Assembly (NCBI GenBank): GCA_029261715.1
Contig: JAJDAT010000025.1
Location: forward strand, 496,001 to 560,000
DNA from: Nitrospinia bacterium
GTDB lineage: Bacteria; Nitrospinota; Nitrospinia; Nitrospinales; JAJDAT01
Reading direction: 5' to 3'
DNA: 64,000 bases
A model generated the notes under the pieces. That model had not been told where the DNA came from. It did no database searches and was given only the letters and a program-made list of their open reading frames with translations. The translations under genes and the position numbers were made by a program. Within the stretch, counting starts at the first letter, position 1; each line of letters opens with the position of its first letter. Positions 1 to 64,000 of this stretch are shown piece after piece.

Positions 1-55
1 GCAAGCTGGGTTTATTGAGGCTATTGAAGGAATTGTCAAAGGCCCCGGTTGTTAA
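1..55 (+). CDS. C-terminal end of a haemagglutinin-like exoprotein (partial)
   Basis: The first 55 bases read in frame from base 2 as a 17-residue tail ending in GPGC and a TAA stop. This tail is nearly identical to the last residues of the large exoprotein that ends at 6644 (both contain QAGFIEAI and end GPGC). The window therefore opens in the 3' end of a second copy, and the two genes stand in tandem. Only the tail is visible, so its length and domains are unknown. Confidence 0.75.
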   Translation, partial: QAGFIEAIEGIVKGPGC

Positions 56-102
56 AGGTTTTACTAGTTTAAAGTTATGGTTTATTTAGCAAATCCCACG
101 AC

Positions 103-133
103 TTGTCATCCAGAGTTTGTCGAGGGATCCCGG
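103..133 (-). repeat. Dispersed intergenic repeat copy (reverse orientation)
   Basis: On the minus strand this reads GGGATCCCTCGACAAACTC followed by TGGATGACA. It resembles the repeat copies near 42.2, 47.0 and 60.5 kb. It lies in the 226-base gap between the two tandem exoprotein genes, where I saw no gene. Confidence 0.45.
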
Positions 134-183
134 TTTTAAAAAAGTAAAAACGAAAATTTTCTTGGTAGCAGAATTATTGAAAG

Positions 184-230
184 GTGGTCGTGGTTCCCTT
201 CGACTCGACAAGCTTAAGGCTCAGCATGAA
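184..230 (+). repeat. Dispersed intergenic repeat copy
   Basis: The segment carries CCCTTCGACTCGACAAGC and then GGCTCAGCATGA, the same type of motif as the other intergenic repeats in the window. It lies 50 to 100 bases upstream of the large exoprotein start. No ORF covers it. Confidence 0.45.
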
Positions 231-281
231 ATTTATTTTTGTTCAACACACGAAGCGAGATTTTTTCTTAGCGTTTATTAA

Positions 282-3200
282 ATGATTCGAAAACTATTTA
301 TAGGTTTTTTAATATATTTGATCGGTGGTTTTCCGACACTGGTTTATGCGTTGCCGCAAGGCGGAGAAGTGGTTTCGGGAACGGTTGGGATTAACTCTCC
401 CAACGCCAATAACATGGCCATAAACCAAGGGTCTAACCAAGCCATCGTTAATTGGCAAGGTTTCGATATTGGCAAGCAGGAATCGGTAACGATTAATCAA
501 CCTAATAGTAACTCGGTTATTCTAAACCGAGTCGTTGGCGAGAACCCCAGCGCCATTCTAGGTAAACTCTCCGCAAACGGTCAGGTTTTCTTAACCAATC
601 CTTCAGGTATTCTTTTTGGACAAGGCGCGCAAGTGAACGTCGGCGCTTTGGTTGCCAGCACGCTCAATATTTCGAATCAAGATTTTCTAGATCGTAATTA
701 TCGCTTCACTCAAGACAAAAATAAACCTTTGGCTTCGATAATTAATCTGGGCGATATCAATGCCGGTTCAGTTGGGTTACTGGCGCCACGAGTAGAAAAT
801 CGCGGAACCATTGTCGCCAGTTTGGGATCGGTCGCTATAGCGTCAGGCGAAAAAACGGCCCTAGATTTTGAAGGAGACGGGTTGATTAATTTCGAAATCA
901 CGCAACCAGTGAACGGAGAGATTCGCGATGCCGATGGTAATATTTTGCAAAGCGGCGTCATAAATTCTGGTCTGATTCAAGCCAATGGAGGCCAAGTAGT
1001 TTTGTCAGCTCTGCAAGCGCAGGGGATGATTCAGAGTGTCGTGAACAACGAAGGCATGATCGAAGCCAAGGGCGTTGAAGAACGCGATGGCAAGATTTTC
1101 TTACTGGGCGCAGATGAAATAATCAATGAAGGAACGCTAGATGTTTCCGGAGAAGAACCCGGACAAACAGGCGGAGAGATTCGTCTATTAGGTGAAAGTG
1201 TGTCCGTTAAGAGTGGGATTTTAAACGCTTCTGGTGATGCGGGTGGCGGAACCGTTTTGATCGGCGGTGACCGGCAAGGGCAAAATTCAAATATTCAAAA
1301 TGCAAAAAATACGACAGTTGCGGAGTCCGCTTCTATTAAAGCTGACGCCATAAATTCTGGTGATGGCGGCAAAATAATTGTTTGGGCAGACGATTCAACA
1401 AGTGTCCATGGAATATTATCTGCCACTGGTGGCGCTCAATCTGGTAATGGTGGGTTTGTTGAAACCTCCGGTAAAAACTCTTTAAATGTAACGAGCGCTC
1501 CAGATGTTTCTGCGAAGAATGGGAAAGCCGGAACATGGTTGTTAGACCCAACCAATATCGAAATTGTTAGCGGTCCTGGTAACGGCGACGGATCGCAAGT
1601 ATCTGTGACGACCATCGAGACGGCGCTCAATGCCGGTAGCAGTGTTCATATAATTACCAGCGGACAAGGTTTAGAAGAGGGGACGATTACGGTTTCGACA
1701 GCGATCGTTAAATCTTCTGGCGGTGATACTTCACTCACGTTAACGGCTCATGGCGATATCATCGTCAACCAATCTATTACTTCCACTAGCGGTGCATTAG
1801 CCGTTAATTTGATTTCGGGAGCTGATATTTTTGTTAACGCCGCAATCGTCACCAATGGCGGTAATTTATTAGCGGATGCTGGAGCGACCAATCTTCCCGC
1901 TAATATCTCTGGGTCTTATATGCCAGCGGCGCGGATTTCTGGCGCGGCGGTTGTGTTGCCGAAAATTGAGGTCAATGCTGACATTACGACAGGTGGCGGC
2001 AGCGTTACATTAGGTCAATTTAAAACCAAAACACATTCCTTAATTGGCGGCGGAACCTATACAAAAGAAAATATAGCTAAGGCTGATATTTTTATCAAAA
2101 ATTCTACGATAAGCACTAGTGGAGGAAATTTTAAAACTAATGGAGGTACGCTTTCGATTACTCAGCCTTCAATAATCAATACCGCAGCTGGAGATATTAC
2201 ATTTGATTCTAATATTGGAACTCCTACGTTAACTTTATCTGCTAATTCAAATAGTAACGCTAGCATCTTATTAAATTCGACGCCTTCTATTACCATCGGT
2301 TCAAACTCCACTCTTATGTCTTCAGGGGGAGATATCACGCTTACGTCTAACGCCGCCGATCTTATTGTCCTAGAGCCAGTTTTAACGATAAATATTGAAG
2401 AGGACGCTTCTATCACGACACCGGGCGGCAACATTTTGATTGACGGCGGCGATAACTCAATTGTGTTGGTAGCGGGAAACTTGAACGTATCGAACGGTAG
2501 CGGTAAAGGCGGTACAATTCAAGTTTTAGGAACCTATGTAGGAATTCAAGACGAAGCAGAGCTTGACGCATCCGGCGACGAAGGCGGTGGAACGATATTG
2601 GTCGGCGGTGATTATCAAGGTAAAAACGAAGACGTTCGAAACGCCGAGCGCGCTTTTATAGCGGCTAACGCTTCACTTAAAGCAGACGCCATAACCACAG
2701 GCAACGGCGGTAAGGTCATTCTTTGGGCAGACGATATCGCGCGTTTTTACGGTTCTATTTCGGCGCAAGGCGGCTCTATTTCCGGAGATGGTGGGTTTGT
2801 TGAAACATCTGGTAAAAATTATTTAGATGCGCAAGGGTATGTAAATACTTTGGCGGTTAATGGAAATATTGGAACTTGGTTGTTAGACCCAAAAAATATA
2901 ACGGTTACGGATGGAGGGGGAGCTGTTTTAGGAGGTGTCGACCAGTTCCTAGATTCATTTAACAGCACAATTACTATTGACGCTGCGACTATTAACGCCG
3001 CCGGGGCCAATGTTGTTTTACAAGCCAGTAACGACATAACCATCGATGAAGCGATTAGTATTTCCACCGCAGGGATTACCTTAACTTTACAAGCTGGGCG
3101 AAGCGTTTTAATAAATCAAAATATCACTACCAACAATGCTGCGTTAACCATCGTGGCAAATGAAACCGTCGCAAATGGAGTTGTAGACGCTCAAAGAGAC

Positions 3201-6200
3201 GCTGGAATTGCAGTAATCACAATGGCAGATGGAACTACCCTCAATGCTGGAACCAACAACGTGATTCTAACCATGAGTACTGGACCTACCACCAATAACA
3301 CAAGCGGCGATATTACTATTGAAAATATAATGGGCGACGACATATTTATCGATAATAATGGAACAAGCGCCGGGTCCGATATTCTCATTGCTTCTGCCGA
3401 TTCGTTAATAACTGCAACAACAGTGGCGCTTGCGGTTGATGGTACGGGTTCTTCGGTTGGGACCTCTGGTAATAGAATTAGAGTTACCGTTACCAATTTG
3501 GAAGCTATCGCGACCTCTGGCGGGGTTTTTCTCGACTCCATTGGACAAGGCCTTCAAATTGGCGCAGCGGCTCTAGGTTCTTTGACGGGTATTACCACGA
3601 CAGCCGGAGGAGAGATTAATGTTACCTCCGCAGGGACGATTAACATAGCTGATGCGATGTCTGGTTCTGCAGCTATTACGTTAGACGCCAACGGAACCAA
3701 CTCGGATATTGCTGTTAATGCGAGCATAATCACTACATCCGGCGCCATAACTCTAACGGCAGACGATAGTATTTCTGGGACTGCTGGCGGTGATATTACC
3801 GCTACTGGAACTGGAGCTTTATCCATTACTGCGAATGCCAATAGCTCTTCCGGCGGCGATGGTGGAGATGTTATCACTATGTTTGATGGAGCTGAGTGGA
3901 ATGCAGGGAGTGGACTTCTTTCCTTAACCGCGCATGGTTCAATTACCATAGGTAAATTAATAACGACTTCTACAAGCTCAACCGCTGTTGCTGTGAGTTC
4001 TTCCTCCGGAGGTATTATCGATGGAGGCGATACTGGTGGAGACGACATTGAAGGAAATTCCGGAACGGTAAACCTTACAGCCAACACGGGTATAGGTTCC
4101 GCTGGCGCTATAGAAGTTGATACCGCTATCTTAGCCGTGGATGCTAACGAATCCATCCAAGTAGCAAATGCTGGAACGTTATCAGATTTATCAATGACGC
4201 TTAATCCCGCTACTCTTACCGACTCGACTTATAGTATTACGTCCACAGGTTTGACTTTAAGTATTTCAGATTCGGCGGCAAATGTGAATATTGCCGGTTT
4301 GACTTCTACCGGTAATTTAAACTTTACGTTGGCAGTTGATACAGGAAACTTAACCACTTCAGGAGCTATTAACGTACAATCGGGGAATTTCACGGTTACC
4401 ACATCCTCTGGCAGTCAAACTTATTCCAATACGATTGCCGCTAATAACGTTACCCTTAATGCCGATGGAGCTAATTCTGATGTAAACATTAACGCGGCGA
4501 TTACAACAGCCTCTGGTGGAGCTGTGACTATAACGGCTGACGATAGCATTATTTTTGCCGCTGCAGGGGACATTACCGCAGGCGGAGCGGGAAATATTTC
4601 GGTCACGGCAAATACCAATAATGCATCCGGCGATAGTTTTAACCAGATTAGTATGAATGCGGGCACCACTATCGACGCGGGAAGTGGAACCATTACGTTT
4701 GCTTCCACCGGCATTAATGCAGGTACTTTGAACATTACTGGGTTGACTACCACTAATTCCTCAGACACAGCCGTCACTCTCAATACTAATTCCTCGATCA
4801 CCGACGCAGGCGATACAAGTGTTGATATTGTCGCTACTAACGGACGGATAGTGATGACTGCTAATATTGGAATTGGCGATTCGGGGGCAATCGAGATTAC
4901 CGCCAGCTCTATCGACGCCGTCAACTCGGTATCAAACAGTATCGCTATAGCTGAGACAGATAGTATTTCTATTCAAAGGTTAGCAAACTCCGCTTCAGGG
5001 GCAAACATTACGTTTACAGCTAATGCTGGAACGATCACTATTGCTTCTGGAGGTTCGGGCGTTACCTCAGTTAACGGGGATATCAACATAACCGCAACCG
5101 GAACAACTTCCGATCTTTTAGTGAATAAGACGATTACTTCAGGATCGGGCGGGGGGCAAATTGAGTTAAAAGCCGACGACGATATAACGCTAACTTCAGG
5201 AATTGATCTTATTACTCCTGGAACAGGCAATTTGTTTTTGGTCGCGGATAACGACACCGATAATACCGGAGCTATTTCAGGTACAGGAGAATTAAAGATG
5301 AACGGCGGCGCATTAAAACTGGTCGCTGGATCTGGAATAGGAACTTCAGGAACGACGCTGGTTTCTAAAGGTGTAACTAGCTTTGCCGCATCCACAAACT
5401 CAGGTGGAATATTTTTAACGAATACAGGAACTGCAGGCGTTGCTTTAAATGCAACTACAGTTGATAGTTTGGTTGGCGTAACGGCGACTTCTGGGGATAT
5501 TACTATTTCCAATACGAGCGGTAATTTTTCTACCGCTCAAATAGTAACGGCTACTGGCTCTACAATTACCATAAGCGCCATTAATATGTCTTTTAATTCA
5601 GGCGGAATACTTTCAAACGGAGGTGTTGATCTCAACGCAACTGGGACCTTAAATGTCTCCAATGGCGTTCAGATTATTGCAGATAATGACGCCAATGGAA
5701 CAGATACTTTATCGGTTGACGCAGTTGGTGTTACTTTGAATGGGTCGAGTTCTGGTTCGGAAAATCTTAAAAATAAAGGCGGCGGAGCAATTACTATTTC
5801 TTCCTCTGGCGATGTTTCATTGGACGACAATTCTATAGGGCTTTCAAGCGGGGGCGCATTAGCAATTCTTGCCGGTACCAACCGGGTTTTTACAACGAGT
5901 TCCACCGGTCCTCTTATAACCCTTAGTACTGGAGGAAGCCTTCGCTTGGTTGGTTCTGAAATAGGAACGTCCACAAACCCGATTTTTACCACCGGTTTGA
6001 CTAAACTAGCTGGGACCGCTACCTCTGGAGGTTTCTATTTAACTAATAATAGTATTACGGATGTGAATTCGAACACTATAGGTGGTAGTGTGGGTATTTC
6101 TGCGTCGGGGAATATTATTATTAAAAATCCTCTCGGCGGCTTTACTTTTACGGATCTTGTTTCCTCCAGTAATGGGTCAATAACTTTGGAGACTAAATTC

Positions 6201-6644
6201 AGCATAACGGATCTCAACGGCTCGGCTGGCAGTTTATCTGCGTTAAATGGAACGGTGACAGCTAAAATTAGCGACTCTGGTAGCTCTTTTGGGATTTCGA
6301 GTAACCCAATTGAGGTTTCCGCAAGAGGTTTTAATTCTGATGATGTTGTAAGTGGTGTAGTCCATGTAGCTTTTACGGATACCACGCCGAGCGAAACCAC
6401 AGAAGAAACAAACCAAAATCAAAACCAAGGCCAAAACCAAAATCAAAACCAAGACCAAAACCTACCACCTGGGGATTCAAAACCTCCTGTAGGAGGGGAG
6501 CAATTTACACCAGATAATTTGCCGCCCGACTTTGGACCTGCAACTCAAGAAACTGTTGATCGAATTAACAGAGATAATACGGCAGGGAGACAAGCTGGGT
6601 TTATTGAGGCCATTGGCGAAATTGTTAATGGTCCCGGTTGTTAA
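282..6644 (+). CDS. Two-partner-secretion exoprotein, filamentous-haemagglutinin-like
   Basis: This 2120-residue protein starts with a signal peptide (about residues 1-24, ending VYA). A TPS secretion domain follows: LPQGG at 25, NRVVGENPSAILG, and NPSGILFGQG at 106. Proteins with this domain cross the outer membrane through a TpsB (FhaC-type) partner and fold as a long beta-helix. Most of the protein is low-complexity Ser/Thr/Gly/Asn sequence with many G-x-I-x-I-T steps, which fits a beta-helix. A module of about 125 residues occurs twice (about 300-420 and 745-867), each ending GTWLLDP. A Q/N-rich linker (NQNQ repeats, bases 6410-6464) precedes a C-terminal tail ending in Cys. No TpsB gene is in the window. 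No good Shine-Dalgarno is seen, so the start is chosen by the signal peptide. A likely role is adhesion or surface coating (inference). Confidence 0.9.
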   Translation: MIRKLFIGFLIYLIGGFPTLVYALPQGGEVVSGTVGINSPNANNMAINQGSNQAIVNWQGFDIGKQESVTINQPNSNSVILNRVVGENPSAILGKLSANGQVFLTNPSGILFGQGAQVNVGALVASTLNISNQDFLDRNYRFTQDKNKPLASIINLGDINAGSVGLLAPRVENRGTIVASLGSVAIASGEKTALDFEGDGLINFEITQPVNGEIRDADGNILQSGVINSGLIQANGGQVVLSALQAQGMIQSVVNNEGMIEAKGVEERDGKIFLLGADEIINEGTLDVSGEEPGQTGGEIRLLGESVSVKSGILNASGDAGGGTVLIGGDRQGQNSNIQNAKNTTVAESASIKADAINSGDGGKIIVWADDSTSVHGILSATGGAQSGNGGFVETSGKNSLNVTSAPDVSAKNGKAGTWLLDPTNIEIVSGPGNGDGSQVSVTTIETALNAGSSVHIITSGQGLEEGTITVSTAIVKSSGGDTSLTLTAHGDIIVNQSITSTSGALAVNLISGADIFVNAAIVTNGGNLLADAGATNLPANISGSYMPAARISGAAVVLPKIEVNADITTGGGSVTLGQFKTKTHSLIGGGTYTKENIAKADIFIKNSTISTSGGNFKTNGGTLSITQPSIINTAAGDITFDSNIGTPTLTLSANSNSNASILLNSTPSITIGSNSTLMSSGGDITLTSNAADLIVLEPVLTINIEEDASITTPGGNILIDGGDNSIVLVAGNLNVSNGSGKGGTIQVLGTYVGIQDEAELDASGDEGGGTILVGGDYQGKNEDVRNAERAFIAANASLKADAITTGNGGKVILWADDIARFYGSISAQGGSISGDGGFVETSGKNYLDAQGYVNTLAVNGNIGTWLLDPKNITVTDGGGAVLGGVDQFLDSFNSTITIDAATINAAGANVVLQASNDITIDEAISISTAGITLTLQAGRSVLINQNITTNNAALTIVANETVANGVVDAQRDAGIAVITMADGTTLNAGTNNVILTMSTGPTTNNTSGDITIENIMGDDIFIDNNGTSAGSDILIASADSLITATTVALAVDGTGSSVGTSGNRIRVTVTNLEAIATSGGVFLDSIGQGLQIGAAALGSLTGITTTAGGEINVTSAGTINIADAMSGSAAITLDANGTNSDIAVNASIITTSGAITLTADDSISGTAGGDITATGTGALSITANANSSSGGDGGDVITMFDGAEWNAGSGLLSLTAHGSITIGKLITTSTSSTAVAVSSSSGGIIDGGDTGGDDIEGNSGTVNLTANTGIGSAGAIEVDTAILAVDANESIQVANAGTLSDLSMTLNPATLTDSTYSITSTGLTLSISDSAANVNIAGLTSTGNLNFTLAVDTGNLTTSGAINVQSGNFTVTTSSGSQTYSNTIAANNVTLNADGANSDVNINAAITTASGGAVTITADDSIIFAAAGDITAGGAGNISVTANTNNASGDSFNQISMNAGTTIDAGSGTITFASTGINAGTLNITGLTTTNSSDTAVTLNTNSSITDAGDTSVDIVATNGRIVMTANIGIGDSGAIEITASSIDAVNSVSNSIAIAETDSISIQRLANSASGANITFTANAGTITIASGGSGVTSVNGDINITATGTTSDLLVNKTITSGSGGGQIELKADDDITLTSGIDLITPGTGNLFLVADNDTDNTGAISGTGELKMNGGALKLVAGSGIGTSGTTLVSKGVTSFAASTNSGGIFLTNTGTAGVALNATTVDSLVGVTATSGDITISNTSGNFSTAQIVTATGSTITISAINMSFNSGGILSNGGVDLNATGTLNVSNGVQIIADNDANGTDTLSVDAVGVTLNGSSSGSENLKNKGGGAITISSSGDVSLDDNSIGLSSGGALAILAGTNRVFTTSSTGPLITLSTGGSLRLVGSEIGTSTNPIFTTGLTKLAGTATSGGFYLTNNSITDVNSNTIGGSVGISASGNIIIKNPLGGFTFTDLVSSSNGSITLETKFSITDLNGSAGSLSALNGTVTAKISDSGSSFGISSNPIEVSARGFNSDDVVSGVVHVAFTDTTPSETTEETNQNQNQGQNQNQNQDQNLPPGDSKPPVGGEQFTPDNLPPDFGPATQETVDRINRDNTAGRQAGFIEAIGEIVNGPGC
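1150..1580 (+). repeat. Exoprotein internal module, copy 1
   Basis: This encodes roughly residues 300-430 of the exoprotein. Landmarks are GGGTVLIGGDRQG at about 322, KADAI, GGKIIVWADD, GGFVETSGKN and GTWLLDPTN at 417. Copy 2 repeats the same landmarks in the same order about 447 residues later. Confidence 0.8.
2485..2920 (+). repeat. Exoprotein internal module, copy 2
   Basis: This encodes roughly residues 735-880. Landmarks are GGGTILVGGDYQG at about 769, KADAI, GGKVILWADD, GGFVETSGKN and GTWLLDPKN at 864. It matches copy 1 in order and spacing, so it is an internal duplication within the beta-helix stalk. Confidence 0.8.
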
Positions 6645-6743
6645 GATTTTTTTTCAATATTTTAGACGCAAAATTTATTCTTTCCGAACCATTTTAGTTT
6701 TCTTCCTCCCTTTTAAAAAGTTTTACATGTGATTTTGAACTGT

Positions 6744-6771
6744 TTGTAATAAAACGAGGTCGTTCTATACT
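6744..6771 (+). promoter_or_regulatory. Sigma-70-type promoter upstream of the HD-GYP gene
   Basis: TTGTAA at 6744-6749 is followed, after a 16-base spacer, by TATACT at 6766-6771. The surrounding sequence, including the spacer motif GGTCGT, is repeated upstream of the next gene (7858-7885). That makes a chance match less likely. It would give a leader of about 40 bases for the gene starting at 6821. Confidence 0.6.
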
Positions 6772-6820
6772 ATTTGTCCGTTTTACTTTTTCGGATTTGA
6801 GCCCTTATTAAGATATTTAA

Positions 6821-7810
6821 TTGGTTATGTTGATGAACAATGAAGGATCGTTTGAAAAATTTCAGCGCATTGATTTTGAGGTTTTAGATATAGAACAATT
6901 AATAGATTTTGATGTTTTTGTTAAAACCTCTGCGACTGAAAAAGAACCTTATATTAAGTATTACGATAAGAATAGGAGCGATCAGAAAGATAAGTTATTA
7001 GGATTGCTTAATTCACAGCAAATCCAAACAGATCTGTACATCCAAAGTATTGATTTAAAAAATTATTACGAGCACGCTTCCCAATCTATGCGGGAGTATT
7101 TGTCGAACCCTAAAGTTGAAATCACTCAAAAGTTTCAAAAGGTTTATGCCCTAGCTAATAACTTAACCAAATCATTTTTTGAAGATAAAGCTTCTCCGAA
7201 TATTCTGAGATCCTCTCCACAAGTTATAGAATTATTAAAAAGTTGTCTTGAAAATGAAGAGCTTATTGATAAGGGATTACAAAAACTTGTTAGCAAAGAT
7301 TATCGCACTTATACCCATAGCATTAATGTAGGTCTTTATTGTATGGCTTATGGAATTAAATCTGGTTTTCCATCAGATAAGGTTTCAGAACTTGGCTTAG
7401 GCGGCATGCTTCATGACGTAGGCCAGATTAAAATTGACGACAATATAACTAAAAAACCTGATAGGTTGAGCGAAGATGAGTTCGGCGTAATTAAAAAGCA
7501 TACTCAATATGGGAAAAGTATTTTGGAAAAATTGGAATGTTTTGATGAAACTATTTTGGAAATAGTTGAACAACATCATGAAAATTGCGATGGAAGCGGA
7601 TATCCCGAAGGAATGAAGGGCGATCAAATTTCTAGCTTTGCAAAAATATGCGCTATAGCCGATATTTATGACACATTGATATCTTATAGAACCTATGGGA
7701 AACAAGAGGAGCCTTTTGACGCATTTAATTTAATTAAAGAAGAAAATAAAAATCAATTTGATAAAGATATTTTTGTCAATTTTGTGCGTTTGATGGGACC
7801 TGATACCTAG
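6821..7810 (+). CDS. HD-GYP domain protein, probable cyclic-di-GMP phosphodiesterase
   Basis: The C-terminal half is an HD-GYP domain: LHDVGQ with H198/D199, K/HT in IKKHTQYG, QHHENCDGSGYP with G260-Y261-P262, and the downstream AIADIYDTL. HD-GYP enzymes hydrolyse cyclic di-GMP and so influence motility, biofilm and surface traits. The first 100 or so residues resemble the variable N-terminal region (DUF3391-like) common in this group. At 329 residues the length is normal, and no receiver or membrane segment is visible. The longest start is TTG at 6821. ATG at 6827 or 6833 is equally possible, since none has a clear ribosome-binding site. It stands alone behind its own promoter, just after a large surface exoprotein. 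A regulatory link to adhesion is possible but unproven. Confidence 0.88.
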   Translation: MVMLMNNEGSFEKFQRIDFEVLDIEQLIDFDVFVKTSATEKEPYIKYYDKNRSDQKDKLLGLLNSQQIQTDLYIQSIDLKNYYEHASQSMREYLSNPKVEITQKFQKVYALANNLTKSFFEDKASPNILRSSPQVIELLKSCLENEELIDKGLQKLVSKDYRTYTHSINVGLYCMAYGIKSGFPSDKVSELGLGGMLHDVGQIKIDDNITKKPDRLSEDEFGVIKKHTQYGKSILEKLECFDETILEIVEQHHENCDGSGYPEGMKGDQISSFAKICAIADIYDTLISYRTYGKQEEPFDAFNLIKEENKNQFDKDIFVNFVRLMGPDT

Positions 7811-7857
7811 TTTTTGTATGTTATAAAATGAAGGCTTTGATTGGAACTTTCTACCGT

Positions 7858-7885
7858 TTGCAATAGAGCAGGGTCGTACTATAAT
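7858..7885 (+). promoter_or_regulatory. Sigma-70-type promoter, second copy of the repeated element
   Basis: TTGCAA at 7858-7863, a 16-base spacer and TATAAT at 7880-7885 make a near-consensus promoter. The spacer holds GGGTCGTAC, matching GAGGTCGTTC in the promoter at 6744-6771. It lies 130 bases before the gene at 8017, so the transcript would have a leader of about 125 bases. Confidence 0.6.
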
Positions 7886-7925
7886 ACTTGGCTTATTTTT
7901 TTTTATTAAAACTGATTTAAAAGAA

Positions 7926-7977
7926 CGAGATCTCTCCATCCTTCGAGTACCTCATGACAGGTGTGTCAAAGGATGTA
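7926..7977. repeat. Inverted repeat, possibly related to the dispersed family
   Basis: CATCCTT and AAGGATG form the two arms around a loop of about 25 bases containing CGAGTACCTCATGACA. The arm and loop words resemble the intergenic repeats elsewhere in the window. It lies in the leader of the gene at 8017. Confidence 0.35.
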
Positions 7978-8016
7978 AGATAAATTTCTAAATAACTTTA
8001 TACATATCTTATTACC

Positions 8017-8349
8017 ATGGCAAAGAAACCCGATTCATTTATAAAAGGATTGACCGTTAACCTACCGGCGTCTGGAAAATTGTGTCAAATGATCCACGCC
8101 GACGAAGATCTTGAAGCGATTATTGAGCAAGCTCTATTAGAAAAAGAATGTGTCGTGAATTACGAAAAAACCTACCGGGACGGAAAAACCGGCAAAGAAA
8201 TATTAGACGGGATGGGGTACGCAGAAATATTAAAAAATTCTACCTTTGCCGAGCGGCAAAAAATTTATAGTCATATGGCTCAAATTTTTGCCGTTGCCAC
8301 AGACATAAATGAAGACGATGAGGATTACGACGAAGATGATGACGAGTAA
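8017..8349 (+). CDS. Small protein of unknown function with acidic tail
   Basis: This is a 110-residue soluble protein with no signal peptide or membrane segment and no family I recognise. The last 16 residues are almost entirely Asp/Glu (DDEDYDEDDDE). The centre has KTYRDGKTGKEILDGMGY. It is the first of three small unknown genes that run to 9201, and it lies behind the promoter at 7858. Acidic tails often serve as protein-binding or nucleic-acid-mimic segments, but nothing here assigns such a role. The ORF has normal codon use. Confidence 0.6.
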   Translation: MAKKPDSFIKGLTVNLPASGKLCQMIHADEDLEAIIEQALLEKECVVNYEKTYRDGKTGKEILDGMGYAEILKNSTFAERQKIYSHMAQIFAVATDINEDDEDYDEDDDE

Positions 8350-8482
8350 TAAAGAGATGTTATTTTATTAAATTGAAGCAAGAATTTTCGTCACTATAAG
8401 TCGTAGGTCTTCTGGATCAACCGCTTATTTAATTCCACAAATATTATGAAGTTTTTGCCGAGGTGATATATAATTTTGCTCA

Positions 8483-8875
8483 ATGGAAAAACTTTATAAA
8501 GCTTATTCTATCGTCCCGGATTTAAGAACTAAAAAACAAGTTCGAGTCGATTGGCGTAGTTACTCAAGAGTGGTCGGCAGAGTGGCGGGGTACCTGACAT
8601 ACAAAGAAGTCGTTTGGCTTGATGAATATCTCGAAAAAACCTACAAGATCTCTTTAGAGTTTGAAGAATTGACTCCTCCTTTTGAAGACGATAGAGATTA
8701 CGACGACATTGAATTGACTCCGGTTCAATTGCTGCATGATTCGGAGATTGATTTTGCCAAACATATTTTTGGTTATATCGTTTCTTTCCCTTTGGGTAAT
8801 GTAGGGTCTGTTAACGAGTTTTTAAATTTAATTTCGGAGACCTCTGAAGACCAGGAAGAGGATATCTATGAATGA
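8483..8875 (+). CDS. Small protein of unknown function
   Basis: The product is 130 residues, soluble and acidic overall, with DDRDYDDIELTP in the middle and SEDQEEDIYE at the end. I do not recognise a family. A TATAAT box at 8469-8474 lies only 9 bases before the ATG, so transcription may start almost at the start codon (leaderless). No convincing -35 goes with it. The stop codon overlaps the next start in ATGA, so this gene and the next are probably translated together. Confidence 0.6.
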   Translation: MEKLYKAYSIVPDLRTKKQVRVDWRSYSRVVGRVAGYLTYKEVVWLDEYLEKTYKISLEFEELTPPFEDDRDYDDIELTPVQLLHDSEIDFAKHIFGYIVSFPLGNVGSVNEFLNLISETSEDQEEDIYE

Positions 8876-9201
8876 TTGTTTGGTCTGAGGTTTTTAACCT
8901 TGTACAAAATAAACCTTTAAAGAAAAATGAAATGAGTGAAATAGAAGAAGTTGAAGAAATTGATAAAGGTGTGGAAGATGAGCCTTTTATCATTCAATAC
9001 AATATGAACGCTAGCTTTAGAATTGTATTGGAGTTTCCCTGTTTAAAAGATTTGTTAGAGCATTGGGATATTATCGAAGACGCCGGCCACACTTGCAAAC
9101 GTCTTAAAGAGTTTAATGTTAAGTTTCATAAAGCCGACATTTCACTCGATCTAAGGAATGCTCACACGACTTGCGATTTTGAAATTGAAGATTATTTATA
9201 A
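8872..9201 (+). CDS. Small protein of unknown function, coupled to the preceding gene
   Basis: The start ATG overlaps the preceding stop (ATGA at 8872-8875), a classic sign of translational coupling. The product is 109 residues with an acidic N-terminal stretch (EIEEVEEIDKG). A 90-residue core follows with Cys and His residues (FPCLKD, EDAGHTCKRLKEF, TTCDFEIEDY). An internal ATG at 8932 would give an 89-residue form. No known domain is recognised. Like its two upstream neighbours it is soluble and acidic, so the three may form one functional set. Confidence 0.55.
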   Translation: MIVWSEVFNLVQNKPLKKNEMSEIEEVEEIDKGVEDEPFIIQYNMNASFRIVLEFPCLKDLLEHWDIIEDAGHTCKRLKEFNVKFHKADISLDLRNAHTTCDFEIEDYL

Positions 9202-9230
9202 TAACTAATATTTAAATAATAGGGATTGAC

Positions 9231-9833
9231 ATGACGGATGACATTATAAAAAACCTTGGGCCTTTGGCGGCGATGGTTGGTACCTGGGGTGGCGAAAAGG
9301 GAACCGATGCCGCGCCTTCTCCAGATAGAGGAAAACAGGATACCAACTATCTTGAACAGATTATTTTAGAACCCTTGGGTCCTATAAATAATCATGAACA
9401 AACTTTATATGGTTTGAGGTATTCCAGAGCGGTGTGGAAAAGCGAAACGCAGGAGCCTTTTCACGAAGACTTGGGTTATTGGCTTTGGGACTCTAAAGAA
9501 AAACAAGTCATGCGCGCTTTTATTGTTCCGCGTGGAGTTGCCATTAATGCGGGCGGCACGGTTGAGCCTGACGCTAAAACGTTTACGTTGACTGCTGACG
9601 TTGGTTCGGAAACCTATGGAATTTGTTCTAATAAATTTTTGGATCGAGAATTCAAAACGGTTAAATTTGAGATGAAAGTCTATTTTCACGATGAAAATAG
9701 TTTTAGTTATGAAGAGGATACACACCTTCAAATTAAAGGGCAGTCTGAAATTTTTCACCACATTGATAAAAATACTTTAAATAAACTCGAAATGGATGTT
9801 TCAACATATGACGAAGTTAAAAAGAATATTTAG
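9231..9833 (+). CDS. Haem-binding-like beta-barrel protein (FABP/nitrobindin-type fold)
   Basis: The 200-residue product opens with LGPLAAMVGTWGGEKGTD, the usual start of the lipocalin-like or nitrobindin-like barrel family (large-hydrophobic, GTW, G). Alternating strands follow (GLRYSRAVW, FHEDLGYWLWD, VMRAFIVPRGV), and the barrel closes with YEEDTHLQI. Family members can bind haem, nitric oxide or small hydrophobic ligands. The distal His expected near the C-terminus may be in FHHIDKNTLNKLE. There is no signal peptide, so it is cytoplasmic. It follows the three unknown genes by 29 bases and ends just before a bidirectional terminator. Confidence 0.7.
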   Translation: MTDDIIKNLGPLAAMVGTWGGEKGTDAAPSPDRGKQDTNYLEQIILEPLGPINNHEQTLYGLRYSRAVWKSETQEPFHEDLGYWLWDSKEKQVMRAFIVPRGVAINAGGTVEPDAKTFTLTADVGSETYGICSNKFLDREFKTVKFEMKVYFHDENSFSYEEDTHLQIKGQSEIFHHIDKNTLNKLEMDVSTYDEVKKNI

Positions 9834-9911
9834 TTTGTATTATTGATTCATCCTTCCAGCAGGTTTTTGGAGATAGAAGAACCCACCGTTGAAAGCATCT
9901 TGACATAAAAC

Positions 9912-9934
9912 ACCCGGCGGAGAATCCGCCGGGT
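9912..9934. terminator. Bidirectional transcription terminator
   Basis: A 10-bp GC-rich stem (ACCCGGCGGA / TCCGCCGGGT) with a GAA loop is flanked by an A-run on the left and a T-rich stretch on the right. It lies between the convergent genes ending at 9833 and 9958, so it can serve both. Confidence 0.85.
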
Positions 9935-9957
9935 TAAAATCTTGTTTGAATCAGATT

Positions 9958-10308
9958 TTATTTTGGCTCCCAGGCCTTGGGAACACCCACATTTGCGGCC
10001 GAATTGTCTCCTGGAGGAAACTTCTTGTGGGTTGGAACACCCGTTTCATAGCTGAAGGCTTTCGTCATAGGAGCCCAGGCCTTTGGAACGCCTACATTTG
10101 CGGCAGAATTGTCTCCTGGAGGAAATTTTGATCCGCCCCCTTTTCCGGCTGGTTGACCTTCTACTTTAGGAGCCCAACCGGCAGGTACCCCAACGTTTGC
10201 GACAGAGTTGTCGCCAGGAGGATATCCATCGGCCAGAGCTAAATATGGGGTCAAGAGAAAACCAAAGGCTACAGCAGTCACCATAAACAATCTCATTTGT
10301 TTCAACAT
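9958..10308 (-). CDS. Secreted triple-repeat protein of unknown function
   Basis: The 116-residue precursor has a signal peptide (about residues 1-27, LTPYLALA) and three copies of a 20-residue unit. The units begin PPGDNS, continue ANVGVP and end W-x-P at about residues 30-48, 63-81 and 98-116. The two linkers are different and Gly/Lys-rich. The mature protein is therefore small, repetitive and exported. I do not recognise the repeat. A strong ribosome-binding site (AAGGAG, 8 bases upstream of ATG) supports the start, and a terminator follows at 9912-9934. Conserved Asp/Asn in PPGDN could bind a metal or a surface ligand, but this is speculation. Confidence 0.75.
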   Translation of the reverse strand: MLKQMRLFMVTAVAFGFLLTPYLALADGYPPGDNSVANVGVPAGWAPKVEGQPAGKGGGSKFPPGDNSAANVGVPKAWAPMTKAFSYETGVPTHKKFPPGDNSAANVGVPKAWEPK

Positions 10309-10663
10309 AACTTTTACTCCTTAAAACTTTTTTATTTTGGTAACACGGCCGTGTGTTAGGAACCAACTCGGCTCCTTCTACAAATATGAGTCTAATCTGA
10401 AGCTCCCGCCAATAGATAAAATGAATAGGTAAATATGTTTAATAGGTATTTCTTTTGCTAGCATTTTCTTCCAAAAAAAAATCCAAACTGGTTTCATTTT
10501 AGAAAGTTTTAATGCGTTGTGGTCTCCGTATTTTTATTTCTTTGCGTTTGGAGCTTGCCTTGAGCTTAGTCGAAGAGTGTCAAATGGTTTTCCTCTCATT
10601 TTTCTTCACTCATTTTTCCTATCTATAAAGATGAATAAAAATTAATTTACTTTTCATGGCATT
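10309..10663. other. Gene-free interval with one degenerate dispersed repeat
   Basis: I see no credible ORF or RNA gene here. Bases 10551-10585 read on the minus strand as CTTCGACTAAGCTCAAGG, matching the dispersed repeat type found elsewhere in the window. The rest is AT-rich and must hold the promoter of the repeat protein, but I cannot place it. Confidence 0.4.
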
Positions 10664-10891
10664 TTAATTTTTTGATCTCATATTTAATACTATGGAGTCG
10701 ATATTAATTTTTATAAAGAATCGAATGGCTGAATTTTCTTGTACCGGTTTAGGCGTGTTCTTGATGATCTTTCTGGTGTTTTTGGTTTGGTCTATATTTT
10801 TAATTTTTTTATGAGACGTAAACGAGCCCTTTGACGCTATCTCCTCCCAAGAGTAGTCTGTAGATGTGTTGCTTAGGGTTCGGGAGCCCAT
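10664..10891 (-). CDS. Possible small protein with start codon inside a hairpin
   Basis: This 75-codon reading frame is Lys/Asn/Ser-rich and matches nothing I know. It is listed because AAGGAG lies 8 bases before its ATG, and because it follows the VOC gene by only 35 bases on the same strand. The ATG sits in the 3' arm of a 12-bp stem (10884-10917) and the AAGGAG sits in the loop. It could equally be a chance ORF in the 3' untranslated region. Confidence 0.3.
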   Translation of the reverse strand: MGSRTLSNTSTDYSWEEIASKGSFTSHKKIKNIDQTKNTRKIIKNTPKPVQENSAIRFFIKINIDSIVLNMRSKN

Positions 10892-10917
10892 CTGGTTTTC
10901 TCCTTCCAGATGGGCTC
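10884..10917 (-). promoter_or_regulatory. Stem-loop holding a ribosome-binding site and start codon
   Basis: GAGCCCATCTGG pairs perfectly with CCAGATGGGCTC around a 10-base loop. On the minus strand the loop contains AAGGAG and the 3' arm contains ATG. No T-run follows on either strand, so it is not a typical intrinsic terminator. It could end the upstream message, stabilise it, or gate translation of the small ORF. Confidence 0.5.
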
Positions 10918-10926
10918 TATAATGAG

Positions 10927-11526
10927 TTAAAAAAGGCGAGTTGATTCCATTAAGCCGTTGGCCTGAGGAGGTAGAAAACCTATATAGCCGTTATGCCTTT
11001 CGATAAGTTCTAAAACCGAATACGCGTTTCCATTTTTTATTTCTGGTAATGTAAACACTTGACGTAAGTCGGTGCCAGGATCTCCAACAATTTCCCCCAC
11101 AAACTCAACGTTTTTAAGTTTCAAAACTTGCATAGCGGTTTCAATTTCTTCTACTACCACCGCTATATGATGGAAACATTCGTCGCCATGCACATCGACC
11201 CATTCTGGAATAACGCTATCTTTGCCGCGTTTTCCTGAAAAGGCTTGATCGATGAATAGGGTAGGCCAACCAGGTTTTCTATAAACCTTTGCCCACCAAC
11301 TATCAAATTCTAAAACGCCTATGGATTGGTCGTATGTAAACCCTTGCTCTAGAAACATTTGAGAACGTTTTTCAACATCATGTGTTCGAATAGTGCAGTG
11401 ATCGATTAAAGGCAATAATCCAACGCCGCACTTTTCAAGCGAACGTGCCAATATTCTTGCTGCAGAATTTTCGTTGAGATATTTATTAATAGTGGCTGAA
11501 AAAAAGTATTTAATTGAGTTTCCCAT
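10927..11526 (-). CDS. VOC-superfamily (glyoxalase/dioxygenase fold) protein
   Basis: The product is 199 residues. LIDHCTIRT (H43), FHHIAVVVEEIETAM and VLELIER supply the His/His/Glu set expected of a metal-binding vicinal-oxygen-chelate fold. RQVFTLPE and the late IGFLPPQANGL recall dioxygenases of keto acids. It is last or nearly last in a minus-strand run with DUF6868 and a lysine-6-dehydrogenase-like enzyme. A role on a lysine-derived keto acid (for example 2-oxoadipate) is a reasonable guess from that context, but the sequence alone does not set the substrate. The stretch before H43 may be a regulatory or dimer segment. No signal peptide is present. Confidence 0.65.
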   Translation of the reverse strand: MGNSIKYFFSATINKYLNENSAARILARSLEKCGVGLLPLIDHCTIRTHDVEKRSQMFLEQGFTYDQSIGVLEFDSWWAKVYRKPGWPTLFIDQAFSGKRGKDSVIPEWVDVHGDECFHHIAVVVEEIETAMQVLKLKNVEFVGEIVGDPGTDLRQVFTLPEIKNGNAYSVLELIERHNGYIGFLPPQANGLMESTRLF

Positions 11527-11618
11527 GATAATCGTTTCCTAACTATTAAAAGTAAGAAAAATTATTATCTGTTCTATTTAAATCTGGATTAGTTTTTGAA
11601 GGCTTAAGTTTGCAAAAA

Positions 11619-11861
11619 CTATTCGATAATTCGTAGCGCTAAATAAGGAACAATGTTGAAGAAAAATATACATGTTTTGAAAAAAGCTATGCCTGCATAG
11701 TGAATAGCGTCGAATTTTTCGACCGACAATTTGAACCATTTCCCATGAATGCGATATACCCAGTCGTGAGCTAGGGTCAACCACAATACCCAAAATAAAA
11801 GCAATCCCAAGTTAAGAGCGGAACACCAAGCTAAAGCCTCGCGAATCATTTCTCCTGTCAT
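11619..11861 (-). CDS. DUF6868-type small membrane protein
   Basis: The 80-residue protein matches the DUF6868 pattern as I recall it: an N-terminal REALAWCSALNLGLLL, then LAHDWVYRIHGKWFKLS, FDAIHYAGIAFFK and a closing VPYLALRI. Two hydrophobic helices (about 12-32 and 57-77) flank a basic loop, so it should sit in the inner membrane. Its function is unknown. A good ribosome-binding site (AAGGAG) precedes the ATG. It is 18 bases downstream of the dehydrogenase gene and in the same operon. Confidence 0.8.
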   Translation of the reverse strand: MTGEMIREALAWCSALNLGLLLFWVLWLTLAHDWVYRIHGKWFKLSVEKFDAIHYAGIAFFKTCIFFFNIVPYLALRIIE

Positions 11862-11879
11862 TTAAAATCTCCTTATAAT

Positions 11880-12947
11880 TTATTTTATGAAAAAAGATCC
11901 TGTCGGCGTTTTAAAAAAAGAATCTAGTGGAATATCTTCTTGTTTTAAGAAACCAGAACTTGGCAAATTGCCGCAAGCTACCATTTCAACCACGGCGCAG
12001 GCAGAGCTAGCAGTTGTCCATGAAATTGCGTTCCACATTTTATCGGCAATCTCTATGGGGAAATAGCTCCGTACAAACTCTTCTCTTTTAAGTTTACCGT
12101 GTTTCCATCCTTCGACGGCCGCATGTAAAAACACAACATCGTCTTTAACCGGTGGTTTGGCGACGACTAAAATTTCACCTGCTAATTGACGTTTGTTTCT
12201 CATATGAAGTTCGTTGAAGAAAAAGCGCATTAATTCGCAATGACCGGGATAGCGCATGGTTTTATAGTTCAATTTTGTGACTTTTCCTTCATAAGTTTCG
12301 CACATAGTTCCAAGACCTCCGGAAGTGGTAAACGCTTCTAATTGATTGCCGTCAACTACAATAGTTTCGTGATCTTCCATAGCGGGCACAAAAGACCGTT
12401 TGCCGTCTTCGATAACTTCGCAGTCGTTTAGATACTCATTGACGACTCCCTCTGGAGACCAGTTAAACGCATACCCTAAAAGACCTCTTGGATTTTGAGG
12501 TAAGGCTCCTACACGTAGTTCAATAGACCTTAGTTTATCCATACCTTTTGCGAGATTCGCTCCGATAATACCGATAAGACCCGGCGCTAATCCACATTGA
12601 GGAGCCATAATACCTTCTGATGTCTTCGAAAGCTCGCGTACGCCATGAGTGGTGTCGACGTCTTCAGTTAAATCAAAATAGTGGCGCCCTGCGGCGTGAG
12701 TCGCTTTAGCGACATTTAAATTGAGTTGATAGGGAAGGCATGAAACGACTCCATCATGTTTTTGAATTAGTTTTTTTAAAGATTCAAAATCTGATAAATC
12801 GGTTTCGACCACGGGAAAAGGAAAATCTTCTTCGATTTTTAACACTAAACCTGTTACCGAATATTTATTTTCATGTAAGAGGGTTGCTAAAAGGCTACCT
12901 ACTTTTCCTAAACCAATAACTAAAATGGAATTTATTTTTTTGTTCAT
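11880..12947 (-). CDS. Saccharopine dehydrogenase-family enzyme, probable L-lysine 6-dehydrogenase
   Basis: A Rossmann NAD(P)-binding motif (GLGKVGSLLA) opens the protein. CLPYQLNLNVAKA, YFDLTED, and APQCGLAPGLIG follow, all typical of the saccharopine dehydrogenase/lysine 6-dehydrogenase family (about 355 residues here). The family oxidises the epsilon-amine of lysine to 2-aminoadipate semialdehyde (allysine) or handles saccharopine. The divergent neighbour is an aldehyde dehydrogenase, which would take the semialdehyde onward, so lysine breakdown is the best reading. The start could be GTG at 12956 or ATG at 12947. The ATG is preferred because GGGTGA lies 5 to 6 bases upstream. It is the first gene of the minus-strand operon. 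Confidence 0.75.
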   Translation of the reverse strand: MNKKINSILVIGLGKVGSLLATLLHENKYSVTGLVLKIEEDFPFPVVETDLSDFESLKKLIQKHDGVVSCLPYQLNLNVAKATHAAGRHYFDLTEDVDTTHGVRELSKTSEGIMAPQCGLAPGLIGIIGANLAKGMDKLRSIELRVGALPQNPRGLLGYAFNWSPEGVVNEYLNDCEVIEDGKRSFVPAMEDHETIVVDGNQLEAFTTSGGLGTMCETYEGKVTKLNYKTMRYPGHCELMRFFFNELHMRNKRQLAGEILVVAKPPVKDDVVFLHAAVEGWKHGKLKREEFVRSYFPIEIADKMWNAISWTTASSACAVVEMVACGNLPSSGFLKQEDIPLDSFFKTPTGSFFIK

Positions 12948-13149
12948 GATTTTCACCCATTAGTAACGATGACTTGAAATATTGCTTTACGAGTGGTCGC
13001 TAGACTGTGAAAAAAATATATAAAAGGCAAGGCTCTTTGAAATTTTGAGTTTTTAAAAGTCTCTTTAATATTGAGGCGTTTAAAAATTTAATATTCATTT
13101 TTTATTCTTGAGAAAGCAAAAACTAAAAATGCGAAATGCAAATAACCTT

Positions 13150-13167
13150 CCTATATTTAAATATAGG
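13150..13167. promoter_or_regulatory. Perfect 18-bp palindrome, candidate operator
   Basis: CCTATATTTAAATATAGG is a perfect inverted repeat. It lies between the divergent dehydrogenase genes (starts at 12947 and 13284). That position and symmetry fit a dimeric repressor or activator site controlling both directions. The bound regulator is not in the window. Confidence 0.5.
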
Positions 13168-13191
13168 TCTTTTAAAAAAAAAGGACAGGTT

Positions 13192-13254
13192 ATGGGGAAA
13201 AACTTCTGGAATGGCAAGGTTATACGAACAGTTATGGACGCCAATGATAAATAG
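13192..13254 (+). CDS. Possible 20-residue leader peptide
   Basis: A 20-codon frame starts at ATG 13192, with AAGGA 9 bases upstream, and ends 29 bases before the aldehyde dehydrogenase start. Its sequence holds one Trp and no run of regulatory codons. It may be an upstream ORF affecting translation of the next gene, or chance. Confidence 0.25.
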
Positions 13255-13283
13255 AAAAAGATGAAAGAAGTAAGGAGACGAAG

Positions 13284-14765
13284 ATGTCAAAAGTTTATAA
13301 AAATTACATAAATGGAAAATGGCAGGTTTCTAACAGCGAAGAGACTTTTGAAAACATCAATCCTTCAAATACAAAGCAGGTAATAGGTAGGTTTCAGAAA
13401 TCGAACCAAATAGATATTAACAAAGCCGTCGCCGCCGCAAAAAATGCGCAAATTAAATGGCGTAATACTCCCGCTCCTAAAAGAGGTGAAATGTTATTTC
13501 GCGCTGGAGAATTGTTATTAAAAAATAAGGATTCCTTAGCTCGGGATATGACAATGGAAATGGGGAAGGTATTTAAAGAAACTGGAGGCGATGTTCAAGA
13601 AGGTATTGATATGGCCTATTACGCCGCAGGAGAAGGACGTCGCCTAATGGGGGAAACAGTTCCGTCGGAAATGACAAATAAGTTTTGTATGTCGGTTCGT
13701 ATGCCAGTTGGTATTGTTGCGGCAATTACTCCCTGGAATTTTCCTATGGCGATTCCTACATGGAAATTGTTTCCGGCTTTAATTGCCGGTAATACAGTGG
13801 TCCTTAAACCTGCTAGCGATACGCCTCTCTCGGCTGTAAATTTAGTTAAGATTTTAGAAAAAGCGGGTTTTCCTGCTGGAGTTATAAATCTTGTTACCGG
13901 AACTGGTGAAGAAACCGGGAGACCTTTGATTGATCACCCCAATGTGAATTTGGTTTCTTTTACCGGTTCCACCAACACTGGTAGTTTTGTTGCCGAACAT
14001 TGCGCGAAAGGAATGAAAAAGTTTTCTTTGGAAATGGGCGGGAAAAATGCTGTTGTTGTAATGGATGATGCCGACTTAAATTCCGCCGTAGAAGGCGTTC
14101 TTTGGGGAGCTTTTGGAACGACTGGACAGCGTTGCACGGCTTGTAGTCGAGTGATTGTTCATGAAAAAGTAATCAAAAAGTTTAATGATCTTTTGGTTGC
14201 TAAGGCAAGCGGTCTACGCGTAGGTGATGGTTTAAATGGAAAGATCGAAATGGGGCCGCTTATAAATGAAAGCCAAAGACAAAAAGTTAAAAAATACGTC
14301 GATATAGGCATTCACGAAGGAGCCAAACTACTTACAGGCGGCGATTATTGTCATGGAAAAAGTTTTCAAAATGGATTCTTTTTTCAACCAACGGTTTTTG
14401 GCGATGTTTCGCCAAAAATGAGAATCGCGCAAGAAGAAATTTTTGGACCTGTCTTAAGCGTAATTCCCTGTAATAGCTTGGAACAGGCGGTTAGCATTGT
14501 CAACGATTCGAAGTTTGGTCTATCTTCGGCGATATACACCCAGGACGTTAATCGCGCATTTAAAGCGATTGAAACATTGGACACTGGGATTACGTACATA
14601 AACTCTTCCACAATTGGCGCTGAAATCCAATTGCCTTTTGGAGGAACTAAAGGTACTGGAAACGGTCACCGCGAAGCGGGGAGTGTCGGTATAGATGTAT
14701 TTACTGAATGGAAATCGGTTTATGTGGATTATAGCGGTAAATTACAGAAAGCGCAGATTGATTAG
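13284..14765 (+). CDS. NAD(P)-dependent aldehyde dehydrogenase, probable aminoadipate-semialdehyde dehydrogenase
   Basis: This is a full-length (493 residues) ALDH-superfamily enzyme. It has [10 protein letters not shown], the catalytic Glu in LEMGGKN (E250), the nucleophile Cys in GQRCTACSR (C284), EEIFGPV near 395 and the C-terminal [16 protein letters not shown]. It oxidises an aldehyde to a carboxylate with NAD(P)+. It is divergent from a lysine-6-dehydrogenase-like gene across a shared palindrome. The likely substrate is therefore 2-aminoadipate semialdehyde (or its cyclic form piperideine-6-carboxylate). Succinate semialdehyde or another omega-semialdehyde cannot be excluded. AAGGAG lies 7 bases before the ATG. 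No putative terminator follows clearly; PutA begins 276 bases on. Confidence 0.85.
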
Positions 14766-15041
14766 TAATACCAAATTAATAATGAATAAAAATTAATCTT
14801 GGTTTCATGTTTCTTTAATACTTCAGCTACATATTATTATCGGGACGATTAAATACCCGACATTAAGCGATCAAAACGTCTCTATTTAAAGCCTTGTTTT
14901 TGAATGATGTGTCTTGACTGATGTCGTCTTAAAGTTTCGGGTGAATAATATCATAGGGTCTTTATACACCTTAAAGAGTCTTCCACCAGTTTTTCGACAC
15001 AAGCCCGACACGCTTTACCTCCCATATTTTAGAGGTGATTT

Positions 15042-18000
15042 ATGCTAGATTCCTTAAGTCCTTTCACTCGAAATGAACAAATACAAATAGAACGCGAAGT
15101 TATTGAACTTGCAACTCAGTTACAAAATGAAGCGGAATGCCGATTAAAATGGACTGAAAAGGGGCAACAAAAAGAACTAGCGAGAATGGTCAAAGCGCCT
15201 TTAAGTCGAGCTATTTTTATGCTGATGACCGATCAAGTTTTTCGTCTATCGACGGATCAAGCTATCTTCCAAAAATTTATTCAGATTTTACGAGAAAATG
15301 GGGTCCCAAAGTTTTTTGGAGGAATGGAACAAGTAGCTTTAGGTTCCCTAAAACGATTAGGTTTTTATATCCCACATGTTTTTTCTCCGTTAGCAGTGTG
15401 GTTTATAAAGCTCGTTATGAAATATAAGACTAAAAAAATAATTCTCCCTGGAGAAACAGTTCCCTTAGAGAGTCACCTTAACTGGAGAAAAAAACAAGGT
15501 CTAAGAGTTAATATGAACCATTTGGGAGATATGGTTCTAGGCGAGAAGGAGGCAAACAAACATCTAGAGGATTATAAAGAAGATTTAAGAAATTCTTTAG
15601 TCGAATGTATCTCTGTAAAGATTTCTACGTTATTTTCTCAAATCAATCCTGTTGCCCATGAATACACAGTACAGAAAGTGACCGAACGCTTAAAAGAAAT
15701 CTTAAGGTGCGCGTTAGAAGAACAAACTAAAAGTGGAAGAGAGAAGTTGGTATATCTAGACCTTGAAGGGTATCAAGATCTTACGCTTACAATCGATGTT
15801 TTTAAATTAATTATGCGCGATCCAGAATTTAACAAATCTCTTATAGGGATTGCTCTACAAGCGTATCTTCCAGATTCATTGCATTATCAGCAAGAGATAA
15901 CAGAAGTAGCTAAACAAAGAATTGAAGATGGAGGAGAGCCAATACGAATCCGCATTGTAAAAGGCGCGAATATGGAAATGGAGCAATGCATTGCTTCCTT
16001 AAATAATTGGTCGCAAGCTCCATATACTCAGAAGATTGAAACGGACGCTAATTATAAACGGATGCTTTCTTACGCGTTTAAAAAAGAAAATACTAGAGCG
16101 GTTAAAATTGGCGTAGCCAGCCACAATATTTTCGAAATTTCTTTTGCTAAAATTCTACAAAATTATAGAGGCATTGATGCGACCGATTTCGAGTTTGAGA
16201 TGTTGGAAGGTATGGCGGATCATGTTCGACGGAGCGTGCAAAGTCTTTTAGGATCGGTTCTCTTATATGCGCCAATAGCAAAACAAGAAGAGTTTTTAAA
16301 TGCGATAGCTTACTTGGTTAGGCGATTAGTAGAAAATACGGATGAAGACAATTTCTTAAGTCATTCTTTTGATTTGAAGGCTGGTTCGATTAATTGGAAA
16401 AATGAAGAAAAAAAGTTTATTTCATCTTTAGAGTTTATAAAAAAACTAGGACCATCTGAACCTCGGTTTAAACAAAATCGTAACACAGAAGACCCAATTC
16501 CTTTTTCATCAGTGGCTTTGTTAGATGAATTCAAACCTGATTCGCCTACAAATTTTTCCCTTCCTGCCAACCAGTCTTGGTTAAAAGAAAAAATAGTCTC
16601 TGTAATGCAAAAGACTCCAGGTAATAGTCCTGAGAAAATCCCAATCGTTATTCAAGGTAAGGAAATATGGAAAGATAGAGAAGAAGGGATCTGTCTAGAT
16701 CCTTCAAGACCGGGAATTGTATTGGCTTATTGCCAGCTTGCTACCGCTTCTGACATAGAAAATGCTATAACTTTTAGTAAAGAAGCGGCATTGACTCGAT
16801 GGGACACTGATTCTAAATACCGTGACCAGGTATTCTCACAAGTAGCGGTGGAATTGAAAAAAGCTCGAGCCGAACTTATTTCATATGGACTTATGAATAT
16901 TGGGAAGAGCGTTCTTGATTTAGATGCGGAAGTATCGGAAGCCATCGACTTTACAGATTATTACCCTCGCGCTTTAAGGCGCTTTCGTAAAAATTTTCCT
17001 TACTTAGAACTAAACCCTAAAGGAACCGTTGTGGTTATTTCGCCTTGGAATTTTCCTATTGCGATTCCTATAGGAGGGATGATTGCCGCATTGGCTGGTG
17101 GCAATCGCGTTATTTTGAAGCCATCGCCTCTTTCGATTCTAGCGACTTATAAAGCGGTTGAATGCTTGTGGCGAGGGGGAGTTCCTAAAGAAGTTCTGCA
17201 GTTTAATCCGTGTTCCGATAACGAGGCTCATCTATTAACGGAAAATAAAAAAGTAGACTTTGTCGTCTTTACGGGCAGCACCGCTACGGCAGATAAAATA
17301 TTAAAGAATAGGCCCGACTGTGATTTGTCTGCTGAAACGGGAGGAAAGAACGTTACCATCGTTACCGATTCAGCAGATAAAGAACTTGCGATTAAACAGG
17401 TTGTCGACTCTGCTTTTGGGTATAACGGGCAGAAGTGTTCTGTAAATTCATTGTTGTTAACAGTGAAAGAAGTTTACGACGATCAAAAATTTATATCACA
17501 ATTAGAAGATGCCGTAAAAAGTTTGCCTGTTGGTCCAATTGATCCAACGTTACATAGTTTTATTGGTCCATTAATCACGAAACCAAATGAAAAGCTATAC
17601 AAAGCGTTTACTGAATTAGAATTTGGAGAGGAGTGGTTGGTTAAACCTCAAAGACAAGAGCTAAATAATCTTTGGAGTCCCGGAGTTAAGATGAATGTTC
17701 AACCGGGTAGTTTCACGCATAAGACAGAATTTTTTGGTCCTGTTTTAGGAGTGATGAGAGCCGATAACTTAGAAGAAGCGTGCAGATGGGCAAATCAAAC
17801 GGGTTATGGGCTCACAGCGGGGTTACAAAGTTTGGATGAAAAAGAAGTGAAATATTTCTTCGACACTGTCGAAGCTGGAAACCTTTACGCTAATAATAAA
17901 ACCACAGGAGCTATTGTAGGGCGCCAACCTTTTGGTGGTATTAAAAACTCACGGAGGGGAGTTGGAGGAAAAGCTGGAGGGATTAATTACGTTCTCCAGT

Positions 18001-18719
18001 TTGTGAACATCTTCGAAAATGAATTGGAAGTTCCAAATCCATATCCTGTTAAGAGATCTCCAATTGGGAAAATTATTAATTCCGTACAAGCTTTCAATTG
18101 GAAAGAAGTAGGTCTTGGAGAAACGGATGAAATTTATAGAGCTTTGGGGGGAGCTAAAAATTATTTGGATCGATATATTAAAACATTTTCGGTCGATCAA
18201 CCTTCTCAAAAGAATGAAGAAGTCCGTGGTCAAATTAATTTGTTTTGTTATCGCAAAGTTGAAAAATTTACAATTAGAATTTGTTTAGACGATAGATTGT
18301 CTGATGTTTTACTAAGGGTTTTCGCAGGGATAATTGCGGGCAATCGGTTAACGATTAGCGCTCCAATTGAAATGAAGAGTTGTGGGATTGTGAGTTTTTT
18401 GAAATCTGTCTATTGCAAAGGTTTAAGAGATTCTTTTCAATTAATATTTGAGAACGATTTAGAACTGTCTAATCGAATTAGCAAAAAAGAGATAGTTCGG
18501 CTCGCATATGCCGGAAAAGAAAAAGTTCCAGAAGATATTTTTTCAATCGCCGCTGAAAATGGTTTGACTATTTTGTGGAACCGCCCATTAACAGAGGGGC
18601 GTATCATGATGTTAGAACAGTTTTATGAGCAAAGTCTTTGTCAGACTTACCACCGTTATGGAAATCTTGGTCTTAGAGGAGTAGAAGCAAAAATGAATAA
18701 TTCTAACGTGAAGGAATAA
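15042..18719 (+). CDS. putA: Bifunctional proline dehydrogenase / pyrroline-5-carboxylate dehydrogenase
   Basis: This 1225-residue enzyme oxidises proline to glutamate in two steps. The N-terminal part is the FAD-binding proline dehydrogenase barrel (VNMNHLGDMVLGE, VYLDLEGYQD, ALQAYLPDS, RIVKGANMEME, ASHNIFEIS). A P5C dehydrogenase domain follows from about residue 530 (SPWNFPIAIP, E765 in SAETGGKN, C799 in GQKCSVNS, EFFGPVLG, QPFGGIKNS). About 200 further residues at the end match the extra C-terminal domain of type B PutA. There is no ribbon-helix-helix DNA-binding domain at the N-terminus, so it should not repress itself. AGAGGTGAT precedes the ATG, and an intrinsic terminator overlaps the stop. 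Confidence 0.95.
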   Translation: MLDSLSPFTRNEQIQIEREVIELATQLQNEAECRLKWTEKGQQKELARMVKAPLSRAIFMLMTDQVFRLSTDQAIFQKFIQILRENGVPKFFGGMEQVALGSLKRLGFYIPHVFSPLAVWFIKLVMKYKTKKIILPGETVPLESHLNWRKKQGLRVNMNHLGDMVLGEKEANKHLEDYKEDLRNSLVECISVKISTLFSQINPVAHEYTVQKVTERLKEILRCALEEQTKSGREKLVYLDLEGYQDLTLTIDVFKLIMRDPEFNKSLIGIALQAYLPDSLHYQQEITEVAKQRIEDGGEPIRIRIVKGANMEMEQCIASLNNWSQAPYTQKIETDANYKRMLSYAFKKENTRAVKIGVASHNIFEISFAKILQNYRGIDATDFEFEMLEGMADHVRRSVQSLLGSVLLYAPIAKQEEFLNAIAYLVRRLVENTDEDNFLSHSFDLKAGSINWKNEEKKFISSLEFIKKLGPSEPRFKQNRNTEDPIPFSSVALLDEFKPDSPTNFSLPANQSWLKEKIVSVMQKTPGNSPEKIPIVIQGKEIWKDREEGICLDPSRPGIVLAYCQLATASDIENAITFSKEAALTRWDTDSKYRDQVFSQVAVELKKARAELISYGLMNIGKSVLDLDAEVSEAIDFTDYYPRALRRFRKNFPYLELNPKGTVVVISPWNFPIAIPIGGMIAALAGGNRVILKPSPLSILATYKAVECLWRGGVPKEVLQFNPCSDNEAHLLTENKKVDFVVFTGSTATADKILKNRPDCDLSAETGGKNVTIVTDSADKELAIKQVVDSAFGYNGQKCSVNSLLLTVKEVYDDQKFISQLEDAVKSLPVGPIDPTLHSFIGPLITKPNEKLYKAFTELEFGEEWLVKPQRQELNNLWSPGVKMNVQPGSFTHKTEFFGPVLGVMRADNLEEACRWANQTGYGLTAGLQSLDEKEVKYFFDTVEAGNLYANNKTTGAIVGRQPFGGIKNSRRGVGGKAGGINYVLQFVNIFENELEVPNPYPVKRSPIGKIINSVQAFNWKEVGLGETDEIYRALGGAKNYLDRYIKTFSVDQPSQKNEEVRGQINLFCYRKVEKFTIRICLDDRLSDVLLRVFAGIIAGNRLTISAPIEMKSCGIVSFLKSVYCKGLRDSFQLIFENDLELSNRISKKEIVRLAYAGKEKVPEDIFSIAAENGLTILWNRPLTEGRIMMLEQFYEQSLCQTYHRYGNLGLRGVEAKMNNSNVKE

Positions 18720-18739
18720 GAACAGACGTTCTTTTTTTT
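18718..18739 (+). terminator. Intrinsic terminator of putA
   Basis: AAGAAC-AGAC-GTTCTT forms a 6-bp stem followed by a run of T. It begins within the putA stop codon. Confidence 0.8.
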
Positions 18740-18795
18740 CGAAGCTAAACATATGTTAAACTTGCGTTACTCATTAATTCCAAGGGGTTTACTAT

Positions 18796-20403
18796 ATGTT
18801 TTGGTTTCAACGATTACTAGTTTCAATAGCCGTTTTTTTTGTTTTTTCCTCTGTTTTTGCTCACGCCTCTCCATCATCCAAATTAGGAAGCGTAGACTTC
18901 CCTACTTCAGGTAGTCCAGAAGCGCAAAAGCTTTTTCTAAGAGGTGTCGCGGCATTGCATTCTTTTTGGTATGACGAGGCTCTAAAAGTCTTTAAAGAAT
19001 CGACTAAAGCCGATCCTAACTTTGTAATGGGATATTGGGGCGAAGCAATGACCTACAATAAACCATTATGGGAAAAACAGGACACCGAGGCGGCAAAAGA
19101 AGCGTTAACTAAAATTAAAGACGTTTCTAAGATAACAGTGCGAGAACTGTCCTATTTAGAAGCGGTTATGCATTTATATGGCGAAGGCGATAAAATGTCG
19201 CGGGATCAAGCTTATGCCAACGCCATGGAAAAGATTTATCGTCAATACCCCGAAGATCTAGAAGCCGCCTGTTTTTATGCTCTGTCTTTATTGGGAGTTA
19301 CAAGGCACCAGGAAGATAAACTTCGTTCTAAAGTTAAAGCGGGAGCGTTAGCAATGGAAGTGTTTCGGAAAAATCCGGAACATCCATGTTCGGCACATTA
19401 TACAATTCACGCTTTTGACCATCCTGATTTAGCTGTTTTGGCTTTACCTGCGGCAAGGCGTTATGCGGAAATTGCTCCGGCTTCTCATCACGCAAATCAT
19501 ATGCCTGCGCATATTTTTGTCCAATTAGGTATGTGGCCAGAGGCGGTGGCGTCAAACGAAGCAGGCTGGAAATACTCCAAAGAATGGGTAGAGAGAGAAG
19601 GACTTCCTACAAGCAAACGTGATTATCATAGCTTGCAGTGGCTTCACTACGTTACTCTTCAACAAGGAAAATACGAAAAAGCAGATATTATTTTCCAAGC
19701 CAAGTTGAAAGATATAGAAAAAGCAGTTAAAAGCCCCGAAGGTCTGAACGCAAAGATAAATCGACGAACTGCAAAATATTTGGATCGAATGGTAGCAGCT
19801 TCTGTTTTTGAAAAAGAACAGTGGGAGTTTGCATTATCATTTATTGAACCTCCAGGATGGGAACCTAAAAAATATAACAAAGCGGCGTTACTTTTTACGC
19901 GAGGATTTTCTGCGGCTAAGCTTGGCTCCAGCGATGCCGATAAATATCTAGCTAATTTAAAAACTATACGCGCCGAAGGATTTAAAGAGAATTATTACGA
20001 ACGTTTGGATATGCTCGATGTTTGGATTTCACAATTACAGGCAGTAAAGCATGCGAATAAGAAAAATTTTGTTGAAGCGATTGCTTTTGCAAAAAAAGCG
20101 ATCGTTAGTGAACAAAAGCTTCCCGATCCATCAGGGCCTCCACAAGTATTAAAACCATCTTATGAGTTGCTAGGAGAAATCCAATTAAAAGCAGGGAACT
20201 CAAAAGAAGCGGCAAAGCAGTTTGTTGTTTCTAATTCTCGACACACAAATCGAGCAAGATCTTTATTGGGAGCGGCTCGAGCAACTTCTGCGAGTGGAGA
20301 TAAAGAAAGCGCCAAAGATTGGTATGCTAAGTTTCTTGCTATTTGGGTAAAAGCGGATAAAAGTTTGCCTGAATTGGCCGAAGCAAAAGCTTTTCTAAAT
20401 TAA
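18796..20403 (+). CDS. Exported TPR protein with conserved His motifs
   Basis: The 535-residue protein has a signal peptide (about residues 1-25, ending AHA). TPR-like helices begin at about 45 (LFLRGVAALHSFWYDEALKVF). The central part has the striking motifs HPCSAHYTIHAFDHPDLA and HHANHMPAHIFVQLGMW. These recur in a family of bacterial TPR proteins and could bind a metal through their many His. More helices follow to the C-terminus (GEIQLKAGNSKEAAKQF). Its role is unknown; a periplasmic scaffold or binding protein is likely. AAGGGG lies about 10 bases before the ATG. It has its own position between two terminators. Confidence 0.8.
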   Translation: MFWFQRLLVSIAVFFVFSSVFAHASPSSKLGSVDFPTSGSPEAQKLFLRGVAALHSFWYDEALKVFKESTKADPNFVMGYWGEAMTYNKPLWEKQDTEAAKEALTKIKDVSKITVRELSYLEAVMHLYGEGDKMSRDQAYANAMEKIYRQYPEDLEAACFYALSLLGVTRHQEDKLRSKVKAGALAMEVFRKNPEHPCSAHYTIHAFDHPDLAVLALPAARRYAEIAPASHHANHMPAHIFVQLGMWPEAVASNEAGWKYSKEWVEREGLPTSKRDYHSLQWLHYVTLQQGKYEKADIIFQAKLKDIEKAVKSPEGLNAKINRRTAKYLDRMVAASVFEKEQWEFALSFIEPPGWEPKKYNKAALLFTRGFSAAKLGSSDADKYLANLKTIRAEGFKENYYERLDMLDVWISQLQAVKHANKKNFVEAIAFAKKAIVSEQKLPDPSGPPQVLKPSYELLGEIQLKAGNSKEAAKQFVVSNSRHTNRARSLLGAARATSASGDKESAKDWYAKFLAIWVKADKSLPELAEAKAFLN

Positions 20404-20430
20404 AAGGTAAAAAAATAAAAAGATAGCTTT

Positions 20431-20460
20431 TTGTGGAAATGAGACCATACTGACTATATT
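20431..20460 (+). promoter_or_regulatory. Candidate promoter of the 26-residue membrane peptide
   Basis: TTGTGG at 20431-20436, an 18-base spacer and TATATT at 20455-20460. It lies 100 bases before the small ORF and downstream of the TPR gene stop. The match is moderate. Confidence 0.45.
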
Positions 20461-20465
20461 GGGGA

Positions 20466-20515
20466 ATCCTCCCTAATAAGGAGGGTCAAGATATGGTTAA
20501 TCCACCAGTGGATTA
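20466..20515 (+). promoter_or_regulatory. Structured leader: two consecutive hairpins
   Basis: The first stem pairs ATCCTCC (20466-20472) with GGAGGGT (20480-20486), with one wobble. The second pairs TAATCCAC (20498-20505) with GTGGATTA (20508-20515). Both lie in the leader of the small membrane peptide gene. CCTCC in the first arm could also compete for the ribosome-binding site downstream. A regulatory role is inference. Confidence 0.5.
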
Positions 20516-20560
20516 GGTTTGTTCTTCTATTTTAATAATCTTTTAAAGGAGACCAAACCC

Positions 20561-20641
20561 ATGGATATGAATTTGTTGCTTTGGATCGTAGCGGTTGTTG
20601 GTGGAACGTATGGTATAGGACTTTTTGTTTGGTACATATAA
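20561..20641 (+). CDS. 26-residue single-span membrane peptide
   Basis: The ATG is preceded by AAAGGAGA at ideal distance. The peptide is MDMNLLLWIVAVVGG, then TYGIGLFVWYI and a TAA stop. Nearly the whole length is one hydrophobic helix with Gly in the middle, so it should lie in the inner membrane. A structured leader upstream and a strong terminator 43 bases downstream frame it as an independent transcription unit. Tiny membrane peptides of this kind often act as subunits of respiratory or transport complexes, but no partner is visible here. Confidence 0.7.
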   Translation: MDMNLLLWIVAVVGGTYGIGLFVWYI

Positions 20642-20683
20642 GAATTTATTTTTAAGCAATAATTCAGCTTAGATTTATAAAGA

Positions 20684-20726
20684 AAAAGGCGTATTGGCTA
20701 ATTGGCTGATACGCCTTTTATTTTTT
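20684..20726. terminator. Bidirectional terminator
   Basis: AAAAGGCGTAT (20684-20694) pairs with ATACGCCTTTT (20709-20719) across a 14-base loop and is followed by a T-rich run. It lies between the small membrane peptide gene and the convergent gene ending at 20737, and can serve both. Confidence 0.85.
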
Positions 20727-20736
20727 AGTAAAAAAT

Positions 20737-22449
20737 TCAGTTTATTATCCAATTTAAATTGTCGAAAAAGTTTATATGTTGGTCAATTATTAGTACGCCT
20801 TTTTTATGATTAGGTTTTGGCGGGACTAGATAAGTAGCAAACTTTGGATCTTCTCTTCTAATATGTCTTAAGGCTGTTCTAATAACCCGATTCACTCGGT
20901 TATAGGCTTTTTCTAAATCATTTCCGCGTTGAGCATATTCTTCTTCATCAGAAAAATCTTGTTCATAAGAACTAGCGATTGTCCCTCTGCTTATCAATGC
21001 GTTCTCGAAATTTGCTTCTAAGTTTAATGCCGATAAACCATTTCCAGTATTTCTAAGGAGATCGCTTATTTCGTTAGGGCTATTTTTATGGATCGCAATT
21101 AAATGGAAGATATAACTCAAGCCTTTAGTTACTGGAAGAAGGAATTGAGGTCCTTCATTAAATTTTATTTCAAAATGAGTTTGGTCTGCTGTTCGGCGAA
21201 AAATGTTTTCTTTGTTAGAGCTATTAAAATTGGGGGCAAATAGTTCAGCTAAAAGGTCGTCGTCTGAAACCCAAAGAGGTATCCCTTCGTATTGCATTAA
21301 GCTGTCTAAACTAAATAGATTCTTTTGCCATTCTTTGATTTGATCCAATAGCATTTGACTGGTCGCCAGTAAAATGCCTTCTAGTTTTGGGATCAGTTTT
21401 TCCAGATAGTTTATTTCTGCCCATAGCTTCTCTACTGTTTCGCAATAGAGGGAAATTGAAAATCGATTCATATTAAATTGGTAAAATAGGTCTTCAATGC
21501 CTCTAAGACGACTTCCAAAATCTTGATTTAAGATGTCTAGCGCTTCATATAATGAATCTAAAGTATCGTCAATTGCGTCTAGTTTGTCTGGATCAAAGTC
21601 TTTAATCTGAAAACTGTCTATTTCGTTTTCCGGAATTGATTCTTTGATACTATGCAAAATTGTTGACTTGATTTTTAGTGTCTCGCATAAAATATCGTCC
21701 TCGATAACAGTTACTTCACAAGCGGGAATTCCAAATAATCTTTCTGGTCGGTTTATTTCTTGAACGCCATGAAGAATGTTGACTACGTTTTTTTCAATCT
21801 CGACAATTGGTTGATAAAAGTTATTGGCCATTTTCCAATATTTTGAGTTTTTTCTTCCTTCTTTTAACGCCTGATAACGTTTATTTTGGTTCTCCGATTT
21901 GGATATTCCAGATACTATTTCTTGATCTGCAAATTGGTAATGTTGTTGGTATTTCAGCCTTAACTCTGAAAATGAAATTCTTATAATAAATAAGCAGACC
22001 CAGATAAAATCGCTAAAAACTAGAGAGTGATCTTCATTCTGAGTTTCTTTTAACAGAATTTTTAACCATTCAGATTTACCAAAAGTTAAATTCCAACAAC
22101 TCAGGAAATCGACAATGGGTTGATGAAGCCAAGAAGATGTAGTCTCAGATTCTTTTGTATTATTAATGAATTCAGTTTTTAATAATAAGGACTGGTAGCA
22201 AAATAATTTGAGCGTTATTAGGTTGTTAAAGCGCAATCGATGGATTTCTTGCGTAGGGTTTTCAAAAATCACTTCTTCAAAATTTTCGAACGGCTTTTTT
22301 TCTGATGAACTATTTAAACTTTCGCAGTCTTCACTTAAGAAATTAATAAAAAATTCTGGATAAGACTCAGGAATACCTTCTTGCGCTATGACGGCTATGA
22401 AGTCATTAGCGAAGTTTTTATATTTTAAAGTTTCTTGGTTTGTTTTCAT
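20737..22449 (-). CDS. Large protein of unknown function
   Basis: The 570-residue product is soluble, with no signal peptide. It is helix-rich and acidic. Leu/Glu-rich stretches in the middle (DKLDAIDDTLDSLYEALDIL; EKLWAEINYLEKLIPKLEGIL) suggest coiled coil or helical bundle. A more conserved-looking C-terminal part holds AYNRVNRVIRTALRHIRRE and HKKGVLIIDQHI. I recognise no domain. It is flanked by a terminator and by a divergent secreted protein gene. ATG at 22449 has no clear ribosome-binding site. Confidence 0.6.
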   Translation of the reverse strand: MKTNQETLKYKNFANDFIAVIAQEGIPESYPEFFINFLSEDCESLNSSSEKKPFENFEEVIFENPTQEIHRLRFNNLITLKLFCYQSLLLKTEFINNTKESETTSSWLHQPIVDFLSCWNLTFGKSEWLKILLKETQNEDHSLVFSDFIWVCLFIIRISFSELRLKYQQHYQFADQEIVSGISKSENQNKRYQALKEGRKNSKYWKMANNFYQPIVEIEKNVVNILHGVQEINRPERLFGIPACEVTVIEDDILCETLKIKSTILHSIKESIPENEIDSFQIKDFDPDKLDAIDDTLDSLYEALDILNQDFGSRLRGIEDLFYQFNMNRFSISLYCETVEKLWAEINYLEKLIPKLEGILLATSQMLLDQIKEWQKNLFSLDSLMQYEGIPLWVSDDDLLAELFAPNFNSSNKENIFRRTADQTHFEIKFNEGPQFLLPVTKGLSYIFHLIAIHKNSPNEISDLLRNTGNGLSALNLEANFENALISRGTIASSYEQDFSDEEEYAQRGNDLEKAYNRVNRVIRTALRHIRREDPKFATYLVPPKPNHKKGVLIIDQHINFFDNLNWIIN

Positions 22450-22555
22450 AAAAAATTAAAAGTTGGCAGGATTTATTTTTTAGAGGTTTAAACGATTAAA
22501 AATTAATTTTCTCAGTGGTAAAATAAATTAATCCTATCAAAAATGAGGCAATGGA

Positions 22556-23146
22556 ATGAAACTAAATATTTTAGATTATACGAAAAATATTAATTTTGTC
22601 ATTTTTTCATGTTTGTTCGTTTTTACAGCATCACCTGCCTTTGGGCAATCGCACGTGGCGCTAAATAAAGAATTTATTTTCAAATTGGTTGAGGCAAATA
22701 TGATATCTAAAAAAATAAGAAAATTTAAAGTAAAAGAAGTATTAGATGGCGTTTGGAACGATCTAATAATAGAAATTGGAATGGAAGAGGGCGCTTCGGA
22801 AGTTTTCGTGACTGCTCAAGATACTTATTCTCCGCCTCCTAAGCCAACCAACCCAGAAGCGATTCATATGGTCTTGGCGTTTCAATTACCACCAGGAAAA
22901 ACGCGCGCAGATTTTGCTAAATTTAAAGTTTTGGACGGACCTTGGGTTGCTTCTAATAATGGCAGTAATTCTGCGACTATATGGACTAATAGGGCGGGCG
23001 ATTGGATTTTCGACGCTTTTGAAGACGTTGTTTTTGCATCGAAAGCAGACTTTGAACGCGCCTATGCCGGAAATGAAGAATTAGGAAAAGCGGGTGAAGG
23101 GCTCTTTGGTGATAAAGTTCTTGTCGCTATTGTTGAAGAAGAATAA
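22556..23146 (+). CDS. Secreted protein of unknown function
   Basis: The 196-residue precursor has an N-terminal export signal (hydrophobic about 12-30, ending PAFG). The mature part includes VTAQDTYSPPPKPTNPEAIHMV, then FQLPPGKTRADFAKFKVLDGPWV and a Gly/Glu-rich end. There are no Cys residues in the mature protein. No family is recognised. GAGG lies about 10 bases before the ATG. It diverges from the 570-residue orphan, and the next gene is convergent after 30 bases. Confidence 0.6.
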   Translation: MKLNILDYTKNINFVIFSCLFVFTASPAFGQSHVALNKEFIFKLVEANMISKKIRKFKVKEVLDGVWNDLIIEIGMEEGASEVFVTAQDTYSPPPKPTNPEAIHMVLAFQLPPGKTRADFAKFKVLDGPWVASNNGSNSATIWTNRAGDWIFDAFEDVVFASKADFERAYAGNEELGKAGEGLFGDKVLVAIVEEE

Positions 23147-23176
23147 AAGTTAAAAAAATGTCTTCTACAAATATTC

Positions 23177-24889
23177 TCATTTTGAATTTGGGTTGTGAAA
23201 TTTTGAAATTCTAATTATGTGGTCCGGTTTATATTGAAATTCATACAATCTTTTTAAATAAATTGGCATGATCAATTGATAATCGTCAAGAGGAGTATCT
23301 TTTGACATAAGATTAAACTTTTGGATAACGTAAATCTCATCGATGAGATGGCCTTCTAAGTTTTTTAGTAATTCGGGCATATGGAGGTTTGCATATTCAA
23401 AATTGACTGACCCTTGATTTAAGATGCTTTGATGTCCCGGGGTATTTGTAATGACTATAAATCGAGTTTCTTTTTTGCTTTCAAAAAAGCGGTAAACTTC
23501 ATTGTTTTCTCGAATAAGATTCTGAGTGTTTACGAACTGTCCTTTAATTGCTACTGGGTGATATATTATAAAAGTGATTATTGCCATCGTTAAAAAGCAT
23601 CTAGATGAAAAGTTTGGGAAAACTTTGCATATAACTAATGGAACCAAAGAAAGGGAGAGGATAAAAACAAGAAATAATCGAGCGCTGGAAGGGTGAATGT
23701 ATCGGCCAAAAAAATGAGAAAGTACTATTGTCAAATTTATGATTAATACTATTCCCAAAACTAAAATGATTTCTTTTTTGAAAATTTCCTTTTTAACGTT
23801 TTTATTTAAAATTATTTTAATTGGAATAATTATCAAGATGGAAAGCGCAATTAAATTATAAATTGTGGCATAGGGTAGAAAAGGTTTGAAATCAATCATT
23901 CCATTTCCTAACTCAATTAAATTCTTAAAAAAATGTCTTAATGAAAATAGCGCTACGTTTTCTGGGTTCTCTCGGCTATTTGGTTTTAAAATAAATTGCC
24001 AAATAAGCGGTAAATACAGAATTGGAGTCGCCAAATATAACTTTGGAAACGCTTTCCAGTGAGAAACTTTAACAATGCGAAAACCAACAAAAATTAATAT
24101 TAAAACAATATGATAAATGAATGACTCATAACGAATATTTGAGAAAAGTATTAAATTTGCCCATAAAAAAGCAAAGTTTAAATTTGTTGGGTTTCGTAAA
24201 AAAATATAAGAAGAGAGAAGAACGATCCAAAGAAAAAAAGTTGAAAATAGATCAAATCCTGCCGATGTTGTATTTATGGTTATTATAGGTTGGGCAATTA
24301 TAATAAACATTGCCCCTATTCCGTAGAGACTATCTTTTAGCTTTTTAGCTAAGACAAATACGGAAATAAGTAGTAACCATAAAATGATTCCATTGAAGAT
24401 GAATGCATTGTAATAAGAGTATCCGAGGAAAACATGGAGAATATGCACTCCAAATGGAAACATCAGAGGGCGTTTGGGAAGTTCGTTGTTGATGGGCCAA
24501 TAGATGTCGTAATACGACTTTCCCATTGTTGTATTATAAACTGTCTTATTGAAGGCCATTGATTTTGAAACAGCCACTAGGTTTGTTTCGTCACTAAGAA
24601 TTCTAAAACCTGGTTTTACTGATAAAAAAATAAGCCCGATTAAAACAAACGCCGCCGCTATTCCTACCCAATACTCTTTGACGAAATTAGGAAGGTTAAA
24701 TTCAATTGATTTTAAGAAACTAACTAAAAAATATATCCAAACAATGACAATTACGGATATAACGTAATAGGAGCTATGTACAAAAAAAGATTCCATCAGC
24801 TTTTGATCAGCTAATGTAGCTGTGAGTAAGCCTATGAAAGTTACAAAAAATAAAGAGGAGAATAATTTGTTGTATGAAACTAATTTCAT
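23177..24889 (-). CDS. Polytopic membrane protein, GT39/PMT-like glycosyltransferase candidate
   Basis: The 570-residue protein has about 10 to 12 hydrophobic helices. The first long external loop holds RILSDETNLVAVS (D100/E101), a position like the acidic pair of PMT/ArnT-type (GT39, GT-C fold) glycosyltransferases. These use a lipid-linked sugar donor. A Tyr-rich loop (TTMGKSYYDIYWPINN) follows, and the last 100 residues form a soluble domain. This is a fold-level assignment; the donor and acceptor are unknown. It stands alone, and 24890-25426 upstream must hold its promoter. Confidence 0.65.
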   Translation of the reverse strand: MKLVSYNKLFSSLFFVTFIGLLTATLADQKLMESFFVHSSYYVISVIVIVWIYFLVSFLKSIEFNLPNFVKEYWVGIAAAFVLIGLIFLSVKPGFRILSDETNLVAVSKSMAFNKTVYNTTMGKSYYDIYWPINNELPKRPLMFPFGVHILHVFLGYSYYNAFIFNGIILWLLLISVFVLAKKLKDSLYGIGAMFIIIAQPIITINTTSAGFDLFSTFFLWIVLLSSYIFLRNPTNLNFAFLWANLILFSNIRYESFIYHIVLILIFVGFRIVKVSHWKAFPKLYLATPILYLPLIWQFILKPNSRENPENVALFSLRHFFKNLIELGNGMIDFKPFLPYATIYNLIALSILIIIPIKIILNKNVKKEIFKKEIILVLGIVLIINLTIVLSHFFGRYIHPSSARLFLVFILSLSLVPLVICKVFPNFSSRCFLTMAIITFIIYHPVAIKGQFVNTQNLIRENNEVYRFFESKKETRFIVITNTPGHQSILNQGSVNFEYANLHMPELLKNLEGHLIDEIYVIQKFNLMSKDTPLDDYQLIMPIYLKRLYEFQYKPDHIIRISKFHNPNSK

Positions 24890-25200
24890 AATATAAGTTC
24901 GTTGGGCTTAATAAAAATGATGTTATTAAGCGTTTTTTGGTTTTCTATTGATGTAGTGTATTTCAAATAATGATTTGTTAGTTTTTGCGATCCGGCCCTA
25001 TTATTCTTTTGTAAACTTTAGTTTCTTTGGAAGTTTACTATATTCAAATTAATCTTTTTTTTAAAAACGTACTTCTATTCCGTATTGGTCCTTCCTAATA
25101 TAAGTCCTTTTATTTTTTAGTCGTTTTCTTTCCTTTCGTCAGAATAAACCTGATTCTGAATCATCATTGATAGAAATAATTCGATATTTGCATGAAAACT

Positions 25201-25235
25201 CCCATTTTTTTTGAAAAATGGGAATATTTTTTTTG
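25201..25235 (+). promoter_or_regulatory. Terminator-like hairpin in the multicopper oxidase leader
   Basis: CCCATTTTT (25201-25209) pairs with AAAAATGGG (25214-25222) and is followed by a T-rich run. No rightward gene precedes it, so it may be an attenuator in the leader rather than a true end. Confidence 0.4.
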
Positions 25236-25379
25236 AAAAACCATCCCTTCTAATGAAAACCCTAAAGGGGTCTTTCAACGCTAGCCGGAAAAAGATTTCA
25301 TTGAGCGTCTTGAGATCTAAAAAGTAAATGCGACCGGTTTTTAAGAAAAGCTAAACAAAATTAAATTTCGTAGTTTTTG

Positions 25380-25403
25380 GGGATTTGCGGAATCCCTTTT
25401 ATT
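25380..25403 (+). promoter_or_regulatory. Second terminator-like hairpin, directly before the multicopper oxidase
   Basis: GGGATT (25380-25385) pairs with AATCCC (25391-25396) and is followed by TTTTATT. It ends 12 bases before the AAGGAGG ribosome-binding site. The position suits transcriptional attenuation or a riboswitch platform. Confidence 0.4.
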
Positions 25404-25426
25404 GTTGAATCGTTAAGGAGGAAAAG

Positions 25427-28400
25427 ATGGTATTTCAATTCTTTAGTAGACGGGGACACCCGTTTGCGGTTTTGGGAATTGTCTTGTTCTTGGCGTTAGG
25501 AGTTTCTGGAGCATTCGCGGCTGATCATAGCCACGACGGCAAGAAACACGTAATGGCCTCGGCAGATAACCCAGAATGGATGGAAAAACTTCAAGGGCAA
25601 GTAGATCGCGAAGAAACTGAAAGCGGTCTGAAGGGAAGGAGCCAGAAGTTAGATAGTACCTTTATGAAGTTGATGGGGAAGGTAAGGCGTGAGTTAAAAG
25701 AACATGCCGCACCAGCTTCTTCAGGGGGTATGTATCACGACTCCTGGTCTGCGCATCAAATGGGACAGTCCTTTTTACTAGGGCCGACAGAAGCTTCGGC
25801 TAAAGTTCAAAGAGGGGCTCATTGTCCAAGTTCGGCTCCTGTAAAGAGCTATGATGTTTCTGCGATCAATGTAGAAATAACCCTGAATCAATGGGGGGAT
25901 TACTACCCTGGTTATATGTACGTTTTAACCAATAATATTGATGGCGTACGTAGCGATGAAAAGCAAAATGCAGCAGCTCGTGAAGATGAAAATGACCCTG
26001 GAGCGATTATTACAGGACTTCAAGGTGATTTAATCCAACCTCTAGTAATTAGAGGGAATCAAGGCGACTGCGTTCGTTTTAAAGTAAGAAACGCAGTTGA
26101 AGACGAAGATATTGGATTTCAAGTCAACGGTTCGGCAATGATTATCAGCTCTACCGGGCAACCTGCTACTGCCGCTACTCCTGGCGCGATTGTTAAACCT
26201 GGCGAAACTCAGGATTTCGAATGGTTTATTCCAATTGACGAGCAAGAAGGCGGACGAATGATCCAAAGTCATGCTGGTCGAGATCCTTCTTCTTTAGGAT
26301 TGATTGGGTCTTTTATTGTTGAACCGAAAGGTTCTACTTATTTGAGCCCGTTTAACGCTAAACCTTTGGATAGCGGTTGGGAAATGATTATTGCAAACCC
26401 TGATAGGAAAGACTTTCGTGAGTTTGTTCTTTTTTATCATGAAGTTGGCGACGAATCTTTCCGACCATTGAATCGACACGGAGAAATGATTCCTCAACGG
26501 GATCCACAAACGGACGCTTATCGACCATCCGCAAGGGCGATGAATTACCGTAGTGAACCGTTTGGTATCAATAACTTGGCTCAACAAGAACGACATTTTC
26601 ATTATGAAGATGAGTCGTTGTCATATAGTTCTTATACCTTTGGCGACGCTCCAACCACAATTCCACGTTCCTACATGGGGGACCCCGCTAAGTTTCGATT
26701 AGTTCATGGCGGCGGCGAAGTATTCCATTCGCATCATCCACATGGAGGTTCCATTCGTTGGTTACGCGCTCCAAAACGCGAGCCAGGTTTGGAAAACATG
26801 ATTACGGCAGCATGGGATGGTCCAGTTAAGTACCCAGTTGTTCGTACTACTTCCGATCGTGTTGACGTTGAAGTTATCGGTCCTTCCGAAGTAATTGATT
26901 TAGAAACGGAATGTGGATCTGGGTTATGTCAGCATTTAGCGGGCGACTTCTTATTTCACTGCCATGTAGCGCATCATTATGTTGCAGGTATGTGGGGATA
27001 TTGGAGAGTGTATAACACCTTGCAATCAGGAAACTATCCTTATGAAAGTACCGACGTAATGCCGCCTTTAGCGGAATTACCGGACAGAGAAGGCAGGATT
27101 CCTAAAGGTGTTTCTTCAGAAGAAATTGCCGGCAAAACGATGGATTGGTTCGGTAAGAAGTTTAATGTTGTCGCTTCTGGTAAAAGCGATTGGAGTACAG
27201 ATACGCCTACCGTCAACATCAAAGACTGGGTTAAGTATATGTTACCTCCTCAAGGTAAACCTGGTCATACCGATGACGAAAAAGGGCAGATTTTGGCTTA
27301 TGACGGTTCGGTTTGGGATTACGCTTGGAAAGGTAATCGAGCTTTATCCGAACGCGAATCAACTTTGATTACGCCAAAATATAAGTCTCCACATCCAGGC
27401 AAACGTCACTCGATTCTTTTTGAGCCAAATAATGGAAAGCTCGCGTGGCCGCATTTTAATCCGCATTTTGGCAAGCGCATTCCTTTTGCGCGAAACCATG
27501 GCGGAGCGCCTTGGTTAGAGCCTTTTCATATGTTGAACGATAATACCTACGCAAGCACCGAACCAGGTAGCGCGGGCATGGGGCCAAACGTAGAAAACAC
27601 GGCTCCTTCTAAACCCGGCGAACATGGTCGATGGAGTTTATGCCCATCAGGAGCAGGTAGGAAGCAGTATTCAATTCATTTTATCAACACGCCAATTGAG
27701 TTGACTCCACAAGTGGGGCCAGTAGCTCCGGTAGTTGATAAGTACGGATTGATTTATGTTCTTGAAGAAGAATTGGAAGAGAAAAAGAACGATCCGAAAA
27801 AAGCTGTTCCATTGGTTTATCGGGCAAACGTTTACGATTGTGTAGACGTAGTTCTTTCCAGTGAATGGAACGACGACGACTTCACCAATTTCCAAATGTC
27901 GAAAGTCAATATCCATCCGCATTTCTTTCAGTTTGATAACCAAGCTTCAGACGGCGTTATCTCTGGATTTTCTTATGATCAATCTATGAGATCGTATTTG
28001 CAATTTGATAAGAAACAGAAAAAGGGTAAAGACGGACACGAGCATCATGTTGGTATGCCTGTTCCTATGAACTCTAGACTTATCAGTGACGCAAAAATTG
28101 GAGCTAGATCGGTTAAGATCCAAATGGCTAAGCATTCGACTCCTTTTCATGAAGGCGCTGACGTCATGATTGGTATCGAAACGATGTCTAACAAAGAAGC
28201 TCGTTGGATTGGGTCGATGAGTCCAAAACCAAAGACTAATCCACACAACGGCGCTGTAGAAGGCGATGGAGTTTACACTCTTCATCTTACAGAGCCATTG
28301 AAGAAAGCTCACAAAAAAGGCGAGATCGTAACGACCGAGTTTGTTCGCTATCGATTGTGGGTTGACGCAGACGTTGGATTGGTTTTTTGGCATGACCATG

Positions 28401-30382
28401 CATTTGGCGCAACCACTTGGCCACATGGTGGTATCGGTTCGACTATTGTTGAACCTTGGGGTTCCACTTACCACGATCCCGTTACTGGAGAAGAAGTTCG
28501 TAGTGGGCCAGTAGTTGATGTTCATGGTTCGGAACCGGTAGCTTATGCACGAAGCGGAAGTTTCCGTGAAATCGTAGTTCAATTGCATGATACGGTTCCA
28601 CACACCGCACAATTAGTTACTGAAGGTAACCCACCAGGTATGAGCCGTGAAAATGCTATTGCTTCCGGCCAATCCATTTCTTTCCAAATGCCGGATACTA
28701 TGTTGGAATCGGCATTTCCAATGTTAAATGGAGGAACACATACTTCGGGTGGCGGTTTCAACTTTCGAGCCGCATCTTTGGCGTCTAGATTGAAAAGCAA
28801 TCCAGATCCGTCAAAAATGTTTTCTAGTATAGTTCATGGAGATCCTAGTACGCCTATGCTTCGCGCATACGTAGGGGACAACGTTATGTTCCGGTTACTT
28901 CATGGAATGATGAACGAAACTCATACTTTTGTTTTATCGGGTCATGGGTATCGTCCAGAACGTTATGATCAAGACTCACGCGTAACCAATGCAATTCATA
29001 TTGGTATCGCGGAAAGATATGACATGGCTACTACCGCTGGCGGTTATCAACAAATGGCAGGGGATTACCTCTTCCATGATGGCCGAACTTCGCATCTTGG
29101 CGAAGGTAGTTGGAGTATCTTTAGAGTTCATGATAAAGCACAGAAGGATCTGCTTCCGCTTCCAAACAACTTGGACTTTGCTAAAAAAGTGAAGACAGAA
29201 GTTTGTCCTGCGGACGCTCCGGTTAAAAACTTCAGCGTATCAGCCGTAAATAAAGGGTTGAAATTTAATCCTAATACGGAAGACGAAATTGAAGTCGATT
29301 TCGAGCGTAAGTTATTAGCCGCTAACGAGAACGGAACTATTTACGTTCTCGATAACGAGATTAGCAAAGTTTCCGATGACGGCCATATGCCTCATCCGTT
29401 GACCTTGCGTGCGAATATAGGCGATTGTGTCAAAGTTAAGTTGACCAACCGTTTAGAGTCGGGCAACGCCTCTATGCATGTTAATAACATGGCGTTTAAT
29501 CCGTTAGATTCTCAAGGTATTAATGTTGGTTATAACCCAGGCGACCAAACAGTCGCTAAAGGTAAATCCAAGACTTATACCTTTTATGCTCACCCAGATT
29601 ACTACTTAAATGGTGGATTGATCTGGGATTTTGGTAACCTCACCAGTAATGTTCGTAACGGTTTGTACGGCGGAATTATTATTGGGCCAAGAGGTTCAGT
29701 GTATCGCGATCCAGAAACGGGTAAAGACATTACCTTGGGTAATTCCTGGAAAGCGGACGTAATAGTAGATAAGTCTTATCCTGAAAACCGAGATATCGAA
29801 AACTATCGAGATTTCGCGTTGTATTTCCAGGATGAGGATAACATTCTTGGCACTTCTTTTATGCCATATCTGCAAAATGTTGCTGGTTTGACTGGGGTTA
29901 ACTATCGGTTAGAGCCATGGACTTATCGCGAAGACGAAGGTTGTGAATTAGGAAATATCTTCACTGCCTGTGTAGCCGCAGATAAAGACCCAGCAACACC
30001 AACGTTGAGAGCCCATGCTGGAGACAAAGTAATGATTAACGTCTTTGGCGGTCACAACGAGCAGAATCAAATGTTTAATCTGGATGGCCATCAATGGCGC
30101 CGTCACATCAAGCAAGAAGGTTCGGACATGATCGACGTCGAGGAATTCGGCGGAGGTGAGTATATCCAAGCCTACTTAAAAGATGGAGCGGGTGGTACCT
30201 ATCATAATCCAGGTACTTATCTTTGGTTGAACGCTCGTACGCCTTATCAGCAAGCGGGACAATGGGGTTATTTTAAAGTGTTACCTAAGGGAGACGGTTC
30301 AATTCTTCCTTTAGGAAACGTAACTCCAAAAGGCGTTAAAGCAGAGAACAACTCTGACGAGCGATTGTCTATGAACCGGTAA
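25427..30382 (+). CDS. Giant secreted multicopper oxidase with three cupredoxin modules
   Basis: The 1651-residue precursor has an export signal (SRRGHPF, hydrophobic core, AFAA) that may be Tat-type. Three related modules start at C133, C739 and C1260, each with the pattern CP-x-x-A, and contain GS-x-Y-x-DP-like steps. Four His-x-His copper sites are visible: HSHHPH at 434-439, HCHVAHHYVAGM at 511-522 (full type 1 site), HPH at 830-832 and HDH at 989-991. The first two lie late in module 1 and the others early in module 2. The trinuclear centre is therefore probably built across the module border, in the reverse order from laccases, as in large MnxG-type manganese oxidases. Module 3 has lost the ligands. 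Substrate is unknown; metal oxidation (Mn, Fe, Cu) is possible. AAGGAGG precedes the start and a strong terminator follows. Confidence 0.9.
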   Translation: MVFQFFSRRGHPFAVLGIVLFLALGVSGAFAADHSHDGKKHVMASADNPEWMEKLQGQVDREETESGLKGRSQKLDSTFMKLMGKVRRELKEHAAPASSGGMYHDSWSAHQMGQSFLLGPTEASAKVQRGAHCPSSAPVKSYDVSAINVEITLNQWGDYYPGYMYVLTNNIDGVRSDEKQNAAAREDENDPGAIITGLQGDLIQPLVIRGNQGDCVRFKVRNAVEDEDIGFQVNGSAMIISSTGQPATAATPGAIVKPGETQDFEWFIPIDEQEGGRMIQSHAGRDPSSLGLIGSFIVEPKGSTYLSPFNAKPLDSGWEMIIANPDRKDFREFVLFYHEVGDESFRPLNRHGEMIPQRDPQTDAYRPSARAMNYRSEPFGINNLAQQERHFHYEDESLSYSSYTFGDAPTTIPRSYMGDPAKFRLVHGGGEVFHSHHPHGGSIRWLRAPKREPGLENMITAAWDGPVKYPVVRTTSDRVDVEVIGPSEVIDLETECGSGLCQHLAGDFLFHCHVAHHYVAGMWGYWRVYNTLQSGNYPYESTDVMPPLAELPDREGRIPKGVSSEEIAGKTMDWFGKKFNVVASGKSDWSTDTPTVNIKDWVKYMLPPQGKPGHTDDEKGQILAYDGSVWDYAWKGNRALSERESTLITPKYKSPHPGKRHSILFEPNNGKLAWPHFNPHFGKRIPFARNHGGAPWLEPFHMLNDNTYASTEPGSAGMGPNVENTAPSKPGEHGRWSLCPSGAGRKQYSIHFINTPIELTPQVGPVAPVVDKYGLIYVLEEELEEKKNDPKKAVPLVYRANVYDCVDVVLSSEWNDDDFTNFQMSKVNIHPHFFQFDNQASDGVISGFSYDQSMRSYLQFDKKQKKGKDGHEHHVGMPVPMNSRLISDAKIGARSVKIQMAKHSTPFHEGADVMIGIETMSNKEARWIGSMSPKPKTNPHNGAVEGDGVYTLHLTEPLKKAHKKGEIVTTEFVRYRLWVDADVGLVFWHDHAFGATTWPHGGIGSTIVEPWGSTYHDPVTGEEVRSGPVVDVHGSEPVAYARSGSFREIVVQLHDTVPHTAQLVTEGNPPGMSRENAIASGQSISFQMPDTMLESAFPMLNGGTHTSGGGFNFRAASLASRLKSNPDPSKMFSSIVHGDPSTPMLRAYVGDNVMFRLLHGMMNETHTFVLSGHGYRPERYDQDSRVTNAIHIGIAERYDMATTAGGYQQMAGDYLFHDGRTSHLGEGSWSIFRVHDKAQKDLLPLPNNLDFAKKVKTEVCPADAPVKNFSVSAVNKGLKFNPNTEDEIEVDFERKLLAANENGTIYVLDNEISKVSDDGHMPHPLTLRANIGDCVKVKLTNRLESGNASMHVNNMAFNPLDSQGINVGYNPGDQTVAKGKSKTYTFYAHPDYYLNGGLIWDFGNLTSNVRNGLYGGIIIGPRGSVYRDPETGKDITLGNSWKADVIVDKSYPENRDIENYRDFALYFQDEDNILGTSFMPYLQNVAGLTGVNYRLEPWTYREDEGCELGNIFTACVAADKDPATPTLRAHAGDKVMINVFGGHNEQNQMFNLDGHQWRRHIKQEGSDMIDVEEFGGGEYIQAYLKDGAGGTYHNPGTYLWLNARTPYQQAGQWGYFKVLPKGDGSILPLGNVTPKGVKAENNSDERLSMNR

Positions 30383-30410
30383 ACGATCCGCGGTTTGTTG
30401 GACAATTTTA

Positions 30411-30441
30411 GGGGCCTCCTTGTGGAGGCCCCTTTTTTTTT
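30411..30441 (+). terminator. Intrinsic terminator of the multicopper oxidase gene
   Basis: GGGGCCTCC pairs perfectly with GGAGGCCCC around TTGT and is followed by nine T. Confidence 0.93.
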
Positions 30442-30514
30442 GAAATTTTTTTATTTAAAAAGAGAATAAAAAAGAAACTTTTTGGTCTTAATATACAAGA
30501 AGGTTGACCTTTAA

Positions 30515-30560
30515 GAAGAGCCTGCCGACACCATCAAACTACCCTCTCGGCGGGCTCTTC
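30515..30560. other. Long stem-loop of unknown function
   Basis: GAAGAGCCTGCCGA (30515-30528) pairs with TCGGCGGGCTCTTC (30547-30560), 14 bp with one G-U, around an 18-base loop. It lies after the terminator of the multicopper oxidase and before the DksA-like gene. It could be a small RNA end, a second terminator or a leader structure for the gene at 30670. Confidence 0.45.
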
Positions 30561-30669
30561 GATTATCTTTTCCTCTCGCCTTAAAAATCCAGTTTTAAAA
30601 AAATCTATATAAGAATTATTTCTTTTGCTCTAAGTTTTTGATCGATATAATCTACTTGAAGGAGATTAT

Positions 30670-31011
30670 ATGGATACTGATGATAGAAAAGTATTAGAAA
30701 CAAAAATTGCAGATGCAATTGAAGAACAAAAAAAGCTTATCCAAAGCCTTGAGGTAACCTCTAAACCTGTAGCGCCAGATAACGCAATTGGTCGTCTGAC
30801 ACGAATGGAGGCTATCAATAGCAAGAGTATTAGCGAGGCTTCTTTAAATTCTGCTCGATCAAAACTTGCAAAATTAGAAAAAGCGCTCAAAAAAATTGAC
30901 GATCCCAACTTTGGAATTTGTATCAATTGCGAAAATCCCATTCCCCATGGAAGAGTTATGTTGATGCCGGAATCCACTCTTTGCGTTCCCTGCGCTGAAA
31001 GAAAACGGTGA
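30670..31011 (+). CDS. DksA/TraR-type zinc-finger transcription factor
   Basis: The 113-residue protein has a coiled-coil N-terminal half. A C4 zinc finger follows (C84-x2-C87, C105-x2-C108, within CINCENPIP and CVPCAE), as in the DksA/TraR family that binds RNA polymerase through the secondary channel. Members modulate transcription start with or without ppGpp. The family tip usually has two acidic residues; the loop here (EVTSKPVAPDNAIGR) lacks the DxxDxA motif, so activity may differ from DksA. AAGGAG lies 6 bases before the ATG. Confidence 0.88.
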   Translation: MDTDDRKVLETKIADAIEEQKKLIQSLEVTSKPVAPDNAIGRLTRMEAINSKSISEASLNSARSKLAKLEKALKKIDDPNFGICINCENPIPHGRVMLMPESTLCVPCAERKR

Positions 31012-31261
31012 ACCTTTTTTCTTACTTCTTCTTCTCGAACCAAGACCGAACTCATAGTCGTTTATAATCTGTAATTGTTTAAATTAAATGCCTTTCCCAT
31101 TGGTCTCATTAGCAATAAAAGGTGTTAATTAAAAAAAATATCGAAGATTTTGCAAAAAACCAGGATAATTGGAAAACAAGGACTAATATTTATCCAAAAA
31201 ATTGTTTTTAGCTCTTGTTAAACTTCTTCTGACTTAAAAGATCTGGTTTGAGCAAATCGAA

Positions 31262-33727
31262 ATGAACTTCCTTAGAGACATTCCAATAAGAAATAAGCTC
31301 ACTAGAATCATAACAATTACAAGTAGCTTAGCTCTATTCCTCGCTTTTACATCCTTTGCTGTTTTTGAGTTAGCTACGTCCCGCCAAGTAATCTCAAAAG
31401 AATTATTAGGAATTGCAAATATTATTGGGGCAAACTGTGTTGCCGCCATAGAGTTTGATGATAAAAAGCCGGGCAAAGAAACCTTACAATCTTTAAAAGC
31501 TGATCCAAGAATTATTGCGGCAAGTATTTATGATAAAAGCGGAAAGATTTTTGTTACTTATAAAAAAGATGAAATAAGAAAAAATCAAATTCCGATATCT
31601 CCTCCTCCTAAGTTTGGAGTTACTTATCAAAATGATTTTCTTGAAGTTTCCCAACCTATTCTTTTTAATAAAAGAAACCTTGGAACAATTTTTCTGCGAG
31701 CCGATTTAAAGAGTTTAGACGATCGGCTTATGAGTTACGCCAAAATTTCTGTAATGGTTTTGTTGGTTTCTTTTCTAATTACTTTTTTGTTTTCTTCTCA
31801 ACTTAAAAAGTTGGTTTCAGAACCTATCGAACTCTTAACTAAAGCAGTAAAAACACTCGGTACTGGTAGATTAGATATAAAAGCTGAAGTATTTTCAAAT
31901 GATGAAGTTGGAATATTAGCCAACGCTTTTAATCAAATGACAGAGAATCTTCTTAAAACGACTGTGTCTAGGGATTATGTTGATAATATTCTGAAAAGTA
32001 TGACTGATTGCCTTATTGTTATTTGCCCTAAAGGAAAAATAAAAAGTATTAATCAATCGGCTTTAAGTTTATTGGAATATGAAGAAGGCGAGATTATAGA
32101 GAATTCAATCTATTCAATATTTAATGACCAAAAAGAAACTATTGAACAGCTTTTGATGGAGAAATTACTTGCGGAAGGTCGAATTACAAATATAGAAAAT
32201 AAATTTATGTCCAAAAATGGGAAAAGTACCCCCATTCTTTTCTCTGCTTCTGTTATGCGTTCGTCAAATGGCGATGTTAATGGAATTGTTATCGTCGCTC
32301 TTGATATTACGCTTAGAAAGCAGGCTGAGGAAACGCTGATTCACGCAAAAGAAGAAGCCGAAACAGCTAACCGCACTAAGTCTCTTTTTCTAGCTAATAT
32401 GAGTCATGAAATACGAACGCCGTTAAACGCTATTTTAGGATATTCGCAAATTTTATTAAGACGGAAAGATTTGGATATTGAACAAAAGAGATCTATCGAA
32501 ACAATCGATAACAGCGGTAAGAATTTGCTAGAATTATTAAACGATATTCTGGATATATCTAAAATTGAAGCGGGAAGACTCGAAATTAAACTCGTTAACT
32601 TCAGTTTGAATACTTTACAAGATAATCTTACAAAAATGTTTGAGCTTCAATGTCATAAAAAAAAATTGAAGTGGATTGTTAACGAACATAAAGAAGATTT
32701 ACTTGTTCTTGGAGACGAATCAAAGTTAAGGCAAGTACTAGTCAATATTATTGGAAACGCAATTAAGTTTACCGATTCTGGCGAAGTGAACTTAAAAATT
32801 ATTCGGCTAATATATGATGATTATCGTTTTGAAGTTATTGATACCGGAAAAGGTATTCCAAGAGCGTCTCATGAAAAGATCTTTGAACCATTTGCTCAAG
32901 AGGAGGAAGGCGCTTTAAAAGGAGGTACGGGATTAGGGTTGGCAATTTGTAAAAAGCAATTAGAGCTAATGGGTTCCAAACTTTGTCTTGAGTCAACAGT
33001 AGGAGTTGGATCTAGATTTTATTTTACTTTAAAGCTTTCTTCGGCGCTGGGAATTGTTGCAAAGAGTTATAATTTAGACCGTAAAGTTATTCGTTTAGCG
33101 GATGGTTTTAACGTAAAAGTTCTTGTCATTGACGACGTTCAAGAAAACCGCGATGTTTTATCCGCTATATTAAGAGGAGTAGGGATTGAAACTTTTGTAG
33201 CGACGAATGGAAAAGAAGGGATAGAGAAAATTACTGAAATAATACCTGATGTCATATTTTTGGATATGAGAATGCCAGTAATGGATGGAGAGGAAACTTT
33301 AAGGGAAATTAAAAAACAATTTTGTGAAGATCAATTTAAAATCATAGCTTATACGGCTTTTGCATTTGATCATCTTGAAGAAAATTATAGAAAACTTGGA
33401 TGCCATAGTTATATTTCGAAACCATTTTTATCTGAAAAAATTTTTAAAATATTGACTGAATTGCTCAATGTTGAATTTGAGTACGAAGAGGAAAGCGATT
33501 ATCATGAGTTTTCTTTTGATAACGTTCCCATTTCCGAGGAATTACTTTATGAGATTAAAAAAACAGCAAAATCATATAACATTTCTCGACTTGAAAACTT
33601 ATTTGCAGAACTAGAGCAGTTAGAAGACGGTTGTGAGCCGTTAGCAAAAGTTTTAGAAGGCTATTTAAATAATTACGATATTGACGGAATGTTAGAATTT
33701 CTTGAAAAAATAAAAACTAAGGTGTGA
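31262..33727 (+). CDS. Hybrid sensor histidine kinase (CHASE8-HAMP-PAS-HisKA-HATPase-REC)
   Basis: The 821-residue protein starts with a transmembrane helix (about 15-37). A periplasmic sensor region of the CHASE8 type comes next, then a second helix (about 158-180). HAMP follows, then a PAS domain at about 240-350, the HisKA box FLANMSHEIRTPLN (phospho-His H382) and an HATPase with DTGKGIPRA and GGTGLGLAI. The receiver has acceptor D668 in FLDMRMPVMDG. About 75 further residues end the protein, which may serve a phosphotransfer role though no Hpt His is obvious. No separate response regulator is adjacent. It precedes a CBS protein by 31 bases and may be co-transcribed with it. Confidence 0.93.
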   Translation: MNFLRDIPIRNKLTRIITITSSLALFLAFTSFAVFELATSRQVISKELLGIANIIGANCVAAIEFDDKKPGKETLQSLKADPRIIAASIYDKSGKIFVTYKKDEIRKNQIPISPPPKFGVTYQNDFLEVSQPILFNKRNLGTIFLRADLKSLDDRLMSYAKISVMVLLVSFLITFLFSSQLKKLVSEPIELLTKAVKTLGTGRLDIKAEVFSNDEVGILANAFNQMTENLLKTTVSRDYVDNILKSMTDCLIVICPKGKIKSINQSALSLLEYEEGEIIENSIYSIFNDQKETIEQLLMEKLLAEGRITNIENKFMSKNGKSTPILFSASVMRSSNGDVNGIVIVALDITLRKQAEETLIHAKEEAETANRTKSLFLANMSHEIRTPLNAILGYSQILLRRKDLDIEQKRSIETIDNSGKNLLELLNDILDISKIEAGRLEIKLVNFSLNTLQDNLTKMFELQCHKKKLKWIVNEHKEDLLVLGDESKLRQVLVNIIGNAIKFTDSGEVNLKIIRLIYDDYRFEVIDTGKGIPRASHEKIFEPFAQEEEGALKGGTGLGLAICKKQLELMGSKLCLESTVGVGSRFYFTLKLSSALGIVAKSYNLDRKVIRLADGFNVKVLVIDDVQENRDVLSAILRGVGIETFVATNGKEGIEKITEIIPDVIFLDMRMPVMDGEETLREIKKQFCEDQFKIIAYTAFAFDHLEENYRKLGCHSYISKPFLSEKIFKILTELLNVEFEYEEESDYHEFSFDNVPISEELLYEIKKTAKSYNISRLENLFAELEQLEDGCEPLAKVLEGYLNNYDIDGMLEFLEKIKTKV

Positions 33728-33758
33728 ATAGATAAAAAAATATCAGGAGAACTAATCA

Positions 33759-34151
33759 ATGGACGCAGTTAAATTTTATATGGATGAGTCAATTATAAGC
33801 GTCGACTCTCAGACTACCATTTTAGAAACCGTAAGAATTATGAGGGAAAAGAAAATTGGGTCTGTTTTAGTAACGGAGAACGAAGAGATTGTTGGTATTT
33901 TTACGGAAACTGATCTTTTAAGAAAAGTCATTGCCGAAGAAAATTCCCCAAAGGAGATATTGGTTGCTTCTGTTATGAGTAAGCCTCTTATGACTATAGA
34001 TTGCGAAATGTCAATGGTTGCGGCTTTTTTGAAGATGCAACAAAGTAATATTAGGCACCTTGCAATAACTGAAAAGAAGAAAATAATTGGCGTTATCTCT
34101 ATTAAGGATATAGCCAACTATTATGTTAATAAATTCAGGCCAAATAATTAA
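33759..34151 (+). CDS. CBS-domain pair protein
   Basis: Two CBS domains fill the 130 residues (about 8-60 and 72-125; VGIFTETDLLRKV and IGVISIKDIANYY mark the ends). CBS pairs bind adenosine nucleotides or related ligands and act as sensors. AGGAGA precedes the ATG. It follows the hybrid kinase gene closely, so it may modulate that pathway (inference). Confidence 0.88.
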   Translation: MDAVKFYMDESIISVDSQTTILETVRIMREKKIGSVLVTENEEIVGIFTETDLLRKVIAEENSPKEILVASVMSKPLMTIDCEMSMVAAFLKMQQSNIRHLAITEKKKIIGVISIKDIANYYVNKFRPNN

Positions 34152-34169
34152 TTTGGTAAGTTTTATAAT

Positions 34170-34735
34170 TTAAAAACTTGTATCAATAATACTAGTAGAG
34201 CCGGAAGCGTCAAGATTACTGTCTATGCTATTACCCGCTCCAGTGATTGATATATCACTGGAAGAAGTAATCATTTTTCTTCGTAAAGTGAGAAGTCGCC
34301 TGCTCCGTTATTATCCGAATCGACTATAGCTGTAAAATGTTTTAAATATGTTGTTAGGTTGATTGGAACTACTACGTTGCCCCCTGCATCGACTCCAGAA
34401 TTTAAGCTTAAAGATCCTATATTCTAGCTTTGATCGCTTGTAATTCCATTTGCGGTAATCAATTACATTGTTGACTAAGTTTTAAATTATAGAAGCTAAA
34501 GCATGGATCTTGAGTAAACTTATATTTGTCGTTTAAAAAGTTTTTATTAGAAATGCTAAGTGTCGTTGCCATTAACTCGCCAGCATTAATACGGGCATTT
34601 TGATCAAAAATAATTCCAGAAGGGTTTGTCAGGTAAATCTGATATTATTGGCAATAGGAAATTTGGGGAGTCTTGGAACAATAAGGAGTAAAGACGACTT
34701 CGAATTATTTACATCTTAAAGAATCTGAGTTTAGA
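34170..34735 (-). pseudogene. Decayed haemagglutinin-like exoprotein remnant
   Basis: The minus strand here contains TNPSGIIFDQNARINAGEL, then ATTLSISNKNFLNDKYKFTQD. It aligns closely with the TPS domain of the exoprotein at 282-6644 (NPSGILFGQGAQVNVGAL, ASTLNISNQDFLDRNYRFTQD). The frame is broken: stops occur just upstream of the match and at about 34459. A further Gly/Asn/Ser-rich, beta-helix-like stretch continues in pieces to a final stop near 34170. There is no signal peptide in frame. It is best read as a truncated and frameshifted relative of the tandem exoproteins, left after deletion of most of the repeat region. Confidence 0.8.
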
Positions 34736-34832
34736 TTAAATTTTTGCTCAGATAACTTATATAATCTGATACATAGAATTGTCAAAAAGCATCTTTTTAA
34801 CTAGTCATAAACTTTAAAAATTTATTACTCAT

Positions 34833-36755
34833 ATGTGTGGACTATTTGGCTGGTTTAAATTCGAAAATAATAATGAGTTGTCTGATGAAGAAATAAACCA
34901 AGCCAGGTTGGCTACTTCGTCCTTAAAACATAGGGGACCTGACGATTTTGGGGAGTGGATAAAACCTAACCTCTATATGGGGCATCAAAGACTAAAAATA
35001 TTAGATTTATCTCAAAAAGCGGCGCAACCTTTTTTGAGTTCCGATAATCGGTATGTTCTTAGTTACAACGGTGAAATCTATAATTTTATAGAGCTCCGTG
35101 AAGAACTTGAAACGCAAGGTTTTACATTTCGAACCGATTCCGATACAGAAGTTTTTCTAAACGCATTTATTGCCTGGGGACCGGAAGCTTTTATAAAAAT
35201 GGAAGGAATGTTTGCAGCCGCTATTCATGATACGAAAACTAGCGAACATTATTTAGTAAGAGACCATTTAGGACAAAAACCTCTATATTACCATCCATAC
35301 GATGATGGAATAGCTTATGCCTCTGAACTTCGAGCTTTGATGGAGTTAAAGAATTTTAAATGGGAATTGGATAAGGATAATTTTGTTCGTTTTTTGATGG
35401 CATCCTATTACGGGGGAGATAAATCTCCGCTGAAAAATGTTTACAAACTACTTCCTGGACATTTTATTAAAGTAAAAGATAACGAAGTAGAATTAAAGCT
35501 TTACTGGGACTCTATTCCTGGAGATCAATTACTTGGAGTTGAAATTGAAGAAGCGGTGACTCAATTCGAAACACTTTTTGAAAGAGCTTGTAAAATGTGT
35601 ATGAGGTCTGATGTTCCTTATGGCGTTTTACTTTCAGGAGGGATAGACAGCTCCATGTCGCTACGATCGAGCTTACAGGTTAATCCAAATGTAGACGCTT
35701 TTAGTGTGGGAATGAGCGAGAAGGATTACGACGAGAGTGATAAAGCCAGGCAAGTGGCAAATCATCTTGGCGTTCACCGACACAAAATTTTTGAAATGAA
35801 TGAAGAAACAGTAACGATAGAAATTGAAAACTTTTTAAGTAATATTGATGAACCAAACGGAGACCCAGCTTTTATTAATATGCTATTTCTTTCCGAATCC
35901 TGCAAAAAGGATATTACCGTAGCAATTTCTGGAGATGGAGGGGATGAACTTTTTGCGGGGTATATTACGTTTGCGGGACTAAAGTTTGTTCGATTATTCG
36001 AAGTATTACCAAGATTTATTCAATCGTATTTGGGGCCACTTGCTGAAATATTTATACCTTCCTCGGATACTTATCTAGGACTGCAATTAAAGGCGATTGC
36101 TTATTTTCAAGGTTTTCCTTCGTCTCGCATAATGCGTTATCCACTTTGGCTTTCGACCCTTTCCTTAAAAGACATTAGCAAGCTATGTCCGAAACAACCC
36201 AAAGAGTTTTTTGAAGCTTCAGGAGTGAATGGGACTATTTTTGATTACGAAGGGACTATTATGGAAAAAATGAAGGGTAAAACTCTAACGCAACAGCTAC
36301 TTTATTTTTATCAAAAGGTGTTTTTACCAGAGTTTATATGTCTTCATACAGATCGAGCGTCAATGCAGGCGAGCTTTGAAATTAGATCTCCTTTTCTTAC
36401 ACGATCTATTATTGAGTTTGCAAACAGCCTTCCAGATAATATTAAATTAGGGAAGAATAATTTAAAAAGAATACTGAAAGCAACGGTAGATCGTTGGAGT
36501 TTTCCAACAAAAATTGTTAACCAAAAAAAGCAAGGTTTTGCGCTACCAGTTGCACGTTGGTTGAAAACAGAACTTAAACCGAGATTGGATAAACTAACGC
36601 AAGATGAAACGCTCAATGAATTGATGGATAAGAAGTTTCTGAATCAGTTAATAGCTGATCATTTAGACGGAAAGAAAAATAATTATAGAATCTTATTCAA
36701 CTTGATTGTTTTCTCGGCTTGGAAAAACAAATTTCCACAAGTAAGGATAGGATAG
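34833..36755 (+). CDS. asnB: Glutamine-hydrolysing asparagine synthetase
   Basis: The 640-residue enzyme begins MCGLFG, so Cys2 becomes the N-terminal nucleophile of the glutaminase domain (HRGPDDFGEW, SYNGEIYNF, DSDTEVFL). The synthetase domain has the ATP pyrophosphatase loop SGGIDSS at 268-274 and SGDGGDELFAGY. It makes asparagine from aspartate, or amidates another acid in surface polysaccharide clusters. The start is fixed by the Cys2 requirement although no ribosome-binding site is visible. It may be co-transcribed with the small membrane protein that follows 25 bases later. Confidence 0.9.
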   Translation: MCGLFGWFKFENNNELSDEEINQARLATSSLKHRGPDDFGEWIKPNLYMGHQRLKILDLSQKAAQPFLSSDNRYVLSYNGEIYNFIELREELETQGFTFRTDSDTEVFLNAFIAWGPEAFIKMEGMFAAAIHDTKTSEHYLVRDHLGQKPLYYHPYDDGIAYASELRALMELKNFKWELDKDNFVRFLMASYYGGDKSPLKNVYKLLPGHFIKVKDNEVELKLYWDSIPGDQLLGVEIEEAVTQFETLFERACKMCMRSDVPYGVLLSGGIDSSMSLRSSLQVNPNVDAFSVGMSEKDYDESDKARQVANHLGVHRHKIFEMNEETVTIEIENFLSNIDEPNGDPAFINMLFLSESCKKDITVAISGDGGDELFAGYITFAGLKFVRLFEVLPRFIQSYLGPLAEIFIPSSDTYLGLQLKAIAYFQGFPSSRIMRYPLWLSTLSLKDISKLCPKQPKEFFEASGVNGTIFDYEGTIMEKMKGKTLTQQLLYFYQKVFLPEFICLHTDRASMQASFEIRSPFLTRSIIEFANSLPDNIKLGKNNLKRILKATVDRWSFPTKIVNQKKQGFALPVARWLKTELKPRLDKLTQDETLNELMDKKFLNQLIADHLDGKKNNYRILFNLIVFSAWKNKFPQVRIG

Positions 36756-36780
36756 AAGTATCTATTTCAAAGAGGTCATT

Positions 36781-37065
36781 TTGGTTATTGAAGATCCAAT
36801 GATCCTGATTAGGATTATTTTCTTAGATATCATCTTCCCATTATTTTTTATTATTATGGGGAGTCTTTTAGTTATAGGAACGCTTAGAGAATGGCCGTCA
36901 ATTTCCGATCCACCGGATGGTTCTAACTTTATTTACGGACAATCCTTTATTAGAAGATATTTTGGGAAAGATATCTTAAGGTTTTGGAATTGTTTGTTGG
37001 GGATTATCTTTATAAGTTTTGGGAAAGGTCTTGCCGAAAATTTATATCATCAGTTATTTGGATAA
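36781..37065 (+). CDS. Small two-span membrane protein, TTG start
   Basis: A 94-residue frame starts at TTG 36781 with AGAGG five bases upstream; ATG at 36799 is an alternative. It has hydrophobic helices at about 8-32 and 68-86 joined by a loop with REWPSISDPPDGSNFIYGQSF. No family is recognised. It follows asnB closely and is probably co-transcribed. Confidence 0.55.
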   Translation: MVIEDPMILIRIIFLDIIFPLFFIIMGSLLVIGTLREWPSISDPPDGSNFIYGQSFIRRYFGKDILRFWNCLLGIIFISFGKGLAENLYHQLFG

Positions 37066-37082
37066 CTGAATGAGGGTAGGGC

Positions 37083-37114
37083 ATATCATACCGCCTTTGC
37101 AGGCGGTATGATAT
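37083..37114. terminator. Perfect 14-bp stem between convergent genes
   Basis: ATATCATACCGCCT pairs perfectly with AGGCGGTATGATAT around TTGC. It lies between genes ending at 37065 (+) and 37182 (-). No T-run follows on either strand, so a terminator role is likely but non-canonical. Confidence 0.55.
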
Positions 37115-37181
37115 AAAGCGAAAGAATAATAGAACAACTAGAGTAAAAAATGGTATTTGTTGTTTTGGCAAATTGATTCAT

Positions 37182-37367
37182 TTAGATTGCTACGTCAACC
37201 TCATGATCTTCAGATTCTGAAACGGGAGTTTCTGTTTGAGCTTGAACGACCACAACAGAGTTCACTTCTTTAGACTTCTTAAACGCTTCCAAATTTTTAG
37301 CGGTCATAGCCGGTTGCGTAGCCGGTGTTTTGTTTTGAGCTGAAATATTTTCGATAGGCGTTTCCAT
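37182..37367 (-). CDS. Small Val/Glu-rich protein of unknown function
   Basis: A 61-residue frame with AAGAGG 5 bases before the ATG. It is hydrophilic, with EVNSVVVVQAQTETPV in the middle and an acidic end (SESEDHEVDVAI). No domain or signal peptide is seen. A real but small gene is likely on the basis of its ribosome-binding site and isolated position. Confidence 0.45.
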   Translation of the reverse strand: METPIENISAQNKTPATQPAMTAKNLEAFKKSKEVNSVVVVQAQTETPVSESEDHEVDVAI

Positions 37368-37481
37368 AATTACCTCTTTTTATTTTTTTCATACCTCCTT
37401 ATCGGGTTTTTCTTTTGTTAACTTTATGAAACTTTCAGGAAACGCAAAAAATGATTTTTCATTAGTTTAAAACATGTTTAT

Positions 37482-38042
37482 TTACAACTGAATTCTAACT
37501 TCACTGGCTCTATAAGTTGGGAACTTGCCATAATTAGGAGAACCCATTGTAAAATCTTTATAATCGCTTATTGCCGTTTTATGAAAGCCAAATTTACCTG
37601 AAAATGTCTTTGCTTCATAAGCAGCATTTACAGTCATGGTATAACCATAATAACTACATTTGGTGTATCCTCCCGCGTCTCTCATCAAAGTAGCAAATTT
37701 TTTTCCAAATGTTATTGCACTATGGCAGGAATAAACTTTAATTTTACCTGCAAAATCTTTTGAAAGGCCTGAGGTTCTCAATCTTAAAACAAGAGCAATT
37801 GCGGGTAAATCGTCGTCAGATGCGCTCCGTTTTCGGCTTATTTTCTCTGACTCTGGATGGCCATGTCCTCTTATATAAATAGTTCCAGTTAGAAGGCTTT
37901 TCAATATTTGTTGTTCATCGCCATTCCAAAATACTGGTTTTATTTCTTTTCCCTTATAAGAGCTTGCCCATAACCAACGTTCATAAGTCAAATCGCCGCA
38001 TTTTTCTTTTTCCCACGGAAAAAACATAATTATTTCTGCCAT
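37482..38042 (-). CDS. Candidate caspase-like (clan CD) cysteine peptidase
   Basis: The 186-residue protein has TIYIRGHGHPES (H60) and, after a loop, IKVYSCHSA (C106). A strand ending in His-Gly, then a strand ending in Ser-Cys, in that order and spacing, is the catalytic dyad layout of caspase-like peptidases such as C80 and CHAT-type domains. SYYGYTMTV follows as a further core strand. There is no signal peptide. It is small enough to be a bare catalytic domain with no recruiting module. Neighbours include MORN and ankyrin-repeat proteins. The assignment is from motifs only; the protein could also be an inactive relative. Confidence 0.5.
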   Translation of the reverse strand: MAEIIMFFPWEKEKCGDLTYERWLWASSYKGKEIKPVFWNGDEQQILKSLLTGTIYIRGHGHPESEKISRKRSASDDDLPAIALVLRLRTSGLSKDFAGKIKVYSCHSAITFGKKFATLMRDAGGYTKCSYYGYTMTVNAAYEAKTFSGKFGFHKTAISDYKDFTMGSPNYGKFPTYRASEVRIQL

Positions 38043-38456
38043 ATTATTTCCTTTATCCTTGATTATTGAGGCTATTCTTTAAAAAAAAATAATATTGATC
38101 GCCATTTATATCTTGTTTGAATAAATTTATATAAATTAAATATGGTTTTATGACACTAATTGTAAGTTATTTTCGTATACGAAACAAGTGTATTTTAAAG
38201 TTCAGAGTAGGGATAAGTCGTGAGGTGTTGAAAGATCGGAAATGAAAAACAATAAAGACGACCTAACTTTTGGTACCGTAGCCTGTTTCATCGAAAGATT
38301 ACTAAATATCATGTGGTAGTTGTTTAGTGGAAGAGATGTTGGAGAAGTGGAAGGTTAAGGGATGAATTGAGAGCTTGATAGATTATTTTACAAAATCATT
38401 GAAAAAAGTTGTGAGAATATTTAGCCTAAGTAATACCAGATGAAGAAAGGTTTATT
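38043..38456. other. 414-base interval without a supported gene
   Basis: This AT-rich stretch lies between the divergent caspase-like and MORN genes and should carry their promoters. A 25-codon frame at 38242-38319 is the only candidate ORF, and it has no support. I see nothing else. Confidence 0.4.
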
Positions 38457-39479
38457 ATGACTATGAATCGACTATCGCTAATCTTTTTACTGTTTTTTCT
38501 ATATTCATTTGTTTTGCTTTCCTCGGCGCAAGCAGCTTGTATTGGTGGCGATTGCAAAAATGGTTATGGAACTTATTCGTGGGCAAATGGAGATAGGCAT
38601 GATGGCTATTTCAAAAATGGTCAAGCCAATGGCAAGGGAACTCGAAGGTATTTTGATGGCGCTAAATATATAGGAGAATATAAAGACGACAGAAAGCATG
38701 GACATGGGATCTACTTGTGGGCGAATGGCGATAAGTTTGAGGGGGAATATAGAAATGGCAAAAGAAATGGCAAAGGAATCAGAACATATGCCGATGGAAC
38801 TAGATGGATAGGAGAATGGCGTAATGATAAGAGAGTTTGGCAACCAAAGAAAGATTGCGGTCAGCTCGATCAATACAGTGATGGGGATTTATATAAAGAT
38901 TTCGAAAAAGTGTTTGATAGGCAAGTTGCATTCGATGAGGCAAAGGAATCATTAAATAAAAATAGAAAAGATTTAATAAGTGGCGCTAAGGCTTGGTCTG
39001 TTCTAGCAGGAACGAAGGATTGGTCCACCGTAGTCAAGACCATCGCGCAAGAAATAAAAGCGACAACCAATTTGATTGCAAATTTAGCAAACATTGACCC
39101 GGTAACCGGAGGGGTAACTTCGATTGCAGGCGCGGCGTCAACAGTGACGTCTCTTTATGTGTACGAGTCTCTTCTGTTCAATGAATCAATACAAAGTATT
39201 AGCGCTAAGGGATTGGAAGTTACTTACGGAAAGTTGATTTTGTTATCATCTGTCGGATTGAACCCAGTAATAAGAACTGTTTGGGATTTAGCCGACGATA
39301 TTAAAGATGGAGTTTATCTGCCAGAAAACCATGGTCAACTTAAAATCGATATGGATAAAGCTTTGACTTCATTAAGTCGAGAGTTTTCCTTGTTGGAAAG
39401 GAAAATGGCTGCTGCGAAAAAAAGAGCCTATGTTATCGATGAAATCAAAAAAGGAATCGATCGTTATTGTGATAACTAG
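38457..39479 (+). CDS. Exported MORN-repeat protein
   Basis: The 340-residue protein has a signal peptide (about residues 1-27, AQA). About four MORN repeats follow at residues 36-130 (GYGTYSWANGD, GKGTRRYFDGAKYIGEYKD, GHGIYLWANGDKFEGEY, GKGIRTYADGTRWIGEW). The remaining 200 residues are helical and partly hydrophobic (VTGGVTSIAGAASTVTSLY), which may be a membrane-associated or coiled-coil domain. MORN repeats bind lipids or proteins. Two Cys pairs in the mature part may form disulfides. AAAGG lies 7 bases before the ATG. Function unknown. Confidence 0.75.
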   Translation: MTMNRLSLIFLLFFLYSFVLLSSAQAACIGGDCKNGYGTYSWANGDRHDGYFKNGQANGKGTRRYFDGAKYIGEYKDDRKHGHGIYLWANGDKFEGEYRNGKRNGKGIRTYADGTRWIGEWRNDKRVWQPKKDCGQLDQYSDGDLYKDFEKVFDRQVAFDEAKESLNKNRKDLISGAKAWSVLAGTKDWSTVVKTIAQEIKATTNLIANLANIDPVTGGVTSIAGAASTVTSLYVYESLLFNESIQSISAKGLEVTYGKLILLSSVGLNPVIRTVWDLADDIKDGVYLPENHGQLKIDMDKALTSLSREFSLLERKMAAAKKRAYVIDEIKKGIDRYCDN

Positions 39480-39556
39480 TCGACCGACAGATTGTGGTGG
39501 ATGGGGGTAGTGGGTTTTATCGCTAGATAAGAGGATGATGACAACGGAAGGAGATA

Positions 39557-40201
39557 TCATTCTTTCAATAGATGAATAACAAATTTATTCCCAAGAGGAG
39601 TTAAGCTAAATATTTTATGATCGTATTCTTCCATGTCGGTTGTATCGTTGTCATGTAATAAGTTTACCGCATTTAATTCACAAACAAGGCCCATTAATAA
39701 ATTCGGATCCAAGTTAGTTGCTTTTTTTAGATCGCGAAAGATAAAGGGGAAAGAGAATTTGTCAGGGCTTGACAGTTTATGTGAGGTAATTGAATAGGCT
39801 TTTTCTAAAGTATTAATAGCTCCAATGGATAAGTTTTCAACACATCTCGAAAAATGATCCAACTCTGTAAAGAGAAGTTTTTCGGCTTCCCCTTCTTTAA
39901 GGAGGACGTTACATAATAGAGAGGTTGCGGCCTTAATTTTTTTCTCTTGCCGTGTACGTAATATAATGAAAGAACAACTCTGGAATAACTCGTAGAGTTT
40001 ATCTTTTTCTGTCGTTTCTATATCAATTCTTCCCTCAAGAGCCTGTAGTTTTTGACTTAATGATTCCTGAAAGATCTTAATAGACTTTCCTTTAGCTACG
40101 GGTATGTAATTCTCTATAGCGCTAGCGAGCTCACCGCAAAAAGGAGTGGTAGCAAGGACTGCTCTTAAAGCCGCAATAGCATGATCTGATTTATTTTCCA
40201 T
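39557..40201 (-). CDS. Conserved hypothetical helical protein
   Basis: The 214-residue frame begins MENKSDHAIAALRAVLATTPFCGEL; an ATG four codons earlier (40213) is possible. The N-terminal helix with a Pro and small residues, the RQEKKIKAATSLL helix and a C-terminal SLTPLGNKFVIHLL segment recall a widespread bacterial family whose function I do not know. That last segment looks like a winged-helix end. It has no signal peptide and no catalytic motif. It is convergent with the MORN gene. Confidence 0.6.
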   Translation of the reverse strand: MENKSDHAIAALRAVLATTPFCGELASAIENYIPVAKGKSIKIFQESLSQKLQALEGRIDIETTEKDKLYELFQSCSFIILRTRQEKKIKAATSLLCNVLLKEGEAEKLLFTELDHFSRCVENLSIGAINTLEKAYSITSHKLSSPDKFSFPFIFRDLKKATNLDPNLLMGLVCELNAVNLLHDNDTTDMEEYDHKIFSLTPLGNKFVIHLLKE

Positions 40202-40381
40202 GATCAAAATCAATAAGAGTTTGCGAATTGTCGCAATTGTTTAAGACAATAGTTATTATATCCTATAAAAAGGACTCTAAGTAAAAGGTACTCTTCACTT
40301 GGAAAGAAAAACTGTTATAAATTTATTGATGAATAATTTTAAAAAAGGATTTAGGAGAAAATACCTAAACTTTTTTTAAAA

Positions 40382-40413
40382 AATGGTCAAGGCGAGAGTA
40401 TTTCAATCTCCAA
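40382..40413 (-). other. tRNA-Pro 3'-end-like fragment
   Basis: ATGGTCAAGGCGAGAG and the bases after it match the 3' end of tRNA-Pro (41528-41559) at about 26 of 32 positions, in the same orientation. No complete tRNA is present. It could be a decayed partial tRNA copy or an old attachment-site remnant. Part of it also resembles the dispersed repeats. Confidence 0.4.
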
Positions 40414-40496
40414 CAGCAAATTTGAAATAGATCAGGGAATCTAACTTCTAAAAAGCTTATGGCTATATAGCATGCTTAAGGAAGAATAAAGAAATC

Positions 40497-40778
40497 CTAC
40501 TTAGAGCTTTCTAATCTAAGTATAACTTCGATATCTTTATAACCTCTTTGAGAAGCGCTGCTTAAAGCCGTTGAACCATCGGTAGCTTGAATATTAACAT
40601 CGGCTCCTTTTTTCAAAAGAAGTTGTACTATATTTCTGTGTCCTTTTTCGACAGCGTGCATTAAAGCCGTAGCTCCGTCGCTATCTTGAACATTTGGATC
40701 ATCTCCTCTGTCCAAAAAAAACTGCGCCATATCTGCATTACCACTATGAGCTGCAGCGATTAAGCTATCTATTCTCAT
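40497..40778 (-). CDS. Ankyrin-repeat protein
   Basis: The 93-residue product is made of about two and a half ankyrin repeats (MAQFFLDRGDDPNVQD, GATALMHAVEKGHRNIVQLLLKKGADVN, GSTALSSASQRGYKDIEVIL). Ankyrin repeats mediate protein binding. There is no signal peptide. The start is ATG 40778 because TGGAGG lies 8 bases upstream; a longer frame reaching 40805 would begin at a TTG without support. Confidence 0.85.
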   Translation of the reverse strand: MRIDSLIAAAHSGNADMAQFFLDRGDDPNVQDSDGATALMHAVEKGHRNIVQLLLKKGADVNIQATDGSTALSSASQRGYKDIEVILRLESSK

Positions 40779-40983
40779 TGTTATCCTCCATATAATTTTC
40801 GACAAATTATATCAATTGAAGGTTTCTTTATAAACTAGAAAAATCAGGGAATTCGTATTTGGAGGGAATCGTTAACATTATGAAATGTATAACATAATAA
40901 ACATATTTCCTCTGATGATTTAATAGAAAAGGGCAAAGTCGGACTTCCATAAACTCTTAGAAAGTTTTTCTTTGGGCTTTAGT

Positions 40984-41376
40984 TTATAAGTTAAAATCCT
41001 GCGCATAATAGCCTGCCCATTCCATCAAATAGGGAGTTTCGTATAAGAAGATAAACCCAATTGACATCCAAACGCCTCTCCAGCTTCTTGTTTTTATCAA
41101 ATACCAGGGAAAGACTAAGATCCATGCAAAGAATATAAAGGCAAGGTATTCATAGGGAGCTTCTTTTTTAATAAAATGTTTGTCTTTCTCCACCCACCAA
41201 GCAACCAACAAGGCAAACCCGTAATCGAAAATAAAAATATATCCATCCGACACTTCATAACCTTTAAAAACAATAATGAAGCTATGGACACAATGCACTC
41301 CTACCATCCCCAACATTGCCGTAAAAGGAGTAAGTGTAATAAACCTTCGCCAAGTTTTGTGGGTTTGTGTGGCCAT
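40984..41376 (-). CDS. Four-span membrane protein of unknown function
   Basis: The 130-residue protein has hydrophobic helices at about 14-37, 45-62, 76-96 and 103-120 and a His/Lys-rich loop (WVEKDKHFIKKE). No known family. It lies next to tRNA-Pro on the same strand. Confidence 0.6.
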   Translation of the reverse strand: MATQTHKTWRRFITLTPFTAMLGMVGVHCVHSFIIVFKGYEVSDGYIFIFDYGFALLVAWWVEKDKHFIKKEAPYEYLAFIFFAWILVFPWYLIKTRSWRGVWMSIGFIFLYETPYLMEWAGYYAQDFNL

Positions 41377-41478
41377 AGGTTAAAGAGGTAGTTGAAGTGT
41401 TGAAATATTGGTCAGGTTTTTTAGTTGACTCACTCTAGTCTTGATGGTTTACGCGTATTGTAGGCGTTTGGATCTGAT

Positions 41479-41510
41479 TGTAAAAGAAAAGGGTTCCAAG
41501 ATCGAAACCC
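41479..41510 (-). terminator. Probable terminator after tRNA-Pro
   Basis: On the minus strand GGGTTTC and GGAACCC form a short stem with one mismatch, followed by TTTTCTTTT. It lies 18 bases after the tRNA 3' end. Confidence 0.5.
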
Positions 41511-41528
41511 TGAAACCCTTATCAAATA

Positions 41529-41605
<77 letters not shown>

Positions 41606-41885
41606 AATTTTATTTTTTTTGAGTTTTTATGGTAAACGGGATTTTACGTTTGTTTGTCCCGGTTTATGCGAGAAGCGTTTGTTCCATGCAGGAATTAGGC
41701 TACTAGAATAGTGGATACCTGCCTATAAATCAATAAGAATTGCCTTCTTTTGAGCGTGGTTTTTTTTGGGAAGAGGACCTTTCTATGGTACTATTTTCAA
41801 TCAATCTGTCGTCTGTTATGCGAGCTTAACTCGCAATTTATCAATAGTCGACTCCTGTTCAACCCATCGCAGGATTATGGATAGT

Positions 41886-42203
41886 ATGAAAGTAATCAAT
41901 GTTCGAGATTCAATCGCATTTAAATCTGAAAAACTGAATAAAGTCAGTTTGTTTGATACGGACAATTTTTTTTGCGACGTCTATTGTATGGAACCGGGAC
42001 AATTCCAAAAAGTGCATTCTCATGGTGACTCGGATAAGGTATATTACGTAGTAGAGGGATCTGGGAAAGTTACCGTAGGTTCCGAAGAAAAAACATTGAA
42101 GAAAGACGAAATCACCATCGCTCCCGCTGGTGAAGATCATGGAGTAATGAACGATAGTGGTGCCCAACTGGTGATGCTTGTTTTTATGGCGCCGAAGCCG
42201 TAA
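41886..42203 (+). CDS. Single-domain cupin
   Basis: The cupin barrel shows HSHGDSDKVYYVVEGSG and PAGEDHG, which supply the usual His/His/Glu/His metal ligands of the two cupin motifs. The 106-residue length is right for a one-domain cupin. ATG 41886 is chosen because AGGA lies 11 bases upstream; ATG 41877 would put AGGA only 2 bases away, and the longer frame from 41766 lacks support. Substrate unknown. Confidence 0.8.
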   Translation: MKVINVRDSIAFKSEKLNKVSLFDTDNFFCDVYCMEPGQFQKVHSHGDSDKVYYVVEGSGKVTVGSEEKTLKKDEITIAPAGEDHGVMNDSGAQLVMLVFMAPKP

Positions 42204-42207
42204 TAGG

Positions 42208-42238
42208 TGGTCGAGGCTTCGAGAGCCTCAGCCTGACA
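42208..42238 (+). repeat. Dispersed intergenic repeat, short hairpin
   Basis: GGTCGAGGCTTCGAGAGCCTCAGCCTGACAA. GAGGCT pairs with AGCCTC around TCGAG. It follows the cupin stop by 4 bases and is close to the longer repeat at 42247. Confidence 0.5.
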
Positions 42239-42246
42239 ATTATTTA

Positions 42247-42307
42247 AATCGAGGCGAGATCCTTCACCGAACCTAAAGGTTCGCTTCAGGATGACATGTT
42301 ATGGGAT
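42247..42307 (+). repeat. Dispersed intergenic repeat with hairpin (copy A)
   Basis: An inner stem CGAACC/GGTTCG around TAAA lies within outer arms ATCCT/AGGAT. Flanking words are GGCGAGAT on the left and GATGACATG on the right. Copies at 46973 and 60481 share the frame but have different stem bases that still pair. Confidence 0.7.
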
Positions 42308-42367
42308 CTGCTCGATATAAGTTTTTCTCTTAGTTTAACTACTTTTAGAAAATAAAAGGAAAGTGAA

Positions 42368-44146
42368 ATGATTTATCTAGTTTTTCCTTCATCTTGGCAT
42401 CCTTCTCAACCTTACCTGAGCTTGCCTGCGTTAAAGGCGTTTCTCCATAAGAATGGGATTGAAGACGTCGTTCAAAGAGATTTGGCTATTGAATTGTTAG
42501 ATCATCTTTGTACTTGGGAAAAAACACAACCGCTTTACGAAAAGACGTTGAATCAGATTCGTCAACTCACTTCTCAACCGACACTTTCCGAGTTTGAAAG
42601 AGAAAAACTAAATAAACTAAAAGAAGCCGAAGAAATCATTCCCGCTTTGATGCACGAAATCGACGGCGCGAAAATGTCCTTGCGTAACGAGGATTTTTAC
42701 GACGTTGAACGATACATGGAAAGCTTAAAAATCATCGACGTTTGGCTCGATAATATTTTAGCTCCTTATTTCCCTTCGCAGTTGACCGTTATTGGCAGTC
42801 AAACGAGGTTTTCTCCATACTCGTCACAGGAAATCATCAATTCGTTCAGCAAACCGGAAGAAAACTATTTTTACGACCTATATAAAGAACACTACATCCC
42901 ATCCATTGCTAAAGAAGATATCGATATTTTAGGCGTTTCGATCACTTCTGTTGAACAGGTGGTTCCTGGTTTGACCTTTGCTTATTTAATGAAAGAAGCG
43001 AGACCGGATATTCACATCACTATTGGAGGTAGCGTTTTCACTAAGTTGGTGGACCGGTTAGAGAAAGGTTCTCCATTATTCAAATTTGTAGATAGTTTTA
43101 TCGTCCACGAAGGCGAAACGCCTTTGTTGAATTTGGTGCAACAACTTCGCGGAGAAGGCGACTTATCAAAAGTGCCGAATCTGATTTATGAAAACGAAGG
43201 TAAAGTAGTAGTCAATCGACCGTTTGCTAAGGAAGACTTGAACTTATTGCCAACGCCGGATTTTGACGGAATGCCTTTCGATCTTTATTTTGCTCCTGAA
43301 AGAGTGTTACCGGTAATGGGGTCGCGCGGTTGTTACTGGGAGCGATGCGCTTTTTGTTCTATTCCGTTCGATCATATGGATTTCCATGTCAGGTATGCAG
43401 AGAACGTGGTTCAGGATTTCAAAAACTTGCAGGAAAAATATGGCTGTAACTACTTCTTCTTTACCGACGAAGCTCTACCCATCAACTTCCTAAAGTCATT
43501 TGCAGAAAAAATTGTAGAAGAAAACGTCAAAGTTCAGTGGACAGGTGAACTTAAGTTCGAAAAGAGTTTACTACGCGGCAATCGCTTAGAGATGCTATAT
43601 CGTTCTGGATTGAGGAAATTGATTTTTGGTTTGGAATCATACAATCAACGGGTTTTAGATTGTATGGATAAAGGCGTAGAACTCGAAGTTATCGACGGAA
43701 CTGTCAAGCAATGTATGGATATAGGCATTGCAATGCATTTTTATTTGATTTGCGGTTTCCCAACAGAAACCCGCGAAGAAGTATTGGATACGCTCAACTT
43801 CGTATTGGATAATCCATTGATGTTAGAAACGCCAGGATTTTCCGCAATCATGTCGCAGTTCGATTTAGAAAGAGGCACTCCGCTAGAGAAAAACGCTCAA
43901 AAATGGCATATTTCAAACTTGTATACGCCGCCTGAACATGATCTAAGCTTAGGTTATTCTTATGATATCAGCGTAGGGATGAATGCCGAAGAAGCGACAG
44001 TTGTGTATGAAGAAATGGTTTCAAGGCTTAATGAAAGAGTGGAAACCTTTCCACATAACTATTCGTTGTCGGATGGTCTGTTATACTTAGGTTACCACGA
44101 GCGCGAAAACATTGAAGTAAAACTCTCCACCTTAGCTCCCGCATAG
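42368..44146 (+). CDS. B12-binding-domain radical SAM enzyme
   Basis: The 592-residue protein has a central B12-binding region (about 150-290) followed by a radical SAM domain. The iron-sulfur cluster motif is C322-x4-C327-x2-C330 (GSRGCYWERCAFC), a spacing also seen in other B12-dependent radical SAM families rather than the usual C-x3-C-x2-C. FFFTDEALP and GLESYNQRVLDCMDKG are further radical SAM landmarks. The enzyme class does methylation, ring contraction or RiPP modification; the substrate here is unknown. AAAGGAAAG lies 6 bases before the ATG. No peptide precursor is evident nearby. Confidence 0.88.
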   Translation: MIYLVFPSSWHPSQPYLSLPALKAFLHKNGIEDVVQRDLAIELLDHLCTWEKTQPLYEKTLNQIRQLTSQPTLSEFEREKLNKLKEAEEIIPALMHEIDGAKMSLRNEDFYDVERYMESLKIIDVWLDNILAPYFPSQLTVIGSQTRFSPYSSQEIINSFSKPEENYFYDLYKEHYIPSIAKEDIDILGVSITSVEQVVPGLTFAYLMKEARPDIHITIGGSVFTKLVDRLEKGSPLFKFVDSFIVHEGETPLLNLVQQLRGEGDLSKVPNLIYENEGKVVVNRPFAKEDLNLLPTPDFDGMPFDLYFAPERVLPVMGSRGCYWERCAFCSIPFDHMDFHVRYAENVVQDFKNLQEKYGCNYFFFTDEALPINFLKSFAEKIVEENVKVQWTGELKFEKSLLRGNRLEMLYRSGLRKLIFGLESYNQRVLDCMDKGVELEVIDGTVKQCMDIGIAMHFYLICGFPTETREEVLDTLNFVLDNPLMLETPGFSAIMSQFDLERGTPLEKNAQKWHISNLYTPPEHDLSLGYSYDISVGMNAEEATVVYEEMVSRLNERVETFPHNYSLSDGLLYLGYHERENIEVKLSTLAPA

Positions 44147-44178
44147 GATACTTCAAAGAAGACTCTTAAAAGTAAAAA

Positions 44179-44331
44179 CTAGTAACGATGTGAACTGGAG
44201 TTTGTGTCAACTGGTTTTGATTGATTAGTTTTTGCATTGTCTTTAGAGACAGGAGCGCTGGCACATCCCACAAAGTTAAACCCCACCCACATGCAAAAAA
44301 TCCAAATGGTTATTGTTTTTATAGTTTTCAT
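44179..44331 (-). CDS. Small lipoprotein
   Basis: The 50-residue frame starts MKTIKTITIWIFCM. A hydrophobic stretch follows and then the lipobox FVGC-AS, so the mature protein begins at Cys and is lipid-anchored. The remaining 22 residues are polar (Ser, Asn, Lys). Such a tiny protein is unlikely to be an enzyme. No Shine-Dalgarno is obvious. The signal and lipobox are the main support. Confidence 0.6.
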   Translation of the reverse strand: MKTIKTITIWIFCMWVGFNFVGCASAPVSKDNAKTNQSKPVDTNSSSHRY

Positions 44332-44551
44332 AAGTTCATTAGCAGTTTAAAAAAATTAGCCTAAAAAATATAACTATATTTTAGCAGATTTATTTCATTA
44401 GTACGTTTTTAAATCCTCATACTAAAAGTAGACAATTAAACAGAATTAGTTACATTTTTTATATGAGAAAATATTTGGCTTGAGAAATTAATTTTTATCT
44501 CATAAAATAGTTTTCCATTAATGTAATATTAATTTGTAATACTATAAAGTT

Positions 44552-45103
44552 ATGAAAGAACTAACCCAAATTGCAAGTAAATATAGTTCTGGTTGGATTA
44601 AATACAAACTACGAAAACCCAAACAAGAAGAGATCTCTGGAAAAATAGAAATCCAATCACTAAAATATAAAGGTTTCGAAGGATTTGGAACAATTAAAAC
44701 AGGTTCATTAGTTCTTGCTTTGATGAACGGGGATAAAGCTGTTGGTGTCATTAATATGATAGATCGGGGGAAAAATTTTGAAATACAGCAACTAGGGATA
44801 GATAAAAGTAATAAAAGAAAGGGGCTTTCTTATCTCCTTATGCTTGCAGCCGGTAAAAAAGCTGCTAAACACAATATGGGGCTAGAAGGGTCTGCTTTGT
44901 TTGAAGCTGAAGAAATGAAATTATACAGTAGAATGGCAGAAAAAAGTAATGTGAAATTAAAGGACCAGAAGTCAGGTCAACAAGTTTCCGCAGAGGAAGT
45001 AAGTTCTATTAGTAAAATTACCTGTGGTATTTTTTTTGATGAATTTACTAAAAGCATGGATAGTTTTAATGAATGGATGGGAGAGAGTCTTCCAAAATCA
45101 TAA
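44552..45103 (+). CDS. GNAT-like N-acetyltransferase candidate
   Basis: The 183-residue product has the core pattern of a GNAT fold: an N-terminal helix, strands with GDKAVGVINMIDRG and IQQLGIDKSNKRKGLSYLLMLAAGK, where KRKGLSYLLM resembles the acetyl-CoA pyrophosphate-binding turn. FEAEEMKLYSRM follows as the late helix. The match is moderate; the acceptor is unknown. The gene stands alone. Confidence 0.5.
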   Translation: MKELTQIASKYSSGWIKYKLRKPKQEEISGKIEIQSLKYKGFEGFGTIKTGSLVLALMNGDKAVGVINMIDRGKNFEIQQLGIDKSNKRKGLSYLLMLAAGKKAAKHNMGLEGSALFEAEEMKLYSRMAEKSNVKLKDQKSGQQVSAEEVSSISKITCGIFFDEFTKSMDSFNEWMGESLPKS

Positions 45104-45347
45104 AGTATGAGACAGACCTATGATTCAAAGCTAGTCGCTATATCTGTTTAGCTAACATCATGGCGACCAAACTGCGATACTCCGCCTACACTCAAGTAAT
45201 GTGCGTTTTGTCTAAAAATTAATTTTAAGTTTAGCGAGACCAGTTTACTGGAAGATACATTTAATGAGGTCTTGAAAAAATGGCCTATTGATCAAAAGCT
45301 AAGTCCAGAGAAAACCACTAGTAAGATTAGGTGGATAAAATAAAGAA

Positions 45348-46175
45348 TTAAAACCGTTTTTTTCGGAACGCGTTTTGAGCGAGGACGGAAACGATGAATA
45401 CCGAGCCGGCCAAGACGATGATCATTGGGCCAGAGGGTAGATCGGGTTCGTAAGACAACGCCAACCCTGAACATGTGAAGAAGATCCCAAGTATCACCGC
45501 CAATATCATCATGTGGTTGAGAGATCGAATATAATGATTCGCAATTGCTGGAGGAATGGTCAGCAAGGCAATGACTAATATCAAACCGACAATGCGGATC
45601 ATGATGACGACCGTAAAGCCGATCAAAATCAAAAATAGTATATAGAACCACTCAACGCTAATCCCGCGTAGTTTGGCAAATTCTTCGTCAAAGGCTACCG
45701 CTAGCAGTTGTTTATAGAACAATCCTACTGTCACCAATATAGCGAGATCCAATCCTCCGATAAGATATAAATCGTCGCGGGAAATCATGAGAATATTTCC
45801 AAAGAGATAGCTCATCAAATCCATATGGTAACCCGGCGCTTTCGATAAAAATAGGATTCCTACGGCCATACCCATAGACCACAACGCGCCGATGATTGTG
45901 TCTTCTTGTTGTTTCCAACGAAGACTGACCCAGCCTAAAATTAGAGCGAATATAACCGAAGCTACCAAGGCACCGCTCATTGGACTTTTTCCAAAAAAAT
46001 AGGCGATTCCCATTCCGCCTAAAATGGCGTGTGAAATTCCGGCTGCTAAATAACTGATTCGCTTGACCACAACATACGAACCAACAACACCGCAAGCAAC
46101 ACTGGCCAGTATTCCGCCAAGCAGCGCGTTTTGTAAAAAATAGTGAGACGTTAACGCTTCAAAAAATTCGGACAT
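45348..46175 (-). CDS. znuB: Metal ABC transporter permease (ZnuB/MntB type)
   Basis: The 275-residue protein has 8 to 9 hydrophobic helices and the family signature GISHAILGGMGIAYFFG. It forms the membrane channel of a zinc/manganese/iron ABC importer with the ATPase encoded 15 bases upstream. The substrate-binding protein is not in the window. Zn or Mn cannot be told apart from sequence, so the symbol is provisional. Confidence 0.88.
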   Translation of the reverse strand: MSEFFEALTSHYFLQNALLGGILASVACGVVGSYVVVKRISYLAAGISHAILGGMGIAYFFGKSPMSGALVASVIFALILGWVSLRWKQQEDTIIGALWSMGMAVGILFLSKAPGYHMDLMSYLFGNILMISRDDLYLIGGLDLAILVTVGLFYKQLLAVAFDEEFAKLRGISVEWFYILFLILIGFTVVIMIRIVGLILVIALLTIPPAIANHYIRSLNHMMILAVILGIFFTCSGLALSYEPDLPSGPMIIVLAGSVFIVSVLAQNAFRKKRF

Positions 46176-46190
46176 GAGTTAGATAGATCC

Positions 46191-46937
46191 TTAGTGGTGA
46201 CCGTGGCCATGATCGTGGGCGATCATTTTTACATGTTTGCCGTATAAGTCCTGGATGGCTTCTCCGTCCAAACTAGAAACTTGATGAGTGATCAATGTTC
46301 GATTTAAACATGCGGCTCTGTGTATGTACTCCGATATAAAACCGATGTCGTGTGAAACAACCAATATTGCGATGCGCTCGTTTAAGATTTTGAGTAATTC
46401 GAATATATCTTTTTCGATACGTAAATCGACGTTAGCGGTTGGTTCATCTAAAATTAAAATTTTGGGTTCGCAGGCTAACGCTCGCGCAACCAATACTCTT
46501 TGCAATTGTCCGCCAGAAAGACTGCCGATAGTTCTATCCTTAAACTCCAATACTTCGACGTCTTCCATCGCTTTTTTAGCAATGGCTTTATCTTTTTTAT
46601 TATAAAAACCAAATTTGGATGTTCGGCCAAGGCGGCCCAACAAAACGGTTTCCTCAACCGTTATTGGGAAATCACGATTGAACTTGGCGATTTGTGGCAT
46701 GTATCCGATTTCGCTTCGACTATTTTCTGTGGAGTCGCCAAATATGGTTATTTTTCCATAATCTGGTTCTAAGATGCCTAGGATAATTTTTAGTAACGTT
46801 GTTTTACCGCCGCCATTGGGGCCAACGATACCAATAAACTCGTTTTCTTTGATTGATAGATCTACGTTTTCCAGAACCTTGGGGCCACCGTAGCTAAAGG
46901 AAACGTTTTCTATTCGAATGATTTCTTTAGCGCTCAT
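46191..46937 (-). CDS. znuC: Metal ABC transporter ATP-binding protein (ZnuC type)
   Basis: The 248-residue ATPase has Walker A GPNGGGKTT, signature LSGGQ, Walker B ILILDEP and an H-loop HD in VVSHDIG. The C-terminal HDHGHGHH is His-rich, as in many zinc transporters, and may bind the metal. It is the first gene of a two-gene operon with the permease. No solute-binding protein accompanies it. Confidence 0.9.
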   Translation of the reverse strand: MSAKEIIRIENVSFSYGGPKVLENVDLSIKENEFIGIVGPNGGGKTTLLKIILGILEPDYGKITIFGDSTENSRSEIGYMPQIAKFNRDFPITVEETVLLGRLGRTSKFGFYNKKDKAIAKKAMEDVEVLEFKDRTIGSLSGGQLQRVLVARALACEPKILILDEPTANVDLRIEKDIFELLKILNERIAILVVSHDIGFISEYIHRAACLNRTLITHQVSSLDGEAIQDLYGKHVKMIAHDHGHGHH

Positions 46938-47267
46938 TTATGTTGAACTTTTCAAAGGAATTAACTTTTTTTAGATCAAGGCGAGTTCTTTCACCGATAC
47001 TAACGTATCGCTTCAGGATGACGCGCGAGAGGGACTGAGTTAGCTTAATTTTTCTTTCAATTAACATGGTATCCATGTATTACGCTCAGCATGAAAATAT
47101 GTTTAATGGTTCTATTTAACCAAATAAATTATTGGGTTATTTAGCTTAATTGGGATTTTGATTCTATTCTATAGGTCTTTTGTCGCTTCGACAAATCAAA
47201 AATAGAACTTAAAAAGGTGGCTATTAAGTAAACCACTTGAGAAGTAATTTGAGGTTTTTTTAGGAAA
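46938..47267. other. Gene-free interval holding dispersed repeats
   Basis: Bases 46938-47267 lie between znuC and the cytochrome gene and hold no credible ORF. A repeat copy occurs at 46973-47038, with a further piece near 47080 (GCTCAGCATGAAA). The rest is AT-rich; it should include the znuC promoter region. Confidence 0.5.
46973..47038 (+). repeat. Dispersed intergenic repeat with hairpin (copy B)
   Basis: The inner stem CGATAC/GTATCG around TAAC occupies the same place as CGAACC/GGTTCG in copy A. The flanks AAGGCGAG and CTTCAGGATGAC match. The stem bases differ but still pair. Confidence 0.7.
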
Positions 47268-49178
47268 CTATTCCAAGATAAATTGAAACCAACTGGAGAT
47301 GGATTTATTAGTTCCGGTTTCGTCTGAAGAGCCGTCCCAAGCGTTGAAGGCAAAAGAATGATTTGTCCCTGGTTCAAGTTGGGTGTCTTGTGAAGAGTCT
47401 GAGTTTTCAAGTTTTCGCTTGAAGACTACTTGATACTGTCCGTATTGATAAATGGCTTTTGATTCTACCCCTTGCGATTCTTTAGCTTGAGGTTTTACGC
47501 TTCCTAAACCTTTAGCGTTTGATTCAACCACCCCAAGTGGATATGAGTTCCATTTCCAGATGTTAACGGAGTTTTCTTTATCTCCGTTTAAGAAATAAGG
47601 TTTCTCTCCGCTTCTCTTATTTTCGACAGGAAACTGAATAGCAAATGAATCTGCAAACTCCTGTGGATTGGGAGGAACAGGTTCTTTTTCTTTAGGTTCT
47701 TTCAAACCTTTTAGTTTTTCTGGAATGGGAGGAACTGGGGATTCTTTTAGAGGAATCAGTTTTTGTAGAACAGGATCGAAAGTAGGGTCGTCCCAACTCG
47801 CAAAGATCGAAATTTCAGATCCGTTATGAATCGCTTTGATTTTAACGCTTTCAACCATTGGGAAATAGGATTTATCTTGTTCAGCTACCTGTCCGCCTAA
47901 GGGGTAATAGTGAGTATCTACAGAATTCCATTTCTTATCACTAGGATCGTTTGGTAATTCCCCATCGATTCTTTTTATATGAATTAATTTGTCTGTTTTG
48001 GGTTTTTGGGGAGGAGAAAGGGTTTGGATATAATTAACGATGCTCCAAATTTGATCGTCTTTCAATAATCTTTTTGAAAATCTGGGCATTGCCGAACCAT
48101 ACAAGCCAGTCCTTAAAGTTAAAAATAGATCTTTCCTTTTTGATCCTCTTCGAAAAGTCCAAGCTTTAGTTAAATTTCTTGGCCAAATATCTCCAGAAGA
48201 GATGCTGACAATTCGATCCGACGCTTCGCCATCACTTCTGCCTTCAAAACCGTGACATCCAGAGCAATTTTCTAAATAGAGTTGACGTCCTTCTTTTACG
48301 CTGTCTAAAGAAAACGCAGGCGGTTCTGGTACTTTTACAATTTTATGTTTTCGTCCTCGCTCCATAAACTTTTCAAATTTAGGAGCTAAGGTTTTTAGAT
48401 ATAAGATTAGGCTTTTTCGGTCCGGCTCAGAAAGAACTTGCCAACCGGGCATCGTAGTGCCATCCATACCGAGAGTCAGAGTCTTAAACATATCTTCATC
48501 TGTTGGGATTTTACCGATTGGCGTGGATCTTAACTTGTATTGCCCTTTGGTTAAATTTCTTGGCGGTGGGCTTGAGTAATTTATCGTGATGCCTTTTCCA
48601 TCGCCTTTGTCGCCATGGCATTGAGTGCAGTTTTCTTGGAAAAGAGCTTTGCCGCGTTTAATGGAAGGTTTAGATTTGTTTTCGTGAATCGTCAGTAAAT
48701 AGTGAGACCTTTGATAGATATAGGCAATTACATACCAGACCTCATTTTCAGAGAGAGAGTCTTCCCACGCTGGCATTGCCGAATTCCAAGGTTCGAATTT
48801 TTTCGGTAGCCCTGGGCCGCCTTTCATTATTCTCCAAAACGCATAAGCTGGCGGTTTTTTTAGAATAGTATCTTTGCCTATAAAATTTGCGGGAGGGGGT
48901 GAGAAGCTATCGCCAAATAAACCTTTGCCATTTAATAAATCGCCATGACAGAGAAAACATTTTTTAAAATAGACTTTTGAGCCTTTTTGGAATGCTTGCT
49001 CCCCGGCTTTTCCTCTTAAAGGAAAAGGGGGCTGCAAGTTTTTTAAAGCGTATGTTTTTCCTTTAACGTCAATTTCGGCAGGCATATCCATTGCCGAGGG
49101 ACCGCTAAAGGAAAAAGCTTGAGAGCTAATAGAAAAGCAAAATAAAACGGTAAGAAAAAAGAGAGACTGTTTTGTCAT
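47268..49178 (-). CDS. Tri-haem cytochrome c with EB_dh-type haem domain
   Basis: The 636-residue precursor has a signal peptide (about 1-24) and three class I cytochrome c domains with haem motifs at C74-x2-CH, C184-x2-CH and C305-x2-CH. Likely axial Met are at 135, 243 and 364 (SAMP, TTMP, SAMP). From about 400 it has an ethylbenzene-dehydrogenase-gamma/DMSO-reductase-type haem b domain (FASWDDP, DSFAIQFP, PYFLNGDKENSVNIWKW, FAFNAWDGS). This domain is found in the gamma subunit of nitrite oxidoreductase and relatives. The Met often seen before Gly in this fold is Asn here. Periplasmic electron transfer is the expected role. It follows a cupredoxin gene by 60 bases. Confidence 0.88.
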   Translation of the reverse strand: MTKQSLFFLTVLFCFSISSQAFSFSGPSAMDMPAEIDVKGKTYALKNLQPPFPLRGKAGEQAFQKGSKVYFKKCFLCHGDLLNGKGLFGDSFSPPPANFIGKDTILKKPPAYAFWRIMKGGPGLPKKFEPWNSAMPAWEDSLSENEVWYVIAYIYQRSHYLLTIHENKSKPSIKRGKALFQENCTQCHGDKGDGKGITINYSSPPPRNLTKGQYKLRSTPIGKIPTDEDMFKTLTLGMDGTTMPGWQVLSEPDRKSLILYLKTLAPKFEKFMERGRKHKIVKVPEPPAFSLDSVKEGRQLYLENCSGCHGFEGRSDGEASDRIVSISSGDIWPRNLTKAWTFRRGSKRKDLFLTLRTGLYGSAMPRFSKRLLKDDQIWSIVNYIQTLSPPQKPKTDKLIHIKRIDGELPNDPSDKKWNSVDTHYYPLGGQVAEQDKSYFPMVESVKIKAIHNGSEISIFASWDDPTFDPVLQKLIPLKESPVPPIPEKLKGLKEPKEKEPVPPNPQEFADSFAIQFPVENKRSGEKPYFLNGDKENSVNIWKWNSYPLGVVESNAKGLGSVKPQAKESQGVESKAIYQYGQYQVVFKRKLENSDSSQDTQLEPGTNHSFAFNAWDGSSDETGTNKSISSWFQFILE

Positions 49179-49238
49179 TTTCGTTTTTTATGGAAAAGCT
49201 TTTAAAAAAGTTTTGAGCCTAGCGCTAAAAATGAACAG

Positions 49239-50099
49239 TTAAGGTTTTAAGTCGTCCTTTGTAAAAGCCTTCTTTGCTTCTTTTTTAATCCTACCAGATT
49301 TGATGGTTTCGTATAGAGGGCGAATTACTTTGTCGCCATTAAATGCAAAATCAAGGTTAATGGTCTCATTAGGGCCGATATGAATTTTTTTCTTAACCTT
49401 CTTCATCAAATAATGCCATCCGGTAATATTGTAGTCACCAGGAGGAATATTTTCGATTTTATAAGTACCATCCTTACCGGTAATTTGATTGTATGGATTT
49501 TGAACGCGGTATCCAAATGTCTGCATAAATTCATGCATTCCGCAAATCATCTGAAAAATTTTGAATTTCTTTTGAAAAGTAACTTGCCCATGAGTGATAT
49601 CTTCTGCAGGTACAGGCAGGTTTTGAATAATTTTCCCTCTTTCAGCTTGATAAACCTGGCTGTTGTGCATGACTGGGTCTACGTTATCAACTGTAAACTT
49701 GCCACCTTGGCGGACAACGCTGACGTCAGGGGTGAACTTACAGTTTTCAGACAATATATCGATTGTTTTTTCTGGAAAACTTTTTCCGGAATCTACATGG
49801 TCAATAGCAATGACCACATTCCTCATTCCCTTATTGTCGTCAGTAATGAAATCATGAACAACACGATTTTCTTCATCATCTGTATCAACCCCTTCATCTA
49901 CTTGAACCTCAGCACATAAATCTATATTTGGATATAAAACAAGATGAAAAACTCTTGGTTGGGGAGTTTTACCATCTAATATAGCGCGGCCTTGTATTGT
50001 TCCTCCATTCTGGACTTCAATTTCTTGGTAGGCCCAGGAGTTTGAGACTAGTAAAAAGAAAATAAGAAATGTGCTCAAACCCAATTTGCTCTTCAACAT
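49239..50099 (-). CDS. Secreted cupredoxin with carboxypeptidase-regulatory-like domain
   Basis: The 286-residue precursor has a signal peptide (about 1-23). The cupredoxin part carries H145 (PVMHNSQVY) and C186-x2-H189-x2-M192 (ICGMHEFM), the four ligands of a type 1 copper site. After it, TGKDGTYKIENIPPGDYNITGWH is a carboxypeptidase-regulatory-like beta sandwich. It is the first gene of the operon with the tri-haem cytochrome, so the two probably exchange electrons in the periplasm. The lysine-rich tail may help docking. Confidence 0.82.
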   Translation of the reverse strand: MLKSKLGLSTFLIFFLLVSNSWAYQEIEVQNGGTIQGRAILDGKTPQPRVFHLVLYPNIDLCAEVQVDEGVDTDDEENRVVHDFITDDNKGMRNVVIAIDHVDSGKSFPEKTIDILSENCKFTPDVSVVRQGGKFTVDNVDPVMHNSQVYQAERGKIIQNLPVPAEDITHGQVTFQKKFKIFQMICGMHEFMQTFGYRVQNPYNQITGKDGTYKIENIPPGDYNITGWHYLMKKVKKKIHIGPNETINLDFAFNGDKVIRPLYETIKSGRIKKEAKKAFTKDDLKP

Positions 50100-50602
50100 C
50101 TTATATATTTCTCCTAAACAATAACAATATGGCTAATCATTTGATCAATAACGCGGACAATAGGGAGATTTTTGAACGATTTTTGATATTAATAACGAAT
50201 TCAAAGATCAGGTTTTATAGTAAATAGGGAATATGGGTCAAGTCAAGATAAACTTAAAATATCAGAACTTATAACTTTATCTAAAAAATAAGTTTTTAAA
50301 GCGTTTAATAATTAAGGTTTAGTCTAGAAAAATGTCAAAAGTTAATCCTTTAGTTTAGTATTAGATATTTAGAATTTAAAAAAATTCTCTGAATTTTTTA
50401 ATCTTAAAGCAATGAAGTTAAATTTTAGTAAGATAATTGAGACACATAAGCGGAAAAACTTTAGAACTTGACTCACAACCGCTTGTTTGCTATCGTAAAT
50501 TCAATAACTTAAGCTATGTAATTTCAGTTAGTTACGAATTTTTTCCCGCCATGATCGATAAAGGTCGTAGAATAACGGACTTAATGAATTAAAATCCCTG
50601 GT
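50100..50602. other. 503-base intergenic region without a visible gene
   Basis: Between divergent genes (cupredoxin leftward, lytic transglycosylase rightward). It is very AT-rich and must hold both promoters. I saw no repeat, hairpin or ORF I would defend. Confidence 0.4.
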
Positions 50603-50635
50603 TTGATTAATCTATTAAGGAAGAGACGCAACATT

Positions 50636-53008
50636 TTGCTAATAAGAGTTAAAAGTTATTTTGTCATATTCTTCCTTGCTTGTGTATTTCTATATTCTCC
50701 TTCCTTAGTTGAAGCAAAGACCGCCTATATAAGAAGCGCAGAGCGTCCTTTTAATGTTCCGCGAGGTTTAGAAGACCGAGTCAATTTCTGGAAACTCGTT
50801 TATTCCAAATACACGACCAATCACGCCATAATTCACGATGAAGATCATTTAGATGTTATTTATGAAGTGATTTTTATCAGTCCTTCTATGTCTTCGCGAT
50901 CCAAGGATCGGAAGATTAATGCGGTAAAAGCAAAATATAAAAAGATACTTAGAAGACTTGCGGTAAAGGGTAGTAAAAGATTAACGGCGGAAGAGAAAAG
51001 AGTCTCTAAGCTTGTGAAAGGCGGTTACTACCGGGCTGCTAGGAGTATCCGACTACAAATTGGTCAAAAAGATAGGTTCCGCAGAGGTTTGGAAATCTCT
51101 GGGAAGTATATGAAACACATAAAAAGAATTTTTAGGTATCACGGCCTTCCCGAAGAGTTGACAGTTCTTCCTCATGTAGAGTCCTCCTTTCAAGTGTCAG
51201 CTTATTCTAGCGCTGGCGCGGCTGGTATTTGGCAGTTTACGCGTTCTACCGGTAAGTTGTTTATGAAAGTTGGTTATGAGATTGACCAAAGATTAGATCC
51301 TATTTTGGCTACAGAAGCGGCAGCAAAATTGTTAAAAAGGAACTTCCGTAAATTGAAAAGTTGGCCCTTGGCGATAACCGCATACAATCACGGTTCTCAA
51401 GGGATGGCGCGCGCTAAGAAACGACATGGTTCCAGTATCGTAGAGGTAATAAAACGTTATCGTAGCAGAACCTTTGGTTTTGCCTCCCGAAACTTTTATG
51501 CAGAGTTTTTGGCTGCCTTAGATGTTGCCAATAATAGTAAAAAATATTTCCCGGGCCTGAAAAAGGAGCCCTTATTAAAGACAACCTCAATGCGTCTGCC
51601 GCATTATTTGGATATAAAAACGGCGGTTCGTTATTTTGGAATGTCTAAAGACAAAATTTCCGAATTTAATCCATCGCTAAGAAAGACGATATTGACTGGA
51701 CAAAAAAGGATTCCTAGAGGTTTTGAGTTTACCGCTCCTGCAGCGAGTTATAAGAACTTAAAATCCGTTTACTCGGATATTCCAGGTTCACTCAAACATA
51801 AAAGGCAAAAGCCTTCAAAATGGTATCGAGTGAGGAGAGGGGATAACCTTTCTCAAATTGCTTCACGTTTTAGAGCTGATTTAAGGACTTTAAAAAGAAT
51901 AAACGGTATTGGTCGAAGAAACCTGATTTATGCAGGACAAGTTTTACAACTGCCTAACTCTAATGGAAGGAGTTGGACAAAAGCTCCATCTCCATCGATT
52001 GTTAAGGCTAAGTATAGCTACGACGAGTCTAGCGATTTTTTTAAGCATAAAGTTAGAAAACGGGAAAACTTATCGATAATCGCAAAGAAATATAAAATAA
52101 ACCCAATCGGTTTAGCGGCTTTTAACAGTATTAGGAACCCAGATAATCTTTACCCAGGGCAAGTTTTAAAGATCCCTGGTAATCGTAAAGTAAGCAATCC
52201 TGGTCGTGTTGTTAGAGCCAGTCTTAATTATGAAAAATCCAGCGACTTTTTTAGATATAAAGTTAAGAAAAACGAGAATTTGTCCGTCATTGCAAAGCGG
52301 TTTAAGGTTGATCCGATTGGGTTAGCGGCTTTTAATAAAATTAAAAACCCGGACACTCTCTACCGGGGACAGAAATTGAAAATTCCATTAGGTCCTCAAG
52401 AAAAGCAAACTTGGACTTCTGGACCTTCCCTAAAAGTTGTCAGGACAGACGACAGTATTCAAATATCTGATATTAAAAAAGAGGATATTCCTAAAACGAT
52501 TAAATTAGAGTTTGATAAACCTGCTTCTATTTCCACTGAGAACCTCAAAGATCGACCGGCTTTTGGTTCGGTGCAATTCCCGAAAAAAATTAAAAATGCG
52601 AAAATAGGCACTATTGTGGTGGATTTTGACGAGACTTTGAGCCATTACGCCGAATGGGCCAGGGTTTCTGTAAAAGAATTAAAAGCTCTTAACGGATTTG
52701 GCCGGAAAAAGACAATAATTGTTAATAGGCCTATAAGAATTTCATTTTTAAAGACCAGCTCAGAAGTTTTTGAACAGAAAAGAAGAGACCACCATATTTC
52801 CATCCAACAAGATTTCTTCAAAAATTATCGAGTTCACAAGACGCTTTCAAGAAAAGTTAGGAAAGGCGAGACAATTTGGAAGATTTGTAACAGTTTGTAC
52901 TCGATGCCATATTGGCTTTTAAGTGTTTATAATCCCGGAACCGACGTGAAATCCATAATGCCTGGAGATTTAATAACAATTCCTCTAATTCGATCCAAAA
53001 ACACCTAA
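50636..53008 (+). CDS. mltD: Membrane-bound lytic transglycosylase with LysM repeats (MltD type)
   Basis: After a signal peptide (SPSLVEA), an SLT/lysozyme-like domain contains GLPEELTVLPHVESSF (catalytic Glu), AYSSAGAAGIWQFTRSTG and ITAYNHGSQGMARA. Four LysM repeats follow (YRVRRGDNLSQIASRF, HKVRKRENLSIIAKKY, YKVKKNENLSVIAKRF, RKVRKGETIWKIC), which bind peptidoglycan. Lytic transglycosylases cut glycan strands to 1,6-anhydro ends. The start TTG 50636 is preferred since AAGGAAGAG lies 10 bases upstream; the frame extends to TTG 50603 without support. A full-length member of the MltD family, somewhat longer than E. coli MltD. Confidence 0.88.
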   Translation: MLIRVKSYFVIFFLACVFLYSPSLVEAKTAYIRSAERPFNVPRGLEDRVNFWKLVYSKYTTNHAIIHDEDHLDVIYEVIFISPSMSSRSKDRKINAVKAKYKKILRRLAVKGSKRLTAEEKRVSKLVKGGYYRAARSIRLQIGQKDRFRRGLEISGKYMKHIKRIFRYHGLPEELTVLPHVESSFQVSAYSSAGAAGIWQFTRSTGKLFMKVGYEIDQRLDPILATEAAAKLLKRNFRKLKSWPLAITAYNHGSQGMARAKKRHGSSIVEVIKRYRSRTFGFASRNFYAEFLAALDVANNSKKYFPGLKKEPLLKTTSMRLPHYLDIKTAVRYFGMSKDKISEFNPSLRKTILTGQKRIPRGFEFTAPAASYKNLKSVYSDIPGSLKHKRQKPSKWYRVRRGDNLSQIASRFRADLRTLKRINGIGRRNLIYAGQVLQLPNSNGRSWTKAPSPSIVKAKYSYDESSDFFKHKVRKRENLSIIAKKYKINPIGLAAFNSIRNPDNLYPGQVLKIPGNRKVSNPGRVVRASLNYEKSSDFFRYKVKKNENLSVIAKRFKVDPIGLAAFNKIKNPDTLYRGQKLKIPLGPQEKQTWTSGPSLKVVRTDDSIQISDIKKEDIPKTIKLEFDKPASISTENLKDRPAFGSVQFPKKIKNAKIGTIVVDFDETLSHYAEWARVSVKELKALNGFGRKKTIIVNRPIRISFLKTSSEVFEQKRRDHHISIQQDFFKNYRVHKTLSRKVRKGETIWKICNSLYSMPYWLLSVYNPGTDVKSIMPGDLITIPLIRSKNT

Positions 53009-53169
53009 AATTTTGGAAATTATTCCAACTAATTGAATTTGTTGGAGTTGTTTGAAAATTAAATTTTTTTAATTTAACCTCAAAATTCAGGCCTACCTAA
53101 TATCGGAACAATGGAAGTTTTTAAGAGAGAAAAAGTGAGAAAAACCCCAAAATAAAGCGAAATAAATGG

Positions 53170-53197
53170 TTGACATGTATTTGTGGGTGGGTATAAT
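53170..53197 (+). promoter_or_regulatory. Consensus sigma-70 promoter
   Basis: TTGACA at 53170-53175, a 16-base spacer and TATAAT at 53192-53197. Both hexamers are perfect. It would give a leader of about 125 bases for the secreted protein at 53331. Confidence 0.8.
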
Positions 53198-53330
53198 TGC
53201 TACGGAAATTGAATAGGATTTTAACCGAGAGATCGTTTAGATAAAAGTAGTTTATTTTGTAAATAGGGAACGGAAAAATTTAGTTACTTATCCGTTTCAA
53301 TTTTAATGCATGGATAGGGAGGATAAGCTA

Positions 53331-53780
53331 ATGAAGAAAGTGGCTTTAATCATTCTTGCGGTTGCTGTATCAGCATTTTTTACAGTATCTGCATTCGCAG
53401 GCAGTTTAGCTCCAGGCTCAATGACTAGCTGTAACAACGCTAAGTCTATTACCTTAACCAACTCTGGTGGGTCAGGATCTGATCGTACCAACGCTAACTT
53501 AGTTGTTTGGAAAGAGATCAACGCAACTACTGTTCCTATTACATTAGGACCTGGCGATCATAATGGTTTTCCTGGTAACGGTGGTGGAAGCTCTGGATAC
53601 AAAGGAAAAAATGGTAATGACACTACGGTAAACATGGGTACTAAACACATCATGGGCCGAAAAAGCGTTACCTTGTTCCCACAACCTAATTTCAGCCGTG
53701 GCGATTCTATCGGTGATATTAGTGGCGAAGTACGAATCACCAATACCGGTACAATTGGTGTTAGTGTTGCCTGCAACTAA
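53331..53780 (+). CDS. Small secreted protein, probably highly expressed
   Basis: The start is ATG 53331 because GGGAGG lies 8 to 9 bases upstream; a frame extending to 53310 has no such site. The 149-residue precursor has a classic signal peptide (MKKVALIILAVAVSAFF, ending AFAG). The mature part is Gly/Asn/Thr-rich with one early Cys (TSCNNA) and one at the end (VACN), likely a disulfide. No family recognised. It has a consensus promoter, strong ribosome-binding site and a strong terminator, all pointing to high expression. A structural or surface protein is plausible. Confidence 0.8.
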   Translation: MKKVALIILAVAVSAFFTVSAFAGSLAPGSMTSCNNAKSITLTNSGGSGSDRTNANLVVWKEINATTVPITLGPGDHNGFPGNGGGSSGYKGKNGNDTTVNMGTKHIMGRKSVTLFPQPNFSRGDSIGDISGEVRITNTGTIGVSVACN

Positions 53781-53794
53781 TTCGATTTAAAAAT

Positions 53795-53832
53795 AAAACC
53801 GGTTGGGGATTTCCCCGACCGGTTTTTTTTTG
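53795..53832 (+). terminator. Strong intrinsic terminator
   Basis: AAAACCGGTTGGGGA pairs with TCCCCGACCGGTTTT, one wobble, short loop, followed by a T-run. Confidence 0.92.
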
Positions 53833-53922
53833 CCTTTTTTAGAAATAGCAAAAACCTCGCATAGCTAAAATCCTAATAGCTATCAAAGCTTTTAGATTCT
53901 GTCTTAACTCTTCTAAAAATAT

Positions 53923-55767
53923 TTAATTTTGGGGTAGTACAAGAGGGCTTAATTGGATTTCAAAAGCTGAAACGGGATAGACCAGTTTGAAGCTTTCAAG
54001 CACTTGAGGGTGTACTTCACCGATAATACCTACTACCATTTCTTGGCCATTTAAAATTGCGTGGACCATGGCGACTCTTCCTGGAATGAAGGCTGGGTTT
54101 TCGGTAGGGACTGTTTTTATTGTGGCGCCAAACTCTCTCAATAAAGCTTCACAGATAGATCGTATTCCAGAGTAATTAACCTTAGGGCCAATAATAGCGC
54201 CAGCTAATCGGCTTAACTCTCTCGATCCGGTTTCGCATTTCTCGTCAACTTGACTTATATATCCTACTTCGAATATTTGCTGAGGTAACTCTTGATCGGC
54301 GTTTGCGGCAAAGGTATCTAACAAACCGGGGAGCAATCGTCTTCGAATCATGGTTTGTTCTACACTGATTGGATTATCGATAATTACATGATCGTTGTCC
54401 CTAGGTAATTGCAATTTGTCGTATTGAGCCTCTTCGGAGGATAAAATTAAAGTTAATACCTCAAATAACCCAAGACCTGTTAAAGACTTTCGGCAGAGAG
54501 CAAAGTACTCCTGATCTTTTAACTGTTTTCCTACAGTTGGAGTGGGTACCAAGCTTAACGGAAAATTATGGTAACCATATGCAATGGCAACATCTTCGAC
54601 TAGATCAATAGGATGTAATATGTCGTTACGGTATGGAGGAACAAAGACGGTTAGTTCGTCACTGTCGTCTTCTTCGACTTTATGGCCCATCCGTTCTAAA
54701 TAATCTTTAACTTTTTTCTTATCGAGGTCGATCCCTAAAATACGTTCCGCGTGGCTTGGAGATACCTTAACTTTTTGGGAAGTGAAATCAGGTGTAGAAG
54801 TTTTACTATTAGGATAACGAATTTCTACTTGTTCAATTTTCACGCCAGACGCCAACTCCGCAACGCTCGTTACAAATACGTTGAGAGTCTTATTTACAAG
54901 TCGCTCATCTGTACCTGTTATGTCTATAAATAAATCGCGGCTATTTGGAGTTACCCTAGAAATTTCTCCATTGATAATTGGCGGCATACTAAGAATGGTT
55001 CCTTTAGCGTCGTTCAATAAAGGATATTTGGGAAACTCTTCCAGCAACCGTTTGTATTGAACTCCCTTCGGATGTTTATCTAAAATTTCTTTTGGACTAA
55101 GCTTATCGGAATCTTTATTTAAGTTGTATCCTAAAGGGGTAAACTTAATTTCATCGTTGGCGACAGCGCGATATTGAAAGTCTGTTCCTTCTAGTTTGTC
55201 CAAATCATAAACGCCAATTGAAGCTCGTTTTCGGTCTCTTCCTAATGCCCAGTGTAGATTTTCTTGCAGTTTCATAATGGCGCGAAGGGTATCTTCCGTA
55301 AATGACATATTGCGGATAATCGCGCAAGCTATATTAGGGCGAAAGTTTTCTTTTTGGGATAGAGCTGGGTCGACAGTCACAGAATAGGGGCCAGAATGAA
55401 GTTCGTAACCTGGATGCGTCTCTTCTCCTAAATAACCTCTAAGAGTTCGTGCGAGGCCGCCTGGATCAAACATATCTGGTCGCACCGCTAAAAGCTCCAT
55501 GCGGATAACGCTATGATCGTTTAAAAATACTAATAGATCTGGGTTGACCTTGTAGTCTGCGCCGCATTGATCGCAAACGACTGGCGGGTTCTCTGTTTCG
55601 GTAATCTCCATGATGTTGTCGCAACTGGAGCATTTGAAGCGTTTGACGGTGGCATAACCCTCCACATCGCATCCTAATTGACGTAGCTTTTTAGCCAAGT
55701 CATCGCGGGGAATTTCAGTTTTAATTCTTGAAAGGAGAGTATCAAGGGAAATAGAAACTACCGGCAT
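53923..55767 (-). CDS. pheT: Phenylalanyl-tRNA synthetase beta subunit, archaeal/eukaryotic type, with zinc ribbon
   Basis: The 614-residue subunit shows RPDMFDPGGLARTLRGYLG near the start and the B5 region with a late HPIDLVEDVAIAYGY. The synthetase-like core ends with GEVHPQVLESF. It lacks the bacterial EMAP/tRNA-binding domain at the N-terminus and FDX-ACB at the end, so it is the archaeal/eukaryotic form, about 610 instead of 800 residues. Inserted at 46-68 is a C-x2-C...C-x2-C zinc ribbon (KCSSCDN, CDQCGADY). ATG 55767 is preferred since AAGGAG lies 8 bases upstream; it overlaps pheS by 10 bases. Confidence 0.93.
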   Translation of the reverse strand: MPVVSISLDTLLSRIKTEIPRDDLAKKLRQLGCDVEGYATVKRFKCSSCDNIMEITETENPPVVCDQCGADYKVNPDLLVFLNDHSVIRMELLAVRPDMFDPGGLARTLRGYLGEETHPGYELHSGPYSVTVDPALSQKENFRPNIACAIIRNMSFTEDTLRAIMKLQENLHWALGRDRKRASIGVYDLDKLEGTDFQYRAVANDEIKFTPLGYNLNKDSDKLSPKEILDKHPKGVQYKRLLEEFPKYPLLNDAKGTILSMPPIINGEISRVTPNSRDLFIDITGTDERLVNKTLNVFVTSVAELASGVKIEQVEIRYPNSKTSTPDFTSQKVKVSPSHAERILGIDLDKKKVKDYLERMGHKVEEDDSDELTVFVPPYRNDILHPIDLVEDVAIAYGYHNFPLSLVPTPTVGKQLKDQEYFALCRKSLTGLGLFEVLTLILSSEEAQYDKLQLPRDNDHVIIDNPISVEQTMIRRRLLPGLLDTFAANADQELPQQIFEVGYISQVDEKCETGSRELSRLAGAIIGPKVNYSGIRSICEALLREFGATIKTVPTENPAFIPGRVAMVHAILNGQEMVVGIIGEVHPQVLESFKLVYPVSAFEIQLSPLVLPQN

Positions 55768-57293
55768 AATGGAGTCTCCTTCAACCAATTAATTCTGGCT
55801 CGATACAAATGAGTGATGTTAGCTAGTTCATATCGAAACATAGCCAATCGTTCCAATCCTAATCCCCAGGCAAGCACGGGAGTGGTACAACCAAGAGGTT
55901 CGGTAACCTCGGGTCTAAAAATCCCGGCTCCGCCCATTTCAATCCAATCTTTTTTCTTTTCAGACCAGACAAATATTTCGACACTTGGTTCTGTGTATGG
56001 AAAAAACGCAGGACGAAAATCGAAACGATCAAATCCCATTTTTTTATAAAAGGCAGAGAGCACTCCCAGTAAATTGGCGAAGGTAGCTTTTTCGTCGATT
56101 ATGATTCCTTCAACCTGATGAAATACTGGCAAATGTTTGTAGTCGACAGTTTCTCTTCTAAAAACTGGACCTATACAAAATACTTTGCGAGGAGGTTTAG
56201 GATTCGAAGCCAAAGCTCTAACGCTGGCCGCTGTCGTGTGCGTTCTTAAAACGGGTTTTTTAGCTTGTTCTTTATCCCAGAGGTAACGCCAACCGATAGA
56301 GCCAGTATCGCCTCCATTTTCGTGTACGCGACCAATATTATCCACTAAATTCCCATCTGGTAATCGGCATGTATTAGGGCGTTTGATATAAAAAGTGTCC
56401 TGCATATCGCGAGCAGGATGATCTTGAGGTTGAAAAAGAGCGTCAAAGTCCCAAAAACTGGATTCAACAAAAGGACTTTCAGTTTCTTCAAAACCAAGCT
56501 CTACAAATACACGACGAGTTTGGTCGAAAATAGAAACTAGAGGATGATCTTTACCAGAATAAACGGGATCTCCCGGAACAGTTACGTCATAGGGACGAAA
56601 AGTAGCGTTGCGCCATTCTCCAGAGCGTAACATTTCTGTTGTTAATTGATTAAGCTCTTGCCGGACTTCTAATCCTTGGTTGACTAATTCTCGTCCCTTA
56701 GGAGTCAGGCAAACTATTCGAGTTTTCCTGGTTTTTTCTTCAATAAAGTTACGGCCATTTAATAAGTCGCAGGCGGTTTTGATATTAATTCCTTGCGCTT
56801 CTAAATCTGGGTTAGTTGCGTTCCCGTGTTCGATCAAATATTTAATGAGTTTTTCGTCGTCGTATTGATTGGACAGCGCACTTTGTCCGTTGGGCAAAAG
56901 TTTGAGAGTTTTACCGTCTTTTTGAGCCCATTTTTTTTGTTCCAGCCAGCGTAATGATTGACCAATGACTTTATTTTCGAGTCCAGTCGTCTCGGCAACT
57001 TTAGGAATCTCTGCGTTGCCGCCCATTTTATTGAGAGCTTCTATAATGTCTCTTTCAGGAAGCGATTTTCCGGGGAGCGCTTTTGCTTTTTTCCCTAATT
57101 TCCATTCAGACTCAACATTTTCTTGAACTTCAATTTCTCCTAGATCGGCGCGATATAAACAAACGGCGGACGCTTTACTTTGGTCGACGCCAGCTTTTTC
57201 AGCTAAATCAGGGATAGAAATTGGTTCTTCAGTTTTTTGTAGTTGGGTAAGAACCTGAAAATCCATTTCAGGAACTAATTGTTTTTCGCCCAT
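55758..57293 (-). CDS. pheS: Phenylalanyl-tRNA synthetase alpha subunit, archaeal/eukaryotic type
   Basis: The 511-residue subunit starts with winged-helix domains (about 1-200), as in archaeal and eukaryotic alpha subunits (the bacterial form starts with a coiled coil). The catalytic core has HTTAASVRAL, the motif 2 region FCIGPVFRRETVDYKHLPVF, PYTEPSVEIF and motif 3 AWGLGLERLAMFRYEL. With pheT it charges tRNA-Phe. The two genes overlap by 10 bases. Confidence 0.93.
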   Translation of the reverse strand: MGEKQLVPEMDFQVLTQLQKTEEPISIPDLAEKAGVDQSKASAVCLYRADLGEIEVQENVESEWKLGKKAKALPGKSLPERDIIEALNKMGGNAEIPKVAETTGLENKVIGQSLRWLEQKKWAQKDGKTLKLLPNGQSALSNQYDDEKLIKYLIEHGNATNPDLEAQGINIKTACDLLNGRNFIEEKTRKTRIVCLTPKGRELVNQGLEVRQELNQLTTEMLRSGEWRNATFRPYDVTVPGDPVYSGKDHPLVSIFDQTRRVFVELGFEETESPFVESSFWDFDALFQPQDHPARDMQDTFYIKRPNTCRLPDGNLVDNIGRVHENGGDTGSIGWRYLWDKEQAKKPVLRTHTTAASVRALASNPKPPRKVFCIGPVFRRETVDYKHLPVFHQVEGIIIDEKATFANLLGVLSAFYKKMGFDRFDFRPAFFPYTEPSVEIFVWSEKKKDWIEMGGAGIFRPEVTEPLGCTTPVLAWGLGLERLAMFRYELANITHLYRARINWLKETPLCR

Positions 57294-57591
57294 ATTTAAA
57301 CCTATTTAATAGCAGTATGAGAAAAGCTTTGGATTTTTGCAGATTTTAGGAAGGAACTTCCAAAAGGTTGAATTTTAACACAAACCAAGGCTTTGTATAA
57401 GGCAAAATTTATAGAGATTGATTTTATGAATCAAGAAGTTGCAGTTTTAAAGCGGTAATCACATTAAAATATATTAATTTCGTAAATATTGAATTTGGAG
57501 ATCCTTTATTGGATACTAAAAAGCGACTTTCCCCTAAGTTAAAAAATATTTTTACCCCCAATAAATTAACCTTTGCCATTTAGGAATTTCA
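57294..57591. other. 298-base interval without a visible gene
   Basis: AT-rich spacer between pheS (leftward) and the PNPOx-like gene (rightward). It must hold both promoters. I see nothing else. Confidence 0.4.
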
Positions 57592-58134
57592 ATGGGACAA
57601 GCTTACGAACAGTTGGACGATAACCTTATTAATTTCATCAAAAAACAAAAAATGTTTTTTGTTGGGACAGCAGGAGTTGATGGGCGAGTAAATATTTCCC
57701 CAAAAGGAATGGATTCGCTACGAGTTATTAATCCCAAAAAAGTGGTTTGGTTAAACCTAACTGGGAGCGGCAACGAAACAGCGGCGCATGTTTTAGAAAC
57801 TCAACGAATGACGATCATGTTTTGCGCCTTCGAGGGAAACCCATTAATTCTTAGATTATATGGAAAGGCGACTGCTATTCATCAAAGAGATGAAGCATGG
57901 GAAGACGTTGCTTCGCTATTTCCGGATTTGCCGGGCAAAAGGCAGTTTTTCGTAATTGATATAGATCGTGTAGGAGGGTCTTGCGGATTTGGCGTTCCTT
58001 TATTTGAGAATAAAGGAAATCGAGAAGACTTAATAGAATGGGCGGGTAATAAAACTGAAAGCGAAATAAAAAGTTATTGGGAACGAAAAAACCAAACAAG
58101 TATTGACGGTAAACCTACCAATATTTTTGGTTAA
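57592..58134 (+). CDS. Pyridoxamine 5'-phosphate oxidase-like flavin protein
   Basis: The 180-residue protein has the split-barrel FMN-binding fold: FFVGTAGVDGRVNISPKGMDSLRV, VVWLNLTGSGNETAAHV and MTIMFCAFEGNPLILRLYGKA. Members reduce or oxidise small molecules with FMN or F420. This one is a single-domain putative oxidoreductase; substrate unknown. Confidence 0.82.
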   Translation: MGQAYEQLDDNLINFIKKQKMFFVGTAGVDGRVNISPKGMDSLRVINPKKVVWLNLTGSGNETAAHVLETQRMTIMFCAFEGNPLILRLYGKATAIHQRDEAWEDVASLFPDLPGKRQFFVIDIDRVGGSCGFGVPLFENKGNREDLIEWAGNKTESEIKSYWERKNQTSIDGKPTNIFG

Positions 58135-58500
58135 TAAATACCTTTCTAAAGTTTTTCAAAACTTTAATATTCTGATTAGCCGTCGGCAGTTAGAGCGGCG
58201 TATGAAGGCGAGACCGACCAAATGCTATTTCTAGGCTCCGTAGAAATTCGTTCGTTTCTAGAGTTCTAGCCCGTTAATAAAGGAAAGAGAGCGCTCCATC
58301 CACTTGTAACTTGTTCCACTCTGTGGCAGGAGTTCATCTGCCATAGCTCTTGGAAGGCTATATAGAATTTTGTTTTTTCAAATAAATATGGATAAGATTA
58401 ATGAGGCTAATGATTAATTAGCCCATAAAGCCGTCATATTGCAGTATTTCATTTGGAGTACTTCGAGGTGGTATCTCTTTTTTTTATTGTCTTCCTAAAC
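58135..58500. other. Intergenic interval with possible small RNA structure
   Basis: A TAAAGTTTT/AAAACTTTA stem lies at 58147-58166, possibly ending the PNPOx-like transcript. Around 58331-58350 TGGCAG pairs with CTGCCA. No protein gene is seen. Confidence 0.35.
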
Positions 58501-58529
58501 TTGACAAAACCTGAGTTTTGCCCTATCTT
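58501..58529 (+). promoter_or_regulatory. Promoter with inverted repeat in the spacer
   Basis: TTGACA at 58501-58506, a 17-base spacer and TATCTT at 58524-58529. CAAAAC and GTTTTG (58505-58520) form an inverted repeat inside the promoter, a typical operator position. Confidence 0.65.
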
Positions 58530-58589
58530 TGCAAGAAAGCGAAAATAAAGCGAAAATACTTTTTTTCAATAAGATAGGAGCCTTAAGAC

Positions 58590-58883
58590 ATGATGGATTT
58601 AAAAATTGTTAAGAGGGATAATGAAAAAACACCTGAAGCTTGGATATCTGGAAGTGAGTTGAAGCATATAGATATTGTACGCTTAGAAAAAAAACTATCT
58701 GCACAAAATCTTGTTATTGATCGGCAACGTCAGACTATTCAAGAGTTGAAGCAAGAACTTAATTCTAAAAAAAGTATTGTAGCGGACAGGCTAGAACCTC
58801 CAGTGGCAAGTGTAAAGTCAAGGAAACAAAACGATATCCCTGAAGTCAATGATGGTTATATTTCTATTAAGGTTGGAATTTGA
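58590..58883 (+). CDS. Small coiled-coil protein of unknown function
   Basis: The 97-residue protein has a heptad-like helix (IVRLEKKLSAQNLVIDRQRQTIQELKQEL, about 29-58) and a short beta end (GYISIKVGI). AGGAG lies 10 bases before the ATG; a good promoter lies upstream. No family recognised. Confidence 0.65.
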   Translation: MMDLKIVKRDNEKTPEAWISGSELKHIDIVRLEKKLSAQNLVIDRQRQTIQELKQELNSKKSIVADRLEPPVASVKSRKQNDIPEVNDGYISIKVGI

Positions 58884-58917
58884 TCAAAATTGATAATGAT
58901 TTCACACAAAAACCCCC

Positions 58918-58935
58918 ATTCTAGAAAACTAGAAT
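58918..58935. terminator. Possible terminator hairpin
   Basis: ATTCTAG pairs with CTAGAAT around AAAA, extendable by CCC/GGG with a mismatch. No T-run follows. It lies 35 bases after the coiled-coil gene stop. Confidence 0.4.
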
Positions 58936-59123
58936 AGGGCAGGTAGGAATCATATTGTCTCATTCTATATAGGTTTCTATCCATCGCGAGATGGTTAATA
59001 TTGCGCGGGTGTATTCCTTATATGGCAGCCTGGGGCGTGGTTTGGTAAAGGGTGTTTCTTTGGTTTACTAATTAGTTTGTGAACCATTAAAGCAGATAGA
59101 CATGATTTAACTGAGGACAGTCG

Positions 59124-59651
59124 TTAAGAGGATGCTCGCTCAATGGCTATTTTTATAAGCTCGGCGGCATGCTCTGCATCTTCCCAACCTTCCAGATCGA
59201 CCCATTTTCCTGATTCTAAATCTTTGTAGTGAGCAAAAAAATGAGAAATCTGGTTCAGTAGGGTTTTGGGTAAATCTGTATATTGTTTTACTTCTGCATA
59301 ATAAGGATTCAGGGCGTCAACCGGAACGGCCAGAATTTTTTCATCCTCACCTTTTTCATCCTTCATTTTTAGAACCCCAATAGGCCTGGAACGAACGATA
59401 GAGCCAGACAAAAACTCTACGGGGGACGCGACTAGGATATCAATGGGGTCGCCGTCTTCAGAAAGCGTATGGGGTATAAACCCGTAATTGCAGGGATAAC
59501 GCATCGATGTATGCATAACGCGATCAACATAGAGGGCGCCAGATTTCTTATCCATTTCGTATTTTACGGGTTCCCTGCCAAATGGGACCTCAATGATAGC
59601 GTTAATATCCCAGGGGGGCGCTTTGCCTATTGGTATTTCATCAATAATCAT
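59124..59651 (-). CDS. ppa: Inorganic pyrophosphatase (family I)
   Basis: The 175-residue enzyme carries the family I signature EDGDPIDILVA (D66, D68, D71) and YPCNYGFIP. It hydrolyses pyrophosphate with Mg2+ and drives biosynthetic reactions. The length is normal. The start ATG is 59651. Confidence 0.94.
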   Translation of the reverse strand: MIIDEIPIGKAPPWDINAIIEVPFGREPVKYEMDKKSGALYVDRVMHTSMRYPCNYGFIPHTLSEDGDPIDILVASPVEFLSGSIVRSRPIGVLKMKDEKGEDEKILAVPVDALNPYYAEVKQYTDLPKTLLNQISHFFAHYKDLESGKWVDLEGWEDAEHAAELIKIAIERASS

Positions 59652-59787
59652 GTCAGAAAACTTATTTTATGGAATGGGGATTCATTCAAGGTTTGTTTTT
59701 CGCCCGTTATTGGGGGAAAAGAATGGATTTAACAAGAAGTAGTCAAAATGCCCTGTTTTTATTGTGCATCTCTATTTTATAAATGGA

Positions 59788-59864
59788 TGGTGCCCCCGGC
59801 GCGACTCGAACGCACGACCCCCAGATTAGGAATCTGGTGCTCTATCCTGCTGAGCTACGGGGGC
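59788..59864 (-). tRNA. tRNA-Arg (anticodon CCT)
   Basis: The 77-base gene folds into acceptor GCCCCCG/CGGGGGC, D stem GCTC/GAGC, anticodon stem CCAGA/TCTGG with loop TTCCTAA, and T stem GTGCG/CGCGC with loop TTCGAGT. The discriminator is A and CCA is encoded. The anticodon CCT reads AGG. Confidence 0.95.
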
Positions 59865-60058
59865 TAATATCTTGTTGGCGTAATTATAAATTTTTGCGCT
59901 TCGACTTACAAACTTTTTAAATAATAAGAATGTGAAATATTCTAAGAAATTTATAAACTATTTGATAGTAATAAAAAATGTCTATATCTTGCAATATTAT
60001 GAGCGGTGAATATATAAAACTGCAACAGACTCAAATACTTCGAACATACTAAAAAAAT

Positions 60059-60466
60059 ATGGCTAAGAGCAAACAAGAACGAATCAGATTCGCAAATGAC
60101 GAAATCCTTGGAAAAGGTAACTTAGATGTTGTGGATGAGGTCTTTGCGACTGATTACGTTGTACACGCTGGTGGTAAGGATTATAAAGGTCCAAAGTTTG
60201 TAAAAAAATTCATTAAGCAACTTCGTTCTGCTATTTCTAATCTTCGGGTTGTTGAGATTACGTTTCTAATGCAAGCTGGAAATATGATCACTTGGCAATA
60301 TACTTTAAGCGGTAAGCATGCAGCTGATATGAGGGGGATTCCTCCAAGTGGACGGAAGGTGAAATGGAGAGGCATAGTGGTCACTCGTTTTGACGGCGAG
60401 AAGATTGCTGAGGAATGGACTGTTTCGGAGCTAGCGGAAAAGTTGCTCTTAAAATTGCCGCGTTGA
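60059..60466 (+). CDS. SnoaL-like (NTF2-fold) protein, ester-cyclase family
   Basis: The 135-residue protein matches the SnoaL/ester-cyclase pattern: IRFANDEILGKGNLDVVDEVFATDYVVH, the FVKKFIKQLRSAISNLRV helix, QYTLSGKHAADMRGIPPSGRKVKWRGI and KIAEEWTVSE. Members bind or isomerise small molecules in an NTF2-type cavity. Substrate unknown. Confidence 0.82.
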   Translation: MAKSKQERIRFANDEILGKGNLDVVDEVFATDYVVHAGGKDYKGPKFVKKFIKQLRSAISNLRVVEITFLMQAGNMITWQYTLSGKHAADMRGIPPSGRKVKWRGIVVTRFDGEKIAEEWTVSELAEKLLLKLPR

Positions 60467-60480
60467 GTGGGAGTTTTATT

Positions 60481-60545
60481 AGATCGAGGCGAGATTCTTC
60501 CCACCGCTTTGTGGATCGTCAGAATGACATGCTAAGGGGACTGGT
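60481..60545 (+). repeat. Dispersed intergenic repeat with hairpin (copy C)
   Basis: Outer arms ATTCT/AGAAT replace the ATCCT/AGGAT of copy A, so pairing is kept. The inner stem is CCAC/GTGG. Flanks ATCGAGGCGAG and ATGACATGCTAAGGG match the family. It lies 15 bases after the SnoaL-like gene stop. Confidence 0.7.
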
Positions 60546-60637
60546 TTTAATTAAGCAACTTTTGTTTAACACTGGTTTAATAGATATTTCTTTCTTTGCG
60601 CCCTATGTGCCTTTGCGGTTCATAAATCTGTTGCTTA

Positions 60638-61450
60638 TTAGTTATTGAAATAGACTAGGATTCCAAGGGATAAAATGATTCTATAAATGATGAATGGAAT
60701 CAGTCCTGCCTTTTCTAAAATTCCCAATAACGCTTTAATAGAAAAATATCCCACCACGAATGCGGTAACAAACCCGACGGTTAATTGTCCTATAGTGTAA
60801 GGGGTGGCTGCCGCTGGTCCGGAAACTAGGTGCCAGATCTTTAAAGACCCTGCAGCTAGAACAATTGGGGCTCCTAATAAAAAAGAGAAACGAGCCGCCG
60901 TTATTTTAGAGATATTGCTAAACAACCCTGCCGAAATGGTTACTCCCGATCGCGACGTTCCTGGTAGCAGAGCTAACATTTGTGCAAAACCAACGATTAA
61001 AATTTGTTTTAGAGTAAGAGATTCGATTTCTTCGCTAGGAGATTGGGCCTTTTTGCTAAAACGTTCTGCGGCAAGAAAAACAAGAGACCATAAGAAGAGA
61101 TTGATAGCTACGAAACTTGGGTCTCTGAGACTGTTCTCTATATAGTCTCCAAAAAATAGACCGGCTAACCCTGCAGGGAAACTGGCCAGTACGATTCCCC
61201 AAGAAACTCTTTTGTGGTCTGGGCTTGCGCTTTTAAGAAATAGACCTTTACTTAAGTTTATCAAGTCTCTTTTAAAAAATATTATAATGGAGAGTAGGGT
61301 GGCTACATGCAGAATTGCGTCTAAAGCCAACCCTTGATCCGGAAAATTGAATATAATGGGGGCTAAGATTAGATGGCCTGAGCTTGAAATCGGGAGAAAT
61401 TCAGTAATTCCCTGAATTATTCCTAAAAGTATGATTTGCCAATATTCCAT
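60638..61450 (-). CDS. uppP: Undecaprenyl-diphosphatase
   Basis: The 270-residue, 8-span membrane enzyme has the two family motifs EFLPISSSGHLIL (residues 17-29) and LPGTSRSGVTISAGL. It dephosphorylates undecaprenyl diphosphate to recycle the peptidoglycan and glycan lipid carrier. The family start MEYWQIILLGIIQG is clear. Its start codon lies only five bases from that of the divergent protease gene. Confidence 0.94.
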   Translation of the reverse strand: MEYWQIILLGIIQGITEFLPISSSGHLILAPIIFNFPDQGLALDAILHVATLLSIIIFFKRDLINLSKGLFLKSASPDHKRVSWGIVLASFPAGLAGLFFGDYIENSLRDPSFVAINLFLWSLVFLAAERFSKKAQSPSEEIESLTLKQILIVGFAQMLALLPGTSRSGVTISAGLFSNISKITAARFSFLLGAPIVLAAGSLKIWHLVSGPAAATPYTIGQLTVGFVTAFVVGYFSIKALLGILEKAGLIPFIIYRIILSLGILVYFNN

Positions 61451-61455
61451 ATTAA

Positions 61456-62232
61456 ATGCATCAAAAATTAAAAAATAGATTAACTACTATTGCGTTCGTT
61501 TGCTTTGGTTTTATTTTACTGCATAACCAGAAGCTTTCCGTTACCGATCCTGAAAACACTTATCCTAAAAGGATAAGGCGGGCTGTTCGACTATGGATTA
61601 ATCCTCCAGAAAACGAATTGGAAAAGCATCTTATTGGAAAAGGCATTGCCTGTGATAACCGAAACGAACTTTATAAAACAGTCGCTTCAGCTACGGTTCT
61701 CATTAAAACCGACCAAGGGCTTGGGGCTGGTGTTTTTGTACGACCCAATTTAATTGCTACTGCCGCCCATGTGGTGGATGGAAAAGAATTAAAGGTTTAT
61801 CTTGCTTCTGTTGAAGAAGAGTTTTTGGCCAAACCCGACAAGCAAATTTCGATTCGAAATGTATCGCGAGTGAGAGGCTTGGATCTTGCGTTTATAACTA
61901 CTAAGGACGGTAGTCCATCCTGGCTTAATTTAGAAAGAGATTTTAACGACGATGAGAATTTAATGGTCGTTGGGCATCCCAGCGGTAAATATTACTCTTT
62001 GCAAAAAGCGAGAATCAAGAAAAAAGCAAAAATCCGAGATTCTAATTACATTTATTTTAAAGATAACGAAATATTCTTTGGGAATTCTGGCGGCGCTATC
62101 GTATCTTGCAACGGCAATTTGGCAGGTATTGTTAGCATGATGGATAGCTATGATAACAGTATGCATAAAGAAGGAATTGGTATAAATTCTATTACTGTAG
62201 CACGCTATATAGAGAGGTTACGCTTGAATTAA
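61456..62232 (+). CDS. Trypsin-like (S1) serine protease, exported
   Basis: The 258-residue protein has a membrane or signal helix (about 8-23). The trypsin fold carries H105 (TAAHVVDG), D143 (RGLDLAFI) and S211 (FGNSGGAIV). This is the S1C/trypsin-2-like fold without a PDZ domain, so it is not a full Deg protease. The ATG at 61456 has no ribosome-binding site and sits five bases from the uppP start. Confidence 0.88.
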   Translation: MHQKLKNRLTTIAFVCFGFILLHNQKLSVTDPENTYPKRIRRAVRLWINPPENELEKHLIGKGIACDNRNELYKTVASATVLIKTDQGLGAGVFVRPNLIATAAHVVDGKELKVYLASVEEEFLAKPDKQISIRNVSRVRGLDLAFITTKDGSPSWLNLERDFNDDENLMVVGHPSGKYYSLQKARIKKKAKIRDSNYIYFKDNEIFFGNSGGAIVSCNGNLAGIVSMMDSYDNSMHKEGIGINSITVARYIERLRLN

Positions 62233-62575
62233 AAGTTAAGGTGATTTCTTGGTTTTTATGGGATAAGTGTTTGAAATAGTTGATTTATGTCTTTTATTTG
62301 GGTTGGGTGGCTAATCAAGGGTATTTCCATTTTGTTGACTGGTAGAGCGATTTCTTAGAGAGTTTGAGCTAGTTATAAGTCTCTATTTAATAAGGGCTTT
62401 TTTATCTTTGCTGGAAATGAGATTTTGTGGTATCTTAGCCCCATCTTTTGATTTACCAAGGGCTTTCATGGTTAGAACGCTTTTTTGGTTATCTAAAAAA
62501 GCTGGTTTGCCGCCCTTGCGGATTTCCAACCCATCGTTTTATCCTAATTTTTAATCCCAATCTCGCAGTTGGAAA
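62233..62575. other. 343-base interval without a supported gene
   Basis: A 28-codon frame at 62469-62555 has no clear support. The region should carry the promoter of the aminotransferase gene. I see no repeat or terminator. Confidence 0.4.
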
Positions 62576-63775
62576 GTGAAAGAATTTTCCAGAATAAAAA
62601 GATTACCTCCCTACGTTTTTAATAGCGTCAACGAGCTAAAAGTTGATGCGAGACGCAGGGGCGATGATATATTAGATTTTGGGATGGGCAATCCAGATAT
62701 GCCCACGCCTCCCAAAATTGTGGACAAGTTGTGCGAAGCGGTTAAGAAACCACAGAATCACCGCTATTCCCTTTCAAAAGGAATTCCTAAACTTCGTCTT
62801 GCTATTACCGATTGGTATAGGCGCAGGTTTGACGTAGATTTAGATCCAGAAAGTGAAGCAATAGCCACTATTGGATCCAAAGAGGGAATATCGCAATTAG
62901 CTTTGGCGATTACTAATCCTGGGGATTCCATTTTAGTGCCTACACCAACATATCCTATCCATACCTACGCGTTTATATTGGCAAATGGAGATGTTATTCA
63001 TGTTCCATTATCTCGGGAAGTTGATTTTTTTGAATCCTTATTAAAAGCTTTTAAGCAGAATTGGCCTCGACCTTTTGCTCTCGTTATAAATTTTCCTCAT
63101 AATCCCACCACTGAAGTTGTGGAAATAGATTTTTTTAAGAAAGTGGTGGACTTTGCAAAAGAACACGACCTAATTGTTATTCACGATTTTGCCTACGCTG
63201 ATATTGTGTTTGACGGTTACAGGGCTCCTAGTTTTCTTGAAGTTCCAGGCGCTAAGGATGTGGGTGTTGAAATTTTCACTCTTTCAAAAAGCTATAATAT
63301 GCCTGGTTGGAGAGTGGGATTTGTAGTAGGTAATGCGGAGATTATACATGCTTTGGCGAGGGTGAAAAGTTACCATGATTATGGTATTTTTCAGCCTATA
63401 CAAATCGCTTCTATAATTGCGCTTAATGAATTAGAAGGCTGCGCTCAGGAGATTTGCGACATTTATAAAAACCGCCGAGATGTTTTGTGCGATGGCTTGA
63501 ATCGATTAGGGTGGAAAGTTGAAAAACCAAAAGCTACTATGTTTGTTTGGGCGGAAATTCCCGAACAATTCCAAGCGATGGGATCTTTAGAGTTTGTAAA
63601 GAGATTAATTAAAAAAGCGAAAGTGGCAGTGTCGCCTGGCATTGGCTTTGGTGAAGAAGGCGACCGTTATGTTCGTTTCTCCTTGGTAGAAAACGAGCAC
63701 CGCACACGGCAAGCGATTCGCGGTTTGCGCGAAATTTTTAATAAGCCGGATGAATTTTTAGAGCGATCGGAATAA
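62576..63775 (+). CDS. PLP-dependent aminotransferase, AlaC type
   Basis: The 399-residue class I/II aminotransferase has [33 protein letters not shown], the PLP lysine K238 in [15 protein letters not shown] and VRFSLVENE near the end. AlaC-type enzymes make alanine from pyruvate and glutamate; some relatives handle other amino acids. The GTG start at 62576 gives the family N-terminus. It precedes homoserine dehydrogenase by three bases, so the two are probably in one operon. Confidence 0.88.
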
Positions 63776-63778
63776 TTT

Positions 63779-64000
63779 ATGAAAATCATAAAGGTGGGGT
63801 TGATTGGGTTTGGTATTGTCGGTTCTGGAGTTGTCAAAATCTTATCCGATAATTCAGACGTGATTTCTCAGCGACTTGGCGCCAAAATTGAGTTGGTTAA
63901 AATCGCCGATTTGGACATTGAAACAGACAGGGGAGTTAAAGTTGAACCTGGAGTTTTAACGAAAGACGTCGACGAAGTTCTTACCAATCCTGAAATTGAC
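63779..64000 (+). CDS. hom: Homoserine dehydrogenase (partial, N-terminal 74 residues)
   Basis: The frame opens with KVGLIGFGIVGSGVV, the NAD(P)-binding loop of homoserine dehydrogenase, and continues with KIADLDIETDRG into the window edge. It reduces aspartate semialdehyde to homoserine on the way to threonine and methionine. Only the first third of the Rossmann domain is visible. Confidence 0.88.
   Translation, partial: MKIIKVGLIGFGIVGSGVVKILSDNSDVISQRLGAKIELVKIADLDIETDRGVKVEPGVLTKDVDEVLTNPEID

Follow-up and report, generated by a model that had tools for sequence, protein, structure and literature searches.

The window, the 64,000-nucleotide stretch of DNA analysed here from a Nitrospinales bacterium (G+C about 39%), encodes at 25427-30382 on the plus strand a protein of 1651 aa, which is very likely an exported MnxG-type multicopper oxidase with six cupredoxin domains. 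This confidence covers the enzyme class and the architecture of the copper site. The open reading frame was found where the original prediction had placed it, and the arrangement of the six domains in three two-domain modules was recognized through Pfam, phmmer, Foldseek, and module comparison. It is most likely that the oxidase is periplasmic and connected with an amicyanin-type cupredoxin, its gene being often close to those of NXR-type cytochromes. In nitrite and Mn oxidisers, which are high-potential chemolithotrophs, it would consume O2, turn over Mn, or do both.

Gene structure and copper ligands

A probable Sec signal peptide, MVFQFFSRRGHPFAVLGIVLFLALGVSGAFA (25427-25522, plus strand), was read from the sequence, and thus the oxidase is probably exported. 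The N-terminal hydrophobic stretch is found again in orthologues. The gene is preceded by 538 bases of free sequence and followed, 28 bases past the stop codon, by a strong intrinsic terminator-like hairpin (30410-30433, plus strand; 10 pairs, 8 of them G-C, then T8), and therefore it is probably transcribed alone.

Module 1 (residues 126-735; 25802-27631, plus strand) includes domains 1 and 2 and a long linker, module 2 (residues 736-1256; 27632-29194, plus strand) includes domains 3 and 4, and module 3 (residues 1257-1651; 29195-30379, plus strand) includes domains 5 and 6; all three were delimited with blastp and hhalign. The homology among the modules proposed earlier was confirmed by module-to-module comparison, with blastp E-values of 1e-12 to 1e-20 and hhalign probabilities of 99.7-99.8. 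Pfam gave a good match for module 3 only (Cu-oxidase_3, E-value 7e-12).

Four copper motifs were recognized on the plus strand. Motif C, H434-S-H436-H437-P-H439 (26726-26743), provides the type 1 ligand H434 and the trinuclear ligands H437 and H439. Motif D, HCHVAHHYVAGM (26957-26992), provides the trinuclear ligands H511 and H513 and the type 1 ligands C512, H517, and M522. The trinuclear motifs A, H830-P-H832 (27914-27922), and B, H989-D-H991 (28391-28399), are both in module 2. Because motifs C and D are in module 1 and motifs A and B in module 2, the order in the sequence is C-D-A-B. H434, H439, H511, H516, H830, H832, H989, and H991 are all present at the positions originally given. The full type 1 site predicted for module 1 exists (H434, C512, H517, and M522), but the choice of H516 as a ligand was off by one: H517, in the pattern HCHxxxHxxxxM, is invariant in 76 of 76 orthologues, and H516 is seen in 75. 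Two His groups (H434xxH437xH439 and H511-C-H513) are found in module 1 instead of the one first counted, while the pairs H830/H832 and H989/H991 assigned to module 2 stand.

At equivalent places, modules 1, 2, and 3 read HCHVAHH, HDGRTSH (29075-29095, plus strand), and NARTPY (30230-30247, plus strand), respectively, in agreement with the original reading. The sequence comparison also agrees that module 3 lacks copper ligands. HDGRTSH was considered as a residual copper site and rejected because neither of its His residues is conserved; H1217 is replaced with F or Y in 75 of the 76 orthologues, and H1223 with K in 43. The ligands of this motif are considered lost. The single type 1 site is thus in domain 2, modules 2 and 3 being without one, and the eight trinuclear His residues are split between domains 2 and 3. 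These twelve ligands, the eight His plus H434, C512, H517, and M522, are invariant in all 76 full-length orthologues from two phyla, an invariance far beyond chance. Ten of the 11 Cys residues constitute five conserved pairs (133/215, 496/501, 739/805, 1260/1334, and 1506/1515). C512 is the sole Cys without an obvious partner, as would be expected if it serves as type 1 ligand of a protein that is exported.

Based on the ligand identity and homology, we infer copper loading, the geometry of the cluster, and the direction of electron flow. The electron donor would give up its electrons singly to the type 1 copper of domain 2 (H434, C512, H517, and M522). The electrons would cross the His-Cys-His bridge to the trinuclear copper cluster at the interface of domains 2 and 3, bound by H437, H439, H511, and H513 from one side and by H830, H832, H989, and H991 from the other, and O2 would be reduced to water there. 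Domains 1 and 4-6 would be structural. This route from donor to water is considered highly probable. The AlphaFold model of residues 125-1250, built with 45 sequences, reached a pLDDT of 71.9 and a pTM of 0.70, with a pLDDT below 50 in the core of domain 2 (H434-M522). In view of this weakly predicted core, the geometry of the cluster is deduced from the homology to the MnxG structure 9bxa.

In six-domain oxidases, three two-domain modules form a ring, in which the interfaces 2/3, 4/5, and 6/1 are equivalent. The trinuclear site is at the interface 6/1 in ceruloplasmin. The domain order described as reversed in the original prediction corresponds to the ceruloplasmin arrangement moved to another interface (2/3), and it is shifted rather than functionally reversed.

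Remnants of metal-binding motifs are observed in domain 1 of the relatives. Both His pairs, corresponding to motifs A and B, are kept in domain 1 of the Manganitrophus-type Nitrospirota (9 sequences), only the first pair is kept in most Nitrospira, and neither is kept in Nitrospinota (0 of 32 sequences). Domain 6 of the relatives examined contains neither motif C nor motif D that could partner such a half-site. What is left in domain 1 of the relatives is a decaying half-site that has no partner, in agreement with the residual ligands mentioned for six-domain oxidases (PMC3600357). The decay series illustrates how a six-domain oxidase may settle on one of three possible trinuclear interfaces. 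The orphan HIHG and HSH motif pairs in domain 1 of the orthologues from loci L066-L075 could represent a vestigial or re-used metal half-site.

Distribution and gene neighbourhood

Orthologues are 72-77% identical to the window oxidase in Nitrospinaceae/Nitrospina, 53-56% in Nitrospira, and 50-61% in Ca. Manganitrophus and related Nitrospirota. An anammox bacterium as the source, suggested by the G+C content, was rejected because the related contigs belong to Nitrospinaceae/Nitrospina. In the phylogenetic tree, Nitrospinota copies nest beside those of Manganitrophus-type Nitrospirota, and a long branch, which carries long-branch warnings, leads to the relatives from Streptomyces and a haloarchaeon, Priestia MnxG, and McoA-like relatives. 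The tree covers McoA-like relatives (from contig C30, Indioceanicola, and Methylobacterium) rather than named MofA or McoA sequences, and these relatives fall outside the window oxidase clade under the same warning.

The oxidase was found from 35 of 36 Nitrospinales genomes, often in two or three copies. Among six genomes of Nitrospinota outside Nitrospinales, one contains an oxidase fragment and the rest have none. In the sample of 88 Nitrospirota genomes, those with canonical NxrB, defined as 94% identity or more, all encode the oxidase (17/17), versus 11 of the 71 others (Fisher p 3.5e-11, a value that ignores relatedness, nitrite-oxidising Nitrospira being close kin). None of the six Nitrospirota genomes with only a distant NxrB-like protein has the oxidase. 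NxrB was not detectable in the Ca. Manganitrophus genome, which contains several oxidase copies.

The genome of the window includes a second copy of the oxidase (contig C4, 87% identical) and a distant third oxidase. The latter is a six-domain protein of 1787 aa, encoded at 151123-156291 of contig C30 (7034-12397 of locus L035, minus strand). A histidine kinase encoded near it is related to the histidine kinase beside the window oxidase. In Nitrospinaceae OFTM191 (loci L042 and L037; contig C44 of genome G050), three tandem oxidase copies are observed with cupredoxin and rubrerythrin genes between them.

The gene order in relatives and at the contig C4 copy is HtrA-type protease, oxidase, and cupredoxin protein. 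In relatives, the cupredoxin gene is often followed by rubrerythrin and another copy of the oxidase, and rubrerythrin is situated between tandem oxidase copies in several Nitrospinota. The gene for the cupredoxin protein is next to that of the oxidase in Nitrospinota, Nitrospira, and Ca. Manganitrophus. At the window copy, the immediate partner genes seen at contig C4 and in relatives are not beside the oxidase.

A member of the cupredoxin partner family is nevertheless encoded in the window at 49239-50099 on the minus strand, with an amicyanin-type loop (H145, C186, H189, and M192) and a C-terminal carboxypeptidase-regulatory-like domain. The loop C-x-x-H-x-x-M and the upstream His are conserved in 114-115 of 116 relatives. 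The predicted structure is confident (pLDDT 91.9), and the protein matches amicyanin, an amicyanin-loop CuA chimera, and the purple cupredoxin of Nitrosopumilus. Adjoining this gene is that of an NxrC-like triheme cytochrome c with an ethylbenzene-dehydrogenase-type (EB_dh) domain (47268-49178, minus strand), homologues of which were found near the oxidase in 11 Nitrospinota loci. The cytochrome and the cupredoxin (47268-50099) resemble an electron-transfer pair of the NXR type that is not part of any NXR operon.

One of the N. moscoviensis oxidase copies lies downstream of nxrB, which does not apply to the window copy. A lack of NXR in this genome was considered and ruled out: NxrB and possible NxrA fragments are present exactly at contig ends, at the ends of C22 and C47 and at the start of C32. 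Similar short Nxr fragments are seen in relatives, and thus NXR repeats were probably left out of the assembly.

Elsewhere in the window, a two-partner secretion exoprotein of 2120 aa with an N-terminal TPS secretion domain is encoded at 282-6644. On the 5' side of the oxidase, two unrelated proteins of 570 aa each are encoded at 20737-22449 and 23177-24889, neither with a Pfam match. The protein at 23177-24889 appears to be a membrane protein of the polytopic type and might be a glycosyltransferase.

Candidate electron donors

The candidate donors are Mn(II) and the cupredoxin; activity data for members of this oxidase subfamily were not found in the literature searched. The constant cupredoxin neighbour and, among the sampled Nitrospirota, the perfect co-occurrence with canonical NxrB lead to a concrete hypothesis on the electron donor, and the cupredoxin, linked to the respiratory chain, is put slightly ahead of Mn(II). 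Marine (Nitrospinota) and soil or fresh-water (Nitrospira) nitrite oxidisers carry several copies of this very large, strongly conserved oxidase.

The protein may be a side oxidase that receives electrons from the amicyanin-type cupredoxin and NXR-type cytochromes and offers nitrite (or Mn) oxidation an electron outlet in the periplasm. This is tentatively suggested by a cupredoxin with a complete type 1 site adjoining the oxidase across two phyla, by the triheme/EB_dh cytochrome near the oxidase in the 11 Nitrospinota loci, by the association with canonical NxrB, and by two NXR loci: the N. moscoviensis copy downstream of nxrB, and the N. gracilis oxidase reported within the NXR cluster (PMC3578206). 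However, a soluble periplasmic oxidase would not conserve proton-motive energy, the oxidase is present in Ca. Manganitrophus although NxrB was not detectable there, and gene neighbourhood does not equal interaction.

The possibility that the protein is a manganese oxidase proper, like MnxG, is a somewhat doubtful one. It would convert Mn(II) to Mn(III)/(IV), for Mn detoxification or for Mn(III)-based protection against reactive oxygen species, as hypothesized by Luecker et al. (2013). MnxG is the closest solved relative, several copies are present in Ca. Manganitrophus, where NxrB was not detectable, and the rubrerythrin genes between tandem copies in several Nitrospinota are consistent with this role. 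On the other hand, the identity to MnxG is about 20-27% across a long separating branch, the score against the NCBIfam MnxG model is 103 bits versus a cut-off of 3100, and MnxE/MnxF were not found in the loci searched. The oxidase is universal in nitrite oxidisers, and for Mn(II) oxidation in Manganitrophaceae, the authors prefer Cyc2 and a porin-cytochrome complex (PMC9040806).

A further step would be that the oxidase, the amicyanin-type cupredoxin, and the triheme/EB_dh cytochrome constitute one periplasmic electron-transfer module, a hallmark of nitrite- and Mn-oxidising chemolithoautotrophs in two phyla, which exchanges electrons with the respiratory chain rather than simply burning Mn(II) with O2. 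This is speculative and rather improbable at present. If it is true, the orphan motif A and B His pairs in domain 1 of the Manganitrophus-type relatives might be a second metal site.

A metallo-oxidase for metal tolerance, acting on copper (Cu(I)) as CueO or on iron (Fe(II)) as ceruloplasmin, is unlikely. Ceruloplasmin is among the six-domain relatives, and some distant homologues are near copC/copD or metal P-type ATPases on plasmids, but no copper-resistance genes are beside the oxidase in the Nitrospinota or Nitrospirota loci read, and a near-universal presence in multiple copies would not be expected of a facultative resistance gene. The loss of ligands from module 3 might suggest that the protein is a non-enzymatic relic or that its His motifs arose by chance, but this is contradicted by the conservation of the twelve ligands in 76 orthologues from two phyla and is extremely improbable.

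Comparison with known six-domain oxidases

The ligand layout of the window oxidase could be confirmed, but it is not new to this enzyme class. That the last part of module 1 and the first part of module 2 share the ligands, as originally proposed, is backed by the structure of MnxG in PDB and by the literature (PMC3600357). In a phylogeny published in 2013, all bacterial six-domain oxidases examined have the trinuclear ligands in domains 2 and 3, as does Chlamydomonas Fox1, and the sole mononuclear site of the bacterial proteins is in domain 2 (PMC3600357). The view that the layout is unusual finds no support, as the C-D-A-B order recurs in other six-domain oxidases: those of Bacillus/Priestia (MnxG), a haloarchaeon, Streptomyces, two alphaproteobacteria, and Hymenobacter (a Bacteroidota plasmid), and the contig C30 oxidase of the same genome.

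The closest relative with a solved structure is MnxG of Bacillus sp. PL-12 (PDB 9bxa, the H340A variant), with E-values of 2.4e-93 with phmmer and 2.6e-123 in a profile search. 9bxa is also the top Foldseek match (E-value 3.9e-46), the next ones being ceruloplasmin, factors V/VIII, and two-domain laccases. Like the window oxidase, 9bxa and its Priestia homologues consist of six cupredoxin domains in three modules, which match module by module, with the type 1 site in domain 2 and the trinuclear ligands in domains 2 and 3. The differences are also clear. Besides the low identity and the long branch, MnxG is shorter (1217-1228 aa versus 1651 aa), and its motifs are more closely spaced, with 184 residues from D to A and 44 from A to B in Priestia MnxG versus 308 and 157 in the window oxidase. 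The C496/C501 pair, conserved in the window oxidase family, is missing from MnxG, and the gene neighbours are unlike. Searches of the open reading frames of the window and related loci for Priestia-like MnxE/MnxF gave no match, with sensitivity limited for such short proteins. The MnxG-type NCBIfam model NF041487 (1894 positions, a Pseudomonas-like length) scores the window oxidase at 102.7 bits, significant but weak against the cut-off of 3100; the two belong to the same superfamily, and by this score the window oxidase is not an MnxG equivalog. The contig C30 oxidase is far closer to this model (E-value 7e-97).

Ceruloplasmin likewise has six cupredoxin domains, and its trinuclear site is also shared by an even-numbered and an odd-numbered domain, but these are domains 6 and 1, and the number of type 1 sites is higher. 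Fox1 shares the use of domains 2 and 3 with the window oxidase.

An MnxG-like multicopper oxidase was described from Nitrospina gracilis and Nitrospira, in the NXR region or cluster, with a proposed role in countering oxygen radicals by means of Mn(III) (Luecker et al. 2013, PMC3578206). Two novel multicopper oxidases were reported from every Manganitrophaceae genome (PMC9040806). Matched by their descriptions, the oxidase of Nitrospina gracilis and Nitrospira defluvii and the two from Manganitrophaceae very probably belong to the same family as the window oxidase. The presence of the oxidase in Nitrospina, Nitrospira, and Ca. Manganitrophaceae had thus already been noted. Unlike these published proteins, the oxidase of the window represents an additional copy that lacks the operon partners, and it comes from a Nitrospinales genome of 5.3 Mb. 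The present analysis adds the link to NxrB in 17 of 17 genomes, the cupredoxin as the usual neighbour, the triheme cytochrome often nearby, and the decaying half-site in domain 1.
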